IMG/VR virus record: IMGVR_UViG_3300020198_000006
Span: 30,152-94,151 of that record
Origin: a virus
DNA length: 64,000 nt
Strand: one strand, 5' to 3'
Shown: positions 1-64,000 of the stretch, piece after piece
Numbering within the stretch: position 1 is the stretch's first letter
How the letters are laid out: every line of letters starts with the position of its first letter
Notes under the pieces: generated by a model
The model's input: the letters and a program-made list of their open reading frames with translations, nothing else
Database searches by the model: none
What the model was told of the DNA's origin: nothing
Position numbers and translations under genes: made by a program

Positions 1-2
1 CA

Positions 3-1070
3 AAACAGGCGTCAAGTGTTGAAGAAAGAAAAAGACTATCCAATTATCCAATCGCCGCCAAGAAAGTATCTAAATTACATCTAAGGAAATTCCCTGAAAA
101 GAGAGAATTAAGAATTGATGTTGTTGAAAAGACAAAATATGACAATGCAAATTTATTGTACGTAATTGAATATTCAATAGATAGTATATCTACCCCTACA
201 ACAATTAATTTTTTTGTTTACAAAATTAACACGGGGGGTTACGGGGATATTTTCAAATCAAATACTTTTACAGAATTTACCGAAATACCAACCACATTAA
301 GTGTTTTGTTAAATAATGATGGGACCACAACAACCCCAACGTTTAGTGTAAATATGACCACAAAAACTGATTATACAACTGATACTATAAATGACAAAAT
401 AACCGCAATTTGTTCAGAAATAAGATTAACTCTTCTCAAAATAAAAGAAGACGGATTTGATGGATTATTTAGTTCTACTATTAGGGCAAAATTTTATTCA
501 CAGGAAGAAGATTTAAAACTAATATATCCATTCTTTTTTAGACCAACACAATCACTAAGAACTTTATCAACGTCAAATACCACAGAATTAGAAAGAAAAA
601 ATACTTTATTAAATGGGGTTAAGTTATGTAAAGGAGTTCAACAGAGCGGACTTGTGTGGTCAACATCGAGATTTAGCGCACCATCATCTATAAATAAAGA
701 AGAATCTGAAAAATTAGTAAAAGACAATACCTCAAGGGAACAAACATTTTCAAGTTTAACATCTGATAAAATATACCTTTTGTCGACTGATACAAACTTC
801 ACAGACAAATATGTGGAATTCGAGAAATTAAACAACTATGAATATACCCAAGACGACTACTTAGGTGAAATTGACCCAAACACATATGCAATTGTTAGAG
901 GGGAGGTTCTTTTGGAATTTTTAAGGGCGATGTACAATGTCCTATTAACTCACACCCATAATATCAACAGACCATACGCAAGGACAACATATGACTCACA
1001 TGATACCTTAGTGGAGCTCTTCAACAAACTAGAATCAGAACTTCTGAACAAGTCGGTGAGAACCAACTAA
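3..1070 (+). CDS. Virion structural protein, 5' end outside window
   Basis: The reading frame is open from base 3 and contains no ATG before the first long stretch, so the start lies upstream of the window. The TTG at 156 is only an internal leucine. The visible 355 residues are rich in Thr, Asn and beta-prone segments. The C-terminal part has an HTHN motif after an amphipathic helix with LLEFLRAMYNVLL. The next gene follows after 23 bases on the same strand and is also structural in style. I recognise no catalytic motif. A baseplate or tail-associated protein is the likeliest role, from context only. Confidence 0.6.
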   Translation, partial: KQASSVEERKRLSNYPIAAKKVSKLHLRKFPEKRELRIDVVEKTKYDNANLLYVIEYSIDSISTPTTINFFVYKINTGGYGDIFKSNTFTEFTEIPTTLSVLLNNDGTTTTPTFSVNMTTKTDYTTDTINDKITAICSEIRLTLLKIKEDGFDGLFSSTIRAKFYSQEEDLKLIYPFFFRPTQSLRTLSTSNTTELERKNTLLNGVKLCKGVQQSGLVWSTSRFSAPSSINKEESEKLVKDNTSREQTFSSLTSDKIYLLSTDTNFTDKYVEFEKLNNYEYTQDDYLGEIDPNTYAIVRGEVLLEFLRAMYNVLLTHTHNINRPYARTTYDSHDTLVELFNKLESELLNKSVRTN

Positions 1071-1075
1071 TTTGA

Positions 1076-1083
1076 TATTTATT
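1076..1083 (+). promoter_or_regulatory. TATTTATT box, candidate late signal
   Basis: Coding-strand octamer 10 bases before the ATG at 1094. It belongs to a set of near-identical boxes placed just upstream of virion-type genes. Confidence 0.5.
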
Positions 1084-1093
1084 AAATAAAAAG

Positions 1094-2470
1094 ATGTCAT
1101 ATTTCCGTTCATATTTCGAGAAAAACAATACAATTATTAAAAATTCTCAGGTTAATACCGCGAAAAATCCAACCACGGAGATTTTTTACGGGTCCAGTTT
1201 TTCCAAATTTTTATTTAAAGTAGATTTTACGGATTTAATATCTAAAATCCAAAATGGTGATTTGGTTATTAATTCAAATACCAAACATTACTTAAAAATA
1301 ACCAATACGGTGTCAGGAGATGCTCAATTGGTGGGTGAGAAAAGAAACACGGGAAGACAAAGAACCACATCTTTTGATTTGATTCTTTTTCAAGTACCTG
1401 AGAATTGGGACGAGGGTGTTGGTTTTGATTATGAAGATGGTGGATATGATTATACTGTTGGTAACAATACATTTGATGAAAGACCTTCTAACTGGTATAA
1501 TAGAACGACTTTAAATCCGTGGACAACACCCGGCGTATACCAAAGTACCCCCACAATAGTTAGTACAATACACTTTGATAATGGTGACGAAAATATAAAT
1601 GTGAATATTACAGACTACGTTAATGGTATTGTACTATCAGGTAACACCAACCACGGGTTAGGTTTGGCTTTTGCCACATTATATGAAAATATTAATGATG
1701 AATATGACCAATCGGTCGCATTCTTTACCAAATACACACAGACATTCTATGAACCCTTTGTTGAAACAGAATTTGCAGATAGAATTGAGGACCATAGACA
1801 AAACTTTATAGGTGAAAGACAGAATAATTTATATCTATATGTAACAAAAGGAACAAACTTTTATAACTTAACAAACCCCCCAACTGTGGATATTCTCAAT
1901 AGTTCTGGAGTTGCAATTTCCGGATTAACAGGGTTAACTACAACAAGAATAAGAAAAGGAATATACAAACTAACCTTTGGTTTAACAGGTCAGTTATGTG
2001 ATGGTAATAGATTCTTCTATGATAAATGGAAAAATCTATCTATAGATGGGGTTTCAATTGCGAATGTAACTCAAAAGTTCGTACCAAAACCATTTACCGA
2101 TTACTACTCATTTGGTTCAAACCCAACCGAGGCTCAAAAATACATAGTTCAGTTTTTCGGTATTAAACAAAATGAAAGGATTATAAGGGGGGAGTTGAAA
2201 AAAATAGTTTTAACATTTAAATCTATTGAAGTACGAATGGCTCAACTATTTGAAGATGTTTATTATCGTGTTTTTGTAAAAGAGGGTAAAACCAATGTCA
2301 TTGTATATGATTGGACTAAAGTTGATATGACAACAACTGAAAATTCATTCTTTTTGGATACATCATATATGATTCCAAGAGAGTATTTTATGGAGTTCAA
2401 AGCCAAAACTCACACGGAAGAAATCTTCTATGATGATTATGTAAAATTCGAAATATTGTCAGAAAAGTAA
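1094..2470 (+). CDS. Virion structural protein, beta-rich
   Basis: This 458-residue protein has no signal peptide, membrane segment or enzymatic motif. It is rich in Asn, Thr, Tyr and Phe, with long predicted beta strands, as in tail, baseplate or fibre-associated proteins. It starts 11 bases after a TATTTATT box (1076-1083), the signal seen upstream of other virion genes here. The following gene begins 14 bases after its stop. A structural role is inferred from composition, location and the upstream box; the exact part of the particle is unknown. Confidence 0.55.
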   Translation: MSYFRSYFEKNNTIIKNSQVNTAKNPTTEIFYGSSFSKFLFKVDFTDLISKIQNGDLVINSNTKHYLKITNTVSGDAQLVGEKRNTGRQRTTSFDLILFQVPENWDEGVGFDYEDGGYDYTVGNNTFDERPSNWYNRTTLNPWTTPGVYQSTPTIVSTIHFDNGDENINVNITDYVNGIVLSGNTNHGLGLAFATLYENINDEYDQSVAFFTKYTQTFYEPFVETEFADRIEDHRQNFIGERQNNLYLYVTKGTNFYNLTNPPTVDILNSSGVAISGLTGLTTTRIRKGIYKLTFGLTGQLCDGNRFFYDKWKNLSIDGVSIANVTQKFVPKPFTDYYSFGSNPTEAQKYIVQFFGIKQNERIIRGELKKIVLTFKSIEVRMAQLFEDVYYRVFVKEGKTNVIVYDWTKVDMTTTENSFFLDTSYMIPREYFMEFKAKTHTEEIFYDDYVKFEILSEK

Positions 2471-2472
2471 AA

Positions 2473-2480
2473 TATTTATA
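2473..2480 (+). promoter_or_regulatory. TATTTATA box, candidate late signal
   Basis: The octamer lies two bases after the previous stop codon and only four bases before the ATG at 2485. If it is a -10 element the mRNA would be leaderless or nearly so. Confidence 0.5.
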
Positions 2481-2484
2481 GATT

Positions 2485-3243
2485 ATGAGTAAACTTGAAA
2501 ATATTATCAAAAAACACCTTAAAGCAATTAGTGAAAGTGAAATGCCAGAGCAAGAGAATTACATGTTCTTTGGTAACATTGAACAAATGAAAAGACAATG
2601 TGAATTGTTGATGAATGAGGATAAAAATGAAATTGACTCCATTCTTAAACAACACGATTGGGCTCAGGACCACATCGCAGAAGCTAAGAGTTTATTGGAC
2701 CAAGTGTTTGATTTTTTAATGAATCAAACTAAAGGTGGGGATTCTGAAATAGACGAAAGTTTATTAAGTGAACAACCATTTAATGATGGTGGAGAACCTA
2801 TGATGACCCATCAACAATATAGAGATTATAGTGAACCAGCTGAACCAGATGACGATGATTATGGTGGTGATGTGCCCAATAATGACACCGCAGTTGGTTG
2901 GTTAAGGAATGAATTAGAAGAAAACAATATTTTTTTAGAAAACTATGGTGGTGACGAATATATGATATCTTGCGAAAAAGTCAGATGTGATTTCATGATA
3001 TATTTTGATAATAAAAATGACATTGAAACATCCGTGAAAATATACATATATAATGGCGATACCAATGAAGAGATTGAACAAAGGTTCGTGGATGTGATTG
3101 AGGCATTCAATTTTATATTAAGTGTAAAGGATAAGTATCAATTCCAAAGTTATGAAAGTGCGGTAAGAGATTATGTGAAGTCACAAAGAGATGACGCTAT
3201 GGATAGATATAATAATAGAATGGAACGCGGTAGTTTTGACTAA
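2485..3243 (+). CDS. Putative virion-internal protein with capsid-targeting N-terminus
   Basis: The N-terminus is a short basic/amphipathic helix ending in AISE followed by S (residues 14-17), which fits the [I/L]-x-E rule of T4-type prohead proteases. An acidic low-complexity linker follows (about residues 85-135, with a DDDDYGGD stretch). A C-terminal alpha/beta region of about 115 residues has no motif I recognise. The gene sits directly after the structural gene at 1094 and behind a TATTTATA box. I infer a packaged protein that is cleaved near residue 17; its biochemical function is unknown. Confidence 0.55.
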   Translation: MSKLENIIKKHLKAISESEMPEQENYMFFGNIEQMKRQCELLMNEDKNEIDSILKQHDWAQDHIAEAKSLLDQVFDFLMNQTKGGDSEIDESLLSEQPFNDGGEPMMTHQQYRDYSEPAEPDDDDYGGDVPNNDTAVGWLRNELEENNIFLENYGGDEYMISCEKVRCDFMIYFDNKNDIETSVKIYIYNGDTNEEIEQRFVDVIEAFNFILSVKDKYQFQSYESAVRDYVKSQRDDAMDRYNNRMERGSFD

Positions 3244-3253
3244 ACGTAATTAT

Positions 3254-3514
3254 ATGAAGATTATTGTTAACGAAGAGGATAAGAAATATATTCAAGAATG
3301 TCTTGATAGTGGTGATGTCCTAAAAGAAGACCTTAGACGTTGGTTTAAGGAAAAGTGGGTGGACGTAAGTCGTAAGGTAGATGGTAAACATCCACCCTGT
3401 GGTAGAAAAGACGCGGATGGTAAGTCTTACCCAAAATGTAGACCATCTAAAAAAGTATCTAAAGATACTCCAAAAACCGCAGGTTCATATAGCAAAAAAG
3501 AAAAAAATCTATGA
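3254..3514 (+). CDS. Small basic phage protein with CGRKDADGKSYPKCRP motif
   Basis: The start was placed at the ATG at 3254 because the resulting N-terminus, MKIIVNEEDKKYI, matches the recurrent tag of this genome. The frame is open further upstream but overlaps the previous gene. The body carries KEKWVDVSRKVDGKHPPCGR, then KCRPSKKVSKDTPKT: a small Cys-containing, Lys-rich module that I know as recurrent in large-phage proteins and usually annotated as a domain of unknown function. The gene ends in an ATGA overlap with the next gene, so the two are probably translationally coupled. Confidence 0.65.
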   Translation: MKIIVNEEDKKYIQECLDSGDVLKEDLRRWFKEKWVDVSRKVDGKHPPCGRKDADGKSYPKCRPSKKVSKDTPKTAGSYSKKEKNL

Positions 3515-4218
3515 CTTCTCAAAAAAGAAGGGCGGAAAAAGAAAATCCAAAATCAGGTAAAGGTAACACACTCACATTCACTCGTTTTGATGAAAATAGA
3601 ACCATTACATTGGACTTCACGGAATTTATTGAGTCATACCCCGCACCAAAAATTGCTTCTCTTAATGAGTCTAAAAATCAATTAAGTGAGGGTTTATTAT
3701 TTCATATTCAAAATGAAAAACCATTAATTGAAAACGTATTCAGAATATACTCTGAAAAATTCTTTGGTTTGTTTAACGAATCAAGAGAATTATTAAACAA
3801 AGGTATTCTTGAAGTTTCTGGTGATGATTATGAATTATTAATGACAGATATCGGTAAAACGGGTATCTACGAAGGTGAAGAAGTTTATTTAGATATTCCG
3901 TTTATATTAGATGAAGAAGAATATCTTGTTGAAGCGAAACACGGGGGTAAAAATGTGAACTTGGGTAGACCCTTTAGAACTCCCGGTGGACCAAAAAAGT
4001 TTGCGGTTTATGTAAAGAACAATAGTGGTAATGTTGTTAAAGTAACTTTCGGCGACCCCAATCTTAAAATAAGAAATAATAATAAATCAGCCGCAAAATC
4101 ATTTAGAGCTCGTCACAAATGTGACCAAAAGAAAGATAGAACTACGGCAGGATATTGGAGTTGTAACATATCAAAATATCGTAAAGCTCTCGGTATCAAA
4201 TCATCAAACCCTTGGTAA
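3511..4218 (+). CDS. Phage protein with C-terminal RHKCDQKKDRTTAGYW module
   Basis: This 235-residue protein starts in an ATGA overlap with the preceding gene. Residues 1-120 are helical and acidic, without a known motif. The C-terminal ~75 residues (GRPFRTPGGPKKFAVYVKN, then FRARHKCDQKKDRTTAGYWS and CNISKYRK) form a compact basic module with two Cys that recurs in virion-associated proteins of large phages. The paired small Cys/Lys-rich gene just upstream often travels with it. Its role is probably structural or nucleic-acid binding within the head; this is inference from family and position. Confidence 0.6.
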   Translation: MTSQKRRAEKENPKSGKGNTLTFTRFDENRTITLDFTEFIESYPAPKIASLNESKNQLSEGLLFHIQNEKPLIENVFRIYSEKFFGLFNESRELLNKGILEVSGDDYELLMTDIGKTGIYEGEEVYLDIPFILDEEEYLVEAKHGGKNVNLGRPFRTPGGPKKFAVYVKNNSGNVVKVTFGDPNLKIRNNNKSAAKSFRARHKCDQKKDRTTAGYWSCNISKYRKALGIKSSNPW

Positions 4219-4511
4219 TGGATTTTCCATTTGAAGAAGAACAACAAGGCGGGTTTTACATTAGAACATTTTCATCGAACTTACCCGATATGGAGTTAAA
4301 GTGGCATTTTGATGAAGAGGATAGAACTGTTGTTTGTGAATATGAAACAGATTGGATGTTTCAAATGGACGACGAACTACCAATCGTTATAAAAAAAAAT
4401 ACCCCCATTTTTATTCCTGAAGGTACATATCATCGTATCATTAAAGGAACAGGAGACTTAGTTGTCAGGGTAAAAAAACACCTGAACCCCACATTCTTTG
4501 AACATTTCTAA
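4218..4511 (+). CDS. Small cupin-like protein
   Basis: The ATG at 4218 overlaps the previous TAA by one base, so I prefer it to the TTG two codons earlier. The 97-residue product reads as a single beta barrel. Its end, IPEGTYHRIIKGTGDLVVRV, resembles the second cupin motif (PxGxxH) and turn, with one His visible. Its last 54 bases overlap the convergent dCMP deaminase gene. A sugar or metal-binding cupin role is possible, but no metal site is complete in sequence. Confidence in the fold is moderate and in any function low. Confidence 0.55.
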   Translation: MDFPFEEEQQGGFYIRTFSSNLPDMELKWHFDEEDRTVVCEYETDWMFQMDDELPIVIKKNTPIFIPEGTYHRIIKGTGDLVVRVKKHLNPTFFEHF

Positions 4512-4907
4512 TGATATTTTTTGTTGTTCATTCCATTTTTCATTATTTTTAGTTGTACATATTTCTTTACAAAAAATAGTTTTTATACCTGCATTTATTA
4601 TTCCTTTAGCACAATCTGTACAAGGAATACCACAAGTAAGATAAATTGTAGAATTTTTTGTAGATACCCCTGTTCTTGCAGCATTAATGATACTATTGAT
4701 TTCTGCGTGTACCATGTAAAAGTACTTTTCAGGTCTCTCCTGACGTTCTTTTTTAGAATCATCCATTCCCCTCGGAAATGAATTATAACCCGTAGAAAGT
4801 ACCTCATTGTCCTCCCCAACGATAACCGCACCTATTTGTGTTGATTGGTCTTTGGATTTTAACTTAACTTGTTCCGCCAATCCTAAAAAATACTCTGTCC
4901 AATTCAT
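4458..4907 (-). CDS. cd: Deoxycytidylate (dCMP) deaminase
   Basis: The enzyme converts dCMP to dUMP and so feeds dTMP synthesis during phage replication. The zinc-site motifs are clear: HAE at residues 67-69 (catalytic Glu) and PCTDC at 95-99. With the start at MNWTEYF (4907) the length is 149 residues, close to bacterial dCMP deaminases and shorter than T4 Cd. That start is supported by an ATGA overlap with the upstream gene on the same strand; an in-frame ATG nine codons earlier would overlap more. The 3' end overlaps the convergent cupin-like gene. Confidence 0.92.
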   Translation of the reverse strand: MNWTEYFLGLAEQVKLKSKDQSTQIGAVIVGEDNEVLSTGYNSFPRGMDDSKKERQERPEKYFYMVHAEINSIINAARTGVSTKNSTIYLTCGIPCTDCAKGIINAGIKTIFCKEICTTKNNEKWNEQQKISLEMFKECGVQVFFYPDN

Positions 4908-5218
4908 ATTAACTTTTGTGGTATCCAATACCACACCCTATCTTCTGAGTATCGGTTTAAAGACTTACCTTCCTTTTTTTCGATTATTTTGCTTATTTGT
5001 TGAATATGATTACTATTGGATATATCAACACCAACCATATATCCCGAACCATCTTTTAAGTGAATGGTTTCTTTAATTGGATGTTTATACTTACCCTCAT
5101 CGTATAAGATTAACATTTTAACCATTTCATCCTTTTTCATTTTACACTCAATACTTCTTTGGTGTATTAATTTTTCAAGGACATCCAATCTTAATTTACT
5201 ATAATCAATTTCAGACAT
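4904..5218 (-). CDS. SAP-like small protein
   Basis: This 104-residue protein begins with a helix-turn-helix of the SAP/LEM kind (YSKLRLDVLEKLIHQRSIEC, then KMKKDEMVKMLILYD), a fold that binds DNA or proteins. A beta segment around residues 50-85 (HLKDGSGYMVGVDISNS) follows. Its stop overlaps the dCMP deaminase start (ATGA), so the two form an operon. A DNA-binding role is plausible from the N-terminal fold but is not proven by any residue. Confidence 0.55.
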   Translation of the reverse strand: MSEIDYSKLRLDVLEKLIHQRSIECKMKKDEMVKMLILYDEGKYKHPIKETIHLKDGSGYMVGVDISNSNHIQQISKIIEKKEGKSLNRYSEDRVWYWIPQKLI

Positions 5219-5277
5219 AATTGCAAATATACCGAATATTTTTTGGAAATCAAAATAATTTTTATTATACTTTCAAT

Positions 5278-5646
5278 ATGGAATTTGTTAGTGATTTTAA
5301 AAAGGATTTAAACTTAGGTCAAGAAGGTGAAAAAAGAGCTGCGAAGATTTTTGAAATACCTGTAACGGGTATTGAGGTAAAAGACGACCAACAGGCACTA
5401 TACACCGGTAATCTTTTTATCGAATATGAAAGTAGAGGTAAAAAAAGTGGAATTTCTACAACGGAAGCGGAGGTTATATTTTTTCTAATTAAAGGAAGTG
5501 CGGGTGGATTATTTTTCTACACAGAAGAACTTAAAAAGATATTAAGACCATTAATTAAAACGCACACAATTGTGGGTGGTGATAATAACACAAGTAAAGG
5601 AATATTAATTAGTATTTCTGAATTAATGAAACTACGTGTAAAATAA
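5278..5646 (+). CDS. PD-(D/E)XK nuclease-like protein
   Basis: The start at 5278 (MEFVSDFKKDL) is preferred over an upstream ATG in the same frame because the family begins near here. The core VTGIEVKDDQ, then TGNLFIEYESRG and KKSGISTTEAEV resembles phage endonucleases of the PD-(D/E)XK superfamily, in which the strand TGNLxIEYxxxGKxSGIxTTxA carries the acidic residues. The length of 122 residues fits a single catalytic core. A strong terminator follows directly. Function as a Holliday-junction-type or degradative nuclease is inferred from the motif only. Confidence 0.55.
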   Translation: MEFVSDFKKDLNLGQEGEKRAAKIFEIPVTGIEVKDDQQALYTGNLFIEYESRGKKSGISTTEAEVIFFLIKGSAGGLFFYTEELKKILRPLIKTHTIVGGDNNTSKGILISISELMKLRVK

Positions 5647-5650
5647 AAAA

Positions 5651-5675
5651 CCCCCGAGAAATCGGGGGTTTTTAT
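5651..5675. terminator. Bidirectional intrinsic terminator
   Basis: Stem CCCCCGA (5651-5657) and TCGGGGG (5662-5668) with a GAAA tetraloop, A-rich on the left and T-rich on the right. It separates the nuclease-like gene from the convergent capsid gene and can serve both. Confidence 0.85.
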
Positions 5676-5689
5676 ATTAAGATAAACGA

Positions 5690-7408
5690 TTATCTTAAAG
5701 TGTCAAGACTGAATGTAACCAATCCATGTACGTCGATTACACCATAGTAACGGTTGTTAACCATTTTCTTAGCGTATCTCGTCATAATACCCTTAATTGG
5801 GGTAAAGTTGAACGGATTATACATAGTCGGAGTCAACTGTAGAGGTACATATGGTGCGTAAATGTAACCAGCGTCTAACAATGACTTACCTTTGTGACCG
5901 ACGATAACCTTAGTAGGTGGTAAGTATGGGTCACGGTACACTTGGTAACGACCTGATAAAGAACCGATTTTCTCGATACCCATGTTGTATTGGTCTTGCT
6001 CAGGAGCTGCGCTTGATACGTGGAAATACTCCAAATCATCAAATATTGCAGATACCTCAGAAGATACTACAATCCAGTTAGCTCCACCACGAAGAGTTGT
6101 CTTGTGGATTTGAGCAGATAATTGGTTAATTTTGGTAACCAAAGTTTGGTTCCAGTCCTTTTGAGTATAACCCAAGAATGGAGTGTTACCACTTGCTCCG
6201 TATCTCCATTCGTTGTAGTCCCACTTAGCTCTCCAAGCGGCACCTTTACGAAGGTCACGAAGAATTTCACGGTCAATTTCAGCCGCAACTTGCTCAGACA
6301 ATAAAGCTGTTAATTCAGCTTCAGCGTCGATGTTGTGGAATGCTGACACGTCTTGAGCCAATTCAGGAGACCAGCTAGCTCTTAACTTTCTTTCACTAAC
6401 AGAAACTGTTACTGATTGAAGGTCGAAAGTTACTTCACCGATTTCTTCTTCGAACTCAAGAGATGCATATGACCTGTAACTTACCATAACGTTAACAAGT
6501 TCCAAGTCGTTAGAAGAGAAGTTAGCAGGTGTGAAACCTGATACTGCGCTATATGACTCAAGGTCAACAGCCAAGAAGATTTTACCTTCTTCATCACAGA
6601 TGTCTTGGAATTTGTCCATGTTAGTACCGCCTTTTTGACCGTACTCGATAAGACCTTTACCATATTTCTGTGTTACAACGTTGAAATTTTTAACACCATT
6701 GTTTCCAGTGTTACCAGTAATTTCAACACTTAAAGATGAAAGGAACTCGTCGGTATCCATAAGGCTACCATCAGCACCTAACATTTTACCTTGTCCTGCT
6801 TTAGTGAAACCACTAATAACAACAATTGCACTGCTAACGGATGCACCACTTAAGGCGGCTGTACTTTGAGTTGGTACACCATTGCTGAAAGTTACGAAAG
6901 CGAAAGGCGTAGCTGTGGTAGTTGTAGCGGCTCCTTTAGAGTAATCGAAGACACCAGAAGAAGCTGAATCATCGACCTCATAGAAACGGTCATAAAGATT
7001 TTTTGTATTACCGCTATAATATGCGTCGGGGTCAGCCTGTGTATTAGGATAACCGAAAGGTGCAGCTTTTCCGTCTGCAATTTTAGGTACAAAGAAGAAC
7101 AATTTACCGATTGGTAAGTTCATTGCCTGTACAGAAACGATGTCGTTTGCTAACAATTTAGAGAAAACGCGACGAATGATTGGGAAAACCACGGTCTCGA
7201 AAGAACCACTTGCATCAGCAGTTGCGGCTTCGTTGATTAAGTAAGACGCTTGGTTTTCGTATAATTGTGCTACGTTATCTTTTTGGTGACCGTCAAGTCC
7301 TTCAAGGAACCCGAGGTCATCCCATTTTTTAATGGTATCTTCTTTGATAACACGAAGGTGCTTAAGACCGATGTTACCAACCATACCTGATTCTAATAGT
7401 GCTCCCAT
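5690..7408 (-). CDS. 23: Major capsid protein (gp23-like)
   Basis: This is the main shell protein of the head, 572 residues. The family signature is clear in the C-terminal half, for example RKLRASWSPELAQDVSAFHN followed by DAEAELTALLSEQVAAEIDR, matching T4 gp23. An N-terminal propeptide is expected in this family, and LINE at residues 57-60 followed by A fits the [L/I]-x-E cleavage rule of the gp21 protease. A Ser/Thr/Ala/Gly-rich insertion at about residues 150-230 is longer than I would expect and may be a surface loop. The gene is last in the minus-strand head operon, behind the scaffold gene. Confidence 0.95.
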   Translation of the reverse strand: MGALLESGMVGNIGLKHLRVIKEDTIKKWDDLGFLEGLDGHQKDNVAQLYENQASYLINEAATADASGSFETVVFPIIRRVFSKLLANDIVSVQAMNLPIGKLFFFVPKIADGKAAPFGYPNTQADPDAYYSGNTKNLYDRFYEVDDSASSGVFDYSKGAATTTTATPFAFVTFSNGVPTQSTAALSGASVSSAIVVISGFTKAGQGKMLGADGSLMDTDEFLSSLSVEITGNTGNNGVKNFNVVTQKYGKGLIEYGQKGGTNMDKFQDICDEEGKIFLAVDLESYSAVSGFTPANFSSNDLELVNVMVSYRSYASLEFEEEIGEVTFDLQSVTVSVSERKLRASWSPELAQDVSAFHNIDAEAELTALLSEQVAAEIDREILRDLRKGAAWRAKWDYNEWRYGASGNTPFLGYTQKDWNQTLVTKINQLSAQIHKTTLRGGANWIVVSSEVSAIFDDLEYFHVSSAAPEQDQYNMGIEKIGSLSGRYQVYRDPYLPPTKVIVGHKGKSLLDAGYIYAPYVPLQLTPTMYNPFNFTPIKGIMTRYAKKMVNNRYYGVIDVHGLVTFSLDTLR

Positions 7409-7444
7409 TTTAATATTTTTTTGGTTTTTTATTGTTTATTTTTA

Positions 7445-8731
7445 TTATTTCAACTTACTCATCAAGTCTCTCATTCTTCTGAATTGAGGATTCTCATAAG
7501 CTTTTGACTCTGAAAGAACCCCAGTTGAAGATGAAGTACTTGGTGCTGTAGTTATTTTTTCAACCACCGATTCAGTCACGGGTTTTTTAGTGTCTAATTC
7601 GGCTTTAATTGATACATAAAGATTCTTAGATTCCTTCAAGGTTGAGATTGAATCGAATCTTTTAAGAATATTTAGTTTTTCCTGTTTTGTTGTGGAATGT
7701 TCTGTGAACAAACGAGTGGCATATGCTAAATTGGCGTTGAAAACAGCAACTTCGTTAAGTTTTTCCTTGAATAAGACAAGTGCTTTTTTATACTCGCTGT
7801 TTTGTTTTTTCAAGTTTTGAACTTCTTCGTTTAATTCACCACCGTGATTTGAACCAGCTTTAAAAACTTTTTTGCTTTTTATACCAGCTCTTTCACCGCC
7901 ATGAGGATTCCATTTTGTTCTTGCGGCTTCACCCACTTCTTTTTCATTTTCATTAGGTTCATCAAAAATAGTTTCAGAAAACTCTTTATCACCTTCGCCA
8001 TCATTTGGTATAAATACTTTATCATCAAGCTCTGGTTCATCATCAAGTTCTGGTTTATCTTCATCATCAAGTTCTGGTTCATCATCAAGTTCGATTTCGT
8101 AAACTACTGTATCGGATTCTTCCTCCATCGGAATGTCTAAAGTTTCGTCGATAGGTTCATCCGCATCTTTTTCTTCATCTAACTTAATGATGTACTCATC
8201 GTCGCCATCCTCAAGTTCAATTTGGTCATCATCTTTTTTAACAATGATTCCATCTTCAGGTCTCATAGCTTTGAAGACTTTCAAAACTTCGTCTTCATCG
8301 GCACCTGTCATGTCAACAACATCATCTCCCATTTCGTCAGAATCTTCTGGATTCATTTCATCTTCTGGATTCATTTCATCTTCTGAATCCTTAGAATTGA
8401 TGTCCTTAGATATTTCATCTTCTGAGTCCTTAGAATTGATGTCCTTAGACATTTCATCTTCTGAGTCCTTAGACATTTCATCATCACCATCTTCGTTATC
8501 GAGACTATCCTCTTCATCCCCAGTTTTTACTGGTACATCATCTGATGCCTCTTCTTCAGAATCGGGTTGTTCTGTAACAACCTCTTTCTCTTCTTCCAAT
8601 GATTCTTTTAGCAAATCGTTTAGTTCTTGTTTCATTGTAGAAGCAAGTATACCTTTTGCATTTGCTTTGACTGCCTCTTCAAGTGTCTGCACCTGAAGTA
8701 ACGCTTGTTCTAAAATAGATTTTTCGCTCAT
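7445..8731 (-). CDS. 22: Prohead core scaffolding protein (gp22-like)
   Basis: This 428-residue, very acidic protein lies between the prohead protease and the capsid gene, the position of T4 gene 22. Its middle is low-complexity Glu/Asp/Ser with short repeats of the type SKDSEDEMSKD (about residues 95-150) and DEPELDDE (about 215-250). The C-terminal 130 residues are coiled and end in FRRMRDLMSKLK. Core scaffolds are degraded by the protease during head maturation. The assignment rests on position, acidity and length; sequence identity to T4 is low. Confidence 0.8.
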   Translation of the reverse strand: MSEKSILEQALLQVQTLEEAVKANAKGILASTMKQELNDLLKESLEEEKEVVTEQPDSEEEASDDVPVKTGDEEDSLDNEDGDDEMSKDSEDEMSKDINSKDSEDEISKDINSKDSEDEMNPEDEMNPEDSDEMGDDVVDMTGADEDEVLKVFKAMRPEDGIIVKKDDDQIELEDGDDEYIIKLDEEKDADEPIDETLDIPMEEESDTVVYEIELDDEPELDDEDKPELDDEPELDDKVFIPNDGEGDKEFSETIFDEPNENEKEVGEAARTKWNPHGGERAGIKSKKVFKAGSNHGGELNEEVQNLKKQNSEYKKALVLFKEKLNEVAVFNANLAYATRLFTEHSTTKQEKLNILKRFDSISTLKESKNLYVSIKAELDTKKPVTESVVEKITTAPSTSSSTGVLSESKAYENPQFRRMRDLMSKLK

Positions 8732-8748
8732 TTGGAGTTTTATTTTCT

Positions 8749-8756
8749 TATAAATA
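8749..8756 (-). promoter_or_regulatory. TATTTATA box before the scaffold gene
   Basis: On the coding (minus) strand the octamer lies 17 bases before the ATG of the scaffold gene; it is a member of the candidate late-signal set. Confidence 0.5.
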
Positions 8757-8811
8757 TTATGATTATGTAAAAAAATACTTTTTACGATATTAAAATCTTA
8801 AATAAATTAGA

Positions 8812-9495
8812 TTACTTAGATAGGAAAGTATCCAATTTTAACATTAAAGTTTTCATTCTATCCGATTGCGGGTCACCTTCCTGAATAGGTTCTTGGTAGT
8901 TGTCTATTTCACCTGGGTCCTTAAAAATATAAGCGCCGGGGGTAGATGGAGATGATACTAAATCAAAACATACTAATTCGAAATCATCTTGTACTATGTT
9001 TTGACCTTTTATATTTTTTAATGAACCAACCCCTCTTGAGGATATACCTAACGATGCACCATTCATTAATAACATCGCCGCTTGGTCCCCCTTGGTACTA
9101 ACGACACCCATTTTCTTCCAACCGGGTGACGTAAATAACTTTAGTTTACCCATTAGTATTTTACCATCCCACCAAGTCTCAAGGATAGAGTGTGAAACTC
9201 TATCTAAATCAATTAATGAAGATGTTGGGTGATTAAGTTCACTTAATGCTCCACCCTTTTGAATTAAATTTTGATATTTTTCGGCTTCTCTTTTTAAAAT
9301 GGTTTCAGGATATACTCTACCATTTTTATTTGGAGTATCGTATTTTTGTAAAACAGCATAAAGAATTATATCCTGTGAAAAATCCACGTCTTTCATCTCG
9401 GATATAATTTTTTTGTTTTCTTTCGGGGAAACGTGACCCGCGTCGTATTCTATTAAAACGCCATTGCCAGTCTCATTAGGCCCAAGTACTTTCAT
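8812..9495 (-). CDS. 21: Prohead maturation protease (gp21-like)
   Basis: A serine protease that matures the prohead by cutting scaffold, capsid propeptide and capsid-targeted internal proteins after [L/I]-x-E. It is 227 residues, similar to T4 gp21. The herpesvirus-type protease fold is visible: YDTPNKNGRVYPETIL near residues 52-67, the catalytic His in LSELNHP (H89), and the Ser in ASLGISSRG (S152 or S153). It lies in the conserved order terminase-portal-protease-scaffold-capsid. A TATTTATT box precedes it. Confidence 0.92.
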   Translation of the reverse strand: MKVLGPNETGNGVLIEYDAGHVSPKENKKIISEMKDVDFSQDIILYAVLQKYDTPNKNGRVYPETILKREAEKYQNLIQKGGALSELNHPTSSLIDLDRVSHSILETWWDGKILMGKLKLFTSPGWKKMGVVSTKGDQAAMLLMNGASLGISSRGVGSLKNIKGQNIVQDDFELVCFDLVSSPSTPGAYIFKDPGEIDNYQEPIQEGDPQSDRMKTLMLKLDTFLSK

Positions 9496-9509
9496 TTATC
9501 CTTTTATAT

Positions 9510-9517
9510 AATAAATA
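9510..9517 (-). promoter_or_regulatory. TATTTATT box before the protease gene
   Basis: Coding-strand octamer 14 bases upstream of the protease ATG. The region between them holds AAAAGGAT, one of the few Shine-Dalgarno-like sequences in the window. Confidence 0.5.
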
Positions 9518-9530
9518 CCACAATACCGAA

Positions 9531-9956
9531 TTAATTCTTTGTTTTGTAGAAATTAAACAAAGTTTCGTCATTTAATATGGTATCCACTATAGTTACAGAT
9601 AGGTCTGTGACAATCTTTTTTACCTCTTTAATCTTAATATCGAAGTACTTGTCCGCATATAAAGTTATCTCCAAATCCATAAAAGACCTTTTGTTGGTTT
9701 TTACACCTCTAGTTTTGATGTCTAGGTCCACTATGGATTCTGGCTTGAAATATTCAGACCTCAAATCGTAAATTTTCTGTTTTATTTTCCTCCTTGTTTG
9801 TGATATGACCCTATCAAAGTCACAATCATCATCGTTTGGCTGCGTCCACGAATTTAATTTAACATATATTGTTTTTAAATTTTTATAGTCAACCGTTCCA
9901 TAACCAATTTTTACGTTTTTATAGACACCAAGTTTTATAAATTTTCCACTTTTCAT
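9531..9956 (-). CDS. Hypothetical protein in head module
   Basis: This 141-residue basic protein has a beta-rich N-terminal half (FIKLGVYKNVKIGYGTVDYK) and a helical, charged C-terminal half ending in FNFYKTKN. It has no signal peptide, membrane segment or known motif. It lies between the protease and the divergently oriented bS21 gene and would be read with the head genes. I do not recognise it. Confidence 0.55.
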   Translation of the reverse strand: MKSGKFIKLGVYKNVKIGYGTVDYKNLKTIYVKLNSWTQPNDDDCDFDRVISQTRRKIKQKIYDLRSEYFKPESIVDLDIKTRGVKTNKRSFMDLEITLYADKYFDIKIKEVKKIVTDLSVTIVDTILNDETLFNFYKTKN

Positions 9957-10056
9957 TAATATTATTCATACTTAATATATTTTATGGTGTATTTAAAATA
10001 TACAAAATAAACTTAACAAAACCAAATTTTTTACTTATATTTAAAAAAAAACGATT

Positions 10057-10248
10057 ATGATTATTGTCAATGTTTCAAAAGAAAAAAACCTTGAATCCGC
10101 ACTAAAAAAATACAAAAACAAGGTTCACAAAATAAAACAAACTGAAGAACTAAAAGGTAGACAAGAATATGTTAAACCATCGGTACAAAAAAGAAGTCAA
10201 AAGCTCAAAGCAATTTACAAAGAACAACTAAACAGAACCGATAATTAA
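10057..10248 (+). CDS. rpsU: Ribosomal protein bS21 homologue
   Basis: The 63-residue sequence matches bS21 across its length: MIIVNVSKEKNLESALKKYK, then RQEYVKPSVQKRSQKLKAIY. bS21 sits on the 30S platform next to the anti-Shine-Dalgarno end of 16S rRNA. Phage copies are known from several large phages and are thought to exchange into host ribosomes. It is a lone plus-strand gene inside the minus-strand head module, and its last four bases overlap the end of the convergent gene, so it is expressed independently. I see no TATTTATA box before it. Confidence 0.9.
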   Translation: MIIVNVSKEKNLESALKKYKNKVHKIKQTEELKGRQEYVKPSVQKRSQKLKAIYKEQLNRTDN

Positions 10249-10982
10249 TCCAAGTTCTTATTTAATTCAATAAGTCTATAGTAATTAAACTTACTAATTT
10301 CTGATTCGGTAATATCCTTCTTAACCTCTGTTAACTTTGTCAGCAAAAAAGAATCAGAATTCTCCTTTAAAATCTTTTCAATTTTCTGAGACATACTTTC
10401 TCTCAATGAATTCATCTCCGTATTTAATTCTTCGGGTTTCATTGAAACGATTTTCTTAAAGGTTTCCTTTTGTCCATCATTCATAAAATCAGTAAACTTC
10501 GTATTAAAGTTGTTTACCAATACCGCAGTAAGTAATGATTGATTATTGGTATAAGATGCTGATTCCGAAACATTAGATGATTTTGGTGAAGTAAGATGTG
10601 ATATGAGTCTTTGTTTGGCGTTTACCTTTCTTTCAACATTTAACAATGATGTTTGTTCAGATAAAACATCTAAACAATCATAAACTTCATTTTTTAAAGG
10701 AGTTACACTTTTTAAAATGTTGCTAAGATTAGATACCCCCTCATCCAATAGTTTTGATTTTTCTACTAAAAGGGTTTCTATTTGTTCAACAAACAATCTA
10801 GCGGTATCCACATTTGGAATGTGTTTATTTTCGACATCTCCATAAAACAAATACATTTCAATCAAATTTTTATTTGATTTGATTTGTTTTAATAAATCTT
10901 TTACATCTGATTTTTTATCAGAAGCGAAAGACTCGGTTAATTTAACCAACAATTTTGTTTTTACATTACCAAAATTTGACAT
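10245..10982 (-). CDS. Hypothetical helical protein after portal
   Basis: This 245-residue, almost entirely helical and Lys/Glu/Ser-rich protein starts one base after the portal stop, so it is co-transcribed with the portal. It includes a heptad-rich region at about residues 60-130. It has no known motif. In T4-like phages small accessory head proteins occupy this place between portal and protease, so a core or scaffold-accessory role is possible, by position only. Confidence 0.5.
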   Translation of the reverse strand: MSNFGNVKTKLLVKLTESFASDKKSDVKDLLKQIKSNKNLIEMYLFYGDVENKHIPNVDTARLFVEQIETLLVEKSKLLDEGVSNLSNILKSVTPLKNEVYDCLDVLSEQTSLLNVERKVNAKQRLISHLTSPKSSNVSESASYTNNQSLLTAVLVNNFNTKFTDFMNDGQKETFKKIVSMKPEELNTEMNSLRESMSQKIEKILKENSDSFLLTKLTEVKKDITESEISKFNYYRLIELNKNLD

Positions 10983-10983
10983 C

Positions 10984-12780
10984 TTATTTTTCGTTTAATA
11001 TATTTTTTAATTTATTTTCTATCTCATAAATATTCTGTTGGGCCTTATTAATATCAAAAAGGTCATTAATATTGTCACCCTCACCTAACATTCCCAAAAT
11101 ATTACGTTTTTTAGTTGATTCACTTAATGGTGCTGCCGGTCCTGCTCCCGCCAGTGGTGGAGGTTCACCCATATTACCACCCGGAGTGGCTACTTCACCA
11201 GCGGCCCCAGCCTCCTGTCTTTCTTCTTCAGGTACACCATACTTTGCATCCACATCGTCAAATACACCTGAACGTTTAATAACGATTTGTGTATTTTGTA
11301 ATTCCATACCCACGGCTCTTTCAAGTCTTTGTTGTTGTAAATCCAACAACACCTCACTATCACTCATTCCAAGAATATTTTTCTTAGCCCATGTATGTGA
11401 TACTGGTAAGATACCAACTTGAGATTGGTCAGACGTGGCATTTTTATAAAGTTCAATCTTTTCTTTCCATTGTTCAATCCTTAATAAATCAGATTGTGCT
11501 GATGGATTTGTTAATGAAAGAGTGAAGTTATTTAATTCATCTTCCATTCCAAGAAGATATAAGTGAACAAGAGCAATCTTATTCAATTCTTGAATTAAAG
11601 ATTTTTGAATTCTATTGATTGTTCTTGCGAAACGAATATCCATTAACGCAAGTTGTTTACCGTCACCAACAACTTCTTCAAATCCTAAGAATGCCTTTGG
11701 AATTCTAAGAGCGGCTAATAATTTCTTTTGAATATATTCAATATCCGCAATCTCTCCTAGGTTTTGTGCTCCCGCTAAAGTTTCAATCGGGTTAGTTTGT
11801 GATGGGTCACGAATTGGAATAAAATAATCTTGGTCAACCGCCATTTGATTATATCTCATATCAACCTGACCATTTCTTGGGTCAACTACTTGGTCTCTTT
11901 TGAATTTATTAGCAACACGTTGAACATATTGTTCAATGTCCTTATCATCCATGTTACCAACAAATACTTTAAATACGCGTCTTTCGGGTGCTCTCGTTGT
12001 TCTATAAATCAACATCGCGTCTTCTGCAAGAAGTAATTGTTTCCAAATTCTTCTAATCTTGTCCAACATGGATGTACCATATGGAAGTTTTCTATCATCA
12101 CCAAGTAATCTAAAATGTGCGATTTCCCAAGCTTGAAATTCCAATTCTTTATTTTTCCATTGGAATCTTAATTCTCTTGTTGGTGCTTTAATGTCTCTTT
12201 GATGTGGTGTCTTTGATTCCCTACCCTCTATTCTCTCTATTTCAATATTTGGTAATTGTTGGCAACCAATGATACCCTTTTCGGGGTCAATTTTTAAATA
12301 AACAAAATCATCACCATACTTACAAACGCCTCTAGCCCACATCTGTAGGTTTGTGTTTAAATCTAAACGATTGATAAATAAGTCTTCTAAAATTTGTTTG
12401 ATACGACTTGACTCCGAGAATATTGTTAGAATATCGCCCTTCTCAGAAAGTGTCGTAGACTCTTCAGCATAGATATCAAGTGATGCTGAAATTTCAGGAG
12501 TAAACTCCATGGATTCGTAGTCATAATATGCCGCTAATCTATTTGGTTCATAATAGACGGATTGGTTATAAAGAGATTGTTCGAGTTTTGTCCATTTATC
12601 TGCAATGTATTGACTCTGTTGAGCTTGTAACATTGCTTTCTCATACTCTTCTCTACTATTGGTTTTTATTATCTCATCCCTCGAAAAATTAAATGACGGG
12701 GTCTCTTCAGGTCTTTGATTACCCGCAAACCCAAACATTTTGGTTAATCTTTGGAATACTGTTAAATTATTATCCGCCAT
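10984..12780 (-). CDS. 20: Portal vertex protein (gp20-like)
   Basis: The dodecameric portal through which DNA is packaged and ejected. It is 598 residues, somewhat longer than T4 gp20. Family features include YIADKWTKLEQSLYNQS near residue 40, FVYLKIDPEKG, and ALRIPKAFLGFEEVVGDGKQ with the preceding RRVFKVFVGNM, as in T4 gp20. The C-terminal ~90 residues are Gly/Pro/Ala-rich, then helical. It sits directly downstream of the terminase gene. A TATTTATA box ends three bases before its ATG. Confidence 0.95.
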   Translation of the reverse strand: MADNNLTVFQRLTKMFGFAGNQRPEETPSFNFSRDEIIKTNSREEYEKAMLQAQQSQYIADKWTKLEQSLYNQSVYYEPNRLAAYYDYESMEFTPEISASLDIYAEESTTLSEKGDILTIFSESSRIKQILEDLFINRLDLNTNLQMWARGVCKYGDDFVYLKIDPEKGIIGCQQLPNIEIERIEGRESKTPHQRDIKAPTRELRFQWKNKELEFQAWEIAHFRLLGDDRKLPYGTSMLDKIRRIWKQLLLAEDAMLIYRTTRAPERRVFKVFVGNMDDKDIEQYVQRVANKFKRDQVVDPRNGQVDMRYNQMAVDQDYFIPIRDPSQTNPIETLAGAQNLGEIADIEYIQKKLLAALRIPKAFLGFEEVVGDGKQLALMDIRFARTINRIQKSLIQELNKIALVHLYLLGMEDELNNFTLSLTNPSAQSDLLRIEQWKEKIELYKNATSDQSQVGILPVSHTWAKKNILGMSDSEVLLDLQQQRLERAVGMELQNTQIVIKRSGVFDDVDAKYGVPEEERQEAGAAGEVATPGGNMGEPPPLAGAGPAAPLSESTKKRNILGMLGEGDNINDLFDINKAQQNIYEIENKLKNILNEK

Positions 12781-12783
12781 TTA

Positions 12784-12791
12784 TATAAATA
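12784..12791 (-). promoter_or_regulatory. TATTTATA box before the portal gene
   Basis: Coding-strand octamer separated from the portal ATG by only three bases (TAA), one of the shortest gaps in the set. Confidence 0.45.
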
Positions 12792-12842
12792 GTTTTCTTT
12801 AAAAGATAATTAATTTCTTCAGTATAATAAAGTTGTGTGGCG

Positions 12843-14618
12843 TTATTTTTTTTTAGAGAAAAGCCAAGAATATTCCTTGTATTGGTCCTTACCTGGTACC
12901 CCAAAAGTTGTATTTACAATTTGTTTTCCGTCAGTTTGCATTGCACCAATTTGGTCAAATGCAGTTCCATATGAATAAAAAGATTTCTTTGTTTCATATG
13001 TTCTTTCAGATAAAGTCCAAGATTCCATCATTGCTTTGTTTTTGGAATTATTTCTCTGTAACTGATTAAAACTTATGTCTCCAGCATATAACGCCATTGA
13101 CAAACTCATAATGGCATCGTCATGATGACCCTTCATATGGTCGGGTCTTCCATTTAAGTAAACAAACGTACTTAATTCATTTAATAAACGACTTGACCTA
13201 ACACCAAATCCCTTTCTCAATTGTTCTTCAAATGCCGCGACAATTTGAGTTCTTTTGTTGTTAAAATTGATACCGGGAATTTTTTCCATTGCTTTTTTAT
13301 TATAATCCCAAATGTTCTTGGTATTCATCCCATCAATAAACAAGTTTTTGTAATTCATTTCTTGTAGTTTTCTTGATGTAGCAATACCCATTCCACCAGT
13401 AATATCAATCACAATGAACGCGTCATAAAGAATACCCCATTTGTAACATACTCCCGCCAAATCGTCTGGCGGCATTTTACCAATATATTCTGCAACTTGT
13501 TCTCTTTCATCAAAATCAATAATGCTTATCGAGGAAAAATCTTCACTATCTCCGCGACTAACATCCACACCCATAATATATCTGTTACCTTGTACAGGTT
13601 CTTTCCATTGCCAAAAAGTACCATTAATGTATTTTTCTTTAGGTACTCTAATTAAATTTTTTGCTATATGTTCTTGCATCTCACCCGGTATAACCCCATC
13701 ACCTGAACCTAAAAAGTCACACTCTAATTCCTGTGCAATTTTTCTCCTATCGTACTTAAACTTTTTCGCCATTGATTCAAACCATGATGAAAATGGTTTA
13801 TAACCCTGTTCTTCATACCCTTGATATTTTTCTATATCAAATTCATATAAAACTACTTCATTATCGTCGTATTGCTCTCTATTCAACATATAATGAACAA
13901 TGTCATTACACTTAACCCATCTTAAATCTTTTGTATATCGAGGGTCTTTAAACCAACGTAAATTTGAAATATGAAAATCATTTATTTTACGAATTGCTTG
14001 GTCGTATACACCATAATAAATTGGGTCATATCCGTTTGGGGTTGAGATAAGAATAATCTTACCTCCTGTAGACAGGGACGCCATAGACGCCGCCCAAAAG
14101 TCATCTCCCGCTTCGATATATGCTGCCTCGTCAAAAATAAGAATTGTGGGAGTATAACCACGTAGAGCATCCGCGGATGTTGCAACCGCTTTTACTTCAC
14201 AACCATTATTTAATCTAAATCTACTTTCAGAGTTTTTATCGGGAGAAAACCCGACATTAATCCACTCTGGCCATTGGCCTAAGAAATAACGAATTTTATT
14301 TGCCATTTCTATCGCCGTATCACGTTTGTTTGCAATTACAAGTACCCTTTCGGGATTATCAGTATTTGCCAATTGTATTCTTCTTGAAATCCATGCCGCG
14401 GTTACCGTAGACACCCCCGCCTGTCTATACTTTCTTGTTATGTTATCATTATATTCTTCATAATCTTTAAGTAACTGAATTTGGTCTGGAAATAAATCCA
14501 ATGGAACAAACTTTTTTTGCGTATTATCATAAGTTGTTAAGTATGTTTTTAATGCATACACAACATCTTTTTTAATACGAGCAAATTCTTTTAATTGTAA
14601 TAGTTTTTGATTGTCCAT
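12843..14618 (-). CDS. 17: Terminase large subunit (gp17-like)
   Basis: The packaging motor ATPase and headful nuclease, 591 residues. The ATPase has a variant P-loop RKYRQAGVST (about residues 62-71), a Walker B ILIFDEAAYI (159-168) and a coupling motif LISTPNG (about 190-196). The RNase H-like nuclease shows VDVSRGDSED (351-360) with the first catalytic Asp, and HHDDAIMSLSMAL near residue 525 with the distal acidic pair. Length and motif order match T4 gp17. No small terminase gene is evident next to it. Confidence 0.96.
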   Translation of the reverse strand: MDNQKLLQLKEFARIKKDVVYALKTYLTTYDNTQKKFVPLDLFPDQIQLLKDYEEYNDNITRKYRQAGVSTVTAAWISRRIQLANTDNPERVLVIANKRDTAIEMANKIRYFLGQWPEWINVGFSPDKNSESRFRLNNGCEVKAVATSADALRGYTPTILIFDEAAYIEAGDDFWAASMASLSTGGKIILISTPNGYDPIYYGVYDQAIRKINDFHISNLRWFKDPRYTKDLRWVKCNDIVHYMLNREQYDDNEVVLYEFDIEKYQGYEEQGYKPFSSWFESMAKKFKYDRRKIAQELECDFLGSGDGVIPGEMQEHIAKNLIRVPKEKYINGTFWQWKEPVQGNRYIMGVDVSRGDSEDFSSISIIDFDEREQVAEYIGKMPPDDLAGVCYKWGILYDAFIVIDITGGMGIATSRKLQEMNYKNLFIDGMNTKNIWDYNKKAMEKIPGINFNNKRTQIVAAFEEQLRKGFGVRSSRLLNELSTFVYLNGRPDHMKGHHDDAIMSLSMALYAGDISFNQLQRNNSKNKAMMESWTLSERTYETKKSFYSYGTAFDQIGAMQTDGKQIVNTTFGVPGKDQYKEYSWLFSKKK

Positions 14619-14621
14619 ATA

Positions 14622-14629
14622 TATAAATA
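14622..14629 (-). promoter_or_regulatory. TATTTATA box before the terminase gene
   Basis: Coding-strand octamer three bases before the terminase ATG and directly after an intrinsic terminator (14632-14654), so this gene needs its own transcription start. Confidence 0.5.
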
Positions 14630-14631
14630 TG

Positions 14632-14654
14632 AAAAAAGGGTGATTTTACCACCC
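14632..14654 (-). terminator. Intrinsic terminator
   Basis: On the minus strand GGGTG (14654-14650) and CACCC (14642-14638) form a stem followed by a run of T. It closes the transcript of the genes at 14675-18288. Confidence 0.7.
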
Positions 14655-14674
14655 TTTTCTTATTATCTCCATTA

Positions 14675-16015
14675 TTAACTGCTAGGGTCGTCATCAGATA
14701 AGCTTATTCCAAGACCTCCTAAGAAGTCCCCAAGGTCATTATCGTCAGTATTATCTGTAATGTTATCTAAATCTTCATTAAATCTGGCGACAGCATCTTG
14801 ATAGTTTTGGTCTTTGAACATTTGGTCAATACCTTGCATCAATTCACCCATCAAATGTTTACCCTTCTCAGAACCCGAAACAACTTCTTTCATGAATACT
14901 AAAAAATGTTTTGCGGGAAGTTTAAAAATTTCAACCAACAAATAGTTTTGTAACTCTACTTTATTTTCATTAGTTAAAATATCTTCAGGGAATTGTCTTC
15001 TAATTCTATCCCAAATTGCGGGACCTAAACGTAAATCCCACATCTCTTTTTCAATAGTATCTTCAGAACCTTCAATTTCTGACCACGCTTCCGCGTCTTC
15101 ATTACCCTCTTCGTCAGTAGGTTTTCCTTGAATTGCAAATAATTCCATAATACCTTTAATCAATTCATGAACAAGTATTGGAAAATTAATACCTCTAGCA
15201 ACGATTGTCGGAGGATTGGTATTTCTTTTTACTTCTTCCTTTCCACCAACTGAACCACCACCTTCAGGTCCTCCCATCATCATTCTCATTGTCTCATCAC
15301 TTAACTGCCAATATAGAGTGTCATTAATTGACATCAAAATACCATATTGGGCAATTATATTATCTGAACCTGTAATTTCTCTGATTCTATCTGCTGCGTA
15401 GTGATACATGTAGTGACCTTTCTTAGAAGCACCCTGTATCATATTATTTATAAGTCTTCTTTTCGCCTTTTCCATGGTCATTGACTCTAAATCTGTCATC
15501 AAATCTTGTTCAATATCGACAGGGTCAAGGTTTTGTTGTTGTTGTATTTCTCGATTGAAGTTTTGAGTATCAATTTCACCCATACCAACAATCTTAGCAT
15601 CGAATTGTAATGACCCTTCAGGTATCCCCATTTCTTTCATCACTAATTCAACCGCGAGTCTTTCTAATTCTTCTCTATGTGCAGACTCAGTTTGAACAAT
15701 TTCATTATGGGCCGTCATCATCATTTGAGCCAACGGCATGATACCTTGTTCACCTTGCATAGGAGTATTAACACCAGTATATTCTCTAACTTTCGATACT
15801 ACTTGTCTGTATCTTTCAGAAGCAAGTAATTCTTGGAAATTATTATTAGGTTCCTCTCCTGTTGATGGTAAAGGAATTTTTTTTAATGGCGTATCTCCTC
15901 GTGATAATTTATCTTGTAAACCCTGATATGGTCTATCAGGTGTATCAAAGCCCATCGCCATTTCGTCTATGTTTTCCCTTAATATAGACAATAAATTCTT
16001 TTTAGAAAACTCCAT
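14675..16015 (-). CDS. Virion-associated protein with capsid-targeting N-terminus
   Basis: This 446-residue protein starts with MEFSKKNLLSILRE, ending in an L-R-E site that fits prohead protease cleavage after residue 14. The body is helical and Met/Gln-rich, with a glycine-rich break (MMMGGPEGGGSVGGKE, about residues 245-260), and has an acidic Asp-rich tail. Its stop precedes a terminator and its start overlaps the stop of the next upstream gene. There is no enzymatic motif. Position next to terminase and portal suggests an abundant head or neck-associated protein, possibly packaged inside the head. Confidence 0.55.
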   Translation of the reverse strand: MEFSKKNLLSILRENIDEMAMGFDTPDRPYQGLQDKLSRGDTPLKKIPLPSTGEEPNNNFQELLASERYRQVVSKVREYTGVNTPMQGEQGIMPLAQMMMTAHNEIVQTESAHREELERLAVELVMKEMGIPEGSLQFDAKIVGMGEIDTQNFNREIQQQQNLDPVDIEQDLMTDLESMTMEKAKRRLINNMIQGASKKGHYMYHYAADRIREITGSDNIIAQYGILMSINDTLYWQLSDETMRMMMGGPEGGGSVGGKEEVKRNTNPPTIVARGINFPILVHELIKGIMELFAIQGKPTDEEGNEDAEAWSEIEGSEDTIEKEMWDLRLGPAIWDRIRRQFPEDILTNENKVELQNYLLVEIFKLPAKHFLVFMKEVVSGSEKGKHLMGELMQGIDQMFKDQNYQDAVARFNEDLDNITDNTDDNDLGDFLGGLGISLSDDDPSS

Positions 16016-16890
16016 TATTTTTTCTTTTTTTCTTCTCTCAACGCTTTTGGTTTAGGGTCCTTTCCGGGTCCTGGCTCATATGGAGTTTTTGGTTTACTTG
16101 GTTTTTCAGTTGGTGGTGCATCGGGAATTACTTCCGGCGGCGCCGGTTTAGTTTCAGGTCGATTACCCACAATTGAATCATACGTCATGAATTCAGGAAC
16201 ACCGTTGTGACCTTTTCTCGCCTTAGTCATTGGCATTGGTGATGCGGTCTCTGTAATTTTTTCTGTAATTATCGATAAAATATCAGACTTAGAAGTAAAT
16301 TGTGAGAATTTTGATTCTGTTAAACCCATAACCCACTCATTCATACTTCTTTTTTTAGCATTAGAAGTCTCAATCATTTTTTTTATACATGCTTTAACCT
16401 CTTCATCTGTTACCTTTCTTCCTAATTTTTTTTCCATCTCAGTTTTAAACCATGACATAGACATCTTCTTAGAATCTTCTTCATCAAGCTCGTAACTCTT
16501 TTTACCTCTAGCACTATATTTTGATTCTTCCTTTTTTTTGTCTCTGATTGTCTTTTCACTAAATCTACCATCATACGCCCCTTGCTTAATCATATTATCT
16601 CTCTTCGCGCCTCGCCTAATTGAATCGAGTTTTGATGCAATCTCATCCTTGTTAGGTATTTTGGTTTCATCCTCTTTCATTTCTTCCTCGTATGTAACGA
16701 TTGTTTGATTTGATTTTTTAGCCTTATCGACTTTCTGTGCAAGTTGTGGGTCTTTTTTAGATATCATCACATCTTCTTCAGATAGTACCGTTTTAGCTAA
16801 AGTGGTGAGTTGTCCATCACTCAAACGAGACAAGGTTTTTTCAGAAAAACCTTCAAATAACAACTTTTCAATTATGTCTTTACGTTTCAT
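16015..16890 (-). CDS. Putative virion-internal protein with capsid-targeting N-terminus
   Basis: The 291-residue sequence starts MKRKDIIEKLLFEGFSEKTL; the LLFE followed by G at residues 10-13 is a candidate protease site. The rest is highly charged, with a Lys-rich centre, a small helical domain at about 140-185 (LGRKVTDEEVKACIKKMIE) and a Pro/Lys-rich tail from about residue 245. It overlaps its neighbours by a few bases at both ends, so it is part of a tight operon. Function unknown; a packaged basic protein is an inference. Confidence 0.5.
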   Translation of the reverse strand: MKRKDIIEKLLFEGFSEKTLSRLSDGQLTTLAKTVLSEEDVMISKKDPQLAQKVDKAKKSNQTIVTYEEEMKEDETKIPNKDEIASKLDSIRRGAKRDNMIKQGAYDGRFSEKTIRDKKKEESKYSARGKKSYELDEEDSKKMSMSWFKTEMEKKLGRKVTDEEVKACIKKMIETSNAKKRSMNEWVMGLTESKFSQFTSKSDILSIITEKITETASPMPMTKARKGHNGVPEFMTYDSIVGNRPETKPAPPEVIPDAPPTEKPSKPKTPYEPGPGKDPKPKALREEKKKK

Positions 16891-17288
16891 ATCTCTTTAA
16901 ATTTTAGTTCTTGTTTTTCTAATAAATACCCTCTCGATTTTAATTTTTTTGTTACCGATTCGATACTTTCACCAAAACGAAAAAACAATCTTTCAAACTC
17001 TAAATCGAAATTAGATTTTTCCCAAGCCATGGCGATTATACCATCCACAGCATCAATAACACCGAAGTAGTCTGAATTTTGAATTAATTCTAAAACCAAA
17101 TCGGTGTCTTTGAGTAATCCAACCAAGTCTATGTATTCAACCCTTGGGGATTTTAATGTCATTGTAGAAGATGCGGGAACGTCAAACCACTCCTCTATGT
17201 CAATCTCAGTCCTTTCGCTGAATATGAATTCGTACTGTTTTTGACCTTTATAATCTGAGCCGATTTCATTGACATAGATTAGACGCAT
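16887..17288 (-). CDS. Hypothetical protein, head-module operon
   Basis: This 133-residue mixed alpha/beta protein overlaps the next gene by four bases and begins one base after the previous stop. Visible features are an acidic N-terminal half (TEIDIEEWFDVPASSTM) and a C-terminal helical part (FGESIESVTKKLKSRGYLLE). No motif is recognised. The compact operon placement suggests a virion assembly role. Confidence 0.5.
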   Translation of the reverse strand: MRLIYVNEIGSDYKGQKQYEFIFSERTEIDIEEWFDVPASSTMTLKSPRVEYIDLVGLLKDTDLVLELIQNSDYFGVIDAVDGIIAMAWEKSNFDLEFERLFFRFGESIESVTKKLKSRGYLLEKQELKFKEI

Positions 17289-17289
17289 T

Positions 17290-18288
17290 TTACTTAAAGT
17301 ATTTTCCTAAAGTCTCTTCAATACTTTTGTTAATATCTCTTTTAATTTCATCTAAATCAAGTTCCACCACATCTGTTTCGTTCATACCGATATCAGCAAA
17401 CTTTCTTAGGTCGATTTCTTCATCTTGAACCGCGGGCATATTAACAAAACTCTCTAATTTATCCATTGTTTCGCCCAATTCAGATTCTCCGCTTTCAGGT
17501 TCTTCTTTCGCGGGCATTTCTGGTTCCTCCGCTGGTATTTCTGGTTCTTCACCACCTTCCTCAGATTCTTCTCTTTCAAACTTCTTAGCAATTTCCTCGA
17601 TATCATCGTCCTCAAGTTTCTCTAAGTTTACTGCCGAAATAACCATATTAAGAACGTACTTGATATCATCACTTTCCATCTTCTCTTTTTGGTCTCTTAA
17701 TTCTTGACCAAGTTTACCAGCAAATTTTTGAATTTCCGCCATGTAATCAGATGGTTTACCTTCTGCACTCATTTCGTCTGACGGCATTTCACCTTCCGGT
17801 GCGGCGGGTTCCATTCCCGCATCTTCAGCTGGTGGAGGTGGAATTTCTCCCCCTTCTGGTGAAGGTGGTGGAGGTGGAATTTCTCCCCCTTCTGGTGCTG
17901 GTGGGACTTCCATAGTAGGTTCCGCAGGAGGAGCCTCTTTTTGGTCCTTATTTTGTTTTAAAACATATTTTGTAACTTCTTGTAATTCTTGACTTTTAAC
18001 TAATTCAAGTCTTTTTAATGCTTCGGAATATGACTTAAATTTATTTTTATTCTTCATGAATAGACCACCAATGTAGTCTAATGAACCTTCGTTTAAACCC
18101 TTTTTAACATAATAACCATCCTTTTCTTTAACAATACCATACACACCATTTGCAGACTCAGTTATGTGTTCCACTTTATTTGATTTGGTTACTTTAGGTT
18201 TATTACCGTAATAAGTCAATTCAAGAATTCTCTTTAACTTATCATCTCCGTGAAGTTTTTCACTTCCTAATGGTTTTAAATCTCCCAT
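17290..18288 (-). CDS. Hypothetical structural protein with Pro/Glu-rich linker
   Basis: This 332-residue protein has a globular N-terminal ~115 residues (including ANGVYGIVKEKDGYYVKKG and a helical segment), then a long Pro/Glu/Gly linker with duplicated PEGGEIPPPP units (about residues 120-175). A second helical acidic region and the tail DIKRDINKSIEETLGKYFK follow. HITES at about residues 42-46 resembles an I-x-E cleavage site but is internal. The gene leads a minus-strand operon behind a TATTTATA box at 18326-18333. Its role is probably in the virion; function unknown. Confidence 0.5.
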   Translation of the reverse strand: MGDLKPLGSEKLHGDDKLKRILELTYYGNKPKVTKSNKVEHITESANGVYGIVKEKDGYYVKKGLNEGSLDYIGGLFMKNKNKFKSYSEALKRLELVKSQELQEVTKYVLKQNKDQKEAPPAEPTMEVPPAPEGGEIPPPPPSPEGGEIPPPPAEDAGMEPAAPEGEMPSDEMSAEGKPSDYMAEIQKFAGKLGQELRDQKEKMESDDIKYVLNMVISAVNLEKLEDDDIEEIAKKFEREESEEGGEEPEIPAEEPEMPAKEEPESGESELGETMDKLESFVNMPAVQDEEIDLRKFADIGMNETDVVELDLDEIKRDINKSIEETLGKYFK

Positions 18289-18325
18289 GTTTTTAATTTA
18301 TTGATTGTATATTATTCTAGTATCC

Positions 18326-18333
18326 TATAAATA
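18326..18333 (-). promoter_or_regulatory. TATTTATA box
   Basis: Coding-strand octamer 37 bases before the ATG of the Pro/Glu-linker protein; the longest leader in the set. Confidence 0.4.
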
Positions 18334-18363
18334 TGTGCATATAAAGAAAAAAATTGGGGCTTA

Positions 18364-19149
18364 CTATTGTGGAAGGGACAATTTTTTATCTCTAACCATT
18401 GTTTTTATTGACATTAACTTCTTTATATAACCATTTCTCCTTAACAATTTAAATGTTAAATTCTCATATGAATATTCACCTCCTGATTCGAGACCACATT
18501 GTCTAAATTTCTTAATCTTGTCCTTTAATTCATCTACCTTCTCAGTTACGTCCTCTCCCGATTCACCCAATTCATTTAATAAGTCTATCTGTTTTGCGTA
18601 TTCCTCACCCTTTTCAAGTATTTTTTTCTCATCAATGTCTTCAGGGTTTTCTAATTTCTTAGGTTCTACCACCCATTCATTATTTAGAACGGAGTATACT
18701 CCCGTAGACGTATGTTTTTCATCAATATCTTGAACATAAAGTTCAACGTCGAAATTTTTTATTGTAATGCTGGTATTGGAGTTCCAAATATTTTTTTTAC
18801 TATTAAAAAATTCTTTAACTATTGTGTGATAGGATACCGAACTTGCTTTACCAGAGTCAAACTCATCTAAATCAATCAATATGTGTAAATCAACATCAGA
18901 ATAATTTGACCAATTAAAATTTGCCAATGAACCTGTTAATACAATATCATATACAAAAAAATCTATATCAACAAACTCTAAAAATTCATTACTTATTGCA
19001 AGTAATTTTTCCCTTATTTCTTCTTTTAGTATAAATGTGTCACCATCTTTATCAAAAATTACATCGGACAAAGAATCTTTTGACCTGAAAGATTTTACAA
19101 TCTCTTGGTCTTTTTCCATATCTTCTATTAGTTCTGATATTAAACTCAT
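18364..19149 (-). CDS. Nucleotidyltransferase (Pol beta-like fold)
   Basis: The 261-residue protein shows the nucleotidyltransferase core VLTGSLANFNWSNYSDVDLH (residues ~90-109): the GS motif followed by the two catalytic acidic residues (DVD), with a third Asp likely in FDVELYVQD (~147). Such proteins add a nucleotide to a protein, RNA or small molecule; MNT-type enzymes are also antitoxins. The C-terminal ~90 residues are helical with a basic end. Its start overlaps the KTSC gene stop by four bases. Substrate unknown. Confidence 0.75.
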   Translation of the reverse strand: MSLISELIEDMEKDQEIVKSFRSKDSLSDVIFDKDGDTFILKEEIREKLLAISNEFLEFVDIDFFVYDIVLTGSLANFNWSNYSDVDLHILIDLDEFDSGKASSVSYHTIVKEFFNSKKNIWNSNTSITIKNFDVELYVQDIDEKHTSTGVYSVLNNEWVVEPKKLENPEDIDEKKILEKGEEYAKQIDLLNELGESGEDVTEKVDELKDKIKKFRQCGLESGGEYSYENLTFKLLRRNGYIKKLMSIKTMVRDKKLSLPQ

Positions 19150-19391
19150 TTTACTTTACGATACTTGTAATTTTTTGATATAGTACTATTAAAATATTTT
19201 CCTTGTGATTCTGCCATACGAAACCTTGTAAAGGTTTCCCATGGAACATCATCGTACTCATAAATAGAGCCGTTATTAAATTCCATTAACAACTTCTTAT
19301 CGTCAGTATTGTAAGTTGACGACTTTAAATTAGAAGAACTAATACTAACCTCAATTAGGTTACCCGTGATTTTTTCTGATGTTATACTCAT
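19146..19391 (-). CDS. KTSC domain protein
   Basis: This 81-residue single KTSC domain is recognisable from SSSNLKSSTYNTDDKKLLME, NGSIYEYDDVPW, and AESQGKYFNSTISKNYKYRK. KTSC domains are small beta-rich modules associated with lysyl-tRNA synthetases and phage genes; their activity is not established. It overlaps the nucleotidyltransferase gene by four bases, so the two are probably expressed together. A TATTTATT box lies at 19418-19425. Confidence 0.85.
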   Translation of the reverse strand: MSITSEKITGNLIEVSISSSNLKSSTYNTDDKKLLMEFNNGSIYEYDDVPWETFTRFRMAESQGKYFNSTISKNYKYRKVK

Positions 19392-19437
19392 TTTGATATT
19401 TTTAATATAATATACTTAATAAATATCAAAAAGAAAA

Positions 19438-19453
19438 CCCCGAGAAATCGGGG
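19438..19453 (-). terminator. Intrinsic terminator after Hsp20
   Basis: Stem CCCCGA/TCGGGG with a GAAA loop and a T run on the minus strand, seven bases beyond the Hsp20 stop. It is nearly the same hairpin as at 5651-5675. Confidence 0.8.
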
Positions 19454-19459
19454 TTTCTA

Positions 19460-19831
19460 CTAATTCAAAGAAATGAACCTTTCAAGAGATTTTTTCTTGG
19501 ATTTTGGAAGAATGATTTCTAATACACCATTTTCTACTTTACCTGTAATGTCCTTTTCAGAAACATCATCAGGTAGTGAATAAGTCTTTTTAAAAGAACT
19601 TACGAAAGAATAATTGACATTATCGTTTTCTTCCTTTTTATAGGAGATAGTTAGGATTCCCTCTTTAATTGAAATCGACAAATCTTCTTTTGTCAATCCC
19701 GGAACTGAGAGGTAAACCGCATACTCATTATCTCTTGTAAAGAGTTTCGATGAATTATCCCTTACAAAGGATGGTCTTTCAAAGAAAGTGTCTAACACGT
19801 CTTTGAATGGGTCTCTATAAAATGTAATCAT
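19460..19831 (-). CDS. Small heat shock protein (Hsp20)
   Basis: This 123-residue alpha-crystallin domain protein is a holdase that keeps unfolding proteins soluble. Visible features are YAVYLSVPGLTKEDLSISIK, the GVLEIILPK motif (GxLxxxxP) near residue 110, and an N-terminal short arm (FYRDPFKDVLDTFFERP). Phage Hsp20 genes are known from several T4-like phages. It lies divergently from the ClpC-like unfoldase gene, with the shared intergenic region 19832-19982. Together with the tmRNA this suggests a phage protein-quality-control set. Confidence 0.93.
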   Translation of the reverse strand: MITFYRDPFKDVLDTFFERPSFVRDNSSKLFTRDNEYAVYLSVPGLTKEDLSISIKEGILTISYKKEENDNVNYSFVSSFKKTYSLPDDVSEKDITGKVENGVLEIILPKSKKKSLERFISLN

Positions 19832-19934
19832 AGTTTATTATATTTTTGTATACTTGTACTCAAATAACATTCCAACGAATAAAATTAGACAAAGTGTCAT
19901 GTGTTTTTAATTTTAATTGAAAATTTGTCTTTGA

Positions 19935-19966
19935 TTTGTTTTTTAGACGGATTATTGTTATATTTT
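19935..19966 (+). promoter_or_regulatory. Bacteroidota-type promoter for the clpC-like gene
   Basis: TTTG at 19935-19938 and TATATTTT at 19959-19966 with a 20-base spacer, close to the TTTG / TAnnTTTG host consensus, 16 bases before the ATG. Confidence 0.5.
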
Positions 19967-19982
19967 ATTAAAATAAAACGAC

Positions 19983-22001
19983 ATGCCAGTAGATTTTTTT
20001 GAAGAAGGACCGACGACCACCCCTAAAAGGGGGAAAAAGGGTTCAACAACCCCAATTCTTGATAATTTTTCAAGGGATTTAAACAAATTAGCTGAAGAGG
20101 GTAAAATAGACCCAATCATCGGTAGAGATAAGGAAGTAAAAAGAATCGCACAGATACTTTCCCGTAAGAAGAAAAACAACGTAGTTGTTGTTGGTGATTC
20201 TGGTGTTGGTAAATCGGCATTAGTTGAAAAATTGGCAATGTTAATTGTCAAGGGTGAGTCTCCATCTAATCTAATAGACAAACGAATAATGTCTTTAGAT
20301 TTAACTTCTCTTGTTGCGGGAACAAAGTATCGTGGCCAATTTGAAGAAAGAATTAAAGCGATATTAAATGAACTTCATAATGAACCAAATGTAATCATCT
20401 TCATTGATGAATTACATACCATGATTGGTGCGGGAAATGCTAGTGGTTCAATGGATGCTGCTAATATACTTAAGCCCGCTCTTGCAAGAGGAGAAATACA
20501 ATGTATCGGAGCAACAACCTTTGATGAATTTAAAAAACATATTGAGAAGGATTCAGCATTGGTTAGAAGATTTCAAAAAATAGTTTTAAAGGAACCTACC
20601 TATCAAGAGACAATACAAATTCTACAAAACTTAAAGGATTCATATCAAAACTATCATAAAGTATTCTACGAAGATGGTGTCATTGATACCATTGTTAAAC
20701 TATCTGGTCGTTTCATAACAGACAGACAATTCCCCGATAAGGCAATAGACGTATTAGACGAACTTGGTTCAGATAAAAAAATAAATATCAAAGTTCCCGA
20801 CATTGTCGAGAAACTAAAAAAGGATGCTGACGAAATCAAAAACAAGAAGATACTTGTAGTAAAGAGTCAGAACTATGAACAAGCAGCAAAGCTCAGAGAT
20901 GAAGAAAGAAAAATAATGTTAAAACTAGAAGCAGAAAAAAATAAGTGGTTAGAACAACAAAAAGATAACAAGACACCAATCTATGTTGATGATGTCTATG
21001 AGATTGTATCTAACATGACGGGTGTTCCCATTACAAAGTTAGACGACAACGAAACAAAAAACTTATTAAATCTTGAGGAGATATTGTCCTCCAAGGTTAT
21101 TGGACAAAACGAAGCGATATCAATTATATCTAAAGCGATTAGAAGAAATAGAGTTGGGATAAAAGATAATAACAAACCAATTGGTTCATTTATATTCTTA
21201 GGTTCTACAGGTGTTGGTAAAACATTTCTTGCAAAATCAATTGCTGAATTATTATTTGGTGACCCCGAAAAAGTGATTCGTGTTGATATGAGTGAGTTTA
21301 TGGAAAAACACAATGTATCTCGACTCATTGGCTCACCTCCTGGTTATGTTGGGTATGATGAGGGGGGTCAACTTACCGAAAAAATTAAAAACAACCCATT
21401 TGCTGTTGTATTATTTGACGAAATTGAAAAAGCACATAAAGATGTATTCAACATCCTTCTTCAGATTTTAGATGAAGGATATTTGACTGATTCTTTTGGT
21501 AGAAAAGTAAACTTTACTAATACTATCATAATCATGACCTCAAACATCGGCACCAAGAAAGTTTTCGATTTCGGAGGCGGTGTTGGATTCAATACCTCGT
21601 CAAGTGAAACCCAAAAGTATGAGATTAGAAAATCAATCATACAAAAATCACTTAAACAACAATTTAATCCCGAATTCTTAAATCGTATTGATGATGTTAT
21701 TTTATTCAATGCACTCAATGAAGAAACTATTAATAAAATTATCGAGATTGAACTTTCGAAATTGGTTACAAGATTGTGCGAAAAAAACTTCAACATTTTG
21801 TTTGATAAAAGTGTAATCAATCAAATTGCAGAACTTAATACCCAAGAGGAGTATGGTGCTCGACCAATAAAAAGAATAATACAAAACTTGTGTGAAGACT
21901 TTCTTTCCGATGAAATATTGAGGGGCACAATAAAAGAAAATCAGGTAACTACAATTAGGTTTAAGGATGGCCAACTAAAGATTTTAGATAAAATGGTGTA
22001 A
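19983..22001 (+). CDS. clpC: ClpC/ClpA-type AAA+ unfoldase lacking the N-domain
   Basis: A Hsp100 ATPase that unfolds proteins for a partner peptidase. Two AAA+ modules are complete: GDSGVGKS (71-78) with FIDELHT (140-146), and GSTGVGKT (about 407-414) with [10 protein letters not shown]. The usual N-terminal repeat domain is missing; the protein starts almost directly at D1. A UVR-like middle segment ([14 protein letters not shown], about 295-308) points to ClpC rather than ClpB. The VGFN tripeptide region (about 534-537) corresponds to the ClpP-docking loop of ClpC, so it may dock on host ClpP. Length is 672 residues. No clpP gene is visible. Confidence 0.92.
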
Positions 22002-22029
22002 ATATTCTGATTTTTTAAAAAATCATATA

Positions 22030-22037
22030 TATTTATA
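22030..22037 (+). promoter_or_regulatory. TATTTATA box before a small hairpin RNA
   Basis: The octamer is followed not by a gene but by three hairpins ending in a terminator (to 22134), so it may drive a non-coding transcript. Confidence 0.45.
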
Positions 22038-22039
22038 TC

Positions 22040-22134
22040 TACAAGGAAATCTTTGCCGAAATCCTTTCGTTTTTAGTCTGTGGGGTTGAACCCACAAAAT
22101 GACCTCAAAGCCCCGATTCCCGTCGGGGCTTTTT
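22040..22134 (+). ncRNA. Candidate small hairpin RNA
   Basis: There is no convincing coding frame. Three consecutive hairpins are visible: CGAAA/TTTCG (22057-22061 and 22065-22069), TGTGGG/CCCACA (22079-22084 and 22091-22096) and the strong terminator stem AAAGCCCCGA/TCGGGGCTTT (22107-22116 and 22123-22132) followed by T. A TATTTATA box at 22030 sits where a promoter would be. The first hairpin plus TTTTT could alternatively be the terminator of the unfoldase gene. Function unknown. Confidence 0.45.
22107..22134 (+). terminator. Intrinsic terminator
   Basis: Ten-base-pair stem AAAGCCCCGA/TCGGGGCTTT with a six-base loop and a T run. Confidence 0.85.
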
Positions 22135-22160
22135 ATCTAAAATTTTTATATATTTGTAAA

Positions 22161-22343
22161 ATGATAAAATATATTTTAATTTTAGTCACGGTATTCTCAT
22201 TGGGTATCGTGGCGTGTGGTAACAATTCCACCACATCAACGGAAACAACGGACTCAACCGCGGTAGCAGTGGACCCTTTCTCACCTACCGCAAATGATTC
22301 TACTACTGCTCAGATTACCGACAGTACTTTGAATCAACAATAA
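22161..22343 (+). CDS. Small lipoprotein
   Basis: The start at 22161 gives a classical lipoprotein signal: Lys, a hydrophobic stretch ILILVTVFSLG, then lipobox IVAC (Cys at residue 20). The mature part is a 40-residue Thr/Ser/Asp-rich spacer without a domain. A TATATTTG sequence (22149-22156) five bases before the ATG is a candidate host-type -7 element. A role at the host envelope, such as superinfection exclusion, is possible but only guessed from similar small phage lipoproteins. Confidence 0.7.
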   Translation: MIKYILILVTVFSLGIVACGNNSTTSTETTDSTAVAVDPFSPTANDSTTAQITDSTLNQQ

Positions 22344-22437
22344 TTTGACAAGTGCTCACTACCAATGGCGGAAATGTGAGTTGAATGTATTGATTGTGAC
22401 ACCACAGCCTCCAATTTTATAAAACAAATAACTTTAT

Positions 22438-22851
22438 ATGAAATATAAAATATATTTAGATGATGTTAGAACCCCCATTGCAAAAGATGAATGGGTGGTG
22501 GTCCGTTCGTATGAAGAATTTGTGAATATAATATCCGAAATTGGACTAGAAAATATCGAACTAATTTCTCTTGACCATGACTTAGGTGATACCGCAATGG
22601 CTGAGTGGCATTGTAATGTTTATCACAATTACAAATTGGATTATGATAACATTTTGGAAAAGACTGGAATGGATTGTACTAAATGGTTGGTTGAACAATG
22701 GATGGGTGGGAAACCTGTTGTAGATGTTGTTATTCACTCGGCTAATGCAATGGGTAGTGGGAATATGATGGGATACATAAACAATTATAGACATATACAT
22801 CGTCTACCTCAGAATTGTGTGAGGGTTCAATGGGAGCACACAATTAATTAA
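22438..22851 (+). CDS. Cyclic-phosphate processing receiver-like domain protein
   Basis: The 137-residue protein begins YKIYLDDVRTPIAKDEWVVV, then RSYEEFVNII and LISLDHDLGD: the receiver-like fold with paired Asp (LDDVRTP) and the central LDHDLG that marks the family described as cyclic-phosphate processing receiver domains. The C-terminal HSANAMGSGNMMGYINNY replaces the usual receiver end. Family members are predicted, not proven, to act on cyclic phosphates such as RNA ends or nucleotides. It is a stand-alone domain. An anti-defence role would be conjecture. Confidence 0.6.
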   Translation: MKYKIYLDDVRTPIAKDEWVVVRSYEEFVNIISEIGLENIELISLDHDLGDTAMAEWHCNVYHNYKLDYDNILEKTGMDCTKWLVEQWMGGKPVVDVVIHSANAMGSGNMMGYINNYRHIHRLPQNCVRVQWEHTIN

Positions 22852-22872
22852 CAATGGGGTGTTGAAAAACTT

Positions 22873-22904
22873 TTTGGTGTATCCCGAACTTTTAATCATA
22901 TTTG
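22873..22904 (+). promoter_or_regulatory. Bacteroidota-type promoter
   Basis: TTTGG (22873-22877) and CATATTTG (22897-22904) with a 19-base spacer, upstream of the gene at 22940. Confidence 0.55.
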
Positions 22905-22939
22905 CTTAACCGATTAACTAATTTATAAACCAACCCTGT

Positions 22940-23272
22940 ATGTCTAAAATTAAAACTAACGTATCTACAAAAAAACTATCTATAAAAGGAAAGTATAATG
23001 AATTTAGCGACTTCTATGACGTTAACAAAGTAATAATCTATCAGAACATACTCAAGTTGTTCAAAACCTTTGAGGATAAAGAAAAAAACACACTTGTTTT
23101 AACAATATCGGCAAAGATTAAAAACATTGAATGGGAAACCGATTTGAAATTTACTCGTGATGAGATTAATGTTCTAAAAAGAGATATTATGCCCTATTTT
23201 GAAGAGATTGAGGATTATGAAACTTGTGGTGAGATATGTGAACTATATACAAGTTTGAAAGAAAAAAAGTAA
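22940..23272 (+). CDS. Hypothetical protein with UVR-like C-terminal helix
   Basis: This 110-residue protein ends with YFEEIEDYETCGEICELYTS, a helix resembling the UVR motif and resembling the ends of two other small proteins here (36770-37072 and 46297-46656). The N-terminal half is Lys-rich with KYNEFSDFYDVNK. It has its own host-type promoter and is followed by a terminator at 23311. Function unknown; UVR motifs usually mediate protein contacts. Confidence 0.6.
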   Translation: MSKIKTNVSTKKLSIKGKYNEFSDFYDVNKVIIYQNILKLFKTFEDKEKNTLVLTISAKIKNIEWETDLKFTRDEINVLKRDIMPYFEEIEDYETCGEICELYTSLKEKK

Positions 23273-23310
23273 TTTTAATCTCCTGAAATTCATATTAATA
23301 AATATTAAAA

Positions 23311-23336
23311 TGGGGGTCTATTAACCCCCATAATTT
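23311..23336. terminator. Bidirectional intrinsic terminator
   Basis: TGGGGGT (23311-23317) pairs with ACCCCCA (23324-23330), flanked by A-rich and T-rich sequence, between convergent genes. Confidence 0.8.
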
Positions 23337-23361
23337 TTATACATAATCATTTTTTTAACCA

Positions 23362-24135
23362 CTAATTAGGGAAAACACCTTTTTTAATCATTCTAAGAAG
23401 AATTCTACAACAAGCAATATCTAAAGCTTTTTTTGTTGATATACCAATTGTGGATTGATTGAACTTAACCTCACTTAAATTATCGTCATTTAGTAGTGTT
23501 AATTCTCTTACAGTTTTAGCTTCTCCTAAACCACTTGCAGCGATTATTTCTCCGGTCTCAGCATCAGTAAATCTTACTTGAAGACCTAATCTTGTATTTA
23601 CAATATTTTTTACACCATCTTTTAAATTTACAGTTTCATCTTCCGATACGGAAAAATCATAAACTTCAATCGTAACGAAATACCGAGCTAACCTGATTTT
23701 ACCTCTCTCATCAAGTTTATCTTGAGTTATACCTGATTGTGATGCCTGGAATTGTTTTACCATACGATTTTTTATCTCCGTCTGACTTTCAGTAAACACA
23801 AATCTGTTTAGTTCTGATAGAAATTCTAAACTGATATTTGCAACACCTAAACCAACTTTCTTTTCTTTTAATTCGGGATATTGTTCATAAACCTCATCAT
23901 TGATACCAATTTTTAAAATTTGAATGGGTATTTGAGGTCCACCATAGTCCATCAAATAATTGATATTAACACTTGTTTCAAACGAAGCCTTATATTGTTC
24001 TGTTTGTGTTTTACCAACAACTTGAGCGGTTAATTTATTTGTTATACAAAACATTAAAATAAACCAAATAGCAATAATACCAACTGTTATCCACAACTCT
24101 TTACTTTTTTCGCTCATTTTAAACATGTAATTCAT
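23362..24135 (-). CDS. CsgG-like protein
   Basis: This 257-residue protein has an N-terminal membrane or signal segment (WITVGIIAIWFILMFCI, about residues 15-31). The C-terminal half follows the CsgG family: IRLARYFVTIEVYDFSVSED, LQVRFTDAETGEIIAASGLG, and a final helix TKKALDIACCRILLRM. CsgG forms the nonameric outer-membrane channel for curli secretion. The Cys at the end of the hydrophobic segment (ILMFCIT) could be a lipidation site, though it is not a perfect lipobox. It is co-oriented with an EF-hand-like protein, a frameshifted exported protein and a holin-like gene. Confidence 0.7.
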   Translation of the reverse strand: MNYMFKMSEKSKELWITVGIIAIWFILMFCITNKLTAQVVGKTQTEQYKASFETSVNINYLMDYGGPQIPIQILKIGINDEVYEQYPELKEKKVGLGVANISLEFLSELNRFVFTESQTEIKNRMVKQFQASQSGITQDKLDERGKIRLARYFVTIEVYDFSVSEDETVNLKDGVKNIVNTRLGLQVRFTDAETGEIIAASGLGEAKTVRELTLLNDDNLSEVKFNQSTIGISTKKALDIACCRILLRMIKKGVFPN

Positions 24136-24138
24136 ATT

Positions 24139-24390
24139 TTATTCTATAATATCTTTTATTTTACCACACTTTAAACATTCTTCGACGCCATCACCATCCA
24201 TATCCCCCCATACGTGTTCACATTGTCTATGTGCGAAATACATATCAATCTTACCATCGCCATCAAAGTCAATACCATCCATTATACCATCTTCGTCCAC
24301 TTCTACACCAGTTCTTGCTTTAGTTGTTTGTTTTTCTTCTAATTTTGATACTGTGGGTATAACTTCTTCCTCTTTTTTAAACCAGACCAT
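24139..24390 (-). CDS. Small EF-hand-like, Cys-containing protein
   Basis: This 83-residue protein has two Asp-rich calcium-loop-like segments, DFDGDGKIDMYF (about residues 42-53) and DMDGDGVEE (about 63-71), as in dockerin or EF-hand repeats. It also has possible metal ligands CEHVWG and CLKCGK. No signal peptide is visible. It lies three bases upstream of the CsgG-like gene in the same direction, so the two are probably an operon. Calcium binding is inferred from the loops. Confidence 0.6.
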   Translation of the reverse strand: MVWFKKEEEVIPTVSKLEEKQTTKARTGVEVDEDGIMDGIDFDGDGKIDMYFAHRQCEHVWGDMDGDGVEECLKCGKIKDIIE

Positions 24391-24426
24391 GTTCCGTCTT
24401 GTTCTTGTGTTTCTTCTGACACAGTT

Positions 24427-24881
24427 TTAGACTTTTAAAAATTGTTTAGTTAATTGTTTATTATAATTATTTAGAACTAAATAATAGCTTCCATTACTTA
24501 CATTCGTCATATCAATTTGTTTATATACCACAGTTTGATATCCATTTCCTGATATATTACCAAATTGTTTAATCATTTTACCTGATACATCGTAAACCGC
24601 AACCCCCGATTTAGTCGAAACAATATCAAAGAAGATTAATTCAATATATAACGTATAATTAGGTTGTTCTTTAGCCCCAACTAAGATTAAACCACCCTAC
24701 CCTGCTCGTTTATTATTTCTTGAGCAATATTTCTAACACCAAACGCCAAATTTTTATTACCCACAAGTGTTCCAACCTTAATATTGTTAACAACTGGGTC
24801 TACGAAAATTGTCGCATTACTTTGAGCTTCTACACCCAAGAAGAGTAAAAGTGTTAGTATCGTTATAACAATTAATTTCAA
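24427..24881 (-). pseudogene. Frameshifted exported protein with sorting-domain-like C-terminus
   Basis: The upstream frame (24881-24687) encodes a clean signal peptide (IVITILTLLLFLGVEAQS) and about 45 further residues, ending at a stop after EQGRVV. The -1 frame continues without break to the TAA at 24427 and encodes GLILVGAKEQPNYTLYIELI, then VAVYDVSGKMIKQFG and LTKQFLKV. That end looks like a Bacteroidota type IX sorting domain or a CsgG-like strand set. The shift must lie in the GGGTGG tract near 24695. No slippery heptamer is present, so a mutation or a sequencing error is likelier than programmed frameshifting. It may be a diverged partner of the CsgG-like gene. Confidence 0.6.
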
Positions 24882-24925
24882 TGATTTAATTGGTAAATTT
24901 TTATAAATTATGATATTAACCTAAA

Positions 24926-25180
24926 TTATTCGGGGGTCGCGCCACCACCATTCTTCTTATTTATCCATTTGTCTACCGATGCAATACCAAATGAACCTAA
25001 GGTAATAACCAAGAATCCATCGAATATGAATTCATTAATTAACAACTCTTTACCTAAAAAACCTGTAGTTAGGTCAACAAAGAGTGCAATCACCATCATT
25101 GTGAAAGAAAGAAAACCAACTACTGACTTTTCGTTGATTGTGTTGTTGTCGTTGAACAACTCGCTAAAAAATTTTTTCAT
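24926..25180 (-). CDS. Putative holin
   Basis: This 84-residue protein has two membrane segments, VVGFLSFTMMVIALFVDL (about residues 20-37) and a second one at about 52-70 (FDGFLVITLGSFGIASV), a short turn, and a charged C-terminus (DKWINKKNGGG). Size and topology fit a class II holin, which releases endolysin at lysis. The endolysin gene is far away (51703), and the neighbours are exported-protein genes, so the assignment rests on topology alone. Confidence 0.5.
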   Translation of the reverse strand: MKKFFSELFNDNNTINEKSVVGFLSFTMMVIALFVDLTTGFLGKELLINEFIFDGFLVITLGSFGIASVDKWINKKNGGGATPE

Positions 25181-25398
25181 ACTTCATAGTTTTAGTTAGT
25201 GTTTAGTTTATGTTTTGGTTATCTATAAATACATTGAAATGGTTATAAACGGTTGGATTTTTACACTAAAAATTTTTTTGAGTTTTTATTTACTTTTACG
25301 GCACTTATTATTACCTTTATAATAGATTTAAACTTAAATTAATCTTCGATGAGACAATTCGTGCATACGACATCATTTACAATCTGTTCAAAATGGGC

Positions 25399-25469
25399 GG
25401 AGGTCTCTTGTAAGTATTTGAGTTTTATAGGATACTGAAAGAACCTCGGGAGAAATCTCAAGGACCTCC
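25399..25469 (+). other. Closed stem structure resembling a tRNA acceptor, no T-loop
   Basis: GGAGGTC (25399-25405) pairs perfectly with GACCTCC (25463-25469), enclosing 57 bases. An inner hairpin GAGA/TCTC is visible, but no TTCRA loop or anticodon arm. It directly precedes a tRNA-like element. It may be a tRNA remnant or a leader structure of the RNA island. The stretch 25200-25390 holds no gene or clear site that I can see. Confidence 0.3.
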
Positions 25470-25477
25470 CAACCAAC

Positions 25478-25553
25478 GGTCGGGTAGCTCAGCGGTAGAG
25501 CAATCTCACTAAAACGAGACGTGACGCGATAGGTTCGACCCCTCCCCCAACCA
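25478..25553 (+). tRNA. Degenerate tRNA-like element (8-base anticodon loop)
   Basis: It has canonical size (76 bases) and landmarks: TA at 8-9, D arm GCTC-AGCGGTA-GAGC, and TTCGACC at the T loop. However, the acceptor GGTCGGG/CCCAACC has one mismatch and the T stem keeps three pairs. The anticodon stem TCTC/GAGA encloses eight bases (ACTAAAAC), so the identity cannot be assigned. It is probably a decayed tRNA; an unusual functional tRNA is less likely. Confidence 0.4.
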
Positions 25554-25599
25554 CTACGATTATCGTTCTTTGACATATTTTTAAAAAACAATTATTATT

Positions 25600-25956
25600 A
25601 TGGAACAGTTATTTGCATTTGTTCTTGGTGTTGGCATTATGTCATTGATTTATGGTTTAGTGTTAGTATTGAGAATGAGAAAAGAACTCAACAATGTTGA
25701 ATCAAATTTACATAACACAAAAGATGAGGTTATGTCAATTAATAGGGAAATTGAAAGAATCGATAAGAGAATTGACTCAAGGGTCGATAAACTTACCGAT
25801 ATAATATTTCGAGAATTAGAAAATAAGGAAAAAGACCTCCAAGATTCTATGACTCGAAATTATGAACAAACAAACAGAGATTTTGAATCCGTATGGAGAG
25901 AAATTGATAAACAACAACAAAACAAAAATAAAACACGTAAAGTGTTAACAGACTAA
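25600..25956 (+). CDS. Membrane-anchored coiled-coil protein
   Basis: This 118-residue protein has one N-terminal membrane segment (FAFVLGVGIMSLIYGLVLVL, about residues 5-24) followed by a long Glu/Lys/Arg/Asp coiled coil (about 30-105) and a basic tail. It resembles in plan the protein at 48559. The topology would fit a spanin-like inner-membrane subunit or an anchor, but no specific motif supports either. It lies inside the tRNA-like array. Confidence 0.6.
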   Translation: MEQLFAFVLGVGIMSLIYGLVLVLRMRKELNNVESNLHNTKDEVMSINREIERIDKRIDSRVDKLTDIIFRELENKEKDLQDSMTRNYEQTNRDFESVWREIDKQQQNKNKTRKVLTD

Positions 25957-25990
25957 AAGTCATAAACAAAGAACGGTAATCGTTTTTTTT

Positions 25991-26062
25991 GTTCCTGTCG
26001 TCTAATGGTTAGGACACCTCCCTTTCACGAAAGTCATGTCGGTTCGAGTCCGACCTTGGGGG
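25991..26062 (+). tRNA. tRNA-Glu(TTC)-like element with mismatched stems
   Basis: The 5' half is textbook tRNA-Glu: D arm GTCT-AATGGTT-AGGAC and anticodon loop CTTTCAC with TTC at 26024-26026. The T arm GTCGG-TTCGAGT-CCGAC is perfect. But the anticodon stem CCTCC/GAAAG has two C-A mismatches and the acceptor 5' GTTCCTG does not match the 3' side CTTGGGG. It looks like a fusion of two tRNA genes within one, as expected from recombination in a tRNA array. Confidence 0.45.
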
Positions 26063-26093
26063 TACAGAAATAGTCGGGTGGTGGAAGCGAGTA

Positions 26094-26177
26094 GTTGTAC
26101 AGCTGCCGATGGAAAGACACGGGGATGTGAAAGTCCCCACCAATAACGGCATATAGGTTCGAATCCAATCGGGGATA
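26094..26177 (+). tRNA. Degenerate tRNA-like element, Phe(GAA)-like anticodon arm
   Basis: The anticodon stem GGGGA/TCCCC (26121-26125 and 26134-26138) is perfect but encloses eight bases, TGTGAAAG, in which T-GAA-A matches tRNA-Phe with one extra base. A T loop TTCGAAT is at 26158-26164 with a four-of-five stem. The D arm is shortened and no clean acceptor pairing is found; the left boundary is approximate. It is probably a decayed tRNA. Confidence 0.3.
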
Positions 26178-26182
26178 CTCAC

Positions 26183-26256
26183 AGGGAAATATCGCGGTTC
26201 TGTAACGTACTTGGTTTAGGACCAATGAGTTGCGGGTTCGAATCCTGTTTTCTCAA
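26183..26256 (+). tRNA. tRNA-Leu(TAG)-like, class I form
   Basis: The acceptor AGGGAAA/TTTCTCA pairs at six of seven positions, with TA at 8-9. The anticodon loop TTTAGGA (26215-26221) has T33, TAG and G37, as usual for Leu. The T arm GCGGG-TTCGAAT-CCTGT pairs fully with wobble. The D stem keeps only two pairs, and the variable loop is short although bacterial tRNA-Leu normally has a long arm. It may be functional or decaying. Confidence 0.5.
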
Positions 26257-26306
26257 CTTTATCATCGGTAATGATGATAATTTATTTTATCGTCTATTTC
26301 AACGAT

Positions 26307-26378
26307 GTCTCCTTAGCTCAGCGGTAGAGCATCTCGCTGTTAACGAGAGGGTCCGAGGTTCGAAACCTCGAGGGGACG
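26307..26378 (+). tRNA. tRNA-Asn(GTT)
   Basis: A complete cloverleaf: acceptor GTCTCCT/AGGGGAC, D arm GCTC-AGCGGTA-GAGC, anticodon arm TCTCG-CTGTTAA-CGAGA with GTT, T arm CGAGG-TTCGAAA-CCTCG, discriminator G. The CCA end is not encoded. It is the only fully regular tRNA in the island. Confidence 0.95.
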
Positions 26379-26383
26379 CTTTA

Positions 26384-26437
26384 GGACCCTTAGGACTCAT
26401 AATCATTAGGCCCACGGTTCGAGCCCGTGAGGGTCCA
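26384..26437 (+). tRNA. D-arm-less tRNA(CAT)
   Basis: The acceptor GGACCCT/AGGGTCC and T arm CACGG-TTCGAGC-CCGTG are perfect, and the anticodon loop CTCATAA (Met or Ile2 type) is canonical. Total length is 54 bases because positions 8-26, the whole D arm, are absent and the anticodon stem is weakened. The sequence around the junction suggests deletion between short TAG repeats. It is probably non-functional. Confidence 0.5.
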
Positions 26438-26505
26438 CTATGATGACCTATAGTGCAAACCATTTGGTGGGGATTTAAAAAAAATTTAAAAATTTTTTAA
26501 AAAAA

Positions 26506-26537
26506 TTTTGGAATTTGGTTTTTTTCCTTTATCCTTG
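26506..26537 (+). promoter_or_regulatory. Possible promoter of the large structured RNA
   Basis: TTTTGG (26506-26511) and TATCCTTG (26530-26537) with an 18-base spacer resemble the host-type promoter with one mismatch. An A/T-tract region (26473-26508) that could act as an UP-like or bent element precedes it. Confidence 0.35.
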
Positions 26538-26541
26538 TAAA

Positions 26542-27465
26542 AGATTTGAGGATTTAGATATTGAGTCGAGAATCCAAAAAATAAGATTGTTCTTTGAATT
26601 AAGATATTGGGCGGTCTATAGTCCATAAAATAAACCATGAAAGTGGTATAAAGTGACCTATTTGGTTTAAGTAGGTTGCGGCTTCCGCAAGGGAGCTCGA
26701 GTAGACAAACGAGGTATCGTTGAATCTTGAGTACCGAGGGTAACACTGTAGGGAAAGTGGTTTGATGAACGGGGGATGCGGGTCCTTCGTTTGAGGTGGG
26801 AACACCAATAAGAATAACTCGTAAGGTTTATGCAAGAAACACGGTCATCCAACTATGTCATTGCGTAATTCAATATGATGGGAATCTTAAAACCGAAAGG
26901 TATGGTTGTGTACGGGTGGTGCTGTTACAATCCTTGAATTGAATCTGCCAAGGTTTATTTCATGAAGGGGTCCAAAAATATGGAGGTCGGGAGACTTCAG
27001 AGGGTAGTTCAGTATCGTGTTGTCCAAAAGATAACATGGCTGGTTGTCGAGCCGCTACCTTCACCATCCGCGAACCAATACTTTGGTCTAATCAATGTCC
27101 AAAACATTAAATTAAATCAAGGAAAAGCGCTCGTCAGTCGTCGGAAACAGGTGACTACTTAGTAATGATGTGTTCATTGCCGTAGAGGGCTCCAAACCCA
27201 ATACGATTTTTAAGAAAGTTCTCTAATCTCGCAAGGATTAATTGGGGTGGCAACCTCGAAGAGTGATGAGTATTAAGAGAGTATTCGATGACTCAAGGAT
27301 TGGTTAATCTAATTGACCGTCACTGGTTGGTACAACCCAAAAGGTTGTGGATATGAAGGCAAACCATAAACCTTCTAAAGTCAACTACATAAACGTGTAA
27401 TCTCAACGTGTTTTTTATTTTATTGAGAAGCCAACCGCTATATTAAGTCAGAAGAAATTCTGACT
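26542..27465 (+). ncRNA. Large structured non-coding RNA, GOLLD/ROOL-like candidate
   Basis: This ~0.9 kb stretch has no coding frame of substance but many local helices. Examples are TTGCGG-CTT-CCGCAA (near 26677-26691), CC-GAAA-GG (near 26893), GTCA/TGAC around 27135-27155, AATC-TCGCAAG-GATT (near 27225), GGT-GGCA-ACC (near 27245) and ACAACC-CAAAA-GGTTGT (near 27330-27346). Loops of the GNRA type recur. It directly follows the tRNA array and ends in a strong terminator at 27446. Size, phage origin and tRNA adjacency match the published GOLLD class (about 800 bases) better than the shorter ROOL class. I cannot align it to a covariance model here, and the 5' boundary is approximate. Confidence 0.6.
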
Positions 27466-27471
27466 TTTTTT
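27446..27471 (+). terminator. Intrinsic terminator of the large RNA
   Basis: AGTCAGAA (27446-27453) and TTCTGACT (27458-27465) with a GAAA loop, followed by seven T. Confidence 0.9.
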
Positions 27472-27573
27472 ATGTTTTTAACATAAATTTCATTATATTA
27501 TTTTATGAGAATTATTTCCATTGCAAAACAATAATAACATGGATAAAACCAAATAAAAAAGAAAAAGAAAAAA

Positions 27574-27804
27574 ATGAGTAAAAATCTTGAAGAAAAATTA
27601 TTAATCGGATATGAAGAATATTTGAAACTACCAAAAGCAGAGTGTAGTGGTATTAATAAAAAAACGGAATTATATACAAATGGTTGATGTGTATTATTAG
27701 GAAGGTCAATATCACACCCACATCCGCATAGACATTATACATTATTAGAATTTGTATATTGGTGTGGAAAAAATGAATTATTATACAGAAGATTTATACC
27801 ATAA
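27574..27804 (+). pseudogene. Small gene interrupted by an in-frame TGA
   Basis: From the ATG at 27574 the frame reads 37 residues (SKNLEEKLLIGYEEYLKLPK and so on), then TGA at 27685-27687, then continues open for 38 residues (CVLLGRSISHPHPHRHYTLL, VYWCGKNELLYRRFIP) to a TAA at 27802. Both parts look protein-like and in the same frame. It is either a nonsense-mutated gene or a TGA read-through (Trp would give NGWCVLL). Neighbouring genes use TGA as a stop, so general recoding is excluded. Confidence 0.45.
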
Positions 27805-27833
27805 ACCAACCAAATATTAAAGTCATACAAAGT

Positions 27834-27941
27834 ATGAAAATGAAAAATAAACAACAAAAAAAAATAAAATGTCCTCATTGTGGTATTGAGGGTGGTAACA
27901 CTATGGGTAGATGGCATTTTGATAACTGTAAATATAAATAA
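27834..27941 (+). CDS. Tiny zinc-finger protein (HNH-associated type)
   Basis: This 35-residue product is KMKNKQQKKIKCPHCGIEGG, then RWHFDNCKYK: a CPxC plus HxxxC zinc knuckle that I know from the ends of phage HNH homing endonucleases and as free small proteins in T4-like phages. It may be the remnant of a lost endonuclease. The phosphoesterase gene starts eight bases later. Confidence 0.55.
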   Translation: MKMKNKQQKKIKCPHCGIEGGNTMGRWHFDNCKYK

Positions 27942-27948
27942 TAAAATT

Positions 27949-28698
27949 ATGTGTAGAATCGTATGTATATCTGACACGCATGGTCTTCATAAAATAATGG
28001 GTAAATATGGGCGGTTACCTGAAGGTGATGTATTAATTCATGCGGGTGATTGTACAAATGTTGGTAAAGAAAAAGAAATAGAAGATTTTGTTCATTGGTT
28101 TCAAAATCTAAAAGGATTTGATACTAAAATTTTTATTGCCGGTAACCACGATTTTGGTTTTGAAAATTACAATGGTATTAGACATAATGGTGATGCTCCT
28201 TGGTTACACCATTTGTTGAATGAGGAAAATCTCTCACAATCCGATGTTGTTTATTTACACGATTCTGAGTTTATTATTGAATCACCTGAATTTTCAAGAC
28301 CAATAAAATTTTATGGTAGTCCCTGGCAACCTGAATTTTATGATTGGGCATTTAATTTACCGAGGAATGGGTCTGAGTTAGAAAAAAAATGGTCTCAAAT
28401 ACCTGATGAAACAGATGTTCTTATAACTCATTGCCCACCACACACTAAAAGAGATTTTATACCAAATAATCTACAAGTTGGTTGTGAACTTCTAATGTTT
28501 CGCGTGGAACAATTGAAACCATTAGTTCATGTTTTTGGTCATATCCATAATGCACATGGTGCCCAATACAATGAGGATACTATCTTCGTTAACGCCGCGA
28601 TATGTACCGAAAGATATGTTCCATCAAATAAACCGATAATCATCGATTTAAATGAAGTCGATGGTAAAATGATTGCTACATATGTCGAAAATAATTAG
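27949..28698 (+). CDS. Calcineurin-like metallophosphoesterase
   Basis: This 249-residue protein carries all metal-binding blocks in order: SDTHG (D9, H11), HAGDCTN (D34), AGNHDFG, THCPPH and FGHIHNAHG. The family cleaves phosphomonoesters or phosphodiesters, including nucleotides and cyclic nucleotides; the substrate here cannot be read from sequence. The start at 27949 (MCRIVCISDTHG) is chosen because the family begins with this strand. The next gene starts inside its last codons. Confidence 0.88.
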   Translation: MCRIVCISDTHGLHKIMGKYGRLPEGDVLIHAGDCTNVGKEKEIEDFVHWFQNLKGFDTKIFIAGNHDFGFENYNGIRHNGDAPWLHHLLNEENLSQSDVVYLHDSEFIIESPEFSRPIKFYGSPWQPEFYDWAFNLPRNGSELEKKWSQIPDETDVLITHCPPHTKRDFIPNNLQVGCELLMFRVEQLKPLVHVFGHIHNAHGAQYNEDTIFVNAAICTERYVPSNKPIIIDLNEVDGKMIATYVENN

Positions 28699-29359
28699 TC
28701 CTGTAAGTGTTGTTATATCAACCAGAGCCATAGATGAGGTTCACATGAATAAGGTGAAAAAAAGTTTTTCTCACCCTAAAACAGAGATGTTAATTTATGT
28801 AAATAACGGGGATTACTCACTCCCTCAGTTATACAATAAAGGTTTGAGTGAATCAAAACATGACATTGTTGTTTTCATGCACGATGATGTTATTTTTGAA
28901 ACCACCAACATAACGGGTAAACTAAACAAATTATTTAAAAATCATCCTGAACACGGAATTATTGGTTTAGCGGGTACCGATACGTTGGTGACAGGTAAAT
29001 GGTGGGAAAGAACCGACAAAACATATGGTCAGGTTAAACACGAATACAACGGTAGAGTACATAGGAACAATTTTTCAGGAACCTTTGGTGATAGTCTTAA
29101 AGACGTTGTCGCGGTTGATGGTTTATTCATTGCAGTTCACAAACAAAGAATAAAAGAAAAATTTGATGAGGAGTTTCCCGGATTCCATTTTTACGATATA
29201 CCATTCTGCGTTGCTAACTACACAAAAGGTGTTAAAGTCGGTGTAACAACCAAGATTTTAGTTATCCATAAATCAGTAGGTATGTTGAATAAAAAATGGG
29301 AAAAGAACAAATTGTTCTTTGAAGCCAAATATGGTAATTTACTCCCACTAAAAACATAG
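28682..29359 (+). CDS. Glycosyltransferase-like protein (GT-A fold)
   Basis: The 225-residue protein has the GT2-like layout: an N-terminal strand SPVSVVISTR, then LPQLYNKGLSESKHDIVVFM and HDDVIFE, where HDDV is the expected DxD-type metal site. GFHFYDIPFC and AVHKQRIKEKFDEEFPGFH fit the acceptor side. It overlaps the phosphoesterase gene by 17 bases. It probably modifies a glycan or a virion surface; the acceptor is unknown. Confidence 0.7.
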   Translation: MSKIISPVSVVISTRAIDEVHMNKVKKSFSHPKTEMLIYVNNGDYSLPQLYNKGLSESKHDIVVFMHDDVIFETTNITGKLNKLFKNHPEHGIIGLAGTDTLVTGKWWERTDKTYGQVKHEYNGRVHRNNFSGTFGDSLKDVVAVDGLFIAVHKQRIKEKFDEEFPGFHFYDIPFCVANYTKGVKVGVTTKILVIHKSVGMLNKKWEKNKLFFEAKYGNLLPLKT

Positions 29360-29381
29360 TAGTTTTTTCAAATAATAGAAA

Positions 29382-29389
29382 TATTTATT
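29382..29389 (+). promoter_or_regulatory. TATTTATT box
   Basis: Coding-strand octamer 19 bases before the ATG at 29409. Confidence 0.4.
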
Positions 29390-29408
29390 TATATAAAAAC
29401 TATATTAT

Positions 29409-29603
29409 ATGGTAACAATTATTGTAGTATTACTAATTTCAGCTGGAGTAGTATACTTACTAGTTAAGAGTGGTAAACTTAAAGATGACAACGGCAATAA
29501 CATACCTAATGTTGTTGAGAAACCAGTGGTTGATGTCGTTGAAAAAGTTAAAAAAACAGCAAAAAAAGTAACCGCTAAAAAATTAGAAAAAAAAACTAAA
29601 TAA
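29409..29603 (+). CDS. Small membrane protein with basic tail
   Basis: This 64-residue protein has one N-terminal membrane segment (TIIVVLLISAGVVYLLV, residues 3-19), a short linker and a strongly Lys-rich C-terminus (KKTAKKVTAKKLEKKTK). It lies behind a TATTTATT box and just before the tmRNA gene. Function unknown; the plan fits a late membrane-perturbing or packaged small protein. Confidence 0.6.
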   Translation: MVTIIVVLLISAGVVYLLVKSGKLKDDNGNNIPNVVEKPVVDVVEKVKKTAKKVTAKKLEKKTK

Positions 29604-29673
29604 CTTTTTTATCAATCAATATATTGTGGGTTAAAATTTGTTTTTTAACCCTTTTTTATCTATGTTTGTATTC

Positions 29674-29681
29674 TATTTATC
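29674..29681 (+). promoter_or_regulatory. TATTTATC box before tmRNA
   Basis: It ends four bases before the mature tmRNA 5' end at 29686, a spacing that would suit a -10 element if the RNA starts there. Confidence 0.45.
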
Positions 29682-29685
29682 ATAT

Positions 29686-30082
29686 GGGGGTGACAGGCAT
29701 TGATTGGCGTTGATATGGTAAATGGGCACGTAGTCGGATGTCATCTACGACTTAAATCTATGGTGGTAGTTTTTAAACGGCAACGTTTATAACAACATGG
29801 AAGTAGCAGGTCTTCTTGCAACTTCTAAAGTAGCGGCCTAACCAAGTTAGGTTCTACAACGGGTCGACGGACATATAACCCAGGAACAGAAGTCCTTACG
29901 GTGTAACACCACCTCAGAGTGTTGGAGCAAACTTGACGGCTCTTGAAAATCCGGTTATGAACAGGTTTGTTAATAGCTCTGAAAGAAATTAACTATTTGT
30001 TGGTTATGAATAATCAAATAAACGTGTAGTCCATTTATGATATTGCGAACAAGACGCGGGTTCGAATCCCGCCATCTCCACA
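29686..30082 (+). ncRNA. ssrA: tmRNA (ssrA)
   Basis: The tRNA-like ends pair: GGGGGTG (29686-29692) with CATCTCC (30073-30079), allowing wobble. The T arm GCGGG-TTCGAAT-CCCGC is perfect. The mRNA-like part has a frame at 29779-29841 that encodes a tag of about 20 residues, GNVYNNMEVAGLLATSKVAA, followed by TAA and a hairpin. tmRNA rescues stalled ribosomes and marks the products for Clp proteases; the Ala-Ala end is the usual degron. The resume codon (GGC, 29779) is inferred from the frame. The CCA end is not encoded. A terminator follows. Confidence 0.93.
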
Positions 30083-30087
30083 AAAAG

Positions 30088-30113
30088 AAACCCACCTATT
30101 GGTGGGTTTTTTA
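30088..30113 (+). terminator. Intrinsic terminator of tmRNA
   Basis: AAACCCACC (30088-30096) and GGTGGGTTT (30101-30109) with a TATT loop, then T run. Confidence 0.9.
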
Positions 30114-30141
30114 TTTTAAACCTATGGTATCTTATAAACGA

Positions 30142-30235
30142 GCAAAGAGGTCAATTAAGACCCCTTTGCCTAGATGTTGGATACCCCCTTTCGTTTTTTA
30201 GTTTAGTTATCATCTATTGGCGACCAAACCAATAG
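30142..30235. other. Two hairpins in a non-coding gap
   Basis: GCAAAGAGGTC pairs with GACCCCTTTGC (30142-30152 and 30159-30169, one mismatch), and CTATTGG with CCAATAG (30214-30220 and 30229-30235). There is no gene between the tmRNA terminator and 30267. They could be a small RNA, or 3' structures of the convergent operon. Confidence 0.3.
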
Positions 30236-30266
30236 AGTCTACTAATAAATATCAAGAAAGTATCGA

Positions 30267-31220
30267 TTAAGTATATAACCTGGCTAATAATTTTAGACCT
30301 GCTAATGTTAGTACTCCACCCACCAAACCACCCCCTCCATCCAAAAGTCCACCACCTTCCCTACCTTGAGGTTGTCCTTGGACTGGGACGGGATTCTGAG
30401 CAATGTATGAACTCATTTGTGGGTTATCAGCTACTTTTTCTTCTCTAAACTTCTTATCATTTGTCATTTTATCTTCAAGAGCTGATAATGATGGTAACCC
30501 AAAAGTTGACAATAAGTTATTGGCCATGATAAATTTTCTAAATGAGTTTCTTCTATCTTGTCTTGACCAATACCGAAACCACCAATCTTTTACAAGCTCA
30601 CCCGGATTGATACCCTTTCTAGCTGCGTATCTTGTCAATCTTTCACCCTGATAAAAACCTTTAAGTCCTGACCTAAATGATGTTGGTGAAGTAAATGCCG
30701 ATTTTAATGCTCCTATAGGTTTTATTTTGGTTACCGAACTGGTAACAGATTTTGACAATCCTGCGAGACCTTCTTTAAGTCCCGATGCCCATGAAGATTT
30801 TACACCACCTAATTTTTTTATTGTAGTTTGTACACCAGGATGATTCACATATTTTAATGCTTTTTGTAATTCGGCGCCTAATTTTGGATTAGACGCAATC
30901 ACTCTCGCTAAATCATCACCACTTCTATAAATACCTTTACCAAAGGCTTGTAAAGCTTTAATCAATGGTTTAACTGTAATATCCCCAATAACAGGTACAA
31001 GAGCAATTAACATAAGTGCAGCATATAATTTCTCACCTTTTATCAGATAATAAATAATTAAGCCAATATCAGCAATTTCACCAATTACGGGAACAAAACC
31101 CGCCGCCATGAGAAGAGGCTCCACGTAGCGGGCGATGAACGCTAAAATAGCAGCTCCAACGACACCCTCATTGAGTTGTTCTTTTTTATATTCTAATATC
31201 TGTTTTTTTGTTAGTTCCAT
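30267..31220 (-). CDS. Candidate ejected protein with pretoxin-like hydrophobic domain
   Basis: This 317-residue protein starts ELTKKQILEYKKEQLNEGVV; LNE followed by G fits cleavage after residue 18. Two hydrophobic repeats follow: FVPVIGEIADIGLIIYYLIK and LYAALMLIALVPVIGDI. Their PVIGE/PVIGD pattern resembles the pre-toxin hydrophobic domains of polymorphic toxins that insert into membranes. The middle is basic and helical, and the C-terminus is Gly-rich with a final hydrophobic helix. It lies in a cassette with three other proteins of this kind. I infer a virion-internal protein that helps DNA or cargo cross the host envelope. Confidence 0.5.
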   Translation of the reverse strand: MELTKKQILEYKKEQLNEGVVGAAILAFIARYVEPLLMAAGFVPVIGEIADIGLIIYYLIKGEKLYAALMLIALVPVIGDITVKPLIKALQAFGKGIYRSGDDLARVIASNPKLGAELQKALKYVNHPGVQTTIKKLGGVKSSWASGLKEGLAGLSKSVTSSVTKIKPIGALKSAFTSPTSFRSGLKGFYQGERLTRYAARKGINPGELVKDWWFRYWSRQDRRNSFRKFIMANNLLSTFGLPSLSALEDKMTNDKKFREEKVADNPQMSSYIAQNPVPVQGQPQGREGGGLLDGGGGLVGGVLTLAGLKLLARLYT

Positions 31221-31807
31221 TAGTGTATGAATTTACAAACTTTGTCTGATATGGTCTCACCAATATTAGAATCTTTTATTACTTCACCTAAAATGTTTCC
31301 TGCAACTGTTGACGTTATGGGTCTAAACCCAATACTATAATCATCTCTATCAGAACCGATTTCACCCGCCGCAATATATCTTAACATAACAGTTAAAAGA
31401 CCATCAATTAATCGCGGCATACCTTCTTTAGACATACATGTCTCCATACTTTTAAATGGTTTTAATAAATGTAATGGATTGTAACTCGCAAAAAATTGTG
31501 CGGCGGTTGTTGAAAACCCGGCACCCGCCCCAAATACTTCTCTTAGAATAAATCTGATTATATATTCTTTTGCGGAGTTAATTGCGGCGTCTCCCATTAC
31601 CGATTTCCAATCCAATTTCTCCAATTGACCCCTTACATCAATTTCTTCAATTGTGTAACCCTCTTCAATAAGTTTAGATGAAATAGAAAAGATTCGCTCA
31701 ACTCTGAACGAATCGTCTCTAATATCTTCTACTTCAGAAAACGCCTCCTCGAGTTTTTTTTTACGTTCCTCAAGGAGTGTTTTTTTTATCTTGGTTTTTA
31801 ATTCCAT
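31220..31807 (-). CDS. Putative virion-internal protein
   Basis: The 195-residue protein begins with a charged helix ELKTKIKKTLLEERKKKLEE, with LLE followed by E as a possible protease site. Later segments are hydrophobic and Gly-rich (EVFGAGAGFSTTAAQFFASY and GLLTVMLRYIAAGEIG). Its last base is the first base of the next gene, so the operon is tight. No motif is known. Context suggests a packaged partner of the proteins at 30267 and 31810. Confidence 0.5.
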   Translation of the reverse strand: MELKTKIKKTLLEERKKKLEEAFSEVEDIRDDSFRVERIFSISSKLIEEGYTIEEIDVRGQLEKLDWKSVMGDAAINSAKEYIIRFILREVFGAGAGFSTTAAQFFASYNPLHLLKPFKSMETCMSKEGMPRLIDGLLTVMLRYIAAGEIGSDRDDYSIGFRPITSTVAGNILGEVIKDSNIGETISDKVCKFIH

Positions 31808-31809
31808 TT

Positions 31810-33693
31810 TTACTTAATTGGTTCTTGGGTAAGACCCGTAGGTTCATTTGTATCCTCTTCGTTATTTCTTTTAAACACTATCTTATCACCTTTTTTATAA
31901 TCCTTAACTAATCTAGAAAGCCTATATCCCGTTTTTTTCATATGCTCTTCAAGTTTTGCTATTTCTTCTTTTGATAAGTCTGGTCCTTTATAAACAATTC
32001 GTCTACCTTTAAGTCTTCCAACCAACGTTTTATTTCTAACTAATCTAGTATAAACATCTGAAGGTGATTCACCTGTCACTGTTGTGGTTGTACCTGTAGT
32101 AGTTGTACCTGTAGTAGTTGTACCTGTGGTTGGACCTGTTGTACCTGTGGTTGGACCTGTTGTACCCGTAATAGTTGTACCTGTGGTTGGACCTGTTGTA
32201 CCTGTGGTTGGTGCGGGTTCACAATCCTTTATAATTAAGTTGTAGACATCTTCAGATAATCCGGTGGTAAAAAGGTGAATCGACGTTTTATTTCTTCTTG
32301 ACCACGCCTCTAAAGCCTCTCTAGTTCTATTACCAAGGTTACCTGTTTGGTATTTTTCTTCCATACCTAAACACTTCTGTACTTTCTTTATTTTTTCATT
32401 TTTACATCCAAAGAAAAATGGGAAAGAATCACACTCCTTATAGGTAATTGGTGGTTTTATGGGGTCAAGTGGTTTAGGTGGTACAACAGGCACTGGTTTC
32501 TTGTTATCCCAAGTAATAACAATATTTTGTTCTTTTAATAAACCTTCAGATACTTGTTCTGCACCTGCAAGTCCACCACCTACAACGGCAGCAACACCGC
32601 CATCAGATGTACAAGCCCATGTACCTGACATCGCGTTGTCCATAGTCCAAACTCTTTGATTGGGATAGAATTTAAGACCTCCGTGACCTTTTGATTCCTC
32701 ATCAAATTCATTTGTGGTATAAATCATCGGGTCGCCGTTACTTGTAACTCCCCATTCCATACCTTCTAAATTTACAACACAATCGGCCATTACCACTGGT
32801 TCTGGTTCACTATCACCAAATAAGCTTTTTAATATTTCATAAGTACCCCAACCAGCCAATCCATAAAGAATCATATTTTTCCAATTCAATTTTCCTCTTA
32901 TATTCCTTAATTTGTCAAATGATTTGTACCTCTTTATTTTATTAGTGATATTACTAACGGCAGCTTTCAATTTAGCGGGCACTCCTTGAGCTGTTTTTAA
33001 TTTATTTACTTGATTGGCGGCATCTGCAGCGGTTGCAGCATTTGTCTCAAGCCGCTTTACTTCTGGCGCAGCACCTCTTAAAGTTTTTGCTTTATTTAAA
33101 GTTTTTGCTTTATCTGCTGCAACTTGAACCGCTTTTTTAGTACCAACTGCACCACCCTGAGCAGCAGACTTTAACATATCATCAGCAGCTTTACCTTCGA
33201 TACCCCATTGAGCCATTGTCTTTTTAGCCAATTCTAATTTTCTTGGGTCCGCAGGGTTCAACGTACCCTTAGGATATACTTGCTTTGCAATTTCAACGAA
33301 TTTTGGTTCTGCTTGTAAGAAACCCTTTACCCTCTTTGTAAGTTCTGCACTGTTTTTAATTACCATTTTAACTAAATTAGCAGATTCAACTGCAGTTAAT
33401 TTATTTGTATTAATTGCTCTGATAAACTCCTCCGCGGTTTTATACTTGCCGCCGGTTATTTTGCTTAATTCTTGCCATAAAGCCTTTTCTTTTTTAGCTG
33501 CCATACCCAATGATAACGCAATATCCCTGCCCACTTGCGTTACTCGGGATTCATTTACAGGTTGTTCTGTTTCATCGACAGGAATTTCGGGTTGTGATTT
33601 CTCATTTTCATTTAAAGAAATTTCATTCTTTGGTTTAAATGACTCAACCAAATTGATGTACTTTCTTATTAGTTTTGCGTCTTTGTTTTCCAT
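31810..33693 (-). CDS. Large putative virion-internal protein with peptidoglycan-binding-like domain
   Basis: This 627-residue protein has an N-terminal tag region (RKYINLVE, then EISLNE followed by N). A long Lys/Ala helical section, about residues 50-270, contains one hydrophobic segment (MILYGLAGWGTYEIL). It has a small domain with Cys pairs (about 300-400), a peptidoglycan-binding-like helix set (KIKKVQKCLGMEEKYQTGNL, then TREALEAWSRRN, about 440-480), a Thr/Gly repeat linker (about 500-545) and a basic C-terminal domain. The layout, with cell-wall contact, linker and membrane helix, suits an ejected protein. Function is inferred. Confidence 0.5.
   Translation of the reverse strand: MENKDAKLIRKYINLVESFKPKNEISLNENEKSQPEIPVDETEQPVNESRVTQVGRDIALSLGMAAKKEKALWQELSKITGGKYKTAEEFIRAINTNKLTAVESANLVKMVIKNSAELTKRVKGFLQAEPKFVEIAKQVYPKGTLNPADPRKLELAKKTMAQWGIEGKAADDMLKSAAQGGAVGTKKAVQVAADKAKTLNKAKTLRGAAPEVKRLETNAATAADAANQVNKLKTAQGVPAKLKAAVSNITNKIKRYKSFDKLRNIRGKLNWKNMILYGLAGWGTYEILKSLFGDSEPEPVVMADCVVNLEGMEWGVTSNGDPMIYTTNEFDEESKGHGGLKFYPNQRVWTMDNAMSGTWACTSDGGVAAVVGGGLAGAEQVSEGLLKEQNIVITWDNKKPVPVVPPKPLDPIKPPITYKECDSFPFFFGCKNEKIKKVQKCLGMEEKYQTGNLGNRTREALEAWSRRNKTSIHLFTTGLSEDVYNLIIKDCEPAPTTGTTGPTTGTTITGTTGPTTGTTGPTTGTTTTGTTTTGTTTTVTGESPSDVYTRLVRNKTLVGRLKGRRIVYKGPDLSKEEIAKLEEHMKKTGYRLSRLVKDYKKGDKIVFKRNNEEDTNEPTGLTQEPIK
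32080..32215 (-). repeat. Thr/Gly-coding short repeats
   Basis: Tandem degenerate units of ACAACAGGTACAACC type on the coding strand encode TTGTTGPTTG-like linkers in the protein at 31810. The copies differ by third-base changes and one inserted ITG unit. Confidence 0.8.
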
Positions 33694-33728
33694 TTTTTTT
33701 ATTTTTATTTATTGTTATAGGTTTATAA

Positions 33729-35081
33729 TTAGTTGTTCGGTAAGCCCCTTGTAATTCTAAAAGTTGTCATAGTATTATCTAATGCACTGAATTGTGATTG
33801 TAAAGCATCCATTTCTGTTGATACCGCTCCTTTTACCATATCGTCGTTTGATGCAATTTGATTAATTGCTTGGTTTACAGCGTCACTATTTTTAGCGGCT
33901 TTCCAGTCTACATAAGCGTCGACCCCATGTTCAATTCCTTTTAATGCTCCGTGAGTGGCTAAACCCCATGTGGTACCTTTAATTGCCGCCTTTTTAATTA
34001 ATGCTGGGTTTTTAATTGCCGCCTTAGCGGGATTTATAATGTCAGTTTTAATACCTTGTTTTAAAGTTCCACGAATACCTTGTTTACCAGCACCCGCCAC
34101 AGCGGTTGAACCACCCTTTAAAAAGTTATTTAAACCATCAAAAACTTGAGCAATTTTAGATTTAGCAACACTAACCATTTGTTGAATCTTAGGTCCCCCA
34201 ACATTTTTAGCTAACCATTCAATTGGTTTTAAAATTGCATTTGCAATGAAATTTAAACCCTTACCTAATAGTTGAACAATAGTTTTGATTACTGGGAGTT
34301 TTAATAATTTAGCAGTGCTCTTACCAGCCGCTTGTATTCCCTTTTTTAATGCCAGCGCAGCTCCACCTGTTAAAACTAAACCAACAAGACAAATCGCAAT
34401 ATCGACGTATGACCATATATCATTAGCTATTTTTCCCGTAAATAATTGGTATATCTTCCAAACACCTAACGCTCCCCATATAATTGCAGTTGCAATTTTA
34501 CCAACACCAATCACGTTAAGAGCCACGTCAATACCAATACCAAAAGGAGAGAGAAGAAAGGATTCTAATTTAGAAAAAAACCACGGAAGACCTTTATTTA
34601 AAATCCATGCTCCCGCTTGTTTAAGTTTATCACCAACCCATTTAACGGCTTGTTTTCCTTTACTAAGAACCCACTCACCACCTTTTTTTACGGAGTCCCA
34701 TGTGTCACTCAACCAACTCTCCATTAATTCTTGTGTTACGGGAATCACACCAAGAATTTTGGTTTTTACAAAATCCCAAGATTCCTCTATAATTCTACCT
34801 GTTGTGTAATTAATCAAATTCATACCATATCTAACTTCATATTCCAAAACTAAGTCTCTGTCAAATTCAATTAATGGGTATATTAATTGTTTCATTTTAC
34901 TGAACAATTCATTTGATTCCATTAATTTGTTTTTGTATGTATAGCTAAACTGATTTTTAAACATTTCACATATAACAGCGGGATGAGCATGCTCAATGTC
35001 AAATTTTAAACCTGTATGGGTATCCCATATGATGGTTTCTATTTGTAAGTATCTATTGTCTTTGGTAATATTGAATCCCAT
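33729..35081 (-). CDS. Candidate ejected protein with hydrophobic translocation-like domain
   Basis: The 450-residue protein starts with a hydrophilic domain of about 130 residues, then amphipathic helices rich in Trp (WVLSKGKQAVKWVGDKLKQA). A central hydrophobic block follows (GIGIDVALNVIGVGKIATAI, IWGALGVWKIYQLF, AICLVGLVLTGGAALAL). An Ala/Gly/Lys-rich tail completes it. The block resembles membrane-inserting regions of phage-ejected proteins and polymorphic toxins. No clear tag site is at the N-terminus. It has its own TATTTATA box and is co-oriented with the other cassette genes. Confidence 0.5.
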   Translation of the reverse strand: MGFNITKDNRYLQIETIIWDTHTGLKFDIEHAHPAVICEMFKNQFSYTYKNKLMESNELFSKMKQLIYPLIEFDRDLVLEYEVRYGMNLINYTTGRIIEESWDFVKTKILGVIPVTQELMESWLSDTWDSVKKGGEWVLSKGKQAVKWVGDKLKQAGAWILNKGLPWFFSKLESFLLSPFGIGIDVALNVIGVGKIATAIIWGALGVWKIYQLFTGKIANDIWSYVDIAICLVGLVLTGGAALALKKGIQAAGKSTAKLLKLPVIKTIVQLLGKGLNFIANAILKPIEWLAKNVGGPKIQQMVSVAKSKIAQVFDGLNNFLKGGSTAVAGAGKQGIRGTLKQGIKTDIINPAKAAIKNPALIKKAAIKGTTWGLATHGALKGIEHGVDAYVDWKAAKNSDAVNQAINQIASNDDMVKGAVSTEMDALQSQFSALDNTMTTFRITRGLPNN

Positions 35082-35099
35082 TTTTTTTTGTGTTTACTA

Positions 35100-35107
35100 T
35101 ATAAATA
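35100..35107 (-). promoter_or_regulatory. TATTTATA box
   Basis: Coding-strand octamer 18 bases before the ATG of the gene at 33729-35081. Confidence 0.45.
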
Positions 35108-35122
35108 TTTCGGATTTTGTAT

Positions 35123-35368
35123 TTATTTCAAAGGATTTGCTTTTCCTCTTTTTAAAGTATTACCGACGACATCGGACCATTTAGTTACTCCAACCTGATT
35201 TGCGGGTCCTCTGGTAACACCCGACTCCCACTTTCCAACCTCTGGATATCCTTGTTTGGCGCCTGTAGAGCCCGTACCAGCAGTTGATGCCCCGGCTCCT
35301 GTAACAGATTGTTCCTCAACATCACCAATCAAAAGTTTATATTGTTTTTCTGATATTACAATTTTCAT
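35123..35368 (-). CDS. Small tagged protein (MKIVISEKQYKLL)
   Basis: This 81-residue protein begins with MKIVISEKQYKLLIGDVEEQ, a clear member of the recurrent N-terminal tag family. A Gly/Ser/Thr/Ala-rich linker and a short C-terminal module (GYPEVGKWESGVTRGPANQV, then KRGKANPLK) follow. A TATTTATA box ends five bases before the ATG. It is probably virion-internal; function unknown. Confidence 0.6.
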   Translation of the reverse strand: MKIVISEKQYKLLIGDVEEQSVTGAGASTAGTGSTGAKQGYPEVGKWESGVTRGPANQVGVTKWSDVVGNTLKRGKANPLK

Positions 35369-35373
35369 ATTAC

Positions 35374-35381
35374 TATAAATA
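35374..35381 (-). promoter_or_regulatory. TATTTATA box
   Basis: Coding-strand octamer five bases before the ATG at 35368. Confidence 0.45.
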
Positions 35382-35404
35382 CCAAAAAAAATCTTTAAAA
35401 TATA

Positions 35405-35435
35405 TTTGGTATATTCAAAAATATACCTAATTTAG
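35405..35435 (+). promoter_or_regulatory. Bacteroidota-type promoter
   Basis: TTTGG (35405-35409) and TAATTTAG (35428-35435), 18-base spacer. The spacer (TATATTC-AAAAATATACC) is very like those at 49652 and 52595. Confidence 0.5.
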
Positions 35436-35452
35436 CCCATAAATTCAATCTT

Positions 35453-36010
35453 ATGAGAGTTATTTTAGGTTTATTATTGATATTACTTTTCGCGGGATGT
35501 GAAAAGTATGAAAGCCCATCATACCCACAAATAAGTGGTCGATGGGTGGTGGATGGTGTAACCTTTCCTAATTTGGGTAATGGTTCTCAAATCATATTAT
35601 CGGATACTGTTATTCTATCCAATAGAGTGTTGAGTTATATTGATAGTAATGGTGTTGGTTTATTCATTCAAAATTGGAACGACAAATATATTCCATGGTT
35701 TGATAAGTTTATTGTTGGTGAAACTGTTTGGGAATTTGAAACTAATATTGTTGGGACACCCGCACCTACAAATTCGGGTACGAGAGGATATTCTAATTGG
35801 AATTATTATTCCTTATCCCCCGATTTATATGATAGGGATTATTGGAGTAAGCTAACCATCCACTCTAGTAGGGTGAGAAATCTTAATATCACTCAGTATG
35901 GGTTACAGACCATGACATTAACATTCCCAAAAGTGTGGACAATGTACCGTTATAATGGTCAAACTTATTTTTTGGAGGAATCTATTCGATTAGTGTTAAA
36001 ACGTCAATAA
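35453..36010 (+). CDS. Lipoprotein
   Basis: The signal peptide RVILGLLLILLFAGC has a canonical lipobox (LFAGC, Cys at residue 16), followed by EKYES. The mature part of about 170 residues is beta-rich with many aromatic residues (WNDKYIPWFDKF and YFLEESIRLVLKRQ), like a lipocalin- or barrel-type small domain. It has its own host-type promoter. It is exported to the host envelope; exclusion of other phages or lysis control are possible roles, without direct evidence. Confidence 0.75.
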   Translation: MRVILGLLLILLFAGCEKYESPSYPQISGRWVVDGVTFPNLGNGSQIILSDTVILSNRVLSYIDSNGVGLFIQNWNDKYIPWFDKFIVGETVWEFETNIVGTPAPTNSGTRGYSNWNYYSLSPDLYDRDYWSKLTIHSSRVRNLNITQYGLQTMTLTFPKVWTMYRYNGQTYFLEESIRLVLKRQ

Positions 36011-36382
36011 TTATTCATCATATATGGTCTCATCCATTTTTGAGAATATTTTGATGTATTGACCAGCCCTTGCATTTGCTTCATCCTCGATTTCTCCACC
36101 AATATCAGGTGGTTGTACCTTTAATCTACCCTGTTCAAATTGTTTGTGGTGTACCATTTCATGAGCAATACTTCTCATAACATCTACCATGGCTCTATTT
36201 TTAGCATTGACTCTAATTACTTTATTTTCTTTTGTATAGTCGTAATTGGCTGTAGTTTTTAGATTACCCTTACCATTTTGCAATACAATAGTTGGACACT
36301 TTTCTAAATCAAGTTCCTTTTTTACAAACTTTACAAACTCTGTAATCCTATCTTTTTTGCCCTTTCCTAAAAATTCCATCAT
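36011..36382 (-). CDS. Putative zinc metallopeptidase (HExxH)
   Basis: The 123-residue protein contains RSIAHEMVHHKQFEQGR (HEMVH, the HExxH zinc motif) and, 24 residues later, EDEANARAGQYI, whose Glu is the probable third ligand. This is a minimal gluzincin-like core, like SprT-related or phage-specific peptidases. A second peptidase of this kind is at 46649. A TATTTATA box ends just before its ATG. The target is unknown. Confidence 0.7.
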   Translation of the reverse strand: MMEFLGKGKKDRITEFVKFVKKELDLEKCPTIVLQNGKGNLKTTANYDYTKENKVIRVNAKNRAMVDVMRSIAHEMVHHKQFEQGRLKVQPPDIGGEIEDEANARAGQYIKIFSKMDETIYDE

Positions 36383-36383
36383 T

Positions 36384-36391
36384 TATAAATA
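36384..36391 (-). promoter_or_regulatory. TATTTATA box
   Basis: Coding-strand octamer one base before the first of two adjacent ATG codons (36382 and 36379) of the peptidase gene. Confidence 0.4.
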
Positions 36392-36440
36392 TCCCGACTT
36401 AATATATACAACTTATTGTTTTTTCAATATAATTAACAGT

Positions 36441-36770
36441 ATGATGGATTGGTATGTCATTCAATATTTGTACCCAAGCGCTATGAGACGATTCTGTGAA
36501 AGAATGTTCCCAAACCTAGGTGTGCCATGTGTATCTGTACTTGAATTTTATGACATTAAAAAATTATATCACTTTTTTGACAAACAAGGGGTATTCTTAA
36601 CAGTTGAAATGTATGCTAAAGATATGTGGATATATACTATTTCTTTGGATGGTGGTAGGGTAATCTCGTCAACCAATCAATCAAAAAGTAAAAGAGAAGA
36701 TATTGAAACAGAAGGTTTTGAAGAGTGTTTTAGACTACTTGATAATAGAATAAAACGTGGATATAAGTAA
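36441..36770 (+). CDS. Hypothetical conserved phage protein
   Basis: The start at 36441 gives MDWYVIQYLYPSAMRRFCER after the first Met, a plausible folded start. The 109-residue product has mixed alpha/beta character, and its C-terminal part is EGFEECFRLLDNRIKRG. Its TAA overlaps the next ATG by one base (TAATG), so it is coupled to the following gene. The sequence looks conserved-phage in style but has no known motif. Confidence 0.6.
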   Translation: MMDWYVIQYLYPSAMRRFCERMFPNLGVPCVSVLEFYDIKKLYHFFDKQGVFLTVEMYAKDMWIYTISLDGGRVISSTNQSKSKREDIETEGFEECFRLLDNRIKRGYK

Positions 36771-37072
36771 TGGAGGAGAATTTTTTATTTTTATTACAAT
36801 CTGCCAAGCTAATAAAATCGGGTCATTATAATGAAAAGGACATTGAATTTATAAATGAATTAGTTTTAAGTATTGACAATAACATTTTAAATGGTTATAA
36901 TAAATCAACAAGTTTAATAATTTTAGGTAATGATTTAGATTTTTATATTAAATTATTAAATTTTTTAATAAAACATTATGAGAGTGTAGAAGATTACGAA
37001 AAGTGTCAAATCCTAAAGAACAAATTAGATGAGTCATTAAAAATTAAAAAAGAAAAAAATGAGTATACTTAA
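36770..37072 (+). CDS. Hypothetical protein with UVR-like C-terminal helix
   Basis: This 100-residue acidic helical protein ends in HYESVEDYEKCQILKNKLDE, which resembles the ends of the proteins at 22940 and 46297 and the UVR motif. Its start overlaps the previous stop by one base. The next small gene starts inside its last 14 bases. Confidence 0.6.
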   Translation: MEENFLFLLQSAKLIKSGHYNEKDIEFINELVLSIDNNILNGYNKSTSLIILGNDLDFYIKLLNFLIKHYESVEDYEKCQILKNKLDESLKIKKEKNEYT

Positions 37073-37208
37073 AATGTCCGATGAGGAAAAAAAGAAAATC
37101 TTGGATAAACACAAGGAATCAATCAAGAACCAAAAAATAAAAAAAGAGGACTTAAAGAAGGGTTTGCAATCACCCAAAAAAGAAGACGAAAAAAAACCTA
37201 ATCAATAA
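37059..37208 (+). CDS. Small Lys/Glu-rich protein
   Basis: This 49-residue frame begins SILKMSDEEKKKILDKHKES and continues as a charged helix with tail KKEDEKKPNQ. It overlaps the end of the preceding gene by 14 bases in another frame. Its helix-forming start and phage-typical style suggest a real gene; function unknown. Confidence 0.5.
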   Translation: MSILKMSDEEKKKILDKHKESIKNQKIKKEDLKKGLQSPKKEDEKKPNQ

Positions 37209-37331
37209 TGATTAGGTTTTGTATTTGAATATAAATCCCTTTGCTTTTTTAAATTTTCCATTACAACATCCTGAGATATATGTCTTATGTATATTTAATA
37301 TCTGACATGCATCCTTACCGTATGGTTTAAA

Positions 37332-37550
37332 TTATTTACTTAAACGTTTGCGTAATAAAAAATAAGAAGTAAAAAATAGACCCGATATGAAATACATAAT
37401 AATATTGGCTTTCCAAATATTTCCGGTTATCAATATTAAAGTATACTGCACAACATCGAACCCAAAGGGGAGAAAGAACATCGCCAACATTAGAGATGTA
37501 TCTCTGTAAAGGGGTAACCTTTTTTCCTTGTCTTTCAATTTTACTATCAC
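37332..37550 (-). CDS. Small membrane protein, two segments
   Basis: The 72-residue protein has a basic start (MIVKLKDKEKRLPLYRD), then two hydrophobic stretches (SLMLAMFFLPFGFDVVQYTL and IIMYFISGLFFTSYFLL) and a basic end (RKRLSK). Both termini are predicted cytoplasmic by the positive-inside rule. A second frame over the same bases looks like a shadow. A TATTTATA box is at 37625-37632. Function unknown. Confidence 0.55.
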   Translation of the reverse strand: MIVKLKDKEKRLPLYRDTSLMLAMFFLPFGFDVVQYTLILITGNIWKANIIMYFISGLFFTSYFLLRKRLSK

Positions 37551-37632
37551 CGTCGGGGTCCATGTATTATTATTAGTCAGTTTATGGGTCTTACCAAAAT
37601 CCTATTTCGGTATCCTTATCTCTTTATAAATA

Positions 37633-39318
37633 TCAGTTTTCTCTTCTTTCTACTGCTGTATAGTGGTCGAATCTTTCATGTCGTATTGGTGATAAAAGAA
37701 GTACCGCCGGTTTAATTTCTTTCTTTTTTATTTTTTGAAACACATGGCTCATCCACGTCTGTTCAAAAGGATGGTCCCATTTAATATCTATAAAAATTTT
37801 ATGATTACCATCTCTTGATATCCATAATGGCCAATTACAATAATGTACCTCACCTTCCATATAAGTCACATCTTGATATTTTTTCATTTTTGTAAAAATG
37901 GTTCTCGGAGCATCAGGGTCTAAACCCCTAACAGGTAAACGTTTCTTTTCTGGAAAAAACTCCTCCCTTATATTTTGTGGTAAATTATACCATGCCCATT
38001 GAACCATGTTATCACCATAAAATTCAGAAAATGACAACTTTAAGTAATCATATTCATTTTCATATATAATTCTCAAGGACTTGTTAAACAAGTTATCCTT
38101 GTGTTTTGGGAACCCCGACATACATAAATCGGTTGTTTTCGGATGTAGAAACATATCATCCTCAAAGAAAATATAGTAATCGGAATCACTTTCATCAAAA
38201 TGCTCCGCAACCAATTGTCTACCCCCACATATCCCGATATTATCTTTTTTTATTTCCTCAAATCCATATTTCTCACATAGATAGGAATATGTTAAATCAG
38301 TCGATTTATCCAAAGAATTGTTCAATAAAAATTTCTTTGTCTTATCCAAAAAGTTTTTATCAACCTCTTCAAATGATTTACATAAAGCCCCAAATTGTTC
38401 AGGAGAATTATAAGTTAGAACATATAATGAAGTTTTAATTTCAGAAAATGGTTTTAAACCTCTCGATGTTTTTTTAATCCTTTCTTTGATACCTTTCAAA
38501 TTTTCAAAGAATGGCCATGCCAATCCGTTACCCTCAATTTCAAATCTATGTATTAAATCTGGATGTTTGTGACATAAGATAGTAAACAAACATTCATCCG
38601 CACCCATATAACCTGATTTAATTGTTGTATCAAGAATATTATAATACAACATATTAATTTGTGCCACCAACGATTTTTTTCCTCCAAAGAACCCACCTCT
38701 AGCAACATAATCGACAAACTCAACGCCACAATATTCCGCCATTTTTTTTCTTTCAAATCCGTGTATCTCATCATTGGATGTATATGGATATGTTATGAAA
38801 GTAAACTTATCATATAAATCAGAATAATAATCTAAATTATCTAAAACTTTGTCCTTATGAAAATATCCGCTATTAACAGTTGATGTTAATCCCCCGTCCA
38901 TCCAATAGTAATATTCAGAATCAAATGGATTATAAATCATGGTATCATGCACCATAAACATTTTACACATCATCATTGGATTATAAAACTCTAATGCCGC
39001 TTGTGGTGATTCCCTTAACCACCCCGCAAAATCATACCAACTTGGGTTTGTTCTTATCTCTTGTAATTTATCAAAGAAGGGAAACCAAGTTTTAAAATCC
39101 TCAACTTCTTTTATGTAAACTTTTGTATTGTCCTTATCCCTTATCTTCCAAACATCCTCTTCCAATTCTTTTGGTATCCAAATAGCCATAAAAGCATCGG
39201 CTTTAAGTGTTTCCAAAAACTTTTCTTTATAGTTGCTAAAATCTCTTTTACCCCAACCTTCTATTGAACCTCTTCCAAGGTCCCACAATCCTGTTACTAT
39301 TGTTACGTTTCGATTCAT
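37633..39318 (-). CDS. Two-domain glycosyltransferase-like protein
   Basis: This 561-residue protein has an N-terminal domain (NVTIVTGLWDLGRG, then EYYYWMDGGLTSTV near residue 130-150) that resembles HtrL/YibB-type glycosyltransferases. A second domain from about residue 300 has SLYVLTYNSPEQFGALC and YYIFFEDDMFLHP, where EDD is a DxD-like metal site of GT2 enzymes. It is the last of four glycosyltransferase genes on this strand, spaced by one or no bases. It probably builds a glycan on the virion or the cell surface. Confidence 0.75.
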   Translation of the reverse strand: MNRNVTIVTGLWDLGRGSIEGWGKRDFSNYKEKFLETLKADAFMAIWIPKELEEDVWKIRDKDNTKVYIKEVEDFKTWFPFFDKLQEIRTNPSWYDFAGWLRESPQAALEFYNPMMMCKMFMVHDTMIYNPFDSEYYYWMDGGLTSTVNSGYFHKDKVLDNLDYYSDLYDKFTFITYPYTSNDEIHGFERKKMAEYCGVEFVDYVARGGFFGGKKSLVAQINMLYYNILDTTIKSGYMGADECLFTILCHKHPDLIHRFEIEGNGLAWPFFENLKGIKERIKKTSRGLKPFSEIKTSLYVLTYNSPEQFGALCKSFEEVDKNFLDKTKKFLLNNSLDKSTDLTYSYLCEKYGFEEIKKDNIGICGGRQLVAEHFDESDSDYYIFFEDDMFLHPKTTDLCMSGFPKHKDNLFNKSLRIIYENEYDYLKLSFSEFYGDNMVQWAWYNLPQNIREEFFPEKKRLPVRGLDPDAPRTIFTKMKKYQDVTYMEGEVHYCNWPLWISRDGNHKIFIDIKWDHPFEQTWMSHVFQKIKKKEIKPAVLLLSPIRHERFDHYTAVERREN

Positions 39319-39319
39319 C

Positions 39320-40279
39320 TTAGAATTTGAAATTTAAATGCATCCCTTCATGAGTCCCAATTTTAAAAATTTTACTCGGGTCATTTTCAGGAGAAAAATT
39401 CAATATTAAAAATTTTCTTGTCATGTATATTGGGTCACCTCCCATAGTATTATTATCAATATGAATGTTGAATTGTAGATTATCTTCTTTTAATAATGAT
39501 TCTTTTACAATATCCGTCACATCGTTTACAACGTTAAGTACTGAATTGGTATAACCCTCATCTATTTCAAATTCAGGTGTACCATAATTCGCACTATTCA
39601 ATATAATTTTTTGTCCTTTATATTTTGATTCTCCTTTATACCAATCAGGGTCGATATTTGTTACATACGGATTATATGTGAACTTATGCCATTCATAATT
39701 TTTTACGTCATTAACCCTCTCATTTAACCAAGCTTCATAATCCCAACGAGTACCTATGGATACTTCTTTTGTCTTCTCGATATGTTTGGTTTGTGACCAC
39801 CAGAAATTACCCCAAAACCAATTATTATTACATGTGACACCCACATTGTCATATTCATCAAGTTTTTCAATACACTCTTCCCATTTATCAATTAAGAAAT
39901 ATTCCAAACACTCTTTCCATGCGAGAATATTTTCAATTTTTTCTTTTGATACTTCTTTGGCTGTATATCTTGAATAGGTATTACTAACTCCCTTTGTGTG
40001 TAGGTATAAAATTTTACAATCATTAGATAAACCTAATTCTCTAACTTTTTTAATTGCGGGATATTCGGCTCTATTATCGGAAAAGAATTCTTTATTAAGT
40101 TTAGTAAATTCCTTTGTTAACTCATTAAATTCCTCTTCTGTTCCTTCGGATAGATTAATTGTGACATAAATTAAATTTGCCACGTCATAAAGCCCAGAGT
40201 TTTTTAATCTCAACAGTTGATTTGACACAACTTGTTTCCAATTACCGACCAAATAACAATGATATACTATATTAATCAT
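39320..40279 (-). CDS. Glycosyltransferase-like protein
   Basis: This 319-residue protein begins with the strand NIVYHCYLVGNWKQVVSNQL and has KILYLHTKGVSN at about residue 90, then WKECLEYFLIDKWEECIEKL and NNWFWGNFWW, a layout seen in putative phage and bacterial glycosyltransferases. No DxD is certain. It starts directly after the bifunctional gene (one base between). Function is inferred from sequence style and neighbours. Confidence 0.6.
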   Translation of the reverse strand: MINIVYHCYLVGNWKQVVSNQLLRLKNSGLYDVANLIYVTINLSEGTEEEFNELTKEFTKLNKEFFSDNRAEYPAIKKVRELGLSNDCKILYLHTKGVSNTYSRYTAKEVSKEKIENILAWKECLEYFLIDKWEECIEKLDEYDNVGVTCNNNWFWGNFWWSQTKHIEKTKEVSIGTRWDYEAWLNERVNDVKNYEWHKFTYNPYVTNIDPDWYKGESKYKGQKIILNSANYGTPEFEIDEGYTNSVLNVVNDVTDIVKESLLKEDNLQFNIHIDNNTMGGDPIYMTRKFLILNFSPENDPSKIFKIGTHEGMHLNFKF

Positions 40280-41602
40280 TTATTTCTTTTTAATCACACT
40301 CGTTATACTCCAATCAGGTTTTGATTGATAAATCTCAACCGACTCTATATTCTCATTTAAATAATTAATTTCATCATCAGATATAAAATCAGAAACAATT
40401 TTACCTGTATTTTGAAACCCCCTTAACATATCTAAAGTTATAGTCTTACTTGGGTCCCCCCAACCACACCAAGATTTGATTGGTTTTACAACTTCTAAAC
40501 TCGTGTGTAAATCTTCAATTATAAAAATACCCCCCGGTTTTAATGACTTAAACATTTTTGCTAATGTTATCTGTTGGTCACGCATTTTATGTGAACCATC
40601 ATCCAATATTATATCAATATCATTGTGTTCAAATGAAAACATTTCAATGTCCTCAATCTTTGATTGGTTCATTCTAACAAAATTCAATCTATCCTTATTA
40701 TGTTGAGATAATTTATATTCCGCTTGGGCTGGGTTAATGTCAAGACAATAAATTTCTGCGTTTACAAAATAATCTCTCCACAATTTAATTGATTCGCCAT
40801 CGTTAATACCAACCTCAACAAATTTTTTTACATCATTTCTCAATGGTTTAAATAAATCATTATAGATTAAATTAAAAAAATCATGCTCATGGTGTTTATC
40901 GGTCATATAATGATGAATAATATCGATGATTTCTACTCCGTCGGGTTTTGTTATATTGAAAATAGAATAGTATGCGGTATCTAATGTTCTATTTTTAACC
41001 AAACCATATGAAAATGCATGAAAAATAAAATTATTATGAGATGGGTCTCTAAAAACCCTACCATTTAAAACTTTATTATCAATAATTTTTATATTTGAAT
41101 TATATCCTTCATTATCATATAGGTAACCAAAACACGTTTGGTCATGCCATAAACCACTATTATAAAAACCTTCAGATTGTCCTTCAGGACCTTTTAACTC
41201 ATTACTAACATCCCACCATCGTTGAATAAAGGATTTTGACCATTCACTATTTTTAAAAAGTAAAACACCTGCATTCATTTTACTCGGTCCGTGGTCCTTC
41301 GTTACAATACAATCATAGTTTTCATCAATAAAATCCTCTATTCGATATGTTGGTTCACTAACAATTGCATCCGCATCTAAAAACAAAACATAATCGGGGT
41401 TATGCTCTTTTAATACATCTAAAAGTAAAAATGGTTTATACCAAGTAAATGCTCTTGTACCGATACTGTTTCTTATTTTCTCAGCATCAGTCTCAACGTG
41501 ATAAATGTATCCCTTCTCCTCACAATATTTTTCATTTATTGCCTTTGTGAATTTAGAATATGATAAATTAGGTGTCCAAAATTGGGCGATTACTATTTTC
41601 AT
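40280..41602 (-). CDS. Fusion of GT34-like glycosyltransferase and methyltransferase
   Basis: The start at 41602 (KIVIAQFWTPNLSYSKFTKA after Met) removes a spurious upstream extension that overlaps the previous gene. Residues 1-250 match the GMA12/MNN10-like family: YVLFLDADAIVSEPT holds the DAD metal site, and MNAGVLLFKNSEWS and LWHDQTCFGYL are typical. Residues 270-440 form a Rossmann methyltransferase: KFVEVGINDGESIKLWRDYF, IYCLDINP, IDIILDDGSHKMRDQQ and LKPGGIFIIEDLH. A sugar would be added and a hydroxyl methylated by one protein. Substrate unknown. Confidence 0.8.
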   Translation of the reverse strand: MKIVIAQFWTPNLSYSKFTKAINEKYCEEKGYIYHVETDAEKIRNSIGTRAFTWYKPFLLLDVLKEHNPDYVLFLDADAIVSEPTYRIEDFIDENYDCIVTKDHGPSKMNAGVLLFKNSEWSKSFIQRWWDVSNELKGPEGQSEGFYNSGLWHDQTCFGYLYDNEGYNSNIKIIDNKVLNGRVFRDPSHNNFIFHAFSYGLVKNRTLDTAYYSIFNITKPDGVEIIDIIHHYMTDKHHEHDFFNLIYNDLFKPLRNDVKKFVEVGINDGESIKLWRDYFVNAEIYCLDINPAQAEYKLSQHNKDRLNFVRMNQSKIEDIEMFSFEHNDIDIILDDGSHKMRDQQITLAKMFKSLKPGGIFIIEDLHTSLEVVKPIKSWCGWGDPSKTITLDMLRGFQNTGKIVSDFISDDEINYLNENIESVEIYQSKPDWSITSVIKKK

Positions 41603-41612
41603 ATTTTTAGTT

Positions 41613-42872
41613 TTACGAAAGATGTCCTTCAATACGCTCGCACCAACCTTTTGAAGTCGAGTATGGCCATACAACCCATTTTTTAGGTTTACCATCGGTG
41701 TTAAATGTTCTCCATACTTTATAGTAACCATCTCCGAAGTCAGCTTGGATTCTTTTTAATTCATTTGCGTCGGCATCTTGTCTATAGATTGTTTCACCTT
41801 TTTCATTTTCAAAAGCCACAACCCAAAACTCATAATCTTTTTCGGGTACTTGATTTGGATAAATGTCAATACAATGTTTGAAAATGGTTAAGAATGACTT
41901 TTCATATTCTTCTTCTGTAACTATTGGGTTAGGTGGTAATTTAAAGTCAAGTGTGTATTGTTGTACACCTCTCTTCTTAAAGGAAATACCGGCATATCTC
42001 TCATACCCTTGTAGTGTCCTTACTTTACCAAAATCATAAATTCCAAAATCAATATCCCTTACCTCTCCATCCATTTCAAACAACTTTCTGTTTCTTTTGT
42101 GACATTCCGAATTCTTGTTATGCCACGATTTATCATCATCCCATTGTTTGGTTCTACCTTTACGTGTGTATTCGTGCCAAGCAACGATTTTGTGAGGATG
42201 AAATAAATCATATCCCCATGTATATGCTCTTACAGCAATTGAAATCTCTTCTCCGTGGAAATAATAATTTGGGTCGTGGGGAACCTCAATAACAAATTGA
42301 CCAAGTGTAAAACAGAAATGTGCAGAATAAAATCTTGATGGTACGGGTTCTGTTAATTCTTTAAAATTATCTATTGATGCGGGTAAAAAGAAAATCGCGC
42401 CTTCAGGGATAAACCTATCAAAATTCATCTTCCAAGGAACCTGTGTTCTACCCGCCGGGTCATTTTCTGGGTCAAATGAAGAAATATACGAAGTGAGTAA
42501 AGGTTTTGTATGTCCCTTTTCCTGAAGTTGTTTTATCATCCCAATACATTCAACATCCCAATTTTGAATAAATCTATGATGTGAATCTAATTGTAATGTA
42601 TATTCTTCGTAATCATATTGTTGTTGTAGTAAATTTCTGGCCCAACACGCACCTTTTGACATTTTGTAATTTATGTCAATAATCTTAAACCTCGGGTCAT
42701 TCTTAAATTCACCCAAGATATCCCAAGCATTTTCTGGTGAGTGTTGCCAAGCTATTGAGAATACTAAATTTTCCGGATGTTTAGCCTTTTCAATACAATC
42801 TTTGAGTGTTGGTACTAGTTGAGGGTCTCTGTACGACGCGATTTGAATAAATATTTTACCATTGCCACCCAT
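41613..42872 (-). CDS. GlcNAc-type glycosyltransferase (GT60-like)
   Basis: The 419-residue protein follows the GlcNAc family known from Skp1 glycosyltransferase and from T4-like cyanophages: KIFIQIASYRDPQLVPTLKD at the start, LQLDSHHRF (DSH as metal site) near residue 95, FHGEEISIAVRAYTWGYDLF near 225, and TRKGR and WHNKNSE later. The C-terminal 80 residues may form a separate beta domain. It leads the glycosyltransferase operon on this strand. Confidence 0.85.
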   Translation of the reverse strand: MGGNGKIFIQIASYRDPQLVPTLKDCIEKAKHPENLVFSIAWQHSPENAWDILGEFKNDPRFKIIDINYKMSKGACWARNLLQQQYDYEEYTLQLDSHHRFIQNWDVECIGMIKQLQEKGHTKPLLTSYISSFDPENDPAGRTQVPWKMNFDRFIPEGAIFFLPASIDNFKELTEPVPSRFYSAHFCFTLGQFVIEVPHDPNYYFHGEEISIAVRAYTWGYDLFHPHKIVAWHEYTRKGRTKQWDDDKSWHNKNSECHKRNRKLFEMDGEVRDIDFGIYDFGKVRTLQGYERYAGISFKKRGVQQYTLDFKLPPNPIVTEEEYEKSFLTIFKHCIDIYPNQVPEKDYEFWVVAFENEKGETIYRQDADANELKRIQADFGDGYYKVWRTFNTDGKPKKWVVWPYSTSKGWCERIEGHLS

Positions 42873-42980
42873 GCGTTCCTTTGTTTAAAAATAAAAAGTA
42901 TCAATTATTATAGAATTTGTAAAGCACTATTTGATTTTATAATAATTATTATTTATACTTTACTATAAGGCCAATTAGAC

Positions 42981-43352
42981 ATGAATACAAAGTACCAACC
43001 CACAGTTATAAAAAAAGCAACCGAGATGATTGATATTCTTGAGGAGATAGGTTTCTTTGAGGAATATGAAATTGAGAATAAAGATTTTACCATGGAGTAC
43101 CTTTGTGAGGCACTAACACAAAAATTTATATTAGATGGTTTAGATGATGAAGAACCATTATTTAGTGAAAAAAATTTAAATAAATGTATAGCAGAAATAG
43201 TTGCGGGTTCTTATCTTTTCGAAATGAAAAAAAACGGAATTTTGGACTCAATAGAGGATGAAAACAACGAAGAGACGTTTTTCTTGACTAAAAGAGGTAG
43301 AAGGCTCGCAAAGGAAATGAAAAAAAGGGGTAAGTTGGGTGGATTAACCTAA
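42981..43352 (+). CDS. Hypothetical protein, winged-helix-like end
   Basis: This 123-residue acidic helical protein has a C-terminus ETFFLTKRGRRLAKEMKKRG that resembles the wing and last helix of small winged-helix proteins. Its upstream region contains TTTG (about 42926) and TATACTTTA (near 42955), a host-type promoter spacing of about 20. A regulatory role is possible but not shown. Its end overlaps the convergent flavoprotein gene by nine bases. Confidence 0.55.
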   Translation: MNTKYQPTVIKKATEMIDILEEIGFFEEYEIENKDFTMEYLCEALTQKFILDGLDDEEPLFSEKNLNKCIAEIVAGSYLFEMKKNGILDSIEDENNEETFFLTKRGRRLAKEMKKRGKLGGLT

Positions 43353-44102
43353 TTCAAATGTGTCTATAAAGTTTTTACCTGATTTTTTGTAACTTTCTTT
43401 TGTTTCGTCTTTGGTATCCATTGTAAACTGCCAATTCCAAGACAATTCATCCCTTACATCAAATCCAAAAAAAGATAAAACTTGTTTTTGTACATCAACA
43501 ACGTCTTTACCTCTCCAATTCTGACCTACAGCAATAACACCACAGGCGGTACCCTTTAAAATATTAGATTCACCTAAAGTTGTGTGTCTATTCTCTAACC
43601 AAGTCAATCTTTCAATCAAATTTTGATAAATAGCGTTCATTTGGCCCCACCTGATTGAGCCAAAAAACACAACCGAATCTGATTCAAATAGAATTTTAGT
43701 AATTTTCCATAGTTCATCATCAGGATTATTAATATTTCTCCAACATCTGTGTTGACCCGTTGGGTTTTTGTCTTTATCCTTTAAAGTGGCCCTTTTCAAG
43801 CCACACTCATTACCCTTCATGTGTGAAACATTTGCTTCACACGCATATATCTTTAAGTCGGGAACCTCAACTAACGAACATTTACTTTTACCTAAATAAG
43901 ATTGTATTGATTTTGCCAATAAAGTCGATTTTGGCTCTTCTTTCAACTCTTTCACCGCCCATCCACCCCTATTAGAAGTGGTGAGAAACAATACCCTTTC
44001 ACGCCTCTCTAAAAACTTAACCGTTTCAATTAATTTTTTATAGTTAGGGTCGTCTTTTTTTAATTTTGGGTCTATTTCCTCCAATAATTGAGTGAGGTTC
44101 AT
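43344..44102 (-). CDS. NADPH-dependent FMN reductase / flavodoxin-like protein
   Basis: The 252-residue protein has the flavodoxin-like fold with a phosphate loop (VLFLTTSNRGGW at about residue 38), then SLVEVPDLKIYACEANVSHM, DSVVFFGSIRWGQMNAIYQN, and GTACGVIAVGQNW. These match the NADPH-dependent FMN reductase family. The Cys-rich stretch CEANVSHMKGNECGL hints at an iron-sulfur flavoprotein relative but lacks a full cluster motif. Its start overlaps the upstream gene by four bases. Role in the phage cycle unknown. Confidence 0.75.
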   Translation of the reverse strand: MNLTQLLEEIDPKLKKDDPNYKKLIETVKFLERRERVLFLTTSNRGGWAVKELKEEPKSTLLAKSIQSYLGKSKCSLVEVPDLKIYACEANVSHMKGNECGLKRATLKDKDKNPTGQHRCWRNINNPDDELWKITKILFESDSVVFFGSIRWGQMNAIYQNLIERLTWLENRHTTLGESNILKGTACGVIAVGQNWRGKDVVDVQKQVLSFFGFDVRDELSWNWQFTMDTKDETKESYKKSGKNFIDTFELG

Positions 44103-44434
44103 TTTTTATCTTTATTTTCCTCAACTTGAGTTGGTGGGTTGGCCATTTTTTTATGTTCCCTAACCTTATTCTTCAATTGTTTGATTGTATTATGTGCATT
44201 TGACAATGCAATTGACAAATTTTTCATTCTACCACTACTGATAGTCTTTAATCCTTCAGGAATTGAGTCGTCTAACTTTCTCAACTCTCTTATTGTCTCA
44301 ATAAGTTGGTTTTCAAACTCATCCATTTTGAATTGAACCTTATTATACTCCTCTCTGCGTACCTTTTTAGTTTCCTCAGAAAGAATTCCTCTGATTGTGC
44401 TAATAATATATTCGTGATTTAGTTCTTGTTCCAT
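44099..44434 (-). CDS. Coiled-coil hypothetical protein
   Basis: The 111-residue protein is almost entirely helical with heptads (FENQLIETIRELRKLDDSIP and IALSNAHNTIKQLKNKVREH). It overlaps the flavoprotein gene (ATGA). A TATTTATA box at 44440-44447 ends five bases before its ATG. Function unknown; this type is usually a small structural or chaperone-like phage protein. Confidence 0.5.
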   Translation of the reverse strand: MEQELNHEYIISTIRGILSEETKKVRREEYNKVQFKMDEFENQLIETIRELRKLDDSIPEGLKTISSGRMKNLSIALSNAHNTIKQLKNKVREHKKMANPPTQVEENKDKK

Positions 44435-44439
44435 AATAA

Positions 44440-44447
44440 TATAAATA
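44440..44447 (-). promoter_or_regulatory. TATTTATA box
   Basis: Coding-strand octamer five bases before the ATG at 44434. A divergent host-type promoter starts only 15 bases away. Confidence 0.45.
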
Positions 44448-44461
44448 CCTTGGTATCGGAA

Positions 44462-44493
44462 TTTGGTTATTTAGATTTTTTTTCGTATATTTC
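44462..44493 (+). promoter_or_regulatory. Bacteroidota-type promoter
   Basis: TTTGG (44462-44466) and TATATTTC (44486-44493) with a 19-base spacer, 32 bases before the IMPDH/GMP reductase-like gene. Confidence 0.55.
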
Positions 44494-44525
44494 TTATATA
44501 ATAACTAATTAACACCCAACTCTAT

Positions 44526-45551
44526 ATGGAATTATTTGATTTTGATGACATTTTGATTGAACCGGCAAAAATAACTAGCATTCGCTCGCGTAATTTCATA
44601 AACTCAAGGTATGAAAATGGTTACCTACCACTTTTTACCGCTCCGATGGACACTGTCATATGTCCTGAGAACCTACATTACTTCAAAAACAATGGTATTT
44701 TCCCTGTTTTACCAAGAATAAAATTACCAAATAACAATTATATTTCCATAACTGAATTCCTTTCATATGGTTTGGAAGATTTTGAAATGATTTTCCTCGA
44801 GAAGACTCAAAATGTTGACTCTGAGTTTCCAATACTCGCACTAATAGATGTTGCAAATGGGCATATGTCCGATTTAATGGATTTATCAAGTAAAGCAAAA
44901 TCAAAATATGGTGATAAAATAAAACTTATGGTTGGGAATGTTGCAAATCCCGATACTTTCCATGAATATTCAAAATTAGGTGTTGATTATGTGAGAATCG
45001 GCATTGGAAATGGTAACGGATGTTTAACCACCGTTCAAACCGGAGTTGGGTATCCTATGGCGTCACTAATTTCTGAATGTAGTAGATATAAATCAAATAA
45101 AACCAAAATAGTTGCGGATGGTGGATTCAAAAAATACTCAGATGTGGTAAAAGGTTTGGCTTTGGGAGCTGATTATGTTATGCTAGGGTCTGTTTTAAAC
45201 AAGTGTCTTGAAAGTTGTGGAGAAACAACGGATAACCATGGCGAAAAAATAGACCAATACCAACCTGAAACCAAAAAAATGTTTGATGTTAATATTCCCT
45301 TGTTTAAGGTTTTCAGAGGAATGAGTACAAAAGAGGTGCAAAGGGGTTGGGGTAAGACAAATCTAATAACGTCTGAAGGTGTTGTTCGAAAAAATCAAGT
45401 TGAATACACCATTGACGGATGGGCGGGTAATTTTGAATCTTATTTAAAATCCGCAATGAGTTATACTAATAAAAAAGAACTCCGCGATTTTATTGGTGGG
45501 GTTCATTATAACAGAATTACTTTAAATTCCTTTAGGAGATTTGATAAATGA
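44526..45551 (+). CDS. IMP dehydrogenase / GMP reductase family protein
   Basis: This 341-residue TIM-barrel enzyme lacks CBS domains, the size of GMP reductase. Motifs are FDDILIEPAKI at the start, TAPMDTV, GNVANPDTF, the active-site loop RIGIGNGNGCLTT (Cys166), KIVADGGFKKYSDVVKGLAL, and FKVFRGMSTKEVQRGWG. GMP reductase converts GMP to IMP and IMP dehydrogenase makes XMP; the loop (GNGC) deviates from both standard forms, so I cannot decide between them. It is expressed from its own host-type promoter and suits remodelling of the purine pool during infection. Confidence 0.85.
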   Translation: MELFDFDDILIEPAKITSIRSRNFINSRYENGYLPLFTAPMDTVICPENLHYFKNNGIFPVLPRIKLPNNNYISITEFLSYGLEDFEMIFLEKTQNVDSEFPILALIDVANGHMSDLMDLSSKAKSKYGDKIKLMVGNVANPDTFHEYSKLGVDYVRIGIGNGNGCLTTVQTGVGYPMASLISECSRYKSNKTKIVADGGFKKYSDVVKGLALGADYVMLGSVLNKCLESCGETTDNHGEKIDQYQPETKKMFDVNIPLFKVFRGMSTKEVQRGWGKTNLITSEGVVRKNQVEYTIDGWAGNFESYLKSAMSYTNKKELRDFIGGVHYNRITLNSFRRFDK

Positions 45552-45552
45552 C

Positions 45553-45783
45553 CTATACGGAGAATTCTTTATCCTTGGCGGGTGTCAATTCACCATCTCT
45601 TTTCATACCCTCCTTAATGTAGGTTCTGATAAGTCTTGATACACTCATTTGTTTTATTAAAGCAACTTTTTCTATTTCATTAAAATAGGCGGGTACGACT
45701 CTAAAAGACAACATTTGTACAAGTTGCTTCGATTTTGGGACCTCTTGGCCCACCTTATCCTCTTCTAAATTATTAAAATCCAT
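45553..45783 (-). CDS. Ribbon-helix-helix DNA-binding protein
   Basis: The 76-residue protein contains VQMLSFRVVPAYFNEIEKVA and MSVSRLIRTYIKEGMKR: a beta strand followed by two helices as in CopG/Arc-type regulators. It probably binds DNA as a dimer and represses some phage or host promoter; the operator is not visible. A TATTTATA box is at 45800-45807. Confidence 0.7.
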   Translation of the reverse strand: MDFNNLEEDKVGQEVPKSKQLVQMLSFRVVPAYFNEIEKVALIKQMSVSRLIRTYIKEGMKRDGELTPAKDKEFSV

Positions 45784-45799
45784 ATGGGGACTATTTTTC

Positions 45800-45807
45800 T
45801 ATAAATA
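45800..45807 (-). promoter_or_regulatory. TATTTATA box
   Basis: Coding-strand octamer 16 bases before the ATG of the ribbon-helix-helix gene. Confidence 0.4.
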
Positions 45808-45859
45808 TTTGGTAGTTTGTAAATATTTTCATATATTATATATATAAAATAAAAACATT

Positions 45860-46225
45860 ATGTCAGAGGAAAAAATTATCAGAACACAGACAAATGCGGT
45901 TAAATTGTGTGAGGAGAAATACCCCGAAACAACCGCGGAGTTTAAGAAAATACTTAGAGAGCAATACGAACTTTTTTGTAAAAAACAAATGAACTACGGA
46001 CCCGATAATATCTCGGTAGGCACCAGATTAGAGACTCCTGAGGAAGTGAAGTTGTCTCTTATGGGTCTGTGGTTCAGAATGAACGATAAAATCCAAAGAC
46101 TTAAACAGCTTGTTCTATTAGGTAAAGAAGATACCGTTGGGGAAAGCGCTCAAGACACATTTTCAGACCTCTCAGTTTATTCGATTATCTCCCAAATAGT
46201 AAGTAATGGGAAGTGGGCGAAATAG
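45860..46225 (+). CDS. DUF1599/MazG-like helical protein
   Basis: The 121-residue all-helical protein has FCKKQMNYGPDNISVGTRLE, then LWFRMNDKIQRLKQLVLLG and GESAQDTFSDLSVYSIISQI. The KxNYG, KIxRL and ExxxDxxxDLxxY pattern follows DUF1599, a relative of MazG-type nucleotide pyrophosphohydrolases. The acidic residues could bind metal. It fits the nucleotide-metabolism neighbourhood (IMPDH-like, P-loop kinase). Activity is not proven. Confidence 0.65.
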   Translation: MSEEKIIRTQTNAVKLCEEKYPETTAEFKKILREQYELFCKKQMNYGPDNISVGTRLETPEEVKLSLMGLWFRMNDKIQRLKQLVLLGKEDTVGESAQDTFSDLSVYSIISQIVSNGKWAK

Positions 46226-46270
46226 GGTTTATAGGGTCTAAAACTCTATTTGATAATTCGAGCAATAAAC

Positions 46271-46278
46271 TATTTATA
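46271..46278 (+). promoter_or_regulatory. TATTTATA box
   Basis: Coding-strand octamer 18 bases before the ATG at 46297. Confidence 0.4.
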
Positions 46279-46296
46279 ATAAACGAAAGAGGCAAT

Positions 46297-46656
46297 ATGA
46301 AAATCAACACCCATCACCCTGCGTTTCTAAATTTTTTAGAAACCGTAAACTCGAACATTCTATCTAATATCACCCCAGAAAAATATTTTTCATTAACAAA
46401 AGAAAGAAAGCTTAGTGTACAATATTTAACATTGAAGTTGATTATTCAGTCAGTAAAAGTTAGGGCTAAATTGACGGATGGTGAGCTTTTTGAGTTCTCA
46501 CAAATATTGAGGAAAAAGAACGAGGAAATTGAAAACTATGAGCTTGCTTCAATCTTAAATGACATAATCTCAAATTTTAATACCCTAATTGACATGACTA
46601 AAACAATAAGGAGACAAAAAAGAACAGTTAAAGCGGATAAAACAACCAATGAGTAG
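46297..46656 (+). CDS. Hypothetical protein with UVR-like helix
   Basis: The start at 46297 (KINTHHPAFLNF after Met) follows a TATTTATA box and removes an unlikely upstream extension. The 119-residue helical product contains RKKNEEIENYELASILNDII, similar to the UVR-like ends at 22940 and 36770. A basic tail (TIRRQKRTVKADKT) follows. The next gene overlaps its end by eight bases. Confidence 0.6.
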   Translation: MKINTHHPAFLNFLETVNSNILSNITPEKYFSLTKERKLSVQYLTLKLIIQSVKVRAKLTDGELFEFSQILRKKNEEIENYELASILNDIISNFNTLIDMTKTIRRQKRTVKADKTTNE

Positions 46657-47044
46657 ACGTGATATTGATTGCGAATTGAGTAAATCCTACACCAAGTATG
46701 CATTGAGATGGTGTGAGGAGAATCTAGGAATTAATCCACGAAAAAGGAAGAAGCTATCCATTGTCATTAGTGAAAGAAAAAGAAAACATGGTAAATTTAT
46801 TTATTACGGTAACTACTGCAATAATAGGAATCAAATTACTATCTATATCAACAATTGTGATTCTTTTAAGGATTTGATATCCACCATAATTCACGAATAC
46901 ACACATTATCTACAACCAATGGGTAGGTATAAAGAATACGAAAAACACTATTACTATTCCACTCATCCGTTTGAGAGACAGGCCAAAAGAAACGAAACAA
47001 GATATACCCAAACCTGTCTATCGTTTATTAGGAATAAATTCTAA
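46649..47044 (+). CDS. Putative zinc metallopeptidase (HExxH, SprT-like)
   Basis: The 131-residue protein has STIIHEYTHYLQPMGRY with the HEYTH zinc motif and, downstream, STHPFERQAKRNETRY, whose Glu is the probable third ligand. The N-terminal strand set (LSIVISERKRKHGKFIYYGN) fits SprT-type minimal metallopeptidases. It overlaps the previous gene by eight bases and the convergent gene by 27 bases. Target unknown. Confidence 0.75.
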   Translation: MSRRDIDCELSKSYTKYALRWCEENLGINPRKRKKLSIVISERKRKHGKFIYYGNYCNNRNQITIYINNCDSFKDLISTIIHEYTHYLQPMGRYKEYEKHYYYSTHPFERQAKRNETRYTQTCLSFIRNKF

Positions 47045-47236
47045 TACCTCAGCGTCCTTTATTTCCCTTAAAAAAATAAGAGTTTTGTCGTTTGTGTTGT
47101 TTTGTTTCAAAACAATGTCACACTCTAAAAGGTCCCTTAATTCAGATATTCTATCTGTTTTAACGTGGGTTTCCTTAAATCTGCGGTATATGTAATATAA
47201 CTTTCCTTGGTAATTTACCAGTTCCTTAGTTAACAT
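47018..47236 (-). CDS. Hypothetical small protein
   Basis: The start at 47236 overlaps the upstream nuclease stop by one base (TAATG), which I prefer to the ATG five codons earlier. The 72-residue product is mixed alpha/beta (VNYQGKLYYIYRRFKETH and IFLREIKDAEVLEFI). No motif; it is probably co-expressed with the exported nuclease and the P-loop kinase. Confidence 0.5.
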   Translation of the reverse strand: MLTKELVNYQGKLYYIYRRFKETHVKTDRISELRDLLECDIVLKQNNTNDKTLIFLREIKDAEVLEFIPNKR

Positions 47237-47838
47237 TAGTGTCCTACACAAGTGATTTCATGCTCCTGCCACGTCTTAGTTGGCTTATTATTTGTGAAAT
47301 AGTAACATTTGTATTTGTTAGTCTTTTCAAATAAAATGTGTTTTTTAAATGCATTTGGTACGGTTGCACCAGTTGGTAATTTAACGGACTTGTTATCAAA
47401 TACCAACTCAACCTTTATTGTGAGGGGTTCCTTATCGTCCCAAAGTCTCTCCTGTTCTTCTAAAATTCTCCACTCGCCCCTATTCATATATTGGTTTTGA
47501 AGTGCACAATTTAAATAACTAAACGTTTGTTTTAGATTATCCATATTATCTGAAAAAGTAGCTGCGGGGGCCATGTGACCCTTATCATATATGTTTTTAG
47601 CGTAATCTGCATCATCTGATGTGTGAATCTTTTGTTCAGTATAAAAATCCATACTCCCTCTATTAACGTTTGTTGGTCTGTTTGTAGACCTATATGTGAC
47701 CATCAATGGTTGTTCTAATTTTTGTGAATAAATCACCGAAAAAACATTATTCTTCACACTAACAACCTTTTGTTGTTGGTAAAATGAGACTAATAAAATA
47801 AAAAGAAATGAGATAGTTAATATGTATAATTTTTTCAT
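47236..47838 (-). CDS. Exported DNA/RNA non-specific endonuclease (betabetaalpha-metal)
   Basis: This 200-residue protein has an N-terminal signal or anchor (KKLYILTISFLFILLVSFYQ). The catalytic core is YDKGHMAPAATFS, the DRGH-type motif with general-base His, followed by FSYLNCALQNQYMNRGEW, where Asn positions the metal. The family degrades DNA and RNA. Export suggests action in the periplasm or outside the cell, for example on incoming foreign DNA. It overlaps the P-loop kinase gene (ATGA). Confidence 0.85.
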   Translation of the reverse strand: MKKLYILTISFLFILLVSFYQQQKVVSVKNNVFSVIYSQKLEQPLMVTYRSTNRPTNVNRGSMDFYTEQKIHTSDDADYAKNIYDKGHMAPAATFSDNMDNLKQTFSYLNCALQNQYMNRGEWRILEEQERLWDDKEPLTIKVELVFDNKSVKLPTGATVPNAFKKHILFEKTNKYKCYYFTNNKPTKTWQEHEITCVGH

Positions 47839-48392
47839 AATTTGTTATTGCTTATATGTTTAAATATATTTTCGGCAGTATTGCCACCCACAGCAAATTC
47901 AACAAAAGATATATCATTATCCACCAATCGCGTTTTAATTTCCTCATCAATCTCCTTGGATTGAGTGAGGTTTTGAAATCTACCGTTTTTTTCATATACA
48001 CTATCGTCCCTTTTTAGAAGGATGTTCAAACTATTATATCTTTTAAATAATCCTAAAATAAAATTATCAAAACTTTCATCATAAAAAGACGCGGGATAGG
48101 TTGGTACCCTATCGTATAAATCCTTATAAACTATACCTAATATAATTGGGGAATCGACTATAATGTATTTTACTTTACCATATAATCTACTAATATTTCT
48201 ATGTTGATTGGCAGTAATATAAAATTGGTCTCGTATTGCTGAGTGGTTTTCTTCCCACGCGACAATTTTTGGGAATTCAAAAGTTAACTCAACATCATAA
48301 TGAGATTTTTTCATTTTTGTAAAAAGGTGAGCGCTTTGAGTTGATTTTCCAATGCCGGGCCCGCCAAAAAAATTAATTATTAAACTCTCCAT
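47835..48392 (-). CDS. P-loop kinase/ATPase
   Basis: This 185-residue protein has the Walker A INFFGGPGIGKSTQSAHL near residues 6-22 and a strand YIIVDSPIILGIVYKDLYDR with a Walker B-like Asp. The overall plan resembles thymidylate or nucleoside kinases and the NadR-like AAA-type phage kinases; the substrate is not clear. It is first in a three-gene operon with the nuclease and a small protein. A TATTTATA box is at 48403-48410. Confidence 0.7.
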   Translation of the reverse strand: MESLIINFFGGPGIGKSTQSAHLFTKMKKSHYDVELTFEFPKIVAWEENHSAIRDQFYITANQHRNISRLYGKVKYIIVDSPIILGIVYKDLYDRVPTYPASFYDESFDNFILGLFKRYNSLNILLKRDDSVYEKNGRFQNLTQSKEIDEEIKTRLVDNDISFVEFAVGGNTAENIFKHISNNKL

Positions 48393-48402
48393 GGTTTAAT
48401 AA

Positions 48403-48410
48403 TATAAATA
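48403..48410 (-). promoter_or_regulatory. TATTTATA box
   Basis: Coding-strand octamer 10 bases before the P-loop kinase ATG, overlapping the T run of the terminator at 48407-48433. Confidence 0.4.
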
Positions 48411-48433
48411 AAAAGGGGGGGTTTTTCAACCCC
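48407..48433 (-). terminator. Intrinsic terminator
   Basis: On the minus strand GGGGTT and AACCCC with a GAAA loop, then CCC and a T run. It would close a transcript containing the tiny frame at 48443-48508. Confidence 0.65.
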
Positions 48434-48442
48434 AATTATCAA

Positions 48443-48508
48443 TTAATTACCTTTTGTTGGGAATCTTGTCCGACCATCAGACCATAGTGGTTTGGATAGT
48501 TCTTCCAT
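48443..48508 (-). CDS. Tiny frame, possible 21-residue protein
   Basis: A minus-strand frame EELSKPLWSDGRTRFPTKGN after an ATG, ending 10 bases before an intrinsic terminator. It is open a little further upstream without another ATG. The terminator suggests that something is transcribed here; whether it is translated is uncertain. Confidence 0.3.
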   Translation of the reverse strand: MEELSKPLWSDGRTRFPTKGN

Positions 48509-48544
48509 TTGCAATTTTGTATATGTTTTTTCAACGTTACCACA

Positions 48545-48552
48545 TATTTATA
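48545..48552 (+). promoter_or_regulatory. TATTTATA box
   Basis: Coding-strand octamer six bases before the ATG at 48559. Confidence 0.45.
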
Positions 48553-48558
48553 TAGAAT

Positions 48559-48858
48559 ATGGAAAACCTTTATTCGGTATTACTTGCGGTTGTGACAGTC
48601 CTCGGCTCGGCAGCCGCTTTTAGATACTACGAAAAAAGAGCAATGCGCAAAGAAAGAGATGATGAATTTATTAGACACGATTGCAAAGACCGAATTTCAA
48701 AACTTGAAGCTTTACTAGTTCAGTCATCAAGAGATAAAGATGAACTTAGAGATATTGTTTTGGATTTAACAAAACAAGTATCCGCCCTTTCCGTTAAAGT
48801 TGAATTTTTGACTAGAGAAAACGATAATTTACATAAAAAAAGGAAAGTTTCGAGATAA
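48559..48858 (+). CDS. Membrane-anchored coiled-coil protein
   Basis: The 99-residue protein has a short membrane segment (LYSVLLAVVTVLGSAAAFRY) followed by a charged coiled coil (about residues 40-90) and a basic end. The plan is similar to the gene at 25600. It fits an inner-membrane spanin or holin-partner, but there is no specific signature. The next gene starts one base after its stop. Confidence 0.55.
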   Translation: MENLYSVLLAVVTVLGSAAAFRYYEKRAMRKERDDEFIRHDCKDRISKLEALLVQSSRDKDELRDIVLDLTKQVSALSVKVEFLTRENDNLHKKRKVSR

Positions 48859-48859
48859 T

Positions 48860-49057
48860 GTGCAAAAACATATTTTTACGGAATCACAATATAATAAATT
48901 AGTTAAAACCATTTTAAAAGAAGACGAAGAGGTTTCGGGTGGTGTGGAGTGTTATCCAGCGGGATATGCGGCCCAAAAATCACTAATGAAAAATTGTGAA
49001 ATTTCCGATATTTGTTGGGGTCAAAACAACGTAATGTTCGGTTCCCAACACACTTAA
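48860..49057 (+). CDS. Small tagged protein, GTG start
   Basis: The GTG at 48860, one base after the previous stop, gives QKHIFTESQYNKLVKTILKE: the recurrent tag with two candidate sites, FTE and LKE. The remaining 45 residues contain three Cys (VECYPAGYAAQKSLMKNCEI, SDICWGQ). A GTG start is unusual here but is fixed by the tag homology. It is probably a packaged small protein; function unknown. Confidence 0.6.
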   Translation: MQKHIFTESQYNKLVKTILKEDEEVSGGVECYPAGYAAQKSLMKNCEISDICWGQNNVMFGSQHT

Positions 49058-49626
49058 GTGTCTTTGGTTAAAGAATCAAACACCTCAACTATGGTGTTTA
49101 AAGAATCGTAAGAAAAACACTCAGAATAACCCGAAAAACTTTCAAGAATGGGTCGATATTTTTTGACTCCTATTTTTTTTGCCAAGGTATCCTTGATTTT
49201 CTCCTCTAATTTCTCGGCATCTTTTGTGTCTATTCTTCTTAATACGCTTGAAATAGTATAACCTTTATATCCGTAATCTTTACTAAATCTGCGTAGTATA
49301 AACTTTTTAGAAGTTATACCTACTTTAACAAACGTTTTACCCGAACTCCCCTCCTTCATTAATATTAGATAAAGAGATTTGGGTATTTCTTTTATTTTTA
49401 TCTCTTTATCTTTATTATATTTTGATAGTTTTTTTTTAACGTATTTTTTGGCGGTTTCCATGTCGTTAAACTCTTTGGTGTCCCTATTTTGGTTGGGGAA
49501 ATACTTCTTAAATCGTTGTGAATAAACGATTTTACCATTGTCAACCACGATTTTAGTTTTAGGACCAACCATCTTCTCGTAAAAGGAGTAAAACCCTATT
49601 TTGAATAAAAATTTCAACATATTCAA
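49054..49626 (-). CDS. GIY-YIG/T5orf172-like protein
   Basis: The 190-residue protein has a basic N-terminal half, then PKSLYLILMKEGSSGKTFVK and VGITSKKFILRRFSKDYGYK, where the two strands and the following Arg resemble the GIY-YIG/MUG113 nuclease core, and KLEEKIKDTLAKKIG. The final YSECFSYDSLNTIVEVF also matches that family. Such proteins are often homing or defence-related nucleases. It overlaps the convergent gene by four bases. Confidence 0.55.
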   Translation of the reverse strand: MNMLKFLFKIGFYSFYEKMVGPKTKIVVDNGKIVYSQRFKKYFPNQNRDTKEFNDMETAKKYVKKKLSKYNKDKEIKIKEIPKSLYLILMKEGSSGKTFVKVGITSKKFILRRFSKDYGYKGYTISSVLRRIDTKDAEKLEEKIKDTLAKKIGVKKYRPILESFSGYSECFSYDSLNTIVEVFDSLTKDT

Positions 49627-49646
49627 TACATATGTTGAAATTTTAT

Positions 49647-49676
49647 TTTGTATATTCTAAAAAGATACTATATTTG
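49647..49676 (+). promoter_or_regulatory. Bacteroidota-type promoter
   Basis: TTTG (49647-49650) and TATATTTG (49669-49676), with a spacer (TATATTCTAAAAAGATAC) closely matching those at 35410 and 52595. Confidence 0.6.
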
Positions 49677-49695
49677 CTAAGTAAAAAAACACAAG

Positions 49696-50028
49696 ATGTC
49701 ACAAACAAAGAAATGTACAGGATGTAAAAAAGACCTTCCATTGGGTAATTTTTATAAAAACAAGCTGATTCACGATGGTCACAGCAATTATTGTATTACC
49801 TGCACTAAAATGAATTCTAAAAAGTACTTTGAAAGAAAAAAGGAGCGCATTATAAAAGCTGAAAATGAAAATCTTATGAAAATGGTCTTATTATCTAACA
49901 CAGATTCATCTAATGCTGATAATCTCATGAAAATCATGATGATTGAAAAAATGTGTAAATCCATCTTAGATGAGTTAGAACACCTAAAAAGAGGGTTTGT
50001 AAAAAACGAGATAGAAGTAGAAAAATAG
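49696..50028 (+). CDS. Zinc-finger protein (CxxC...CxxC)
   Basis: The 110-residue protein has an N-terminal zinc finger KKCTGCKKDLPLGNFYKNKL, closed by YCITCTKMNSKKY, as found next to HNH nuclease domains and in phage regulators. The remainder is a helical region (NADNLMKIMMIEKMCKSILD) without a nuclease core. It has its own host-type promoter. A DNA-binding or RNA polymerase-binding role is possible. Confidence 0.65.
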   Translation: MSQTKKCTGCKKDLPLGNFYKNKLIHDGHSNYCITCTKMNSKKYFERKKERIIKAENENLMKMVLLSNTDSSNADNLMKIMMIEKMCKSILDELEHLKRGFVKNEIEVEK

Positions 50029-50053
50029 GTGGATACAAACCCAAAAATCTTGG

Positions 50054-50061
50054 TATTTATA
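50054..50061 (+). promoter_or_regulatory. TATTTATA box (first of two)
   Basis: Octamer 19 bases before the ATG at 50081; a second copy TATTTATC lies at 50069-50076. Confidence 0.4.
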
Positions 50062-50080
50062 TTGTATATATTTATCTGTA

Positions 50081-51676
50081 ATGAAATTTAACGATTTACT
50101 ATTCGACATCGTAACGGAAGAGTTCCAAAACAAAAAAATCCTGAATACCATGTTGTTAAAATGGTATGGACATGAATCAACGGAAGAACAAAGAAATGAG
50201 TGCGAGTTTTTAATTTCTAGTTTTTTTAAGGTTAAAGAAAGATTTAAACCCGAACTACCTGAAGTTAGAACCTTTTTAAACAGATTCCCCGAATTTAAGG
50301 TTGAGAATCTAAAGAATGTTTTAGAATATACACTACAACAGGTTAAGTTCATCGTTTCAGAGTACTTTGAACTACCCAATAAAGATAAAGTAGATGACAA
50401 TACTCCTGAAATTTTTATGGGTAGGAATTTACCCCCAACTCCAGAAAGAGTTACTGCGTCAAAAGATTTATGGTTTAAAGAGACCGATAATTTAATGGTA
50501 AACGAACCAGGTTTTAGAGTTTATAAAATTAGAAATAGAGCCGATTCAATTAATTGGGGGTACTATAACGGGTACTTATCTCAAAATCCTCCATATTCAA
50601 ATAGCGGAAAAAGTCATATGCAATGGTGTACAACGAGACACGTAACTGAAAGTAATCTATATGCGGGATATAGGAATAGAAGAACTTTTTATTTTGTAAT
50701 TGATGAAAGTAAAAATCCCGACATTGAAAAAAACCTTTCTCTAAGTCAATATTACATTTCTGCACTACAAGCCTCCGACGATAGTCCAACTGGATTTAGA
50801 ATTACAACAATCTTAAATGATGGCTCAGACCGCGTTATAAGTACTGATGAATTAACTCAAATATATCCTAAGTTATATAACGATTTAGAGAAATTAACAA
50901 AAGTAAAATACGACCAATCGGAACTTGGTGAAATTACTGACGATTTGGATAGGGTTGATGAGAGAGAGGGTAATGATTTTGCATTTTGGAGAGTAAATAC
51001 TACTCTTAAAAAGAGATACATAGATGCTCAACGAACTATTGTTAATCCTAAGTCGTGGGAAACTATGAATGATGGTCTTAAACAATCATACATTGATTAC
51101 ACAGAAAAACGAAACGCAATTGAAAGGTTTTCAACCATGGACTTGTTGAACAAAATTAAATCAATTCCATCTGATAAGCGTAGTTTAGATGCCAAACTAC
51201 AAAAACTTGGTTATAGCGAAGGCTCCGCTTACTTGTTTACTAAAATATTCCAAACCAATTTTCAAGTCTTGAGAACGAGTATGGATTTCCCGAGTGTTAA
51301 GATTTTCGAATCAAGAACAGGGAATAGTGTGGTGGGAATTTTTGATGAATCTAAAGGTGAATGGTGTAAAGCACCAAATGGTGCAGAATACCTGCCCGAA
51401 TATATACATATAAATACACAAACGGAAAAAGGTAAAGATATGGTTAATTATTTGGTTGACGTTTATAGTAAGTCAATGAATCCTACAGATGATTCATTCT
51501 ATATAGTATATCCTATTACTGATGAAAATTATCAGCATCAATATATGGGTCACTTCCTGTCTGCAAGTTCATGGAAAAAATTTAGTGAATCGATGTTAAA
51601 AAAACCAAATGACCATGAAGAACCCGTAACGATTGATAGGGCTAAAGAGTTCCAAGATATATATGAATTGGGATAA
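50081..51676 (+). CDS. Tagged protein of the WCT-motif family
   Basis: The 531-residue protein starts KFNDLLFDIVTEEFQNKKIL; VTE followed by E at residue 13 is a candidate cleavage site. A central block, KSHMQWCTTRHVTESNLYAG then RNRRTFYFVIDES, carries the WCTT motif shared with the gene at 57058 and, more distantly, with 55454. The conserved Cys and the following Tyr/Phe-rich strand suggest an enzyme fold, but no known catalytic set is complete. It is probably a large injected effector. The gene ends in a bidirectional terminator. Confidence 0.55.
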   Translation: MKFNDLLFDIVTEEFQNKKILNTMLLKWYGHESTEEQRNECEFLISSFFKVKERFKPELPEVRTFLNRFPEFKVENLKNVLEYTLQQVKFIVSEYFELPNKDKVDDNTPEIFMGRNLPPTPERVTASKDLWFKETDNLMVNEPGFRVYKIRNRADSINWGYYNGYLSQNPPYSNSGKSHMQWCTTRHVTESNLYAGYRNRRTFYFVIDESKNPDIEKNLSLSQYYISALQASDDSPTGFRITTILNDGSDRVISTDELTQIYPKLYNDLEKLTKVKYDQSELGEITDDLDRVDEREGNDFAFWRVNTTLKKRYIDAQRTIVNPKSWETMNDGLKQSYIDYTEKRNAIERFSTMDLLNKIKSIPSDKRSLDAKLQKLGYSEGSAYLFTKIFQTNFQVLRTSMDFPSVKIFESRTGNSVVGIFDESKGEWCKAPNGAEYLPEYIHINTQTEKGKDMVNYLVDVYSKSMNPTDDSFYIVYPITDENYQHQYMGHFLSASSWKKFSESMLKKPNDHEEPVTIDRAKEFQDIYELG

Positions 51677-51704
51677 AAATGGGGGGTTTTAAACCCCCCA
51701 TTTT
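51676..51704. terminator. Bidirectional intrinsic terminator
   Basis: AAAATGGGGGGTTT pairs with AAACCCCCCATTTT around a single T, between the convergent genes at 50081 and 51703. Confidence 0.85.
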
Positions 51705-52539
51705 ATTTAAGTAAATTGTAATATTCTTTAAAGTGTTTTAATCTATCAGATAAACCAATTGTACCACCATTAACACATTTGGTTACTGCAGTTACAGTTT
51801 CGTCTGATGCATCAACACATTTTCTTAAACAGTTCTTAGAGAAGAACCATGCGGCTGATAACAAAGGATATTTGGTTGCAACTAAATCAGGATTATTTAC
51901 GATGTCCTCGTTTATTGCCTTACCAAAGGCGGTATAATTGTCCTTTCCGGTCAACTGAATATATCCTCTACCACGAAACTTGAAACCTTCTTTTGTTGGT
52001 TCCGTACCATTACCCATTCTTCCACCATAAACTCTACTAGCAATTGCTTCAGGTTTTCTTTGATATTGTTCCGCCAATGTATCTGTTGGGAAATACTTAC
52101 CAAAAATCCCCCTAAGGCCTTTGGCGGAGTAATTTAGATTTTCCTGAGTCACTTTAAACCCACCACTTTCGTGTCCACATTGAGACAAGAAATGGGCTAA
52201 TTTTACAGGTGTATCAATACCGAACTTCGATGCGGTGTCGTGAATTTGAGATATAACCCCATCAGGAATATGACCCCCCAAATTCTGAAGTTTAAGCTGA
52301 CCAGCGTTAGCAATTGGGGATGGTTCAGTAATCACAGATGGTTGAGAACCAACACTTTCACTAAACATTTTATTCCACGTGCCATCACCAACCAAACCAT
52401 CTGCGGTTAATCCATTATCCGCTTGCCATTTTTTAACCGCGGTCTCTGTGACGGGACCAAATACCCCGTCGGTGCCTAATCCTAATTTGGCTTGGAGTTT
52501 TTTAACTTCCTCGCCACTTGAACCTACTTTAAGTAACAT
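51703..52539 (-). CDS. Endolysin: peptidoglycan-binding domain plus GH19 hydrolase
   Basis: This 278-residue protein degrades the host cell wall at lysis. Residues 3-60 are a PG_binding_1 domain (VKKLQAKLGLGTDGVFGPVT, then AVKKWQADNGLTADG). Residues about 80-278 are a GH19 chitinase-like lysozyme: LAHFLSQCGHESGGFKVTQE with the catalytic Glu, then FKFRGRGYIQLTGKDNY. No signal peptide is visible, so it needs a holin; a candidate lies at 24926. A TATTTATA box at 52560-52567 precedes it. Confidence 0.93.
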   Translation of the reverse strand: MLLKVGSSGEEVKKLQAKLGLGTDGVFGPVTETAVKKWQADNGLTADGLVGDGTWNKMFSESVGSQPSVITEPSPIANAGQLKLQNLGGHIPDGVISQIHDTASKFGIDTPVKLAHFLSQCGHESGGFKVTQENLNYSAKGLRGIFGKYFPTDTLAEQYQRKPEAIASRVYGGRMGNGTEPTKEGFKFRGRGYIQLTGKDNYTAFGKAINEDIVNNPDLVATKYPLLSAAWFFSKNCLRKCVDASDETVTAVTKCVNGGTIGLSDRLKHFKEYYNLLK

Positions 52540-52559
52540 AATTTTAGTTTTTTTTTTAC

Positions 52560-52567
52560 TATAAATA
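52560..52567 (-). promoter_or_regulatory. TATTTATA box before endolysin
   Basis: Coding-strand octamer 20 bases upstream of the endolysin ATG. Confidence 0.45.
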
Positions 52568-52589
52568 CTCCAAAATTTTTTAAATATTT

Positions 52590-52620
52590 TTTGGAATATT
52601 CGAAAATGTGCCTATATTTG
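52590..52620 (+). promoter_or_regulatory. Bacteroidota-type promoter
   Basis: TTTGG (52590-52594) and TATATTTG (52613-52620) with an 18-base spacer. The ATG of the CAP gene is five bases downstream, so the mRNA is nearly leaderless. Confidence 0.65.
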
Positions 52621-52624
52621 TGGT

Positions 52625-53176
52625 ATGAAAAAAAAGATACTCCTCCTATTGGTTCTGATACCTGTTTTAGGGTATTCACAACCCTCAGTAAATCGGGATT
52701 CACTCCTGTATTATTTTACAAAAATCATCAATGATTACAGGTCATCGAATGGTTTAGAGACCTTATCTATTGACACACATTTGAAATTGTTTACTGACGA
52801 GTGGTCAATGAAAATGGGTGAAATGAATCGTGTGGGTCATGGTGAAGGGTCTGAACATTTTAGGTACAGAGTTGCTTATAATGAAAAATTAAAAGTCCCT
52901 GGAGGTACAAAATTATTTGAAAATTGTACTGAATTAATGACACCAGATGTACCTATTTCGGTTTCAGTGCAATCATACCCCGAATTGATTCCATACATTA
53001 ACAGGTCATACGCAGGAAAACTTAACCAATACGAGTATGCATATTATGCATTTTTGATGTGGAAAAACTCACCTCCACACAATGGAACAATGTTGAGCCC
53101 ATATACTAAATATTTTTACCTGTCCCCATACAGGAAACACGGAAAGACGTTTTTATGTTACATTGCCAGAAGTTAA
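52625..53176 (+). CDS. Secreted CAP (SCP/PR1) domain protein
   Basis: The 183-residue protein has a signal peptide (KKKILLLLVLIPVLGYSQ) and a CAP domain: IINDYRSSNGLETLSIDTHL, GHGEGSEHFRYRVAY, ENCTEL and MWKNSPPHNGTMLSP, with His and Glu in the usual cavity positions. CAP proteins are extracellular, with lipid-binding or protease-like roles. It is expressed from a strong host-type promoter, so probably outside the late programme. Its role in infection is unknown. Confidence 0.8.
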   Translation: MKKKILLLLVLIPVLGYSQPSVNRDSLLYYFTKIINDYRSSNGLETLSIDTHLKLFTDEWSMKMGEMNRVGHGEGSEHFRYRVAYNEKLKVPGGTKLFENCTELMTPDVPISVSVQSYPELIPYINRSYAGKLNQYEYAYYAFLMWKNSPPHNGTMLSPYTKYFYLSPYRKHGKTFLCYIARS

Positions 53177-53178
53177 AA

Positions 53179-53186
53179 TATTTATT
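53179..53186 (+). promoter_or_regulatory. TATTTATT box
   Basis: Octamer three bases after the CAP stop and 12 bases before the ATG at 53199. Confidence 0.45.
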
Positions 53187-53198
53187 AAATAAACAATC

Positions 53199-53651
53199 AT
53201 GGCTAAGTTTATTATCACAGAAAAACAATACAACACCATCAAAAGAAACGTTAATGAAGACATTAACAATAATCGTTATGAAAGACGAGTAAGTACCGAT
53301 ATTGAAACTTACGGCGTGAAAATTAATGGTGAAGATATTGATTGGGCGGTTAGTGGTGAATTAAACTTAAATTATATAATTGAGATGGAACATAGAAGTT
53401 GGGGTGTTAAGGATGTAAGTCTATACGACATCCAAGGTCCATCTGAAATTGAAATCGACATCACCCCACAAGTTGAAGACGCTGAAGACATTACATTAAC
53501 ACTTCAATATGACTGGAGTAATGTTGAACGTGAGACAGAAACCGATAAGGGTATCATAAGTATTGGTTCTGAAATCACAATTAAATTAGGTAATAATGAA
53601 AATGGTGATGTGATTATTCAATCCATACATGTGCCGGTTTACGGAATTTAA
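53199..53651 (+). CDS. Tagged small protein (FIITEKQYNTIK)
   Basis: The 150-residue protein begins AKFIITEKQYNTIKRNVNED, a clear tag with ITE (residue 8) and VNE (residue 19) sites. The remainder is a beta-rich domain (GVKDVSLYDIQGPSEIEIDI, DITLTLQYDWSNVERE) without a known motif. It is probably packaged in the head and injected; its function is unknown. Confidence 0.6.
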   Translation: MAKFIITEKQYNTIKRNVNEDINNNRYERRVSTDIETYGVKINGEDIDWAVSGELNLNYIIEMEHRSWGVKDVSLYDIQGPSEIEIDITPQVEDAEDITLTLQYDWSNVERETETDKGIISIGSEITIKLGNNENGDVIIQSIHVPVYGI

Positions 53652-53811
53652 TTAATTCATTTTACAGATTGTGAGGTTTTTACTTTACACTTTGTAAAAT
53701 ATCCTTATACTTATTATTAGACCTTGTGGTTGAATCGGATGTGTCCTTGTGACATTTGAGTTGGAATTGATACCAACGAAATCGGGTTCAAATACAAAAA
53801 AAAATAAGGAT

Positions 53812-54624
53812 ATGAATTACACAACCTCAATTAGGTATGCTGTACCTCAATCTTTCATTACTAAGAGTAAACAAAGATTAAAACAGCACATTGATACCGT
53901 TTATCTTAACAACGGTGACGAGTTCGAAATCGAACTTTATAATCCCACACAAAATAAAGTTTTAGCAAAAATTGAACTAAATGGTACATCCATTGGTAAC
54001 GGTATTGTACTCCGTCCAGGTGAAAGAGTGTTCTTAGAACGATACTTTGATGATGCTAAAAAGTTTTTATTTGAAACTTATCTGGTAAATGGGGATAACG
54101 AAGAAGTACAACATGCAATTGCCAAAAATGGTGATGTGGTGGTTAAATTCTTCGATGAAATAAAACCACAAACATATAGTTCACCATTTATCTTAAGCGG
54201 TTCCAATACAGTTACATGGACTAACGTAACGACGACAGGTGGATATGGTTTCCCAACATGCACCAATGATTACAATTCCCAGTATTTTACAAATACAAGT
54301 GCGGTTGGTGGGAGTTTTGAGGGAACAATTACCACACCAAATTGTTCTTATAACACCAATAATGTTTTTCGTAAAGAAAAAACAAGTGAAGTAAGACATC
54401 TTGAAACCGGTAGAGTTGAGAAAGGTTCTAATTCGAATCAAACATTTACATATGATAGTTCGAGTTTTAATTCTTACCCGACTAAAACCAATTGGTGGAA
54501 AATAAAACCAAACTCAACTAAAGTATTGGTTCGAGAAGATTTGGTTGTTTACTGTACCGAATGTGGTTCAAAACGTAAAAAAGACAACCATAGGTTCTGT
54601 CCACACTGCGGAACAAAATTCTAA
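53812..54624 (+). CDS. Protein with C-terminal zinc ribbon
   Basis: The start at 53812 (NYTTSIRYAVPQSF after Met) follows AAGGAT and is preferred over a GTG 63 bases upstream. Residues 20-110 form a beta sandwich-like region (FEIELYNPTQNKVLAKIELN, ...LRPGERVFLERYFD). The last 25 residues are a double CxxC zinc ribbon (YCTECGSKRKKD, FCPHCGTKF). It resembles proteins of large viruses that pair such a sandwich with a ribbon. Bases 53652-53811 carry no gene. Confidence 0.6.
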   Translation: MNYTTSIRYAVPQSFITKSKQRLKQHIDTVYLNNGDEFEIELYNPTQNKVLAKIELNGTSIGNGIVLRPGERVFLERYFDDAKKFLFETYLVNGDNEEVQHAIAKNGDVVVKFFDEIKPQTYSSPFILSGSNTVTWTNVTTTGGYGFPTCTNDYNSQYFTNTSAVGGSFEGTITTPNCSYNTNNVFRKEKTSEVRHLETGRVEKGSNSNQTFTYDSSSFNSYPTKTNWWKIKPNSTKVLVREDLVVYCTECGSKRKKDNHRFCPHCGTKF

Positions 54625-54645
54625 AATAAACTAATCACAATGTCA

Positions 54646-55467
54646 TTAAAATGAACCCAATTGTGTTATAACCATTTGTCCAACATTTTTAAGTGAACCC
54701 CAATGGGTTGAAGAGTTTGATGATGATGCCCCTTGAACAATTCCTTGACCTCTTCCTGAACCATTACCAACAAAAATATTTTTACGTGGTACCCCATTTG
54801 AAACCGCATTGTTTACAATAATAGTTGTTCTTTGACTTGCACCATATGGTTCAATAACATAAATGTTTTTGACATCCACATTTGGGTCATTTGATATTGC
54901 GGCCGCTTTAGACGCACCGGCACTAAACATAAACACGGGTATATTAGGATTCTGACTTAAAAAGTCTTTGATTATTGAGATATCCGTATTGTATGTAAAA
55001 CCTTTTACATTCTTATCTTTACCAAAACCACTTTTGAATAAAGAAACTTGAGCGTCTATTTTGTAATCACCCGGTCTGTAGTCTAATCCGCCAATTAATA
55101 CGGCATCATACTCTGAATTATTTTTTAATTTGATTGTGTTGGGTTCGTCACCCAATTTGATATCAATTGATTCGGATAATTTAAATTGTACGGGGATAGA
55201 TTTTATATCAGAAATAGTGATATTTTTTAAACCCATTCCGTGTGATATTGGTGCAAAAACACCTTGCATAAATAAAAACTGAAAATAATAGAATAAATAA
55301 TTTTTGTCTATCATGTCTTTATATTCGTCTTTAATCTTGACTCCTATGTTCTCCTCATAGAATTCTTTTAATGGTTTCCCGACACTTTTTTCGGAACCCT
55401 TTCTCTGTAGCCAAAAATCTGCTTCAGGAAAGCTAGTTTTGAATATGCAAATATCACCTAATTTCAT
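54646..55467 (-). CDS. Hypothetical protein, hydrolase-like C-terminal half
   Basis: The 273-residue protein has an N-terminal domain (DICIFKTSFPEADFWLQRKG, then LFYYFQFLFMQGVFAPISHG) of unknown kind. The C-terminal domain has an alpha/beta layout: AVLIGGLDYRPGDYKIDAQV, IPVFMFSAGASKAAAI, IYVIEPYGASQRT. FSAGAS recalls a nucleophile elbow, but the exact GxSxG is not met. Its start overlaps the next gene by 14 bases. Function uncertain. Confidence 0.5.
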   Translation of the reverse strand: MKLGDICIFKTSFPEADFWLQRKGSEKSVGKPLKEFYEENIGVKIKDEYKDMIDKNYLFYYFQFLFMQGVFAPISHGMGLKNITISDIKSIPVQFKLSESIDIKLGDEPNTIKLKNNSEYDAVLIGGLDYRPGDYKIDAQVSLFKSGFGKDKNVKGFTYNTDISIIKDFLSQNPNIPVFMFSAGASKAAAISNDPNVDVKNIYVIEPYGASQRTTIIVNNAVSNGVPRKNIFVGNGSGRGQGIVQGASSSNSSTHWGSLKNVGQMVITQLGSF

Positions 55468-57058
55468 TTAATCTGTCGTTTAACATTGAATTAAAATCTT
55501 CCTCATCAATATCGGGTGACCATCTATCATCAATATAGAATCTTGGTTTTTCGTAATATTCACCCATAATCTCATCAAATATACAATGGTAATTTGTCTC
55601 ACCACAATTTTCAAAATATGAATCTAAATCATCGTCATTAATACCCTGATTATCTATTACTTCTTGTAAATCTACTCTTATTGTTGCACCAGTATCATCC
55701 AACTTTAAAACGTCTCCATACTCACTAAGAGCGCTTTTGAGTTGCTTAATCGCATAATTATAGTAACTACTATTTGCAGAATCGTTATATGCGGAAGCGA
55801 TTGAGTTTCTAATTTGATAATCATCATCATACTGACTGAGTAAACCTTCTAAGGATTCTTCGGGGTCAAAATCGTCACCCGCTATTTGTTTAATAATATC
55901 AATTATTTTTTGTGTGTTTTCCTTGTTTGTATAATACCTCAATCCGCCAGGCCAATCATCATAATAATCAATCAAATCCCACATATCTCCCGATAATAGG
56001 GTTTCAATAAAATATATTTTTTTTGTGTATCCATTTTTGTCTTTTGATTGGTAAGTTACCCAATCCCCATCAACATAGTTTCCAACAGAATTAGCATCTA
56101 TTTGCAAATCAATTACCATATTTGGTTCTTCAAAATCGGCAATACCCATTTTAGTGAGAAGTCTTTTAGATGACCTTGAATTAAATAATTCAGGACGAGC
56201 ACCATATAATTTTTTTACTTCAGGTTCCGATAAATCTGATATTTTGAAATCGGATTCACTACCATGTTCTGAACCAAACCCTGTAATTGTTTTAACATTT
56301 GTAATTAAATCTATTACATACGGATGAAATTCCTCTTTTGGTTTTGAATTTTTTGGTCCTTTAAGTTGATAAATAATACCATCTGTTTTACCCACCGCAG
56401 CGGTTAAATGACTTTTATTTATTGTATATTTTTGATTGTATTTTTTGTTTTCTCTAAGTGAATAAATTGTATTATTATCATTTGTTCTACCACAATGACC
56501 CATTCTGCCACATTCTTCTTTTGAATTGTTTGTTTCCAAATCAACCCAATAAAACCCTATACCGTCTTTTCTATAGTCACGTAAAACTTTTTTATTCTCA
56601 TTATAATTAATTGCTCCCTGACCCACATCTAAACTATTGTGCCAATTTCTTGATTCTAGATATAGGTTCTCAAACTTTTTATCCTTCCATTGACCAAGAT
56701 TACCATTCAAACCAACTCTAATCCAATCCATAACTTCGGTTATTGATTGAACATGTTCACCACCTAAACCATTCATTTTTTTTAATCTACCTATACCCCA
56801 ACTCATTCTATACTTTATATCAGTATTCCACTTAGTTCTCGCTTTATTTTCCTCTTCCTCGGGAATTGCTGCCATCATATGTTCAAAGTTTTGTTGACCC
56901 ACATATTCAAGAAATTTATTAGCCATCCATACAGATAGTGGACCACACACCCTATTAAAATCTTTAGCAACTTCTTGATTCAAACCTAACTTATCCACTA
57001 AGATACTCGTCTTATTGGATTCAATTATTAATTCTTCAATTAGGTTTATTATTTTCAT
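55454..57058 (-). CDS. Tagged protein, HCGR-motif relative of the WCT family
   Basis: The 534-residue protein starts KIINLIEELIIESNKTSILV; LIE and IIE followed by S are candidate cleavage sites. GRMGHCGRTNDNNTIYSLRE at about residue 187-206 has the position and surroundings of the WCTT motif of the proteins at 50081 and 57058. A conserved block, FHPYVIDLITNVKTITGFGS, follows. The C-terminal part is acidic and Asp/Tyr-rich. Its start is the first base after the neighbouring gene's stop overlap. It is probably an injected protein of unknown activity. Confidence 0.5.
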   Translation of the reverse strand: MKIINLIEELIIESNKTSILVDKLGLNQEVAKDFNRVCGPLSVWMANKFLEYVGQQNFEHMMAAIPEEEENKARTKWNTDIKYRMSWGIGRLKKMNGLGGEHVQSITEVMDWIRVGLNGNLGQWKDKKFENLYLESRNWHNSLDVGQGAINYNENKKVLRDYRKDGIGFYWVDLETNNSKEECGRMGHCGRTNDNNTIYSLRENKKYNQKYTINKSHLTAAVGKTDGIIYQLKGPKNSKPKEEFHPYVIDLITNVKTITGFGSEHGSESDFKISDLSEPEVKKLYGARPELFNSRSSKRLLTKMGIADFEEPNMVIDLQIDANSVGNYVDGDWVTYQSKDKNGYTKKIYFIETLLSGDMWDLIDYYDDWPGGLRYYTNKENTQKIIDIIKQIAGDDFDPEESLEGLLSQYDDDYQIRNSIASAYNDSANSSYYNYAIKQLKSALSEYGDVLKLDDTGATIRVDLQEVIDNQGINDDDLDSYFENCGETNYHCIFDEIMGEYYEKPRFYIDDRWSPDIDEEDFNSMLNDRLNEIR

Positions 57059-58878
57059 TACAGAAGATTTTTAATACTGAGTATTGACTCAAATAACTTA
57101 TAATTACTTGCATATGATGCAAGATTCTCAACCTTAATCGGTCCTCTAAATGATTCTCCTGTTTTTTTATTATTAAAAATAATATCTATTGATTCTTTAT
57201 CACAATCAATTTTTAATGATGGTAATTTTAAAATAAATTCATCATTTTCTAAAAATGTACTTCCTTTAAAAATATTTTTAACCACATTGTTTAGAGTAAG
57301 TCTTAATTCTGTACATCTTTTTACCCCCTCAAAGTTCTCAAATCTTTTATCGAAATACTCCTCTATATCTTTTTTTAAATCATCATAATTTACACCAACA
57401 TCATTAAAATCCCAAATTCCTTCATAATCATAATCTATTTTATAGTGTTTAATATATTCTTCTAGTACATCTATTATTTTATATTCATTCCCGTCGATTT
57501 TTTTTATACCACTTTTAGCTAAAAACAATAAAAAATATGAAGTACTAACAACCACATTGGTATCGCCTCTATAGATGTTTCCAAAAGATATATATTTTTC
57601 TATTGCATCAACCTCTTCACCTGCTCTACTCTCAAATGCATCCGTGTTTTTTCTTACATAAGCTTCGCTGTATGTATCCCACATCGAACTATTGTTAGTA
57701 AAATCATCCAAATGGTCGCTTTTGAACTGCTCATAGGTTGTATACCCAAACAATGATTTTAATTGTGATGATTGGTCCTGATAATATGCTTCAAAAAAAT
57801 ATTTCAATGTATCATTAATATACTCTGTATCCTCATTACCCATTCTATCCCACAACACATCATAACCACTATTTGCTTCGGATTGATAATATGATAGTGT
57901 GTTTTGTGTTTGTTCTAACTGACCACTCAATGAATTTTCTAAAGTTATTTCAATATCATTTTTATTTAATTCATAATTTTCAATTTCTTCATCCGTCAAT
58001 AAACTATTTAATAAGTCTTCATCTTGCGAAATCAAAGCACTTATTAATGGATTATCTTTTGAAGATAAACTAAGAAGTTTACCAACTATTAATCTAACAT
58101 CATCATCGTCTAAGGCACTTAATCTACCAATTTGTAATTTAACATCATCTTCCGATACGTTATTGCTAATAAGAGATGGAAAGAAAAAGTTCTTTATATC
58201 TGTATTATTTTCTAAAAATTCGGAAACACCAATTAACTTATCATCTCTGTCCATGTATTGTTTTGATTCAAAATGAAATTGGTATTTTTCATTAACATCG
58301 GAATTTGATATAATAATATATAATGAACCTTGATTATGATATCGACTAAATAAATTACCCCTATCTTTATGTTTTGGATTTAATGATTCTGGTCCCCACG
58401 TTGTGCACCACTCGGTATTAACACCTAAATAACACGATGCCTTTTCTGTTAATGGAACAAATATTGACCATTTTTCATTTTGAAAAACTTTTTTATATTC
58501 TTTTTCATTTAACGAGGACAATATTGAACCGAGGTCTTTTGTGTCCTTTGCATAATAGCCCTTAACCAAATCATATAAATCAGTTAAAGATTTTACCTTG
58601 TTTGAATCTATTGATATGTTATGTTTGTATATATAGTCAAGGTATTCTTTTGCTCTTGGTAAATCCTCAAGTTTTAAACCTTTCTTCCTATATAAACCAA
58701 TTAATAGTTTTGCGTACTTGCCAATTCTTTTTAAACCTGATTCATTGGAAATAGAAACCGGGTCCGCCATAACGATTTGATTAAATTCATCTCTTGGAAT
58801 GTCCTTGTAGTATGAATTATATATCTCGTCAGGAGCGGCCTCCAATATTATAGATTCAATTAAATTTAATATTTTCAT
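57058..58878 (-). CDS. Tagged protein of the WCT-motif family
   Basis: The 606-residue protein starts KILNLIESIILEAAPDEIYN; LIE and ILE followed by A are candidate sites. The motif LGVNTEWCTTWGPES (about residues 174-188) is followed by GSLYIIISNSDVNEKYQFHF. These segments recur in phage proteins of unknown function. The C-terminal half is acidic and helical. It overlaps the neighbours at both ends by one to four bases, forming an operon 59417-54646. Confidence 0.55.
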   Translation of the reverse strand: MKILNLIESIILEAAPDEIYNSYYKDIPRDEFNQIVMADPVSISNESGLKRIGKYAKLLIGLYRKKGLKLEDLPRAKEYLDYIYKHNISIDSNKVKSLTDLYDLVKGYYAKDTKDLGSILSSLNEKEYKKVFQNEKWSIFVPLTEKASCYLGVNTEWCTTWGPESLNPKHKDRGNLFSRYHNQGSLYIIISNSDVNEKYQFHFESKQYMDRDDKLIGVSEFLENNTDIKNFFFPSLISNNVSEDDVKLQIGRLSALDDDDVRLIVGKLLSLSSKDNPLISALISQDEDLLNSLLTDEEIENYELNKNDIEITLENSLSGQLEQTQNTLSYYQSEANSGYDVLWDRMGNEDTEYINDTLKYFFEAYYQDQSSQLKSLFGYTTYEQFKSDHLDDFTNNSSMWDTYSEAYVRKNTDAFESRAGEEVDAIEKYISFGNIYRGDTNVVVSTSYFLLFLAKSGIKKIDGNEYKIIDVLEEYIKHYKIDYDYEGIWDFNDVGVNYDDLKKDIEEYFDKRFENFEGVKRCTELRLTLNNVVKNIFKGSTFLENDEFILKLPSLKIDCDKESIDIIFNNKKTGESFRGPIKVENLASYASNYKLFESILSIKNLL

Positions 58879-59417
58879 TTTTGTAATTGGGGTGGAACCA
58901 TCGGTTTTACATATGTATTATCTCTTTGTGCTTGATATTGATATTGATTTTGATATTGATATTGTTGAATCGTTGGTGTGGGCTCGGGTGTTTTAATTTG
59001 TGCCACAAATTGTTTATTTAGGTTATCTATTGAGGATTTCCATTTTGGATTTGTAGATAAATCAAATTCCCTATTCGTAGCTACATTTTTAGCGTACCAT
59101 TTTCCATCTTTGTAACCATATACATAAGCTTTGTCACCAGGATAATTGTATTTGTAGTCAACACCGAATTTACTTGTTGTGGTTGTACTTGTTGTAGTTG
59201 TTGTTGTACCTGTTGTTGACCCCATTTTAAGTTTACCTTGTTGAATTAATTGTTTTGCGGCATCATCCGTGATAGTCCCAAAACCCGCATCAAGTGCCGC
59301 TTGTTGTTGTGGTGTTATTCCTTGTGAACCCGTTGAGGGTGGAGAAGTCTGTTCAGCGATTACTAACATAGCTATTTTTACTAAGTCAGATTCTTTTAAT
59401 TTGATAATTTTTTTCAT
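58875..59417 (-). CDS. Tagged protein with Thr linker and YQYQ repeats
   Basis: The 180-residue protein starts KKIIKLKESDLVKIAMLVIA with VIAE followed by Q, a close copy of the T4 internal-protein cleavage site (IAE). A Thr/Ser repeat linker (about residues 65-82) and a small domain (KAYVYGYKDGKWYAKNVATN) follow, then a Gln/Tyr repeat (QYQYQNQYQYQ) near the end. A TATTTATA box is at 59437-59444. It is probably a packaged protein. Confidence 0.6.
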   Translation of the reverse strand: MKKIIKLKESDLVKIAMLVIAEQTSPPSTGSQGITPQQQAALDAGFGTITDDAAKQLIQQGKLKMGSTTGTTTTTTSTTTTSKFGVDYKYNYPGDKAYVYGYKDGKWYAKNVATNREFDLSTNPKWKSSIDNLNKQFVAQIKTPEPTPTIQQYQYQNQYQYQAQRDNTYVKPMVPPQLQK

Positions 59418-59436
59418 TTAGTAATATATTAACATC

Positions 59437-59444
59437 TATAAATA
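59437..59444 (-). promoter_or_regulatory. TATTTATA box
   Basis: Coding-strand octamer 19 bases before the ATG at 59417. Confidence 0.45.
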
Positions 59445-59481
59445 TATTGAGGTATTTCTTTTATTTGTGTGGTTTTTTGTC

Positions 59482-59619
59482 TTTTACCCAGTATTTATTG
59501 CTAGTACTAGATTCTAGAATACTAGAAGCAACCAGATATAATCCAGTATTTATTGCTAGTACTAGATTCTAGAATACTAGAAGCAACCAGATATAATTCT
59601 AGCATATACTGGGTAAAAT
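59482..59619. repeat. Two 55-bp direct repeats inside a 13-bp inverted repeat
   Basis: A 55-base unit occurs twice without change (59488-59542 and 59543-59597). Within it CTAGTACTAGATTCTAGAATACTAG-type palindromes are nested (CTAGTA...TACTAG around TTCTAGAA). The whole block is flanked by TTTTACCCAGTAT (59482-59494) and its exact reverse complement (59607-59619). It lies between divergent genes. Each unit also contains GTATTTATTG, a copy of the late-signal box. It may be a protein-binding array, replication origin or recombination site. Confidence 0.85.
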
Positions 59620-59643
59620 AACAATCCAACCCTCTTTTTACTA

Positions 59644-59651
59644 TATTTATT
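59644..59651 (+). promoter_or_regulatory. TATTTATT box
   Basis: Octamer 15 bases before the ATG at 59667, downstream of the 55-bp repeat block. Confidence 0.4.
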
Positions 59652-59666
59652 GGTATAGATTGTTAA

Positions 59667-59939
59667 ATGAAATACATAATTAAAGAATCGATTTTCAAAA
59701 AATTAACCGATAGGTTGATTAATGAGAATTATTTTGATAGTGATAAGTTATACCACAGAGAATCTTTGGTTAGAAAACTACTAATTAAGGATTCAAAAGG
59801 TTACTATGTGACCCCTAAACCAATTAGAGATATTATTGAAAAATTACCCTATATCGAATGTGAGGACCAAAATGGTAATAAATCAACTTGCACAAAAATA
59901 CCCGAGGTATTGTTCGTCTACCTAACAGGAAGATATTAG
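59667..59939 (+). CDS. Tagged small protein
   Basis: The 90-residue protein starts KYIIKESIFKKLTDRLINEN; LINE followed by N repeats the LINE site of the capsid propeptide. The rest is basic-to-neutral with two Cys (IECEDQNGNKSTCTKIPEVL). The next tagged gene starts one base after its stop. Function unknown; it is probably virion-internal. Confidence 0.6.
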   Translation: MKYIIKESIFKKLTDRLINENYFDSDKLYHRESLVRKLLIKDSKGYYVTPKPIRDIIEKLPYIECEDQNGNKSTCTKIPEVLFVYLTGRY

Positions 59940-59940
59940 T

Positions 59941-60933
59941 ATGTCAAATAAAATTATAATAACAGAAAGTCAGTTCAAGTATATAGTCGAAAACCAGATT
60001 AAGTTTCTCACAAAGAATGAGCTAACGGAGTTTGAGATGAGTCATCATGCTGAATTCGAAAGGTTTTACGAAAGGTTTGTCGAGGTTGATTATTTCGATA
60101 TCAAACTTTTTAATAAACCTTTCAATATCGATGAAAAACCAATCGGAAAATGGCGTATACCCGAAAATGTTAAAACAGATGTTTTAAAAAAAATAGAATT
60201 TTTAAAAAAATGGCACGTACCCGATAAAAAAAGTATTGCTTATGGTATTATAGTCTACGATTTTAATATTAATCCAAATGATTGTGAATATGAAAATGAC
60301 AGAAATAAGCTCGATGCGATGAATAATTTTATTCAAAAATCACCTTTAATGATATCTGACCCAAAAACAAAATCAATTGGTAATGTTATGATGGCGATTA
60401 TTAATGAAAATACGGTTGTTTCCATAATGTATGAAAGAACACATTTAGGATTGAATGATATTATAAACAGAAAAAAGCAAAAATACACTAACTTTAAGAA
60501 TGTCCTTTCTTGGGATAACTATGTTAACTCGTCAATATCAGATAAGAAGGGAGAAAAAATAAGAAAGAATTTTGATTACCTTCAAGGAAGATGTTATGGT
60601 TATGACGATTTAAAAAATTTACAAGACGATATCGATGTTCAATTTACAGGAACGAATGATAATTTAATTAACAATACAGACAAATTTGATGGATATCCTG
60701 ATGAGTATAATTTTTGTTATCGAACATTAACCACGCCCGATATCAAAAAACAATATTCACCAAAAATAAAATTAATAGATATTATTGGAGATAAGAATAT
60801 TCAAAGTCTTATTGATAGACTAAAAAGTGGTGGTTTAGATAAACCACCAATCGGTTTTTCGGGTAAAGACGTGGCGTCAGCTTTTTATTTTATGAATACC
60901 CCGATGCCCTACTTTGAGGTAAAACATATATAA
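59941..60933 (+). CDS. Tagged protein (NKIIITESQFKYIVE)
   Basis: The 330-residue protein starts SNKIIITESQFKYIVENQIK, a strong member of the tag family. The body is mixed alpha/beta and Lys/Asp/Asn-rich: FYERFVEVDYFDIKLFNKPF, SIAYGIIVYDFNINPNDCEY, FDYLQGRCYGYDDLKN and a final IGFSGKDVASAFYFMNTPMP. I do not recognise a domain. It is probably an injected protein; the C-terminal segment with conserved-looking Gly/Ser could be enzymatic, but this is a guess. Confidence 0.55.
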   Translation: MSNKIIITESQFKYIVENQIKFLTKNELTEFEMSHHAEFERFYERFVEVDYFDIKLFNKPFNIDEKPIGKWRIPENVKTDVLKKIEFLKKWHVPDKKSIAYGIIVYDFNINPNDCEYENDRNKLDAMNNFIQKSPLMISDPKTKSIGNVMMAIINENTVVSIMYERTHLGLNDIINRKKQKYTNFKNVLSWDNYVNSSISDKKGEKIRKNFDYLQGRCYGYDDLKNLQDDIDVQFTGTNDNLINNTDKFDGYPDEYNFCYRTLTTPDIKKQYSPKIKLIDIIGDKNIQSLIDRLKSGGLDKPPIGFSGKDVASAFYFMNTPMPYFEVKHI

Positions 60934-60938
60934 CAAAT

Positions 60939-61109
60939 CTATTTCTTAATAATTTCGGTCAGGTAGAAGATTACACCCTCATGTGTTATATACTGAGTAT
61001 TTCCCGTTAATTCAGTACTCTTGTAAAGTGTGAATATTTCTTTAGTAACCTCACGTCCCCGGACACCTGTTATTACAATTCTTTTCCCCTCAAATTTTAT
61101 TGTTCGCAT
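60939..61109 (-). CDS. Small hypothetical protein
   Basis: A 56-residue minus-strand frame RTIKFEGKRIVITGVRGREV, then YITHEGVIFYLTEIIKK after an ATG at 61109. It has regular beta and helix pattern and fills the gap between the gene ending at 60933 and the one at 61148. No motif; coding is likely from pattern and packing. Confidence 0.5.
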   Translation of the reverse strand: MRTIKFEGKRIVITGVRGREVTKEIFTLYKSTELTGNTQYITHEGVIFYLTEIIKK

Positions 61110-61147
61110 ATAAATTTTTTAAGACCTTGTTATTTTCTTGGACCAGC

Positions 61148-61333
61148 TTAAATTTCTTTTTTATTGACTTTTTGCTTTTTGGTTTTTGGCGGTCTTTTTG
61201 TGCTCTTGCCACTATCCGTGTTTTTCTTTAAATTATTAGATTCGTAAATACCATCATTGGTCCATTTATTCAGAATTATGTTTCCTAAAAACCACCCCAA
61301 AATCATTACACCAATAATTACTACCATTATCAT
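61148..61333 (-). CDS. Small membrane protein with basic tail
   Basis: This 61-residue protein has one N-terminal membrane segment (MIMVVIIGVMILGWFLGNII) followed by a soluble, strongly Lys-rich tail (KKNTDSGKSTKRPPKTKKQK). It is similar in plan to the gene at 29409. It is divergent from the Nudix gene, with 11 bases between their starts. Function unknown. Confidence 0.5.
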   Translation of the reverse strand: MIMVVIIGVMILGWFLGNIILNKWTNDGIYESNNLKKNTDSGKSTKRPPKTKKQKVNKKEI

Positions 61334-61344
61334 ATTTAATAAAT

Positions 61345-61728
61345 ATGGTTTCTTTATTGTTAATAGTAAAAAACAAAGAATTTCTATTATTTAAAAGAAG
61401 TATGGATGCAATACACCCAGGTTTATTCGGTTTGTGTGGCGGAACTGTAGAGAAGGGAGAAACCCCCGTAGAAGCTATTATAAGAGAGATTAAAGAAGAG
61501 ATTGGTATGGATATATTCAACTCCAACCTTATTAAACGATACAACAGAAACGGGAACATTATAAACCTATTCGCAGTTGTTAATAACGGTTTTGAAGAAC
61601 AGGATATTAGACTGAATAAAGAACACACCGAATGGAAGTATTTCACCTATTACGAGTTATTAAACTCAAAAGAGACAATACCCACAACAATTGAGTTTGT
61701 AAATGACTTTTTTAGGTCTTACAAATGA
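61345..61728 (+). CDS. Nudix hydrolase
   Basis: The 127-residue protein contains a complete Nudix box, GGTVEKGETPVEAIIREIKE followed by EIGM (residues 32-55), with the REUxEExG Glu residues that bind metal. The family hydrolyses nucleoside diphosphates linked to other groups: oxidised dNTPs, NADH, sugar nucleotides or RNA caps. The short size suggests a MutT-like or RppH-like role. It has no capsid tag, in contrast to its neighbours. Confidence 0.92.
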   Translation: MVSLLLIVKNKEFLLFKRSMDAIHPGLFGLCGGTVEKGETPVEAIIREIKEEIGMDIFNSNLIKRYNRNGNIINLFAVVNNGFEEQDIRLNKEHTEWKYFTYYELLNSKETIPTTIEFVNDFFRSYK

Positions 61729-61886
61729 TTTTCTTTAATTATCATGGTTAGTAGGTCTATTGCGTCTGAATCCCCAATCAGACAATCACATTTACGATAC
61801 CTCTGAGCCACAAACTCCACACCTTTCTCCTCTATTAATTTTTTTAATTCCTCAAGAGATGGAACCACGCATTTATTAAATCCCAT
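61719..61886 (-). CDS. Small hypothetical protein
   Basis: A 55-residue minus-strand frame GFNKCVVPSLEELKKLIEEK, then RYRKCDCLIGDSDAIDLLTM. It is helical with three Cys. A TATTTATA box (61891-61898) ends four bases before its ATG, which supports it being a real gene. Its end overlaps the Nudix gene by ten bases. Confidence 0.55.
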   Translation of the reverse strand: MGFNKCVVPSLEELKKLIEEKGVEFVAQRYRKCDCLIGDSDAIDLLTMIIKENHL

Positions 61887-61890
61887 ATAA

Positions 61891-61898
61891 TATAAATA
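61891..61898 (-). promoter_or_regulatory. TATTTATA box
   Basis: Coding-strand octamer four bases before the ATG at 61886. A second box on the other strand (61914-61921) serves the divergent gene. Confidence 0.45.
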
Positions 61899-61913
61899 GT
61901 AGAATTAAAGATA

Positions 61914-61921
61914 TTTATTAT
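61914..61921 (+). promoter_or_regulatory. TATTTATT box
   Basis: Octamer 10 bases before the ATG at 61932. Confidence 0.45.
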
Positions 61922-61931
61922 AAAACAGAAC

Positions 61932-62537
61932 ATGAAAATTATTATTACTGAATCTCAATTGAAGAAACTTGTTGTGAGAAAAGCAACAGAAAAAGACCTA
62001 TCCCAATTGGATGAATTGGATTACGAGAGTTTCCACTCAGATGAAAACCTTTCTCAATTAAGAGATGCAATTGACAGAAATAAAATGGTTAGTGTTGCTT
62101 TTGTGAAGAAAAATGGTTCAGTAAAACACATGTTAATTAGAAAAAACCTAAGTTCATATATTGGAAGTGCAAGAGAAAAGACCGATGCACAAATGAACGT
62201 CGAATCAAATCACAATCTAAAAAAAGTTGTAGATATTAATGCTTATAAAAGAGAACTAAGAAATCTAAGAAATATGGACCCTCAGACTGATGAGGTTATT
62301 CTAAAACAGAAAGCGGCAAAAGTGGCTTGGAGGTCTGTTAACCTAGAAAATGTCTTAGGATTCATGGCAGGGGGTCAATTTATCGATTTAAGAGACGAGA
62401 ACAATATTAGAGATAGGTTTGGAGAAGATGTCTACAATTCGATTACAAGGTCTATGGTGAACGCCATGGCTCAACAAGAAGTACCGGCACCTGAAGAGGT
62501 GACTACCGAACCAGATAATTTACAACAAGGAATCTAA
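61932..62537 (+). CDS. Tagged protein (MKIIITESQLKKL)
   Basis: The first 13 residues are identical to those of the pterin dehydratase gene at 62723, although seven of the thirteen codons differ silently, so the peptide itself is under selection. The body (residues 14-201) is helical and charged, with ENVLGFMAGGQFIDLRDENN and an Ala/Gln/Pro/Glu tail. No motif is known. It is probably a virion-internal protein. The gap 62538-62722 after it contains no frame with a proper start. Confidence 0.6.
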   Translation: MKIIITESQLKKLVVRKATEKDLSQLDELDYESFHSDENLSQLRDAIDRNKMVSVAFVKKNGSVKHMLIRKNLSSYIGSAREKTDAQMNVESNHNLKKVVDINAYKRELRNLRNMDPQTDEVILKQKAAKVAWRSVNLENVLGFMAGGQFIDLRDENNIRDRFGEDVYNSITRSMVNAMAQQEVPAPEEVTTEPDNLQQGI

Positions 62538-62722
62538 GGTTTTACCTACTTTAGCGTAGATAGGTCTGTTTCCATGAGGTTCAACCTTACCGATTGGTGG
62601 CTCCACGGGTTCTAAATTTACTATAGTAATTTCTTAACCAACGAAAGAAACAAAGAAATCAATAGGTTAAACCTTTTATATAAGAGACAATCTTAGTGAG
62701 ACCCGGTTCCGGCGTAGGAGAA

Positions 62723-62992
62723 TTACTTTAATTTATCAACAGCATCCACAAACTTGTGGCATTTATCGGATATCTTGTTTTGTTCGTGGTCGAACATAGT
62801 TAGAACAACTTCATTGTACTTAACAATCATTTCAGGGTGATGATTTTGTTTTTCAGCAATTTTTGCCACCTTATTAACAAAATCCATTACCTCTTCGTAG
62901 GAACTAAACTTATACTTCTTTTTTAGTTTCCCATTAACCTCATTCCAAGAGGTTAGTTTTTTAAGTTGTGATTCCGTGATAATTATTTTCAT
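62723..62992 (-). CDS. phhB: Pterin-4a-carbinolamine dehydratase with capsid-type tag
   Basis: The 89-residue protein follows the DCoH/PhhB family from residue ~15: WNEVNGKLKKKYKFSSYEEV, VAKIAEKQNHHPEMIVKYNE with the active-site NHHPE, then VVLTMFDHEQNKISDKCHKF. The enzyme dehydrates 4a-hydroxytetrahydrobiopterin. The N-terminus is MKIIITESQLKKL, identical to the tag of the gene at 61932. The start was set at 62992 because of the tag and because its ATG touches the upstream stop; an ATG four codons earlier is in frame. A metabolic enzyme carrying a virion tag is unusual. Confidence 0.85.
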   Translation of the reverse strand: MKIIITESQLKKLTSWNEVNGKLKKKYKFSSYEEVMDFVNKVAKIAEKQNHHPEMIVKYNEVVLTMFDHEQNKISDKCHKFVDAVDKLK

Positions 62993-63786
62993 TATTCGCC
63001 CCAATCTTTTTTATCTCCAGAACTTTCATTATCGTCATAACCAGCATTATATGCTTCAAGTTCTTCAGGGGTTAAATCGGTAACTTCTTGACCATTATAA
63101 GTACCTTCGGGATAGTAGTGAGGATTTCTTCCTCTTCCATAGTAACTATCCGCAGTACCTCTATCATATGGACTGCCGTGCCAATCGGGATATTTTTTCT
63201 CTTGGCCATATCTACCTGTTTCAGATTCTTCACCATCTTCTTCATTTACAACACCACTAATACCAAATCTATTAAAAAGTTTATGTTTCTTTTTACAACC
63301 AGAACCCCGACTCCTGTCTCTATCACGACCACCAAATATTAATTTGGCAAGTTTTAATACGAGTAATAATGCAACGAATCCAAGTGCAATTGTAAACGCC
63401 GCAGGTGGGACTGAAACTCCCGCCACAATAACCGGTGCCGCTTGTTCATTCATATCTTGAGGTGCGGCAATTGATGATGTGTTTGGTTGTGGTTTTTCTT
63501 GCTTGTTTTGCAGAAGAACCATAACTTGTTTAAGAAGTCCTTTTAGTTCTTCCTTATCATTGATATTACTAATTGCGGTTTCAAGTTGTCCCATAACATC
63601 GGAGTGTTCTGCGGGTTTCTCAATTGGGCAGTCAGGATTTATTTCACTTTTTTCTTCGGGAGTAAGTACAATACCGGCCGATGCCAAAGCACTATCAAAT
63701 TCTTGTTCCGCCGAATCAACGTTTTCGTTTACACCCATCATACTTCTTATTCGGGATACTTGTTCTTGTAAATTAAGTTTTTTCAT
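62992..63786 (-). CDS. Tagged membrane-spanning protein
   Basis: The 264-residue protein starts KKLNLQEQVSRIRSMMGVNE followed by N, the recurrent N-terminal pattern with a VNE site at residue 21. An acidic helical region follows, then one strong membrane segment (PAAFTIALGFVALLLVLKLA, about 128-147), a very basic stretch (FGGRDRDRSRGSGCKKKHK) and a Tyr/Gly/Asp-rich tail. The plan suits an ejected protein that inserts in the host membrane. A TATTTATA box is at 63803-63810. It is the first gene of the operon that includes the dehydratase. Confidence 0.55.
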   Translation of the reverse strand: MKKLNLQEQVSRIRSMMGVNENVDSAEQEFDSALASAGIVLTPEEKSEINPDCPIEKPAEHSDVMGQLETAISNINDKEELKGLLKQVMVLLQNKQEKPQPNTSSIAAPQDMNEQAAPVIVAGVSVPPAAFTIALGFVALLLVLKLAKLIFGGRDRDRSRGSGCKKKHKLFNRFGISGVVNEEDGEESETGRYGQEKKYPDWHGSPYDRGTADSYYGRGRNPHYYPEGTYNGQEVTDLTPEELEAYNAGYDDNESSGDKKDWGE

Positions 63787-63802
63787 TAAATTATCTTTAA
63801 TA

Positions 63803-63810
63803 TATAAATA
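63803..63810 (-). promoter_or_regulatory. TATTTATA box
   Basis: Coding-strand octamer 16 bases before the ATG at 63786. Confidence 0.45.
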
Positions 63811-63837
63811 TTAAATTTTTGGTGTTAGATTTTTTTG

Positions 63838-64000
63838 TTATGGTAAAGTTATTGTTCGGATATTACCGTTTATATTTAGTGTTGCTAAATTATCACATCT
63901 TCCATCTCCAAAGTCAAGGATAGCAACCCAAGGACTTGTATTTGATAAGTTTCTCCTAACTGTTCTAATTTTTCCTTTAACAATCCATCTGCATGTATTC
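63838..64000 (-). CDS. Protein C-terminus, gene continues beyond window
   Basis: The minus-strand frame is open from the window edge to a TAA at 63838 and encodes about 53 residues, including NTSPWVAILDFGDGRCDNLA and NINGNIRTITLP. The style is that of a secreted or cell-surface beta-rich domain. The start lies beyond 64000, so the identity is open. Confidence 0.6.
   Translation of the reverse strand, partial: NTCRWIVKGKIRTVRRNLSNTSPWVAILDFGDGRCDNLATLNINGNIRTITLP

What the first reader, a model, noticed from the sequence alone, without database searches (positions are those of the whole stretch)
26542..27465. Giant structured RNA next to tRNAs, GOLLD/ROOL-like
About 0.9 kb without a gene has many local hairpins with GNRA-type loops, a candidate promoter and a strong terminator, directly after the tRNA array. 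The published GOLLD RNAs (about 800 bases) and ROOL RNAs are phage or prophage RNAs of this size range found beside tRNAs. Some were recently shown to form large symmetric RNA-only assemblies. I could not align this sequence to either model, so it may be a diverged member or a new class.
Basis: partly seen in the sequence, partly recalled or inferred. Interest (0 to 1): 0.82.

Follow-up and report, generated by a model that had tools for sequence, protein, structure and literature searches.

The report
GOLLD giant RNA with rRNA-style leader
This stretch of a large phage genome encodes a full-length GOLLD RNA, a known kind of giant RNA that can build itself into a hollow cage, and in this phage group its gene starts with the same control signal that bacteria use for ribosomal RNA and usually sits just before a phage tmRNA gene, a new lead on an RNA whose job is unknown.

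Summary
Window 27000-27409 (+) matches Rfam GOLLD (RF02032) over its full length at 309 bits (cut-off 150, E 1.5e-87); no ROOL match appeared. Viral contigs gave over 120 homologues. In every one with enough upstream sequence, both the 3' domain and a ~395-nt 5' domain are conserved. On 36 distinct sequences the structure has massive compensatory change. The fold adds a loop-to-linker kissing helix (26778-26783 x 27066-27071), outside Rfam's 3'-only model, paired in 36/36 and then in 29/29 new sequences. The self-complementary L21a loop shows the published GC/CG switch that supports cage assembly. Two features are apparently unreported. (1) The leader has a Bacteroidota promoter and an exact boxA (GTTCTTTGA), identical to rRNA-operon antitermination boxA in Bacteroidota, in 60 of 64 leaders. 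(2) A phage tmRNA, usually with a boxA-like leader itself, lies 0.1-3.4 kb 3' of GOLLD in 31 of 34 tmRNA-bearing records. Best reading: a GOLLD cage RNA of large Bacteroidota phages, transcribed like rRNA, in a stable-RNA module with tRNAs and tmRNA. Cage formation, expression and function are inferred, not shown.

The parts
26507..26537 (+). Bacteroidota-type promoter: TTTG (26507-26510), 19-nt spacer, TATCCTTG (26530-26537; consensus TAnnTTTG); predicted start about 26542
   Evidence: sequence; TAnnTTTG then boxA in 46 of 63 non-redundant GOLLD loci, 44 of these with a -33 element
26550..26575 (+). leader hairpin at the place of the boxB-like hairpin of relatives (weak in the window)
   Evidence: GGATT...AATCC inverted repeat in the sequence; hairpins folded in relatives, not significant in the window
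26589..26597 (+). boxA, GTTCTTTGA, rRNA-type antitermination signal
   Evidence: exact in 33/35 leaders (0.6 expected with one mismatch allowed) and 27/29 new ones; same element in Bacteroidota rRNA leaders
26605..26998 (+). GOLLD 5' domain, about 18 helices in four branched units
   Evidence: covariation; present in all 128 loci with room upstream
27000..27409 (+). GOLLD 3' domain (RF02032, model 1-416)
   Evidence: 309 bits, E 1.5e-87
26778..26783 (+). kissing strand 1 (GCGGGU), loop of a 5'-domain hairpin
   Evidence: 216/216 cells paired with 27066-27071, 4 of 6 pairs with two-sided changes; 174/174 in new sequences
27066..27071 (+). kissing strand 2 (AUCCGC), just after P13, before the linker
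27046..27052 (+). 5' strand of the pseudoknotted helix that closes the linker (partner 27129-27135)
   Evidence: 99.6% of cells paired, 5 of 7 pairs with two-sided changes (helix 23)
27073..27118 (+). variable AU-rich linker (46 nt, 26% GC), at the place of the linker inside the solved cage
   Evidence: 30-51 nt, 10-30% GC, no tRNA in 36 homologues; position compared with PMC12286853
27226..27238 (+). L21a hairpin with self-complementary loop dinucleotide GC (27231-27232), published cage bridge B8
   Evidence: GC in 31, CG in 5 homologues
27393..27424 (+). P27 hairpin with invariant loop GUAAUCUCA, followed by a U-run; likely 3' end
   Evidence: loop in 35/36, U-run after P27 in most homologues
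27445..27466 (+). back-up intrinsic terminator
26307..26379 (+). tRNA-Asn(GTT), last standard tRNA before GOLLD
29686..30083 (+). phage tmRNA gene, 2.3 kb 3' of GOLLD
   Evidence: 73.5 bits RF00023, ARAGORN tag peptide

Best explanation
The stretch is the gene of a full-length GOLLD RNA of a large tailed phage that infects Bacteroidota. Step 1 (inferred from shown sequence elements): host RNA polymerase starts near 26542 at a Bacteroidota promoter, and boxA in the leader recruits the host NusB-NusE antitermination complex as in rRNA operons, so the long untranslated RNA is made to completion and at high level. Step 2 (structure shown by covariation): the ~0.8-kb RNA folds into a 5' domain and a 3' domain, tied by a loop-linker kissing helix and a pseudoknot that closes off a short AU-rich linker. 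Step 3 (inferred from the solved relative): copies assemble through A-minor contacts and self-pairing loops such as L21a into a symmetric hollow cage with the linker inside. Step 4 (hypothesis, about one in three): because the gene shares its leader type and neighbourhood with phage tRNAs and tmRNA, the cage works on translation late in infection, for example by holding or binding ribosomes, tRNAs or tmRNA.
For: RF02032 full-length 309 bits. 36-sequence covariation: 134 of 193 pairs with two-sided changes, covariation score 0.461 against 0.195 in shuffles and 0.07-0.13 when slid. Kissing helix 216/216 and 174/174 cells. L21a GC/CG switch. Linker of published size and place. boxA exact in 60 of 64 leaders, same element in Bacteroidota rRNA leaders and before the phages' tRNA and tmRNA genes. 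tmRNA within 3.4 kb 3' of GOLLD in 31 of 34 tmRNA-bearing records. Published: GOLLD env-38 is a 14-mer cage, GOLLD expression rises during lysis, ribosomes pulled down with GOLLD (PMC12286853).
Against: No transcript data. Host group inferred from promoter and boxA only. The 5' domain could not be compared with the solved env-38 sequence. The published L20-J13/15 contact was not recovered; here the strand after P13 pairs with a 5'-domain loop instead. The leader hairpin is weak in the window. The window's own tmRNA lacks a clear boxA. Gene neighbourhood and shared leader do not prove a shared function.
Confidence: 0.8

Rival explanations
1. It is a GOLLD cage RNA, but the cage serves packaging, virion or lysis needs; tRNA and tmRNA genes are neighbours only because stable RNAs share one transcription zone with boxA leaders.
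For: GOLLD is tied to lysis (PMC12286853), and the related-style ROOL RNA has been reported in purified phage particles (PMC12191101). boxA alone would explain clustering.
Against: Ribosomes were pulled down with GOLLD (PMC12286853). The tmRNA stays close even in long records.
Confidence: 0.3
2. It is a GOLLD RNA that works without forming a cage in this phage group, for example as a monomeric or small-oligomer scaffold for a phage protein.
For: Cage assembly was not tested here, and one published inter-chain contact (L20-J13/15) was not recovered.
Against: The self-pairing L21a loop switches GC to CG, linker size and place match the cage, and the 3' ring domain is near-consensus.
Confidence: 0.12
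3. The GTTCTTTGA element is not an antitermination site but part of an extended promoter or another stable-RNA processing signal.
For: It lies 10-60 nt after the promoter in most loci and no binding was tested. Two leaders lack it.
Against: Identical 9-mer in rRNA leaders of Bacteroidota at the boxA place, 7/28 against 0.02 expected; its distance from the promoter varies, which speaks against a promoter part.
Confidence: 0.2
4. A diverged or frameshifted protein gene.
For: Some open stretches of up to 96 aa exist in the window.
Against: No frame stays open across homologues; 989 cells with two-sided pair changes against 265 in shuffles.
Confidence: 0.005

Closest known systems
GOLLD RNA (Rfam RF02032; env-38 14-mer cryo-EM structure, PMC12286853)
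   Same: Full-length 3'-domain match, ~0.8 kb, two domains, short AU-rich linker at the same place, L21a GC/CG loop, beside tRNA genes in a phage.
   Different: Leader with boxA, loop-linker kissing helix and tmRNA linkage are not mentioned in the text read; L20-J13/15 contact not recovered; 5' domain not compared with env-38 for lack of its sequence.
ROOL RNA
   Same: Large phage-linked cage-forming RNA found near tRNA genes.
   Different: No Rfam match; different sequence, size and secondary structure.
rRNA operon leader with boxB-boxA (rrn antitermination; PMC10250234, PMC4807359)
   Same: Promoter, usually a small hairpin, then exact boxA as in Bacteroidota rRNA leaders.
   Different: Drives phage GOLLD, tRNA and tmRNA genes instead of rRNA; no boxC identified.

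Membership tests
GOLLD | Match to the RF02032 covariance model above the curated cut-off | tested here: met
   309 bits against 150, model 1-416
GOLLD | About 0.8 kb with a conserved 3' domain and a 5' domain | tested here: met
   core 803 nt here, 783-848 in homologues; 5' domain in 128/128 loci with room
GOLLD | Covarying secondary structure | tested here: met
GOLLD | Phage or prophage gene near tRNA genes | tested here: met
   virus record, phage head genes, tRNA genes upstream
GOLLD | Self-complementary L21a loop with GC/CG switch (bridge B8) | tested here: met
   31 GC, 5 CG
GOLLD | L20-J13/15 kissing contact (bridge B7) | tested here: inconclusive
   not recovered; helix numbering of the paper could not be mapped with certainty
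GOLLD | Assembles into a closed multimeric cage | not testable with these tools
   needs cryo-EM or mass photometry
GOLLD | Expression rises during lysis | not testable with these tools
   no expression data held
ROOL | Match to the ROOL covariance model | tested here: not met
   no match at gathering score or at E up to 1
rRNA-type boxA antitermination leader | boxA sequence as in host rRNA leaders, downstream of a promoter | tested here: met
rRNA-type boxA antitermination leader | Binding of NusB-NusE and antitermination activity | not testable with these tools
   needs biochemistry

The most novel reading that the evidence does not exclude
In large Bacteroidota phages, GOLLD, tRNA genes and a phage tmRNA form one stable-RNA regulon that borrows the host's rRNA antitermination machinery through boxA, and the GOLLD cage acts on translation (ribosomes, tRNA or tmRNA) late in infection.
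Probability: 0.35. Interest if true: 0.78.

Novelty: new member of a known kind. Interest (0 to 1): 0.55.

Why it matters
GOLLD is one of very few natural RNAs known to build a protein-free cage, and its function is unknown. A large, uniform phage family with conserved full-length structure, a predicted start and end, an rRNA-type boxA leader and a recurrent tmRNA neighbour gives concrete, testable handles: how such a long untranslated RNA is transcribed to completion, and whether it acts on translation. It also places GOLLD in phages of 0.2-0.64 Mb.

Tried and rejected
ROOL and other Rfam families: no match. Plasmids: no similar DNA. Genome contigs: 28 pattern matches, of which 18 were scanned and none held GOLLD, so this type was not found as a prophage there; the other 10 were not scanned. 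Sigma-70 consensus promoters: not above chance. Five helices in my first hand-made structure were one base out of register and scored low for that reason (helices 9, 13, 25, 30, 32); the register of most was corrected, but the full set was not recounted, so understates the pairing. L20-J13/15 contact: searched by eye and, not recovered. tRNA inside the linker: none in 36 homologues.

Full report
What is there. Rfam's GOLLD model (RF02032) matches window 27000-27409 on the + strand from its first to its last position with 309 bits (cut-off 150, E 1.5e-87). The Rfam model covers only the 3' domain; [quoted passage not shown] ROOL did not appear even at E up to 1. The record is a 94,151-base virus contig with a single GOLLD; head, portal and terminase genes in the window show a tailed phage.

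Homologues. A DNA pattern from the 3' end of the RNA pulled 71 viral contigs; nearly all carry the RNA, 64 loci over its full length. They include a near-identical copy (L041, 99.9%); two 635-642-kb phage genomes from another collection also carry it (L073, L074). The same pattern in bacterial genomes gave 28 matches, and none of the 18 scanned is GOLLD. A second pattern gave 65 further contigs. Every GOLLD locus with enough sequence upstream has the same 5' domain (128 of 128), so in this group the whole ~0.8-kb RNA is conserved. The patterns were built from this type, so this says nothing about other GOLLD types.

Structure. On 36 distinct sequences RNAalifold finds 193 pairs, 134 with at least one two-sided compensatory change. 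A hand-made 200-pair structure has 90.7% of cells paired (77.2% in shuffles), 989 two-sided cells (265 in shuffles) and a covariation score of 0.461 (0.195 in shuffles, 0.07-0.13 when slid), with 0 of 500 shuffles reaching any of these. A strand-against-strand search gave two pairings that cross the nested structure. The first is a helix closing the linker (27046-27052 x 27129-27135), which crosses P13. The second joins a hairpin loop of the 5' domain to the strand just after P13 (26778-26783 x 27066-27071): 216 of 216 cells paired, four of six pairs with two-sided changes, for example GCGGGU/AUCCGC here and ACCGGU/AUCGGU, CCGAGU/AUUCGG and GUAGAU/AUCUAC in others. In 29 further sequences not used to find it, 174 of 174 cells pair. 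Whether it forms within or between chains cannot be told.

Cage features. In the solved GOLLD the linker is nucleotides 497-538 and the self-pairing L21a dinucleotide is at 656-657 (PMC12286853). Counting from the start of the 3' domain, the window has the linker at 27073-27118 and GC at 27231-27232, within a few bases of the expected places. The published GC/CG switch of L21a is seen: 31 GC and 5 CG. The linker is 30-51 nt and AU-rich in all 36 homologues and holds no tRNA. The published L20-J13/15 contact was not recovered. Assembly into a cage is therefore likely but not shown.

Leader. Just upstream lies a Bacteroidota-type promoter (TTTG, 19 nt, TATCCTTG, 26507-26537; the consensus TTTG/TAnnTTTG is from general knowledge) and then an exact GTTCTTTGA at 26589-26597. 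This 9-mer is exact in 33 of 35 GOLLD leaders (0.6 expected even when one mismatch is allowed) and in 27 of 29 new ones (0.01 expected; the other two read GTTCTTTAA). In 46 of 63 non-redundant loci the order is TAnnTTTG, usually a small hairpin of changing sequence, then boxA. rRNA operons of Bacteroidota have the same layout: GTTCATTGA or close variants in many Flavobacteriaceae, and across the phylum exact GTTCTTTGA in 7 of 28 leaders (0.02 expected) and GTTCATTGA in 6. In E. coli, boxA is necessary and sufficient to recruit the rRNA antitermination complex, which has also been proposed to help nascent rRNA fold (PMC10250234). The same element precedes several tRNA genes and, exactly or with one mismatch, 14 of 15 tmRNA genes of these phages (6 exact). 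A text search for GOLLD with boxA or antitermination listed no GOLLD paper among its top results.

tmRNA neighbour. The window has a tmRNA at 29686-30083, 2.3 kb 3' of GOLLD. In two sets of records (25 and 29), 18 and 16 have a tmRNA above the cut-off; in 31 of these 34 it lies 0.1-3.4 kb from GOLLD and in one 6.3 kb away, all on its 3' side, while two lie far away. It mostly faces GOLLD; in the window and its close relatives it runs the same way. The records range from 8 to 322 kb, so this is far from a random position, although common descent accounts for part of it.

Conclusion. This is a new member of a known kind. New as far as the library shows are the boxA leader, the loop-linker helix and the tmRNA linkage. 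Function stays inferred: transcription by an rRNA-like route is the best supported step; a role in translation is a hypothesis.

Noticed in passing
window 26384-26436: A 53-nt tRNA-Met(CAT)-like sequence with a perfect 7-bp acceptor stem and T arm but no D arm; the same in L041. Unusual for a phage; could be a pseudogene or a truly D-armless tRNA.
   Followed up: partly
window 25478-25554 and 25997-26060: Two poorly scoring tRNA-like genes: the first has an 8-nt anticodon loop and a C-A mismatch in the acceptor stem, the second (Glu, TTC) has mismatches in its acceptor and anticodon stems.
   Followed up: no
window 29686-30083: Phage tmRNA with a long tag (GNVYNNMEVAGLLATSKVAA) and a G-U pair at the alanine-identity place; its leader lacks the clear boxA seen in most relatives.
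   Followed up: partly
window 25565: A second GTTCTTTGA with a small hairpin before it, after the first tRNA-like gene and before the 118-aa frame at 25600-25956.
   Followed up: no
record of L166 (G182), 19736-20149 and 36280-36673: One contig holds two GOLLD genes 16 kb apart, so mixed cages are conceivable.
   Followed up: no
L036 and 14 other loci, about 3-6 kb upstream of GOLLD: A protein that reads like a glutamine synthetase; the name is from reading the sequence, not from a family search.
   Followed up: no
window 19983-22001: A ClpB/ClpC-type AAA chaperone of 672 aa; relatives lie near GOLLD in 22 loci.
   Followed up: no
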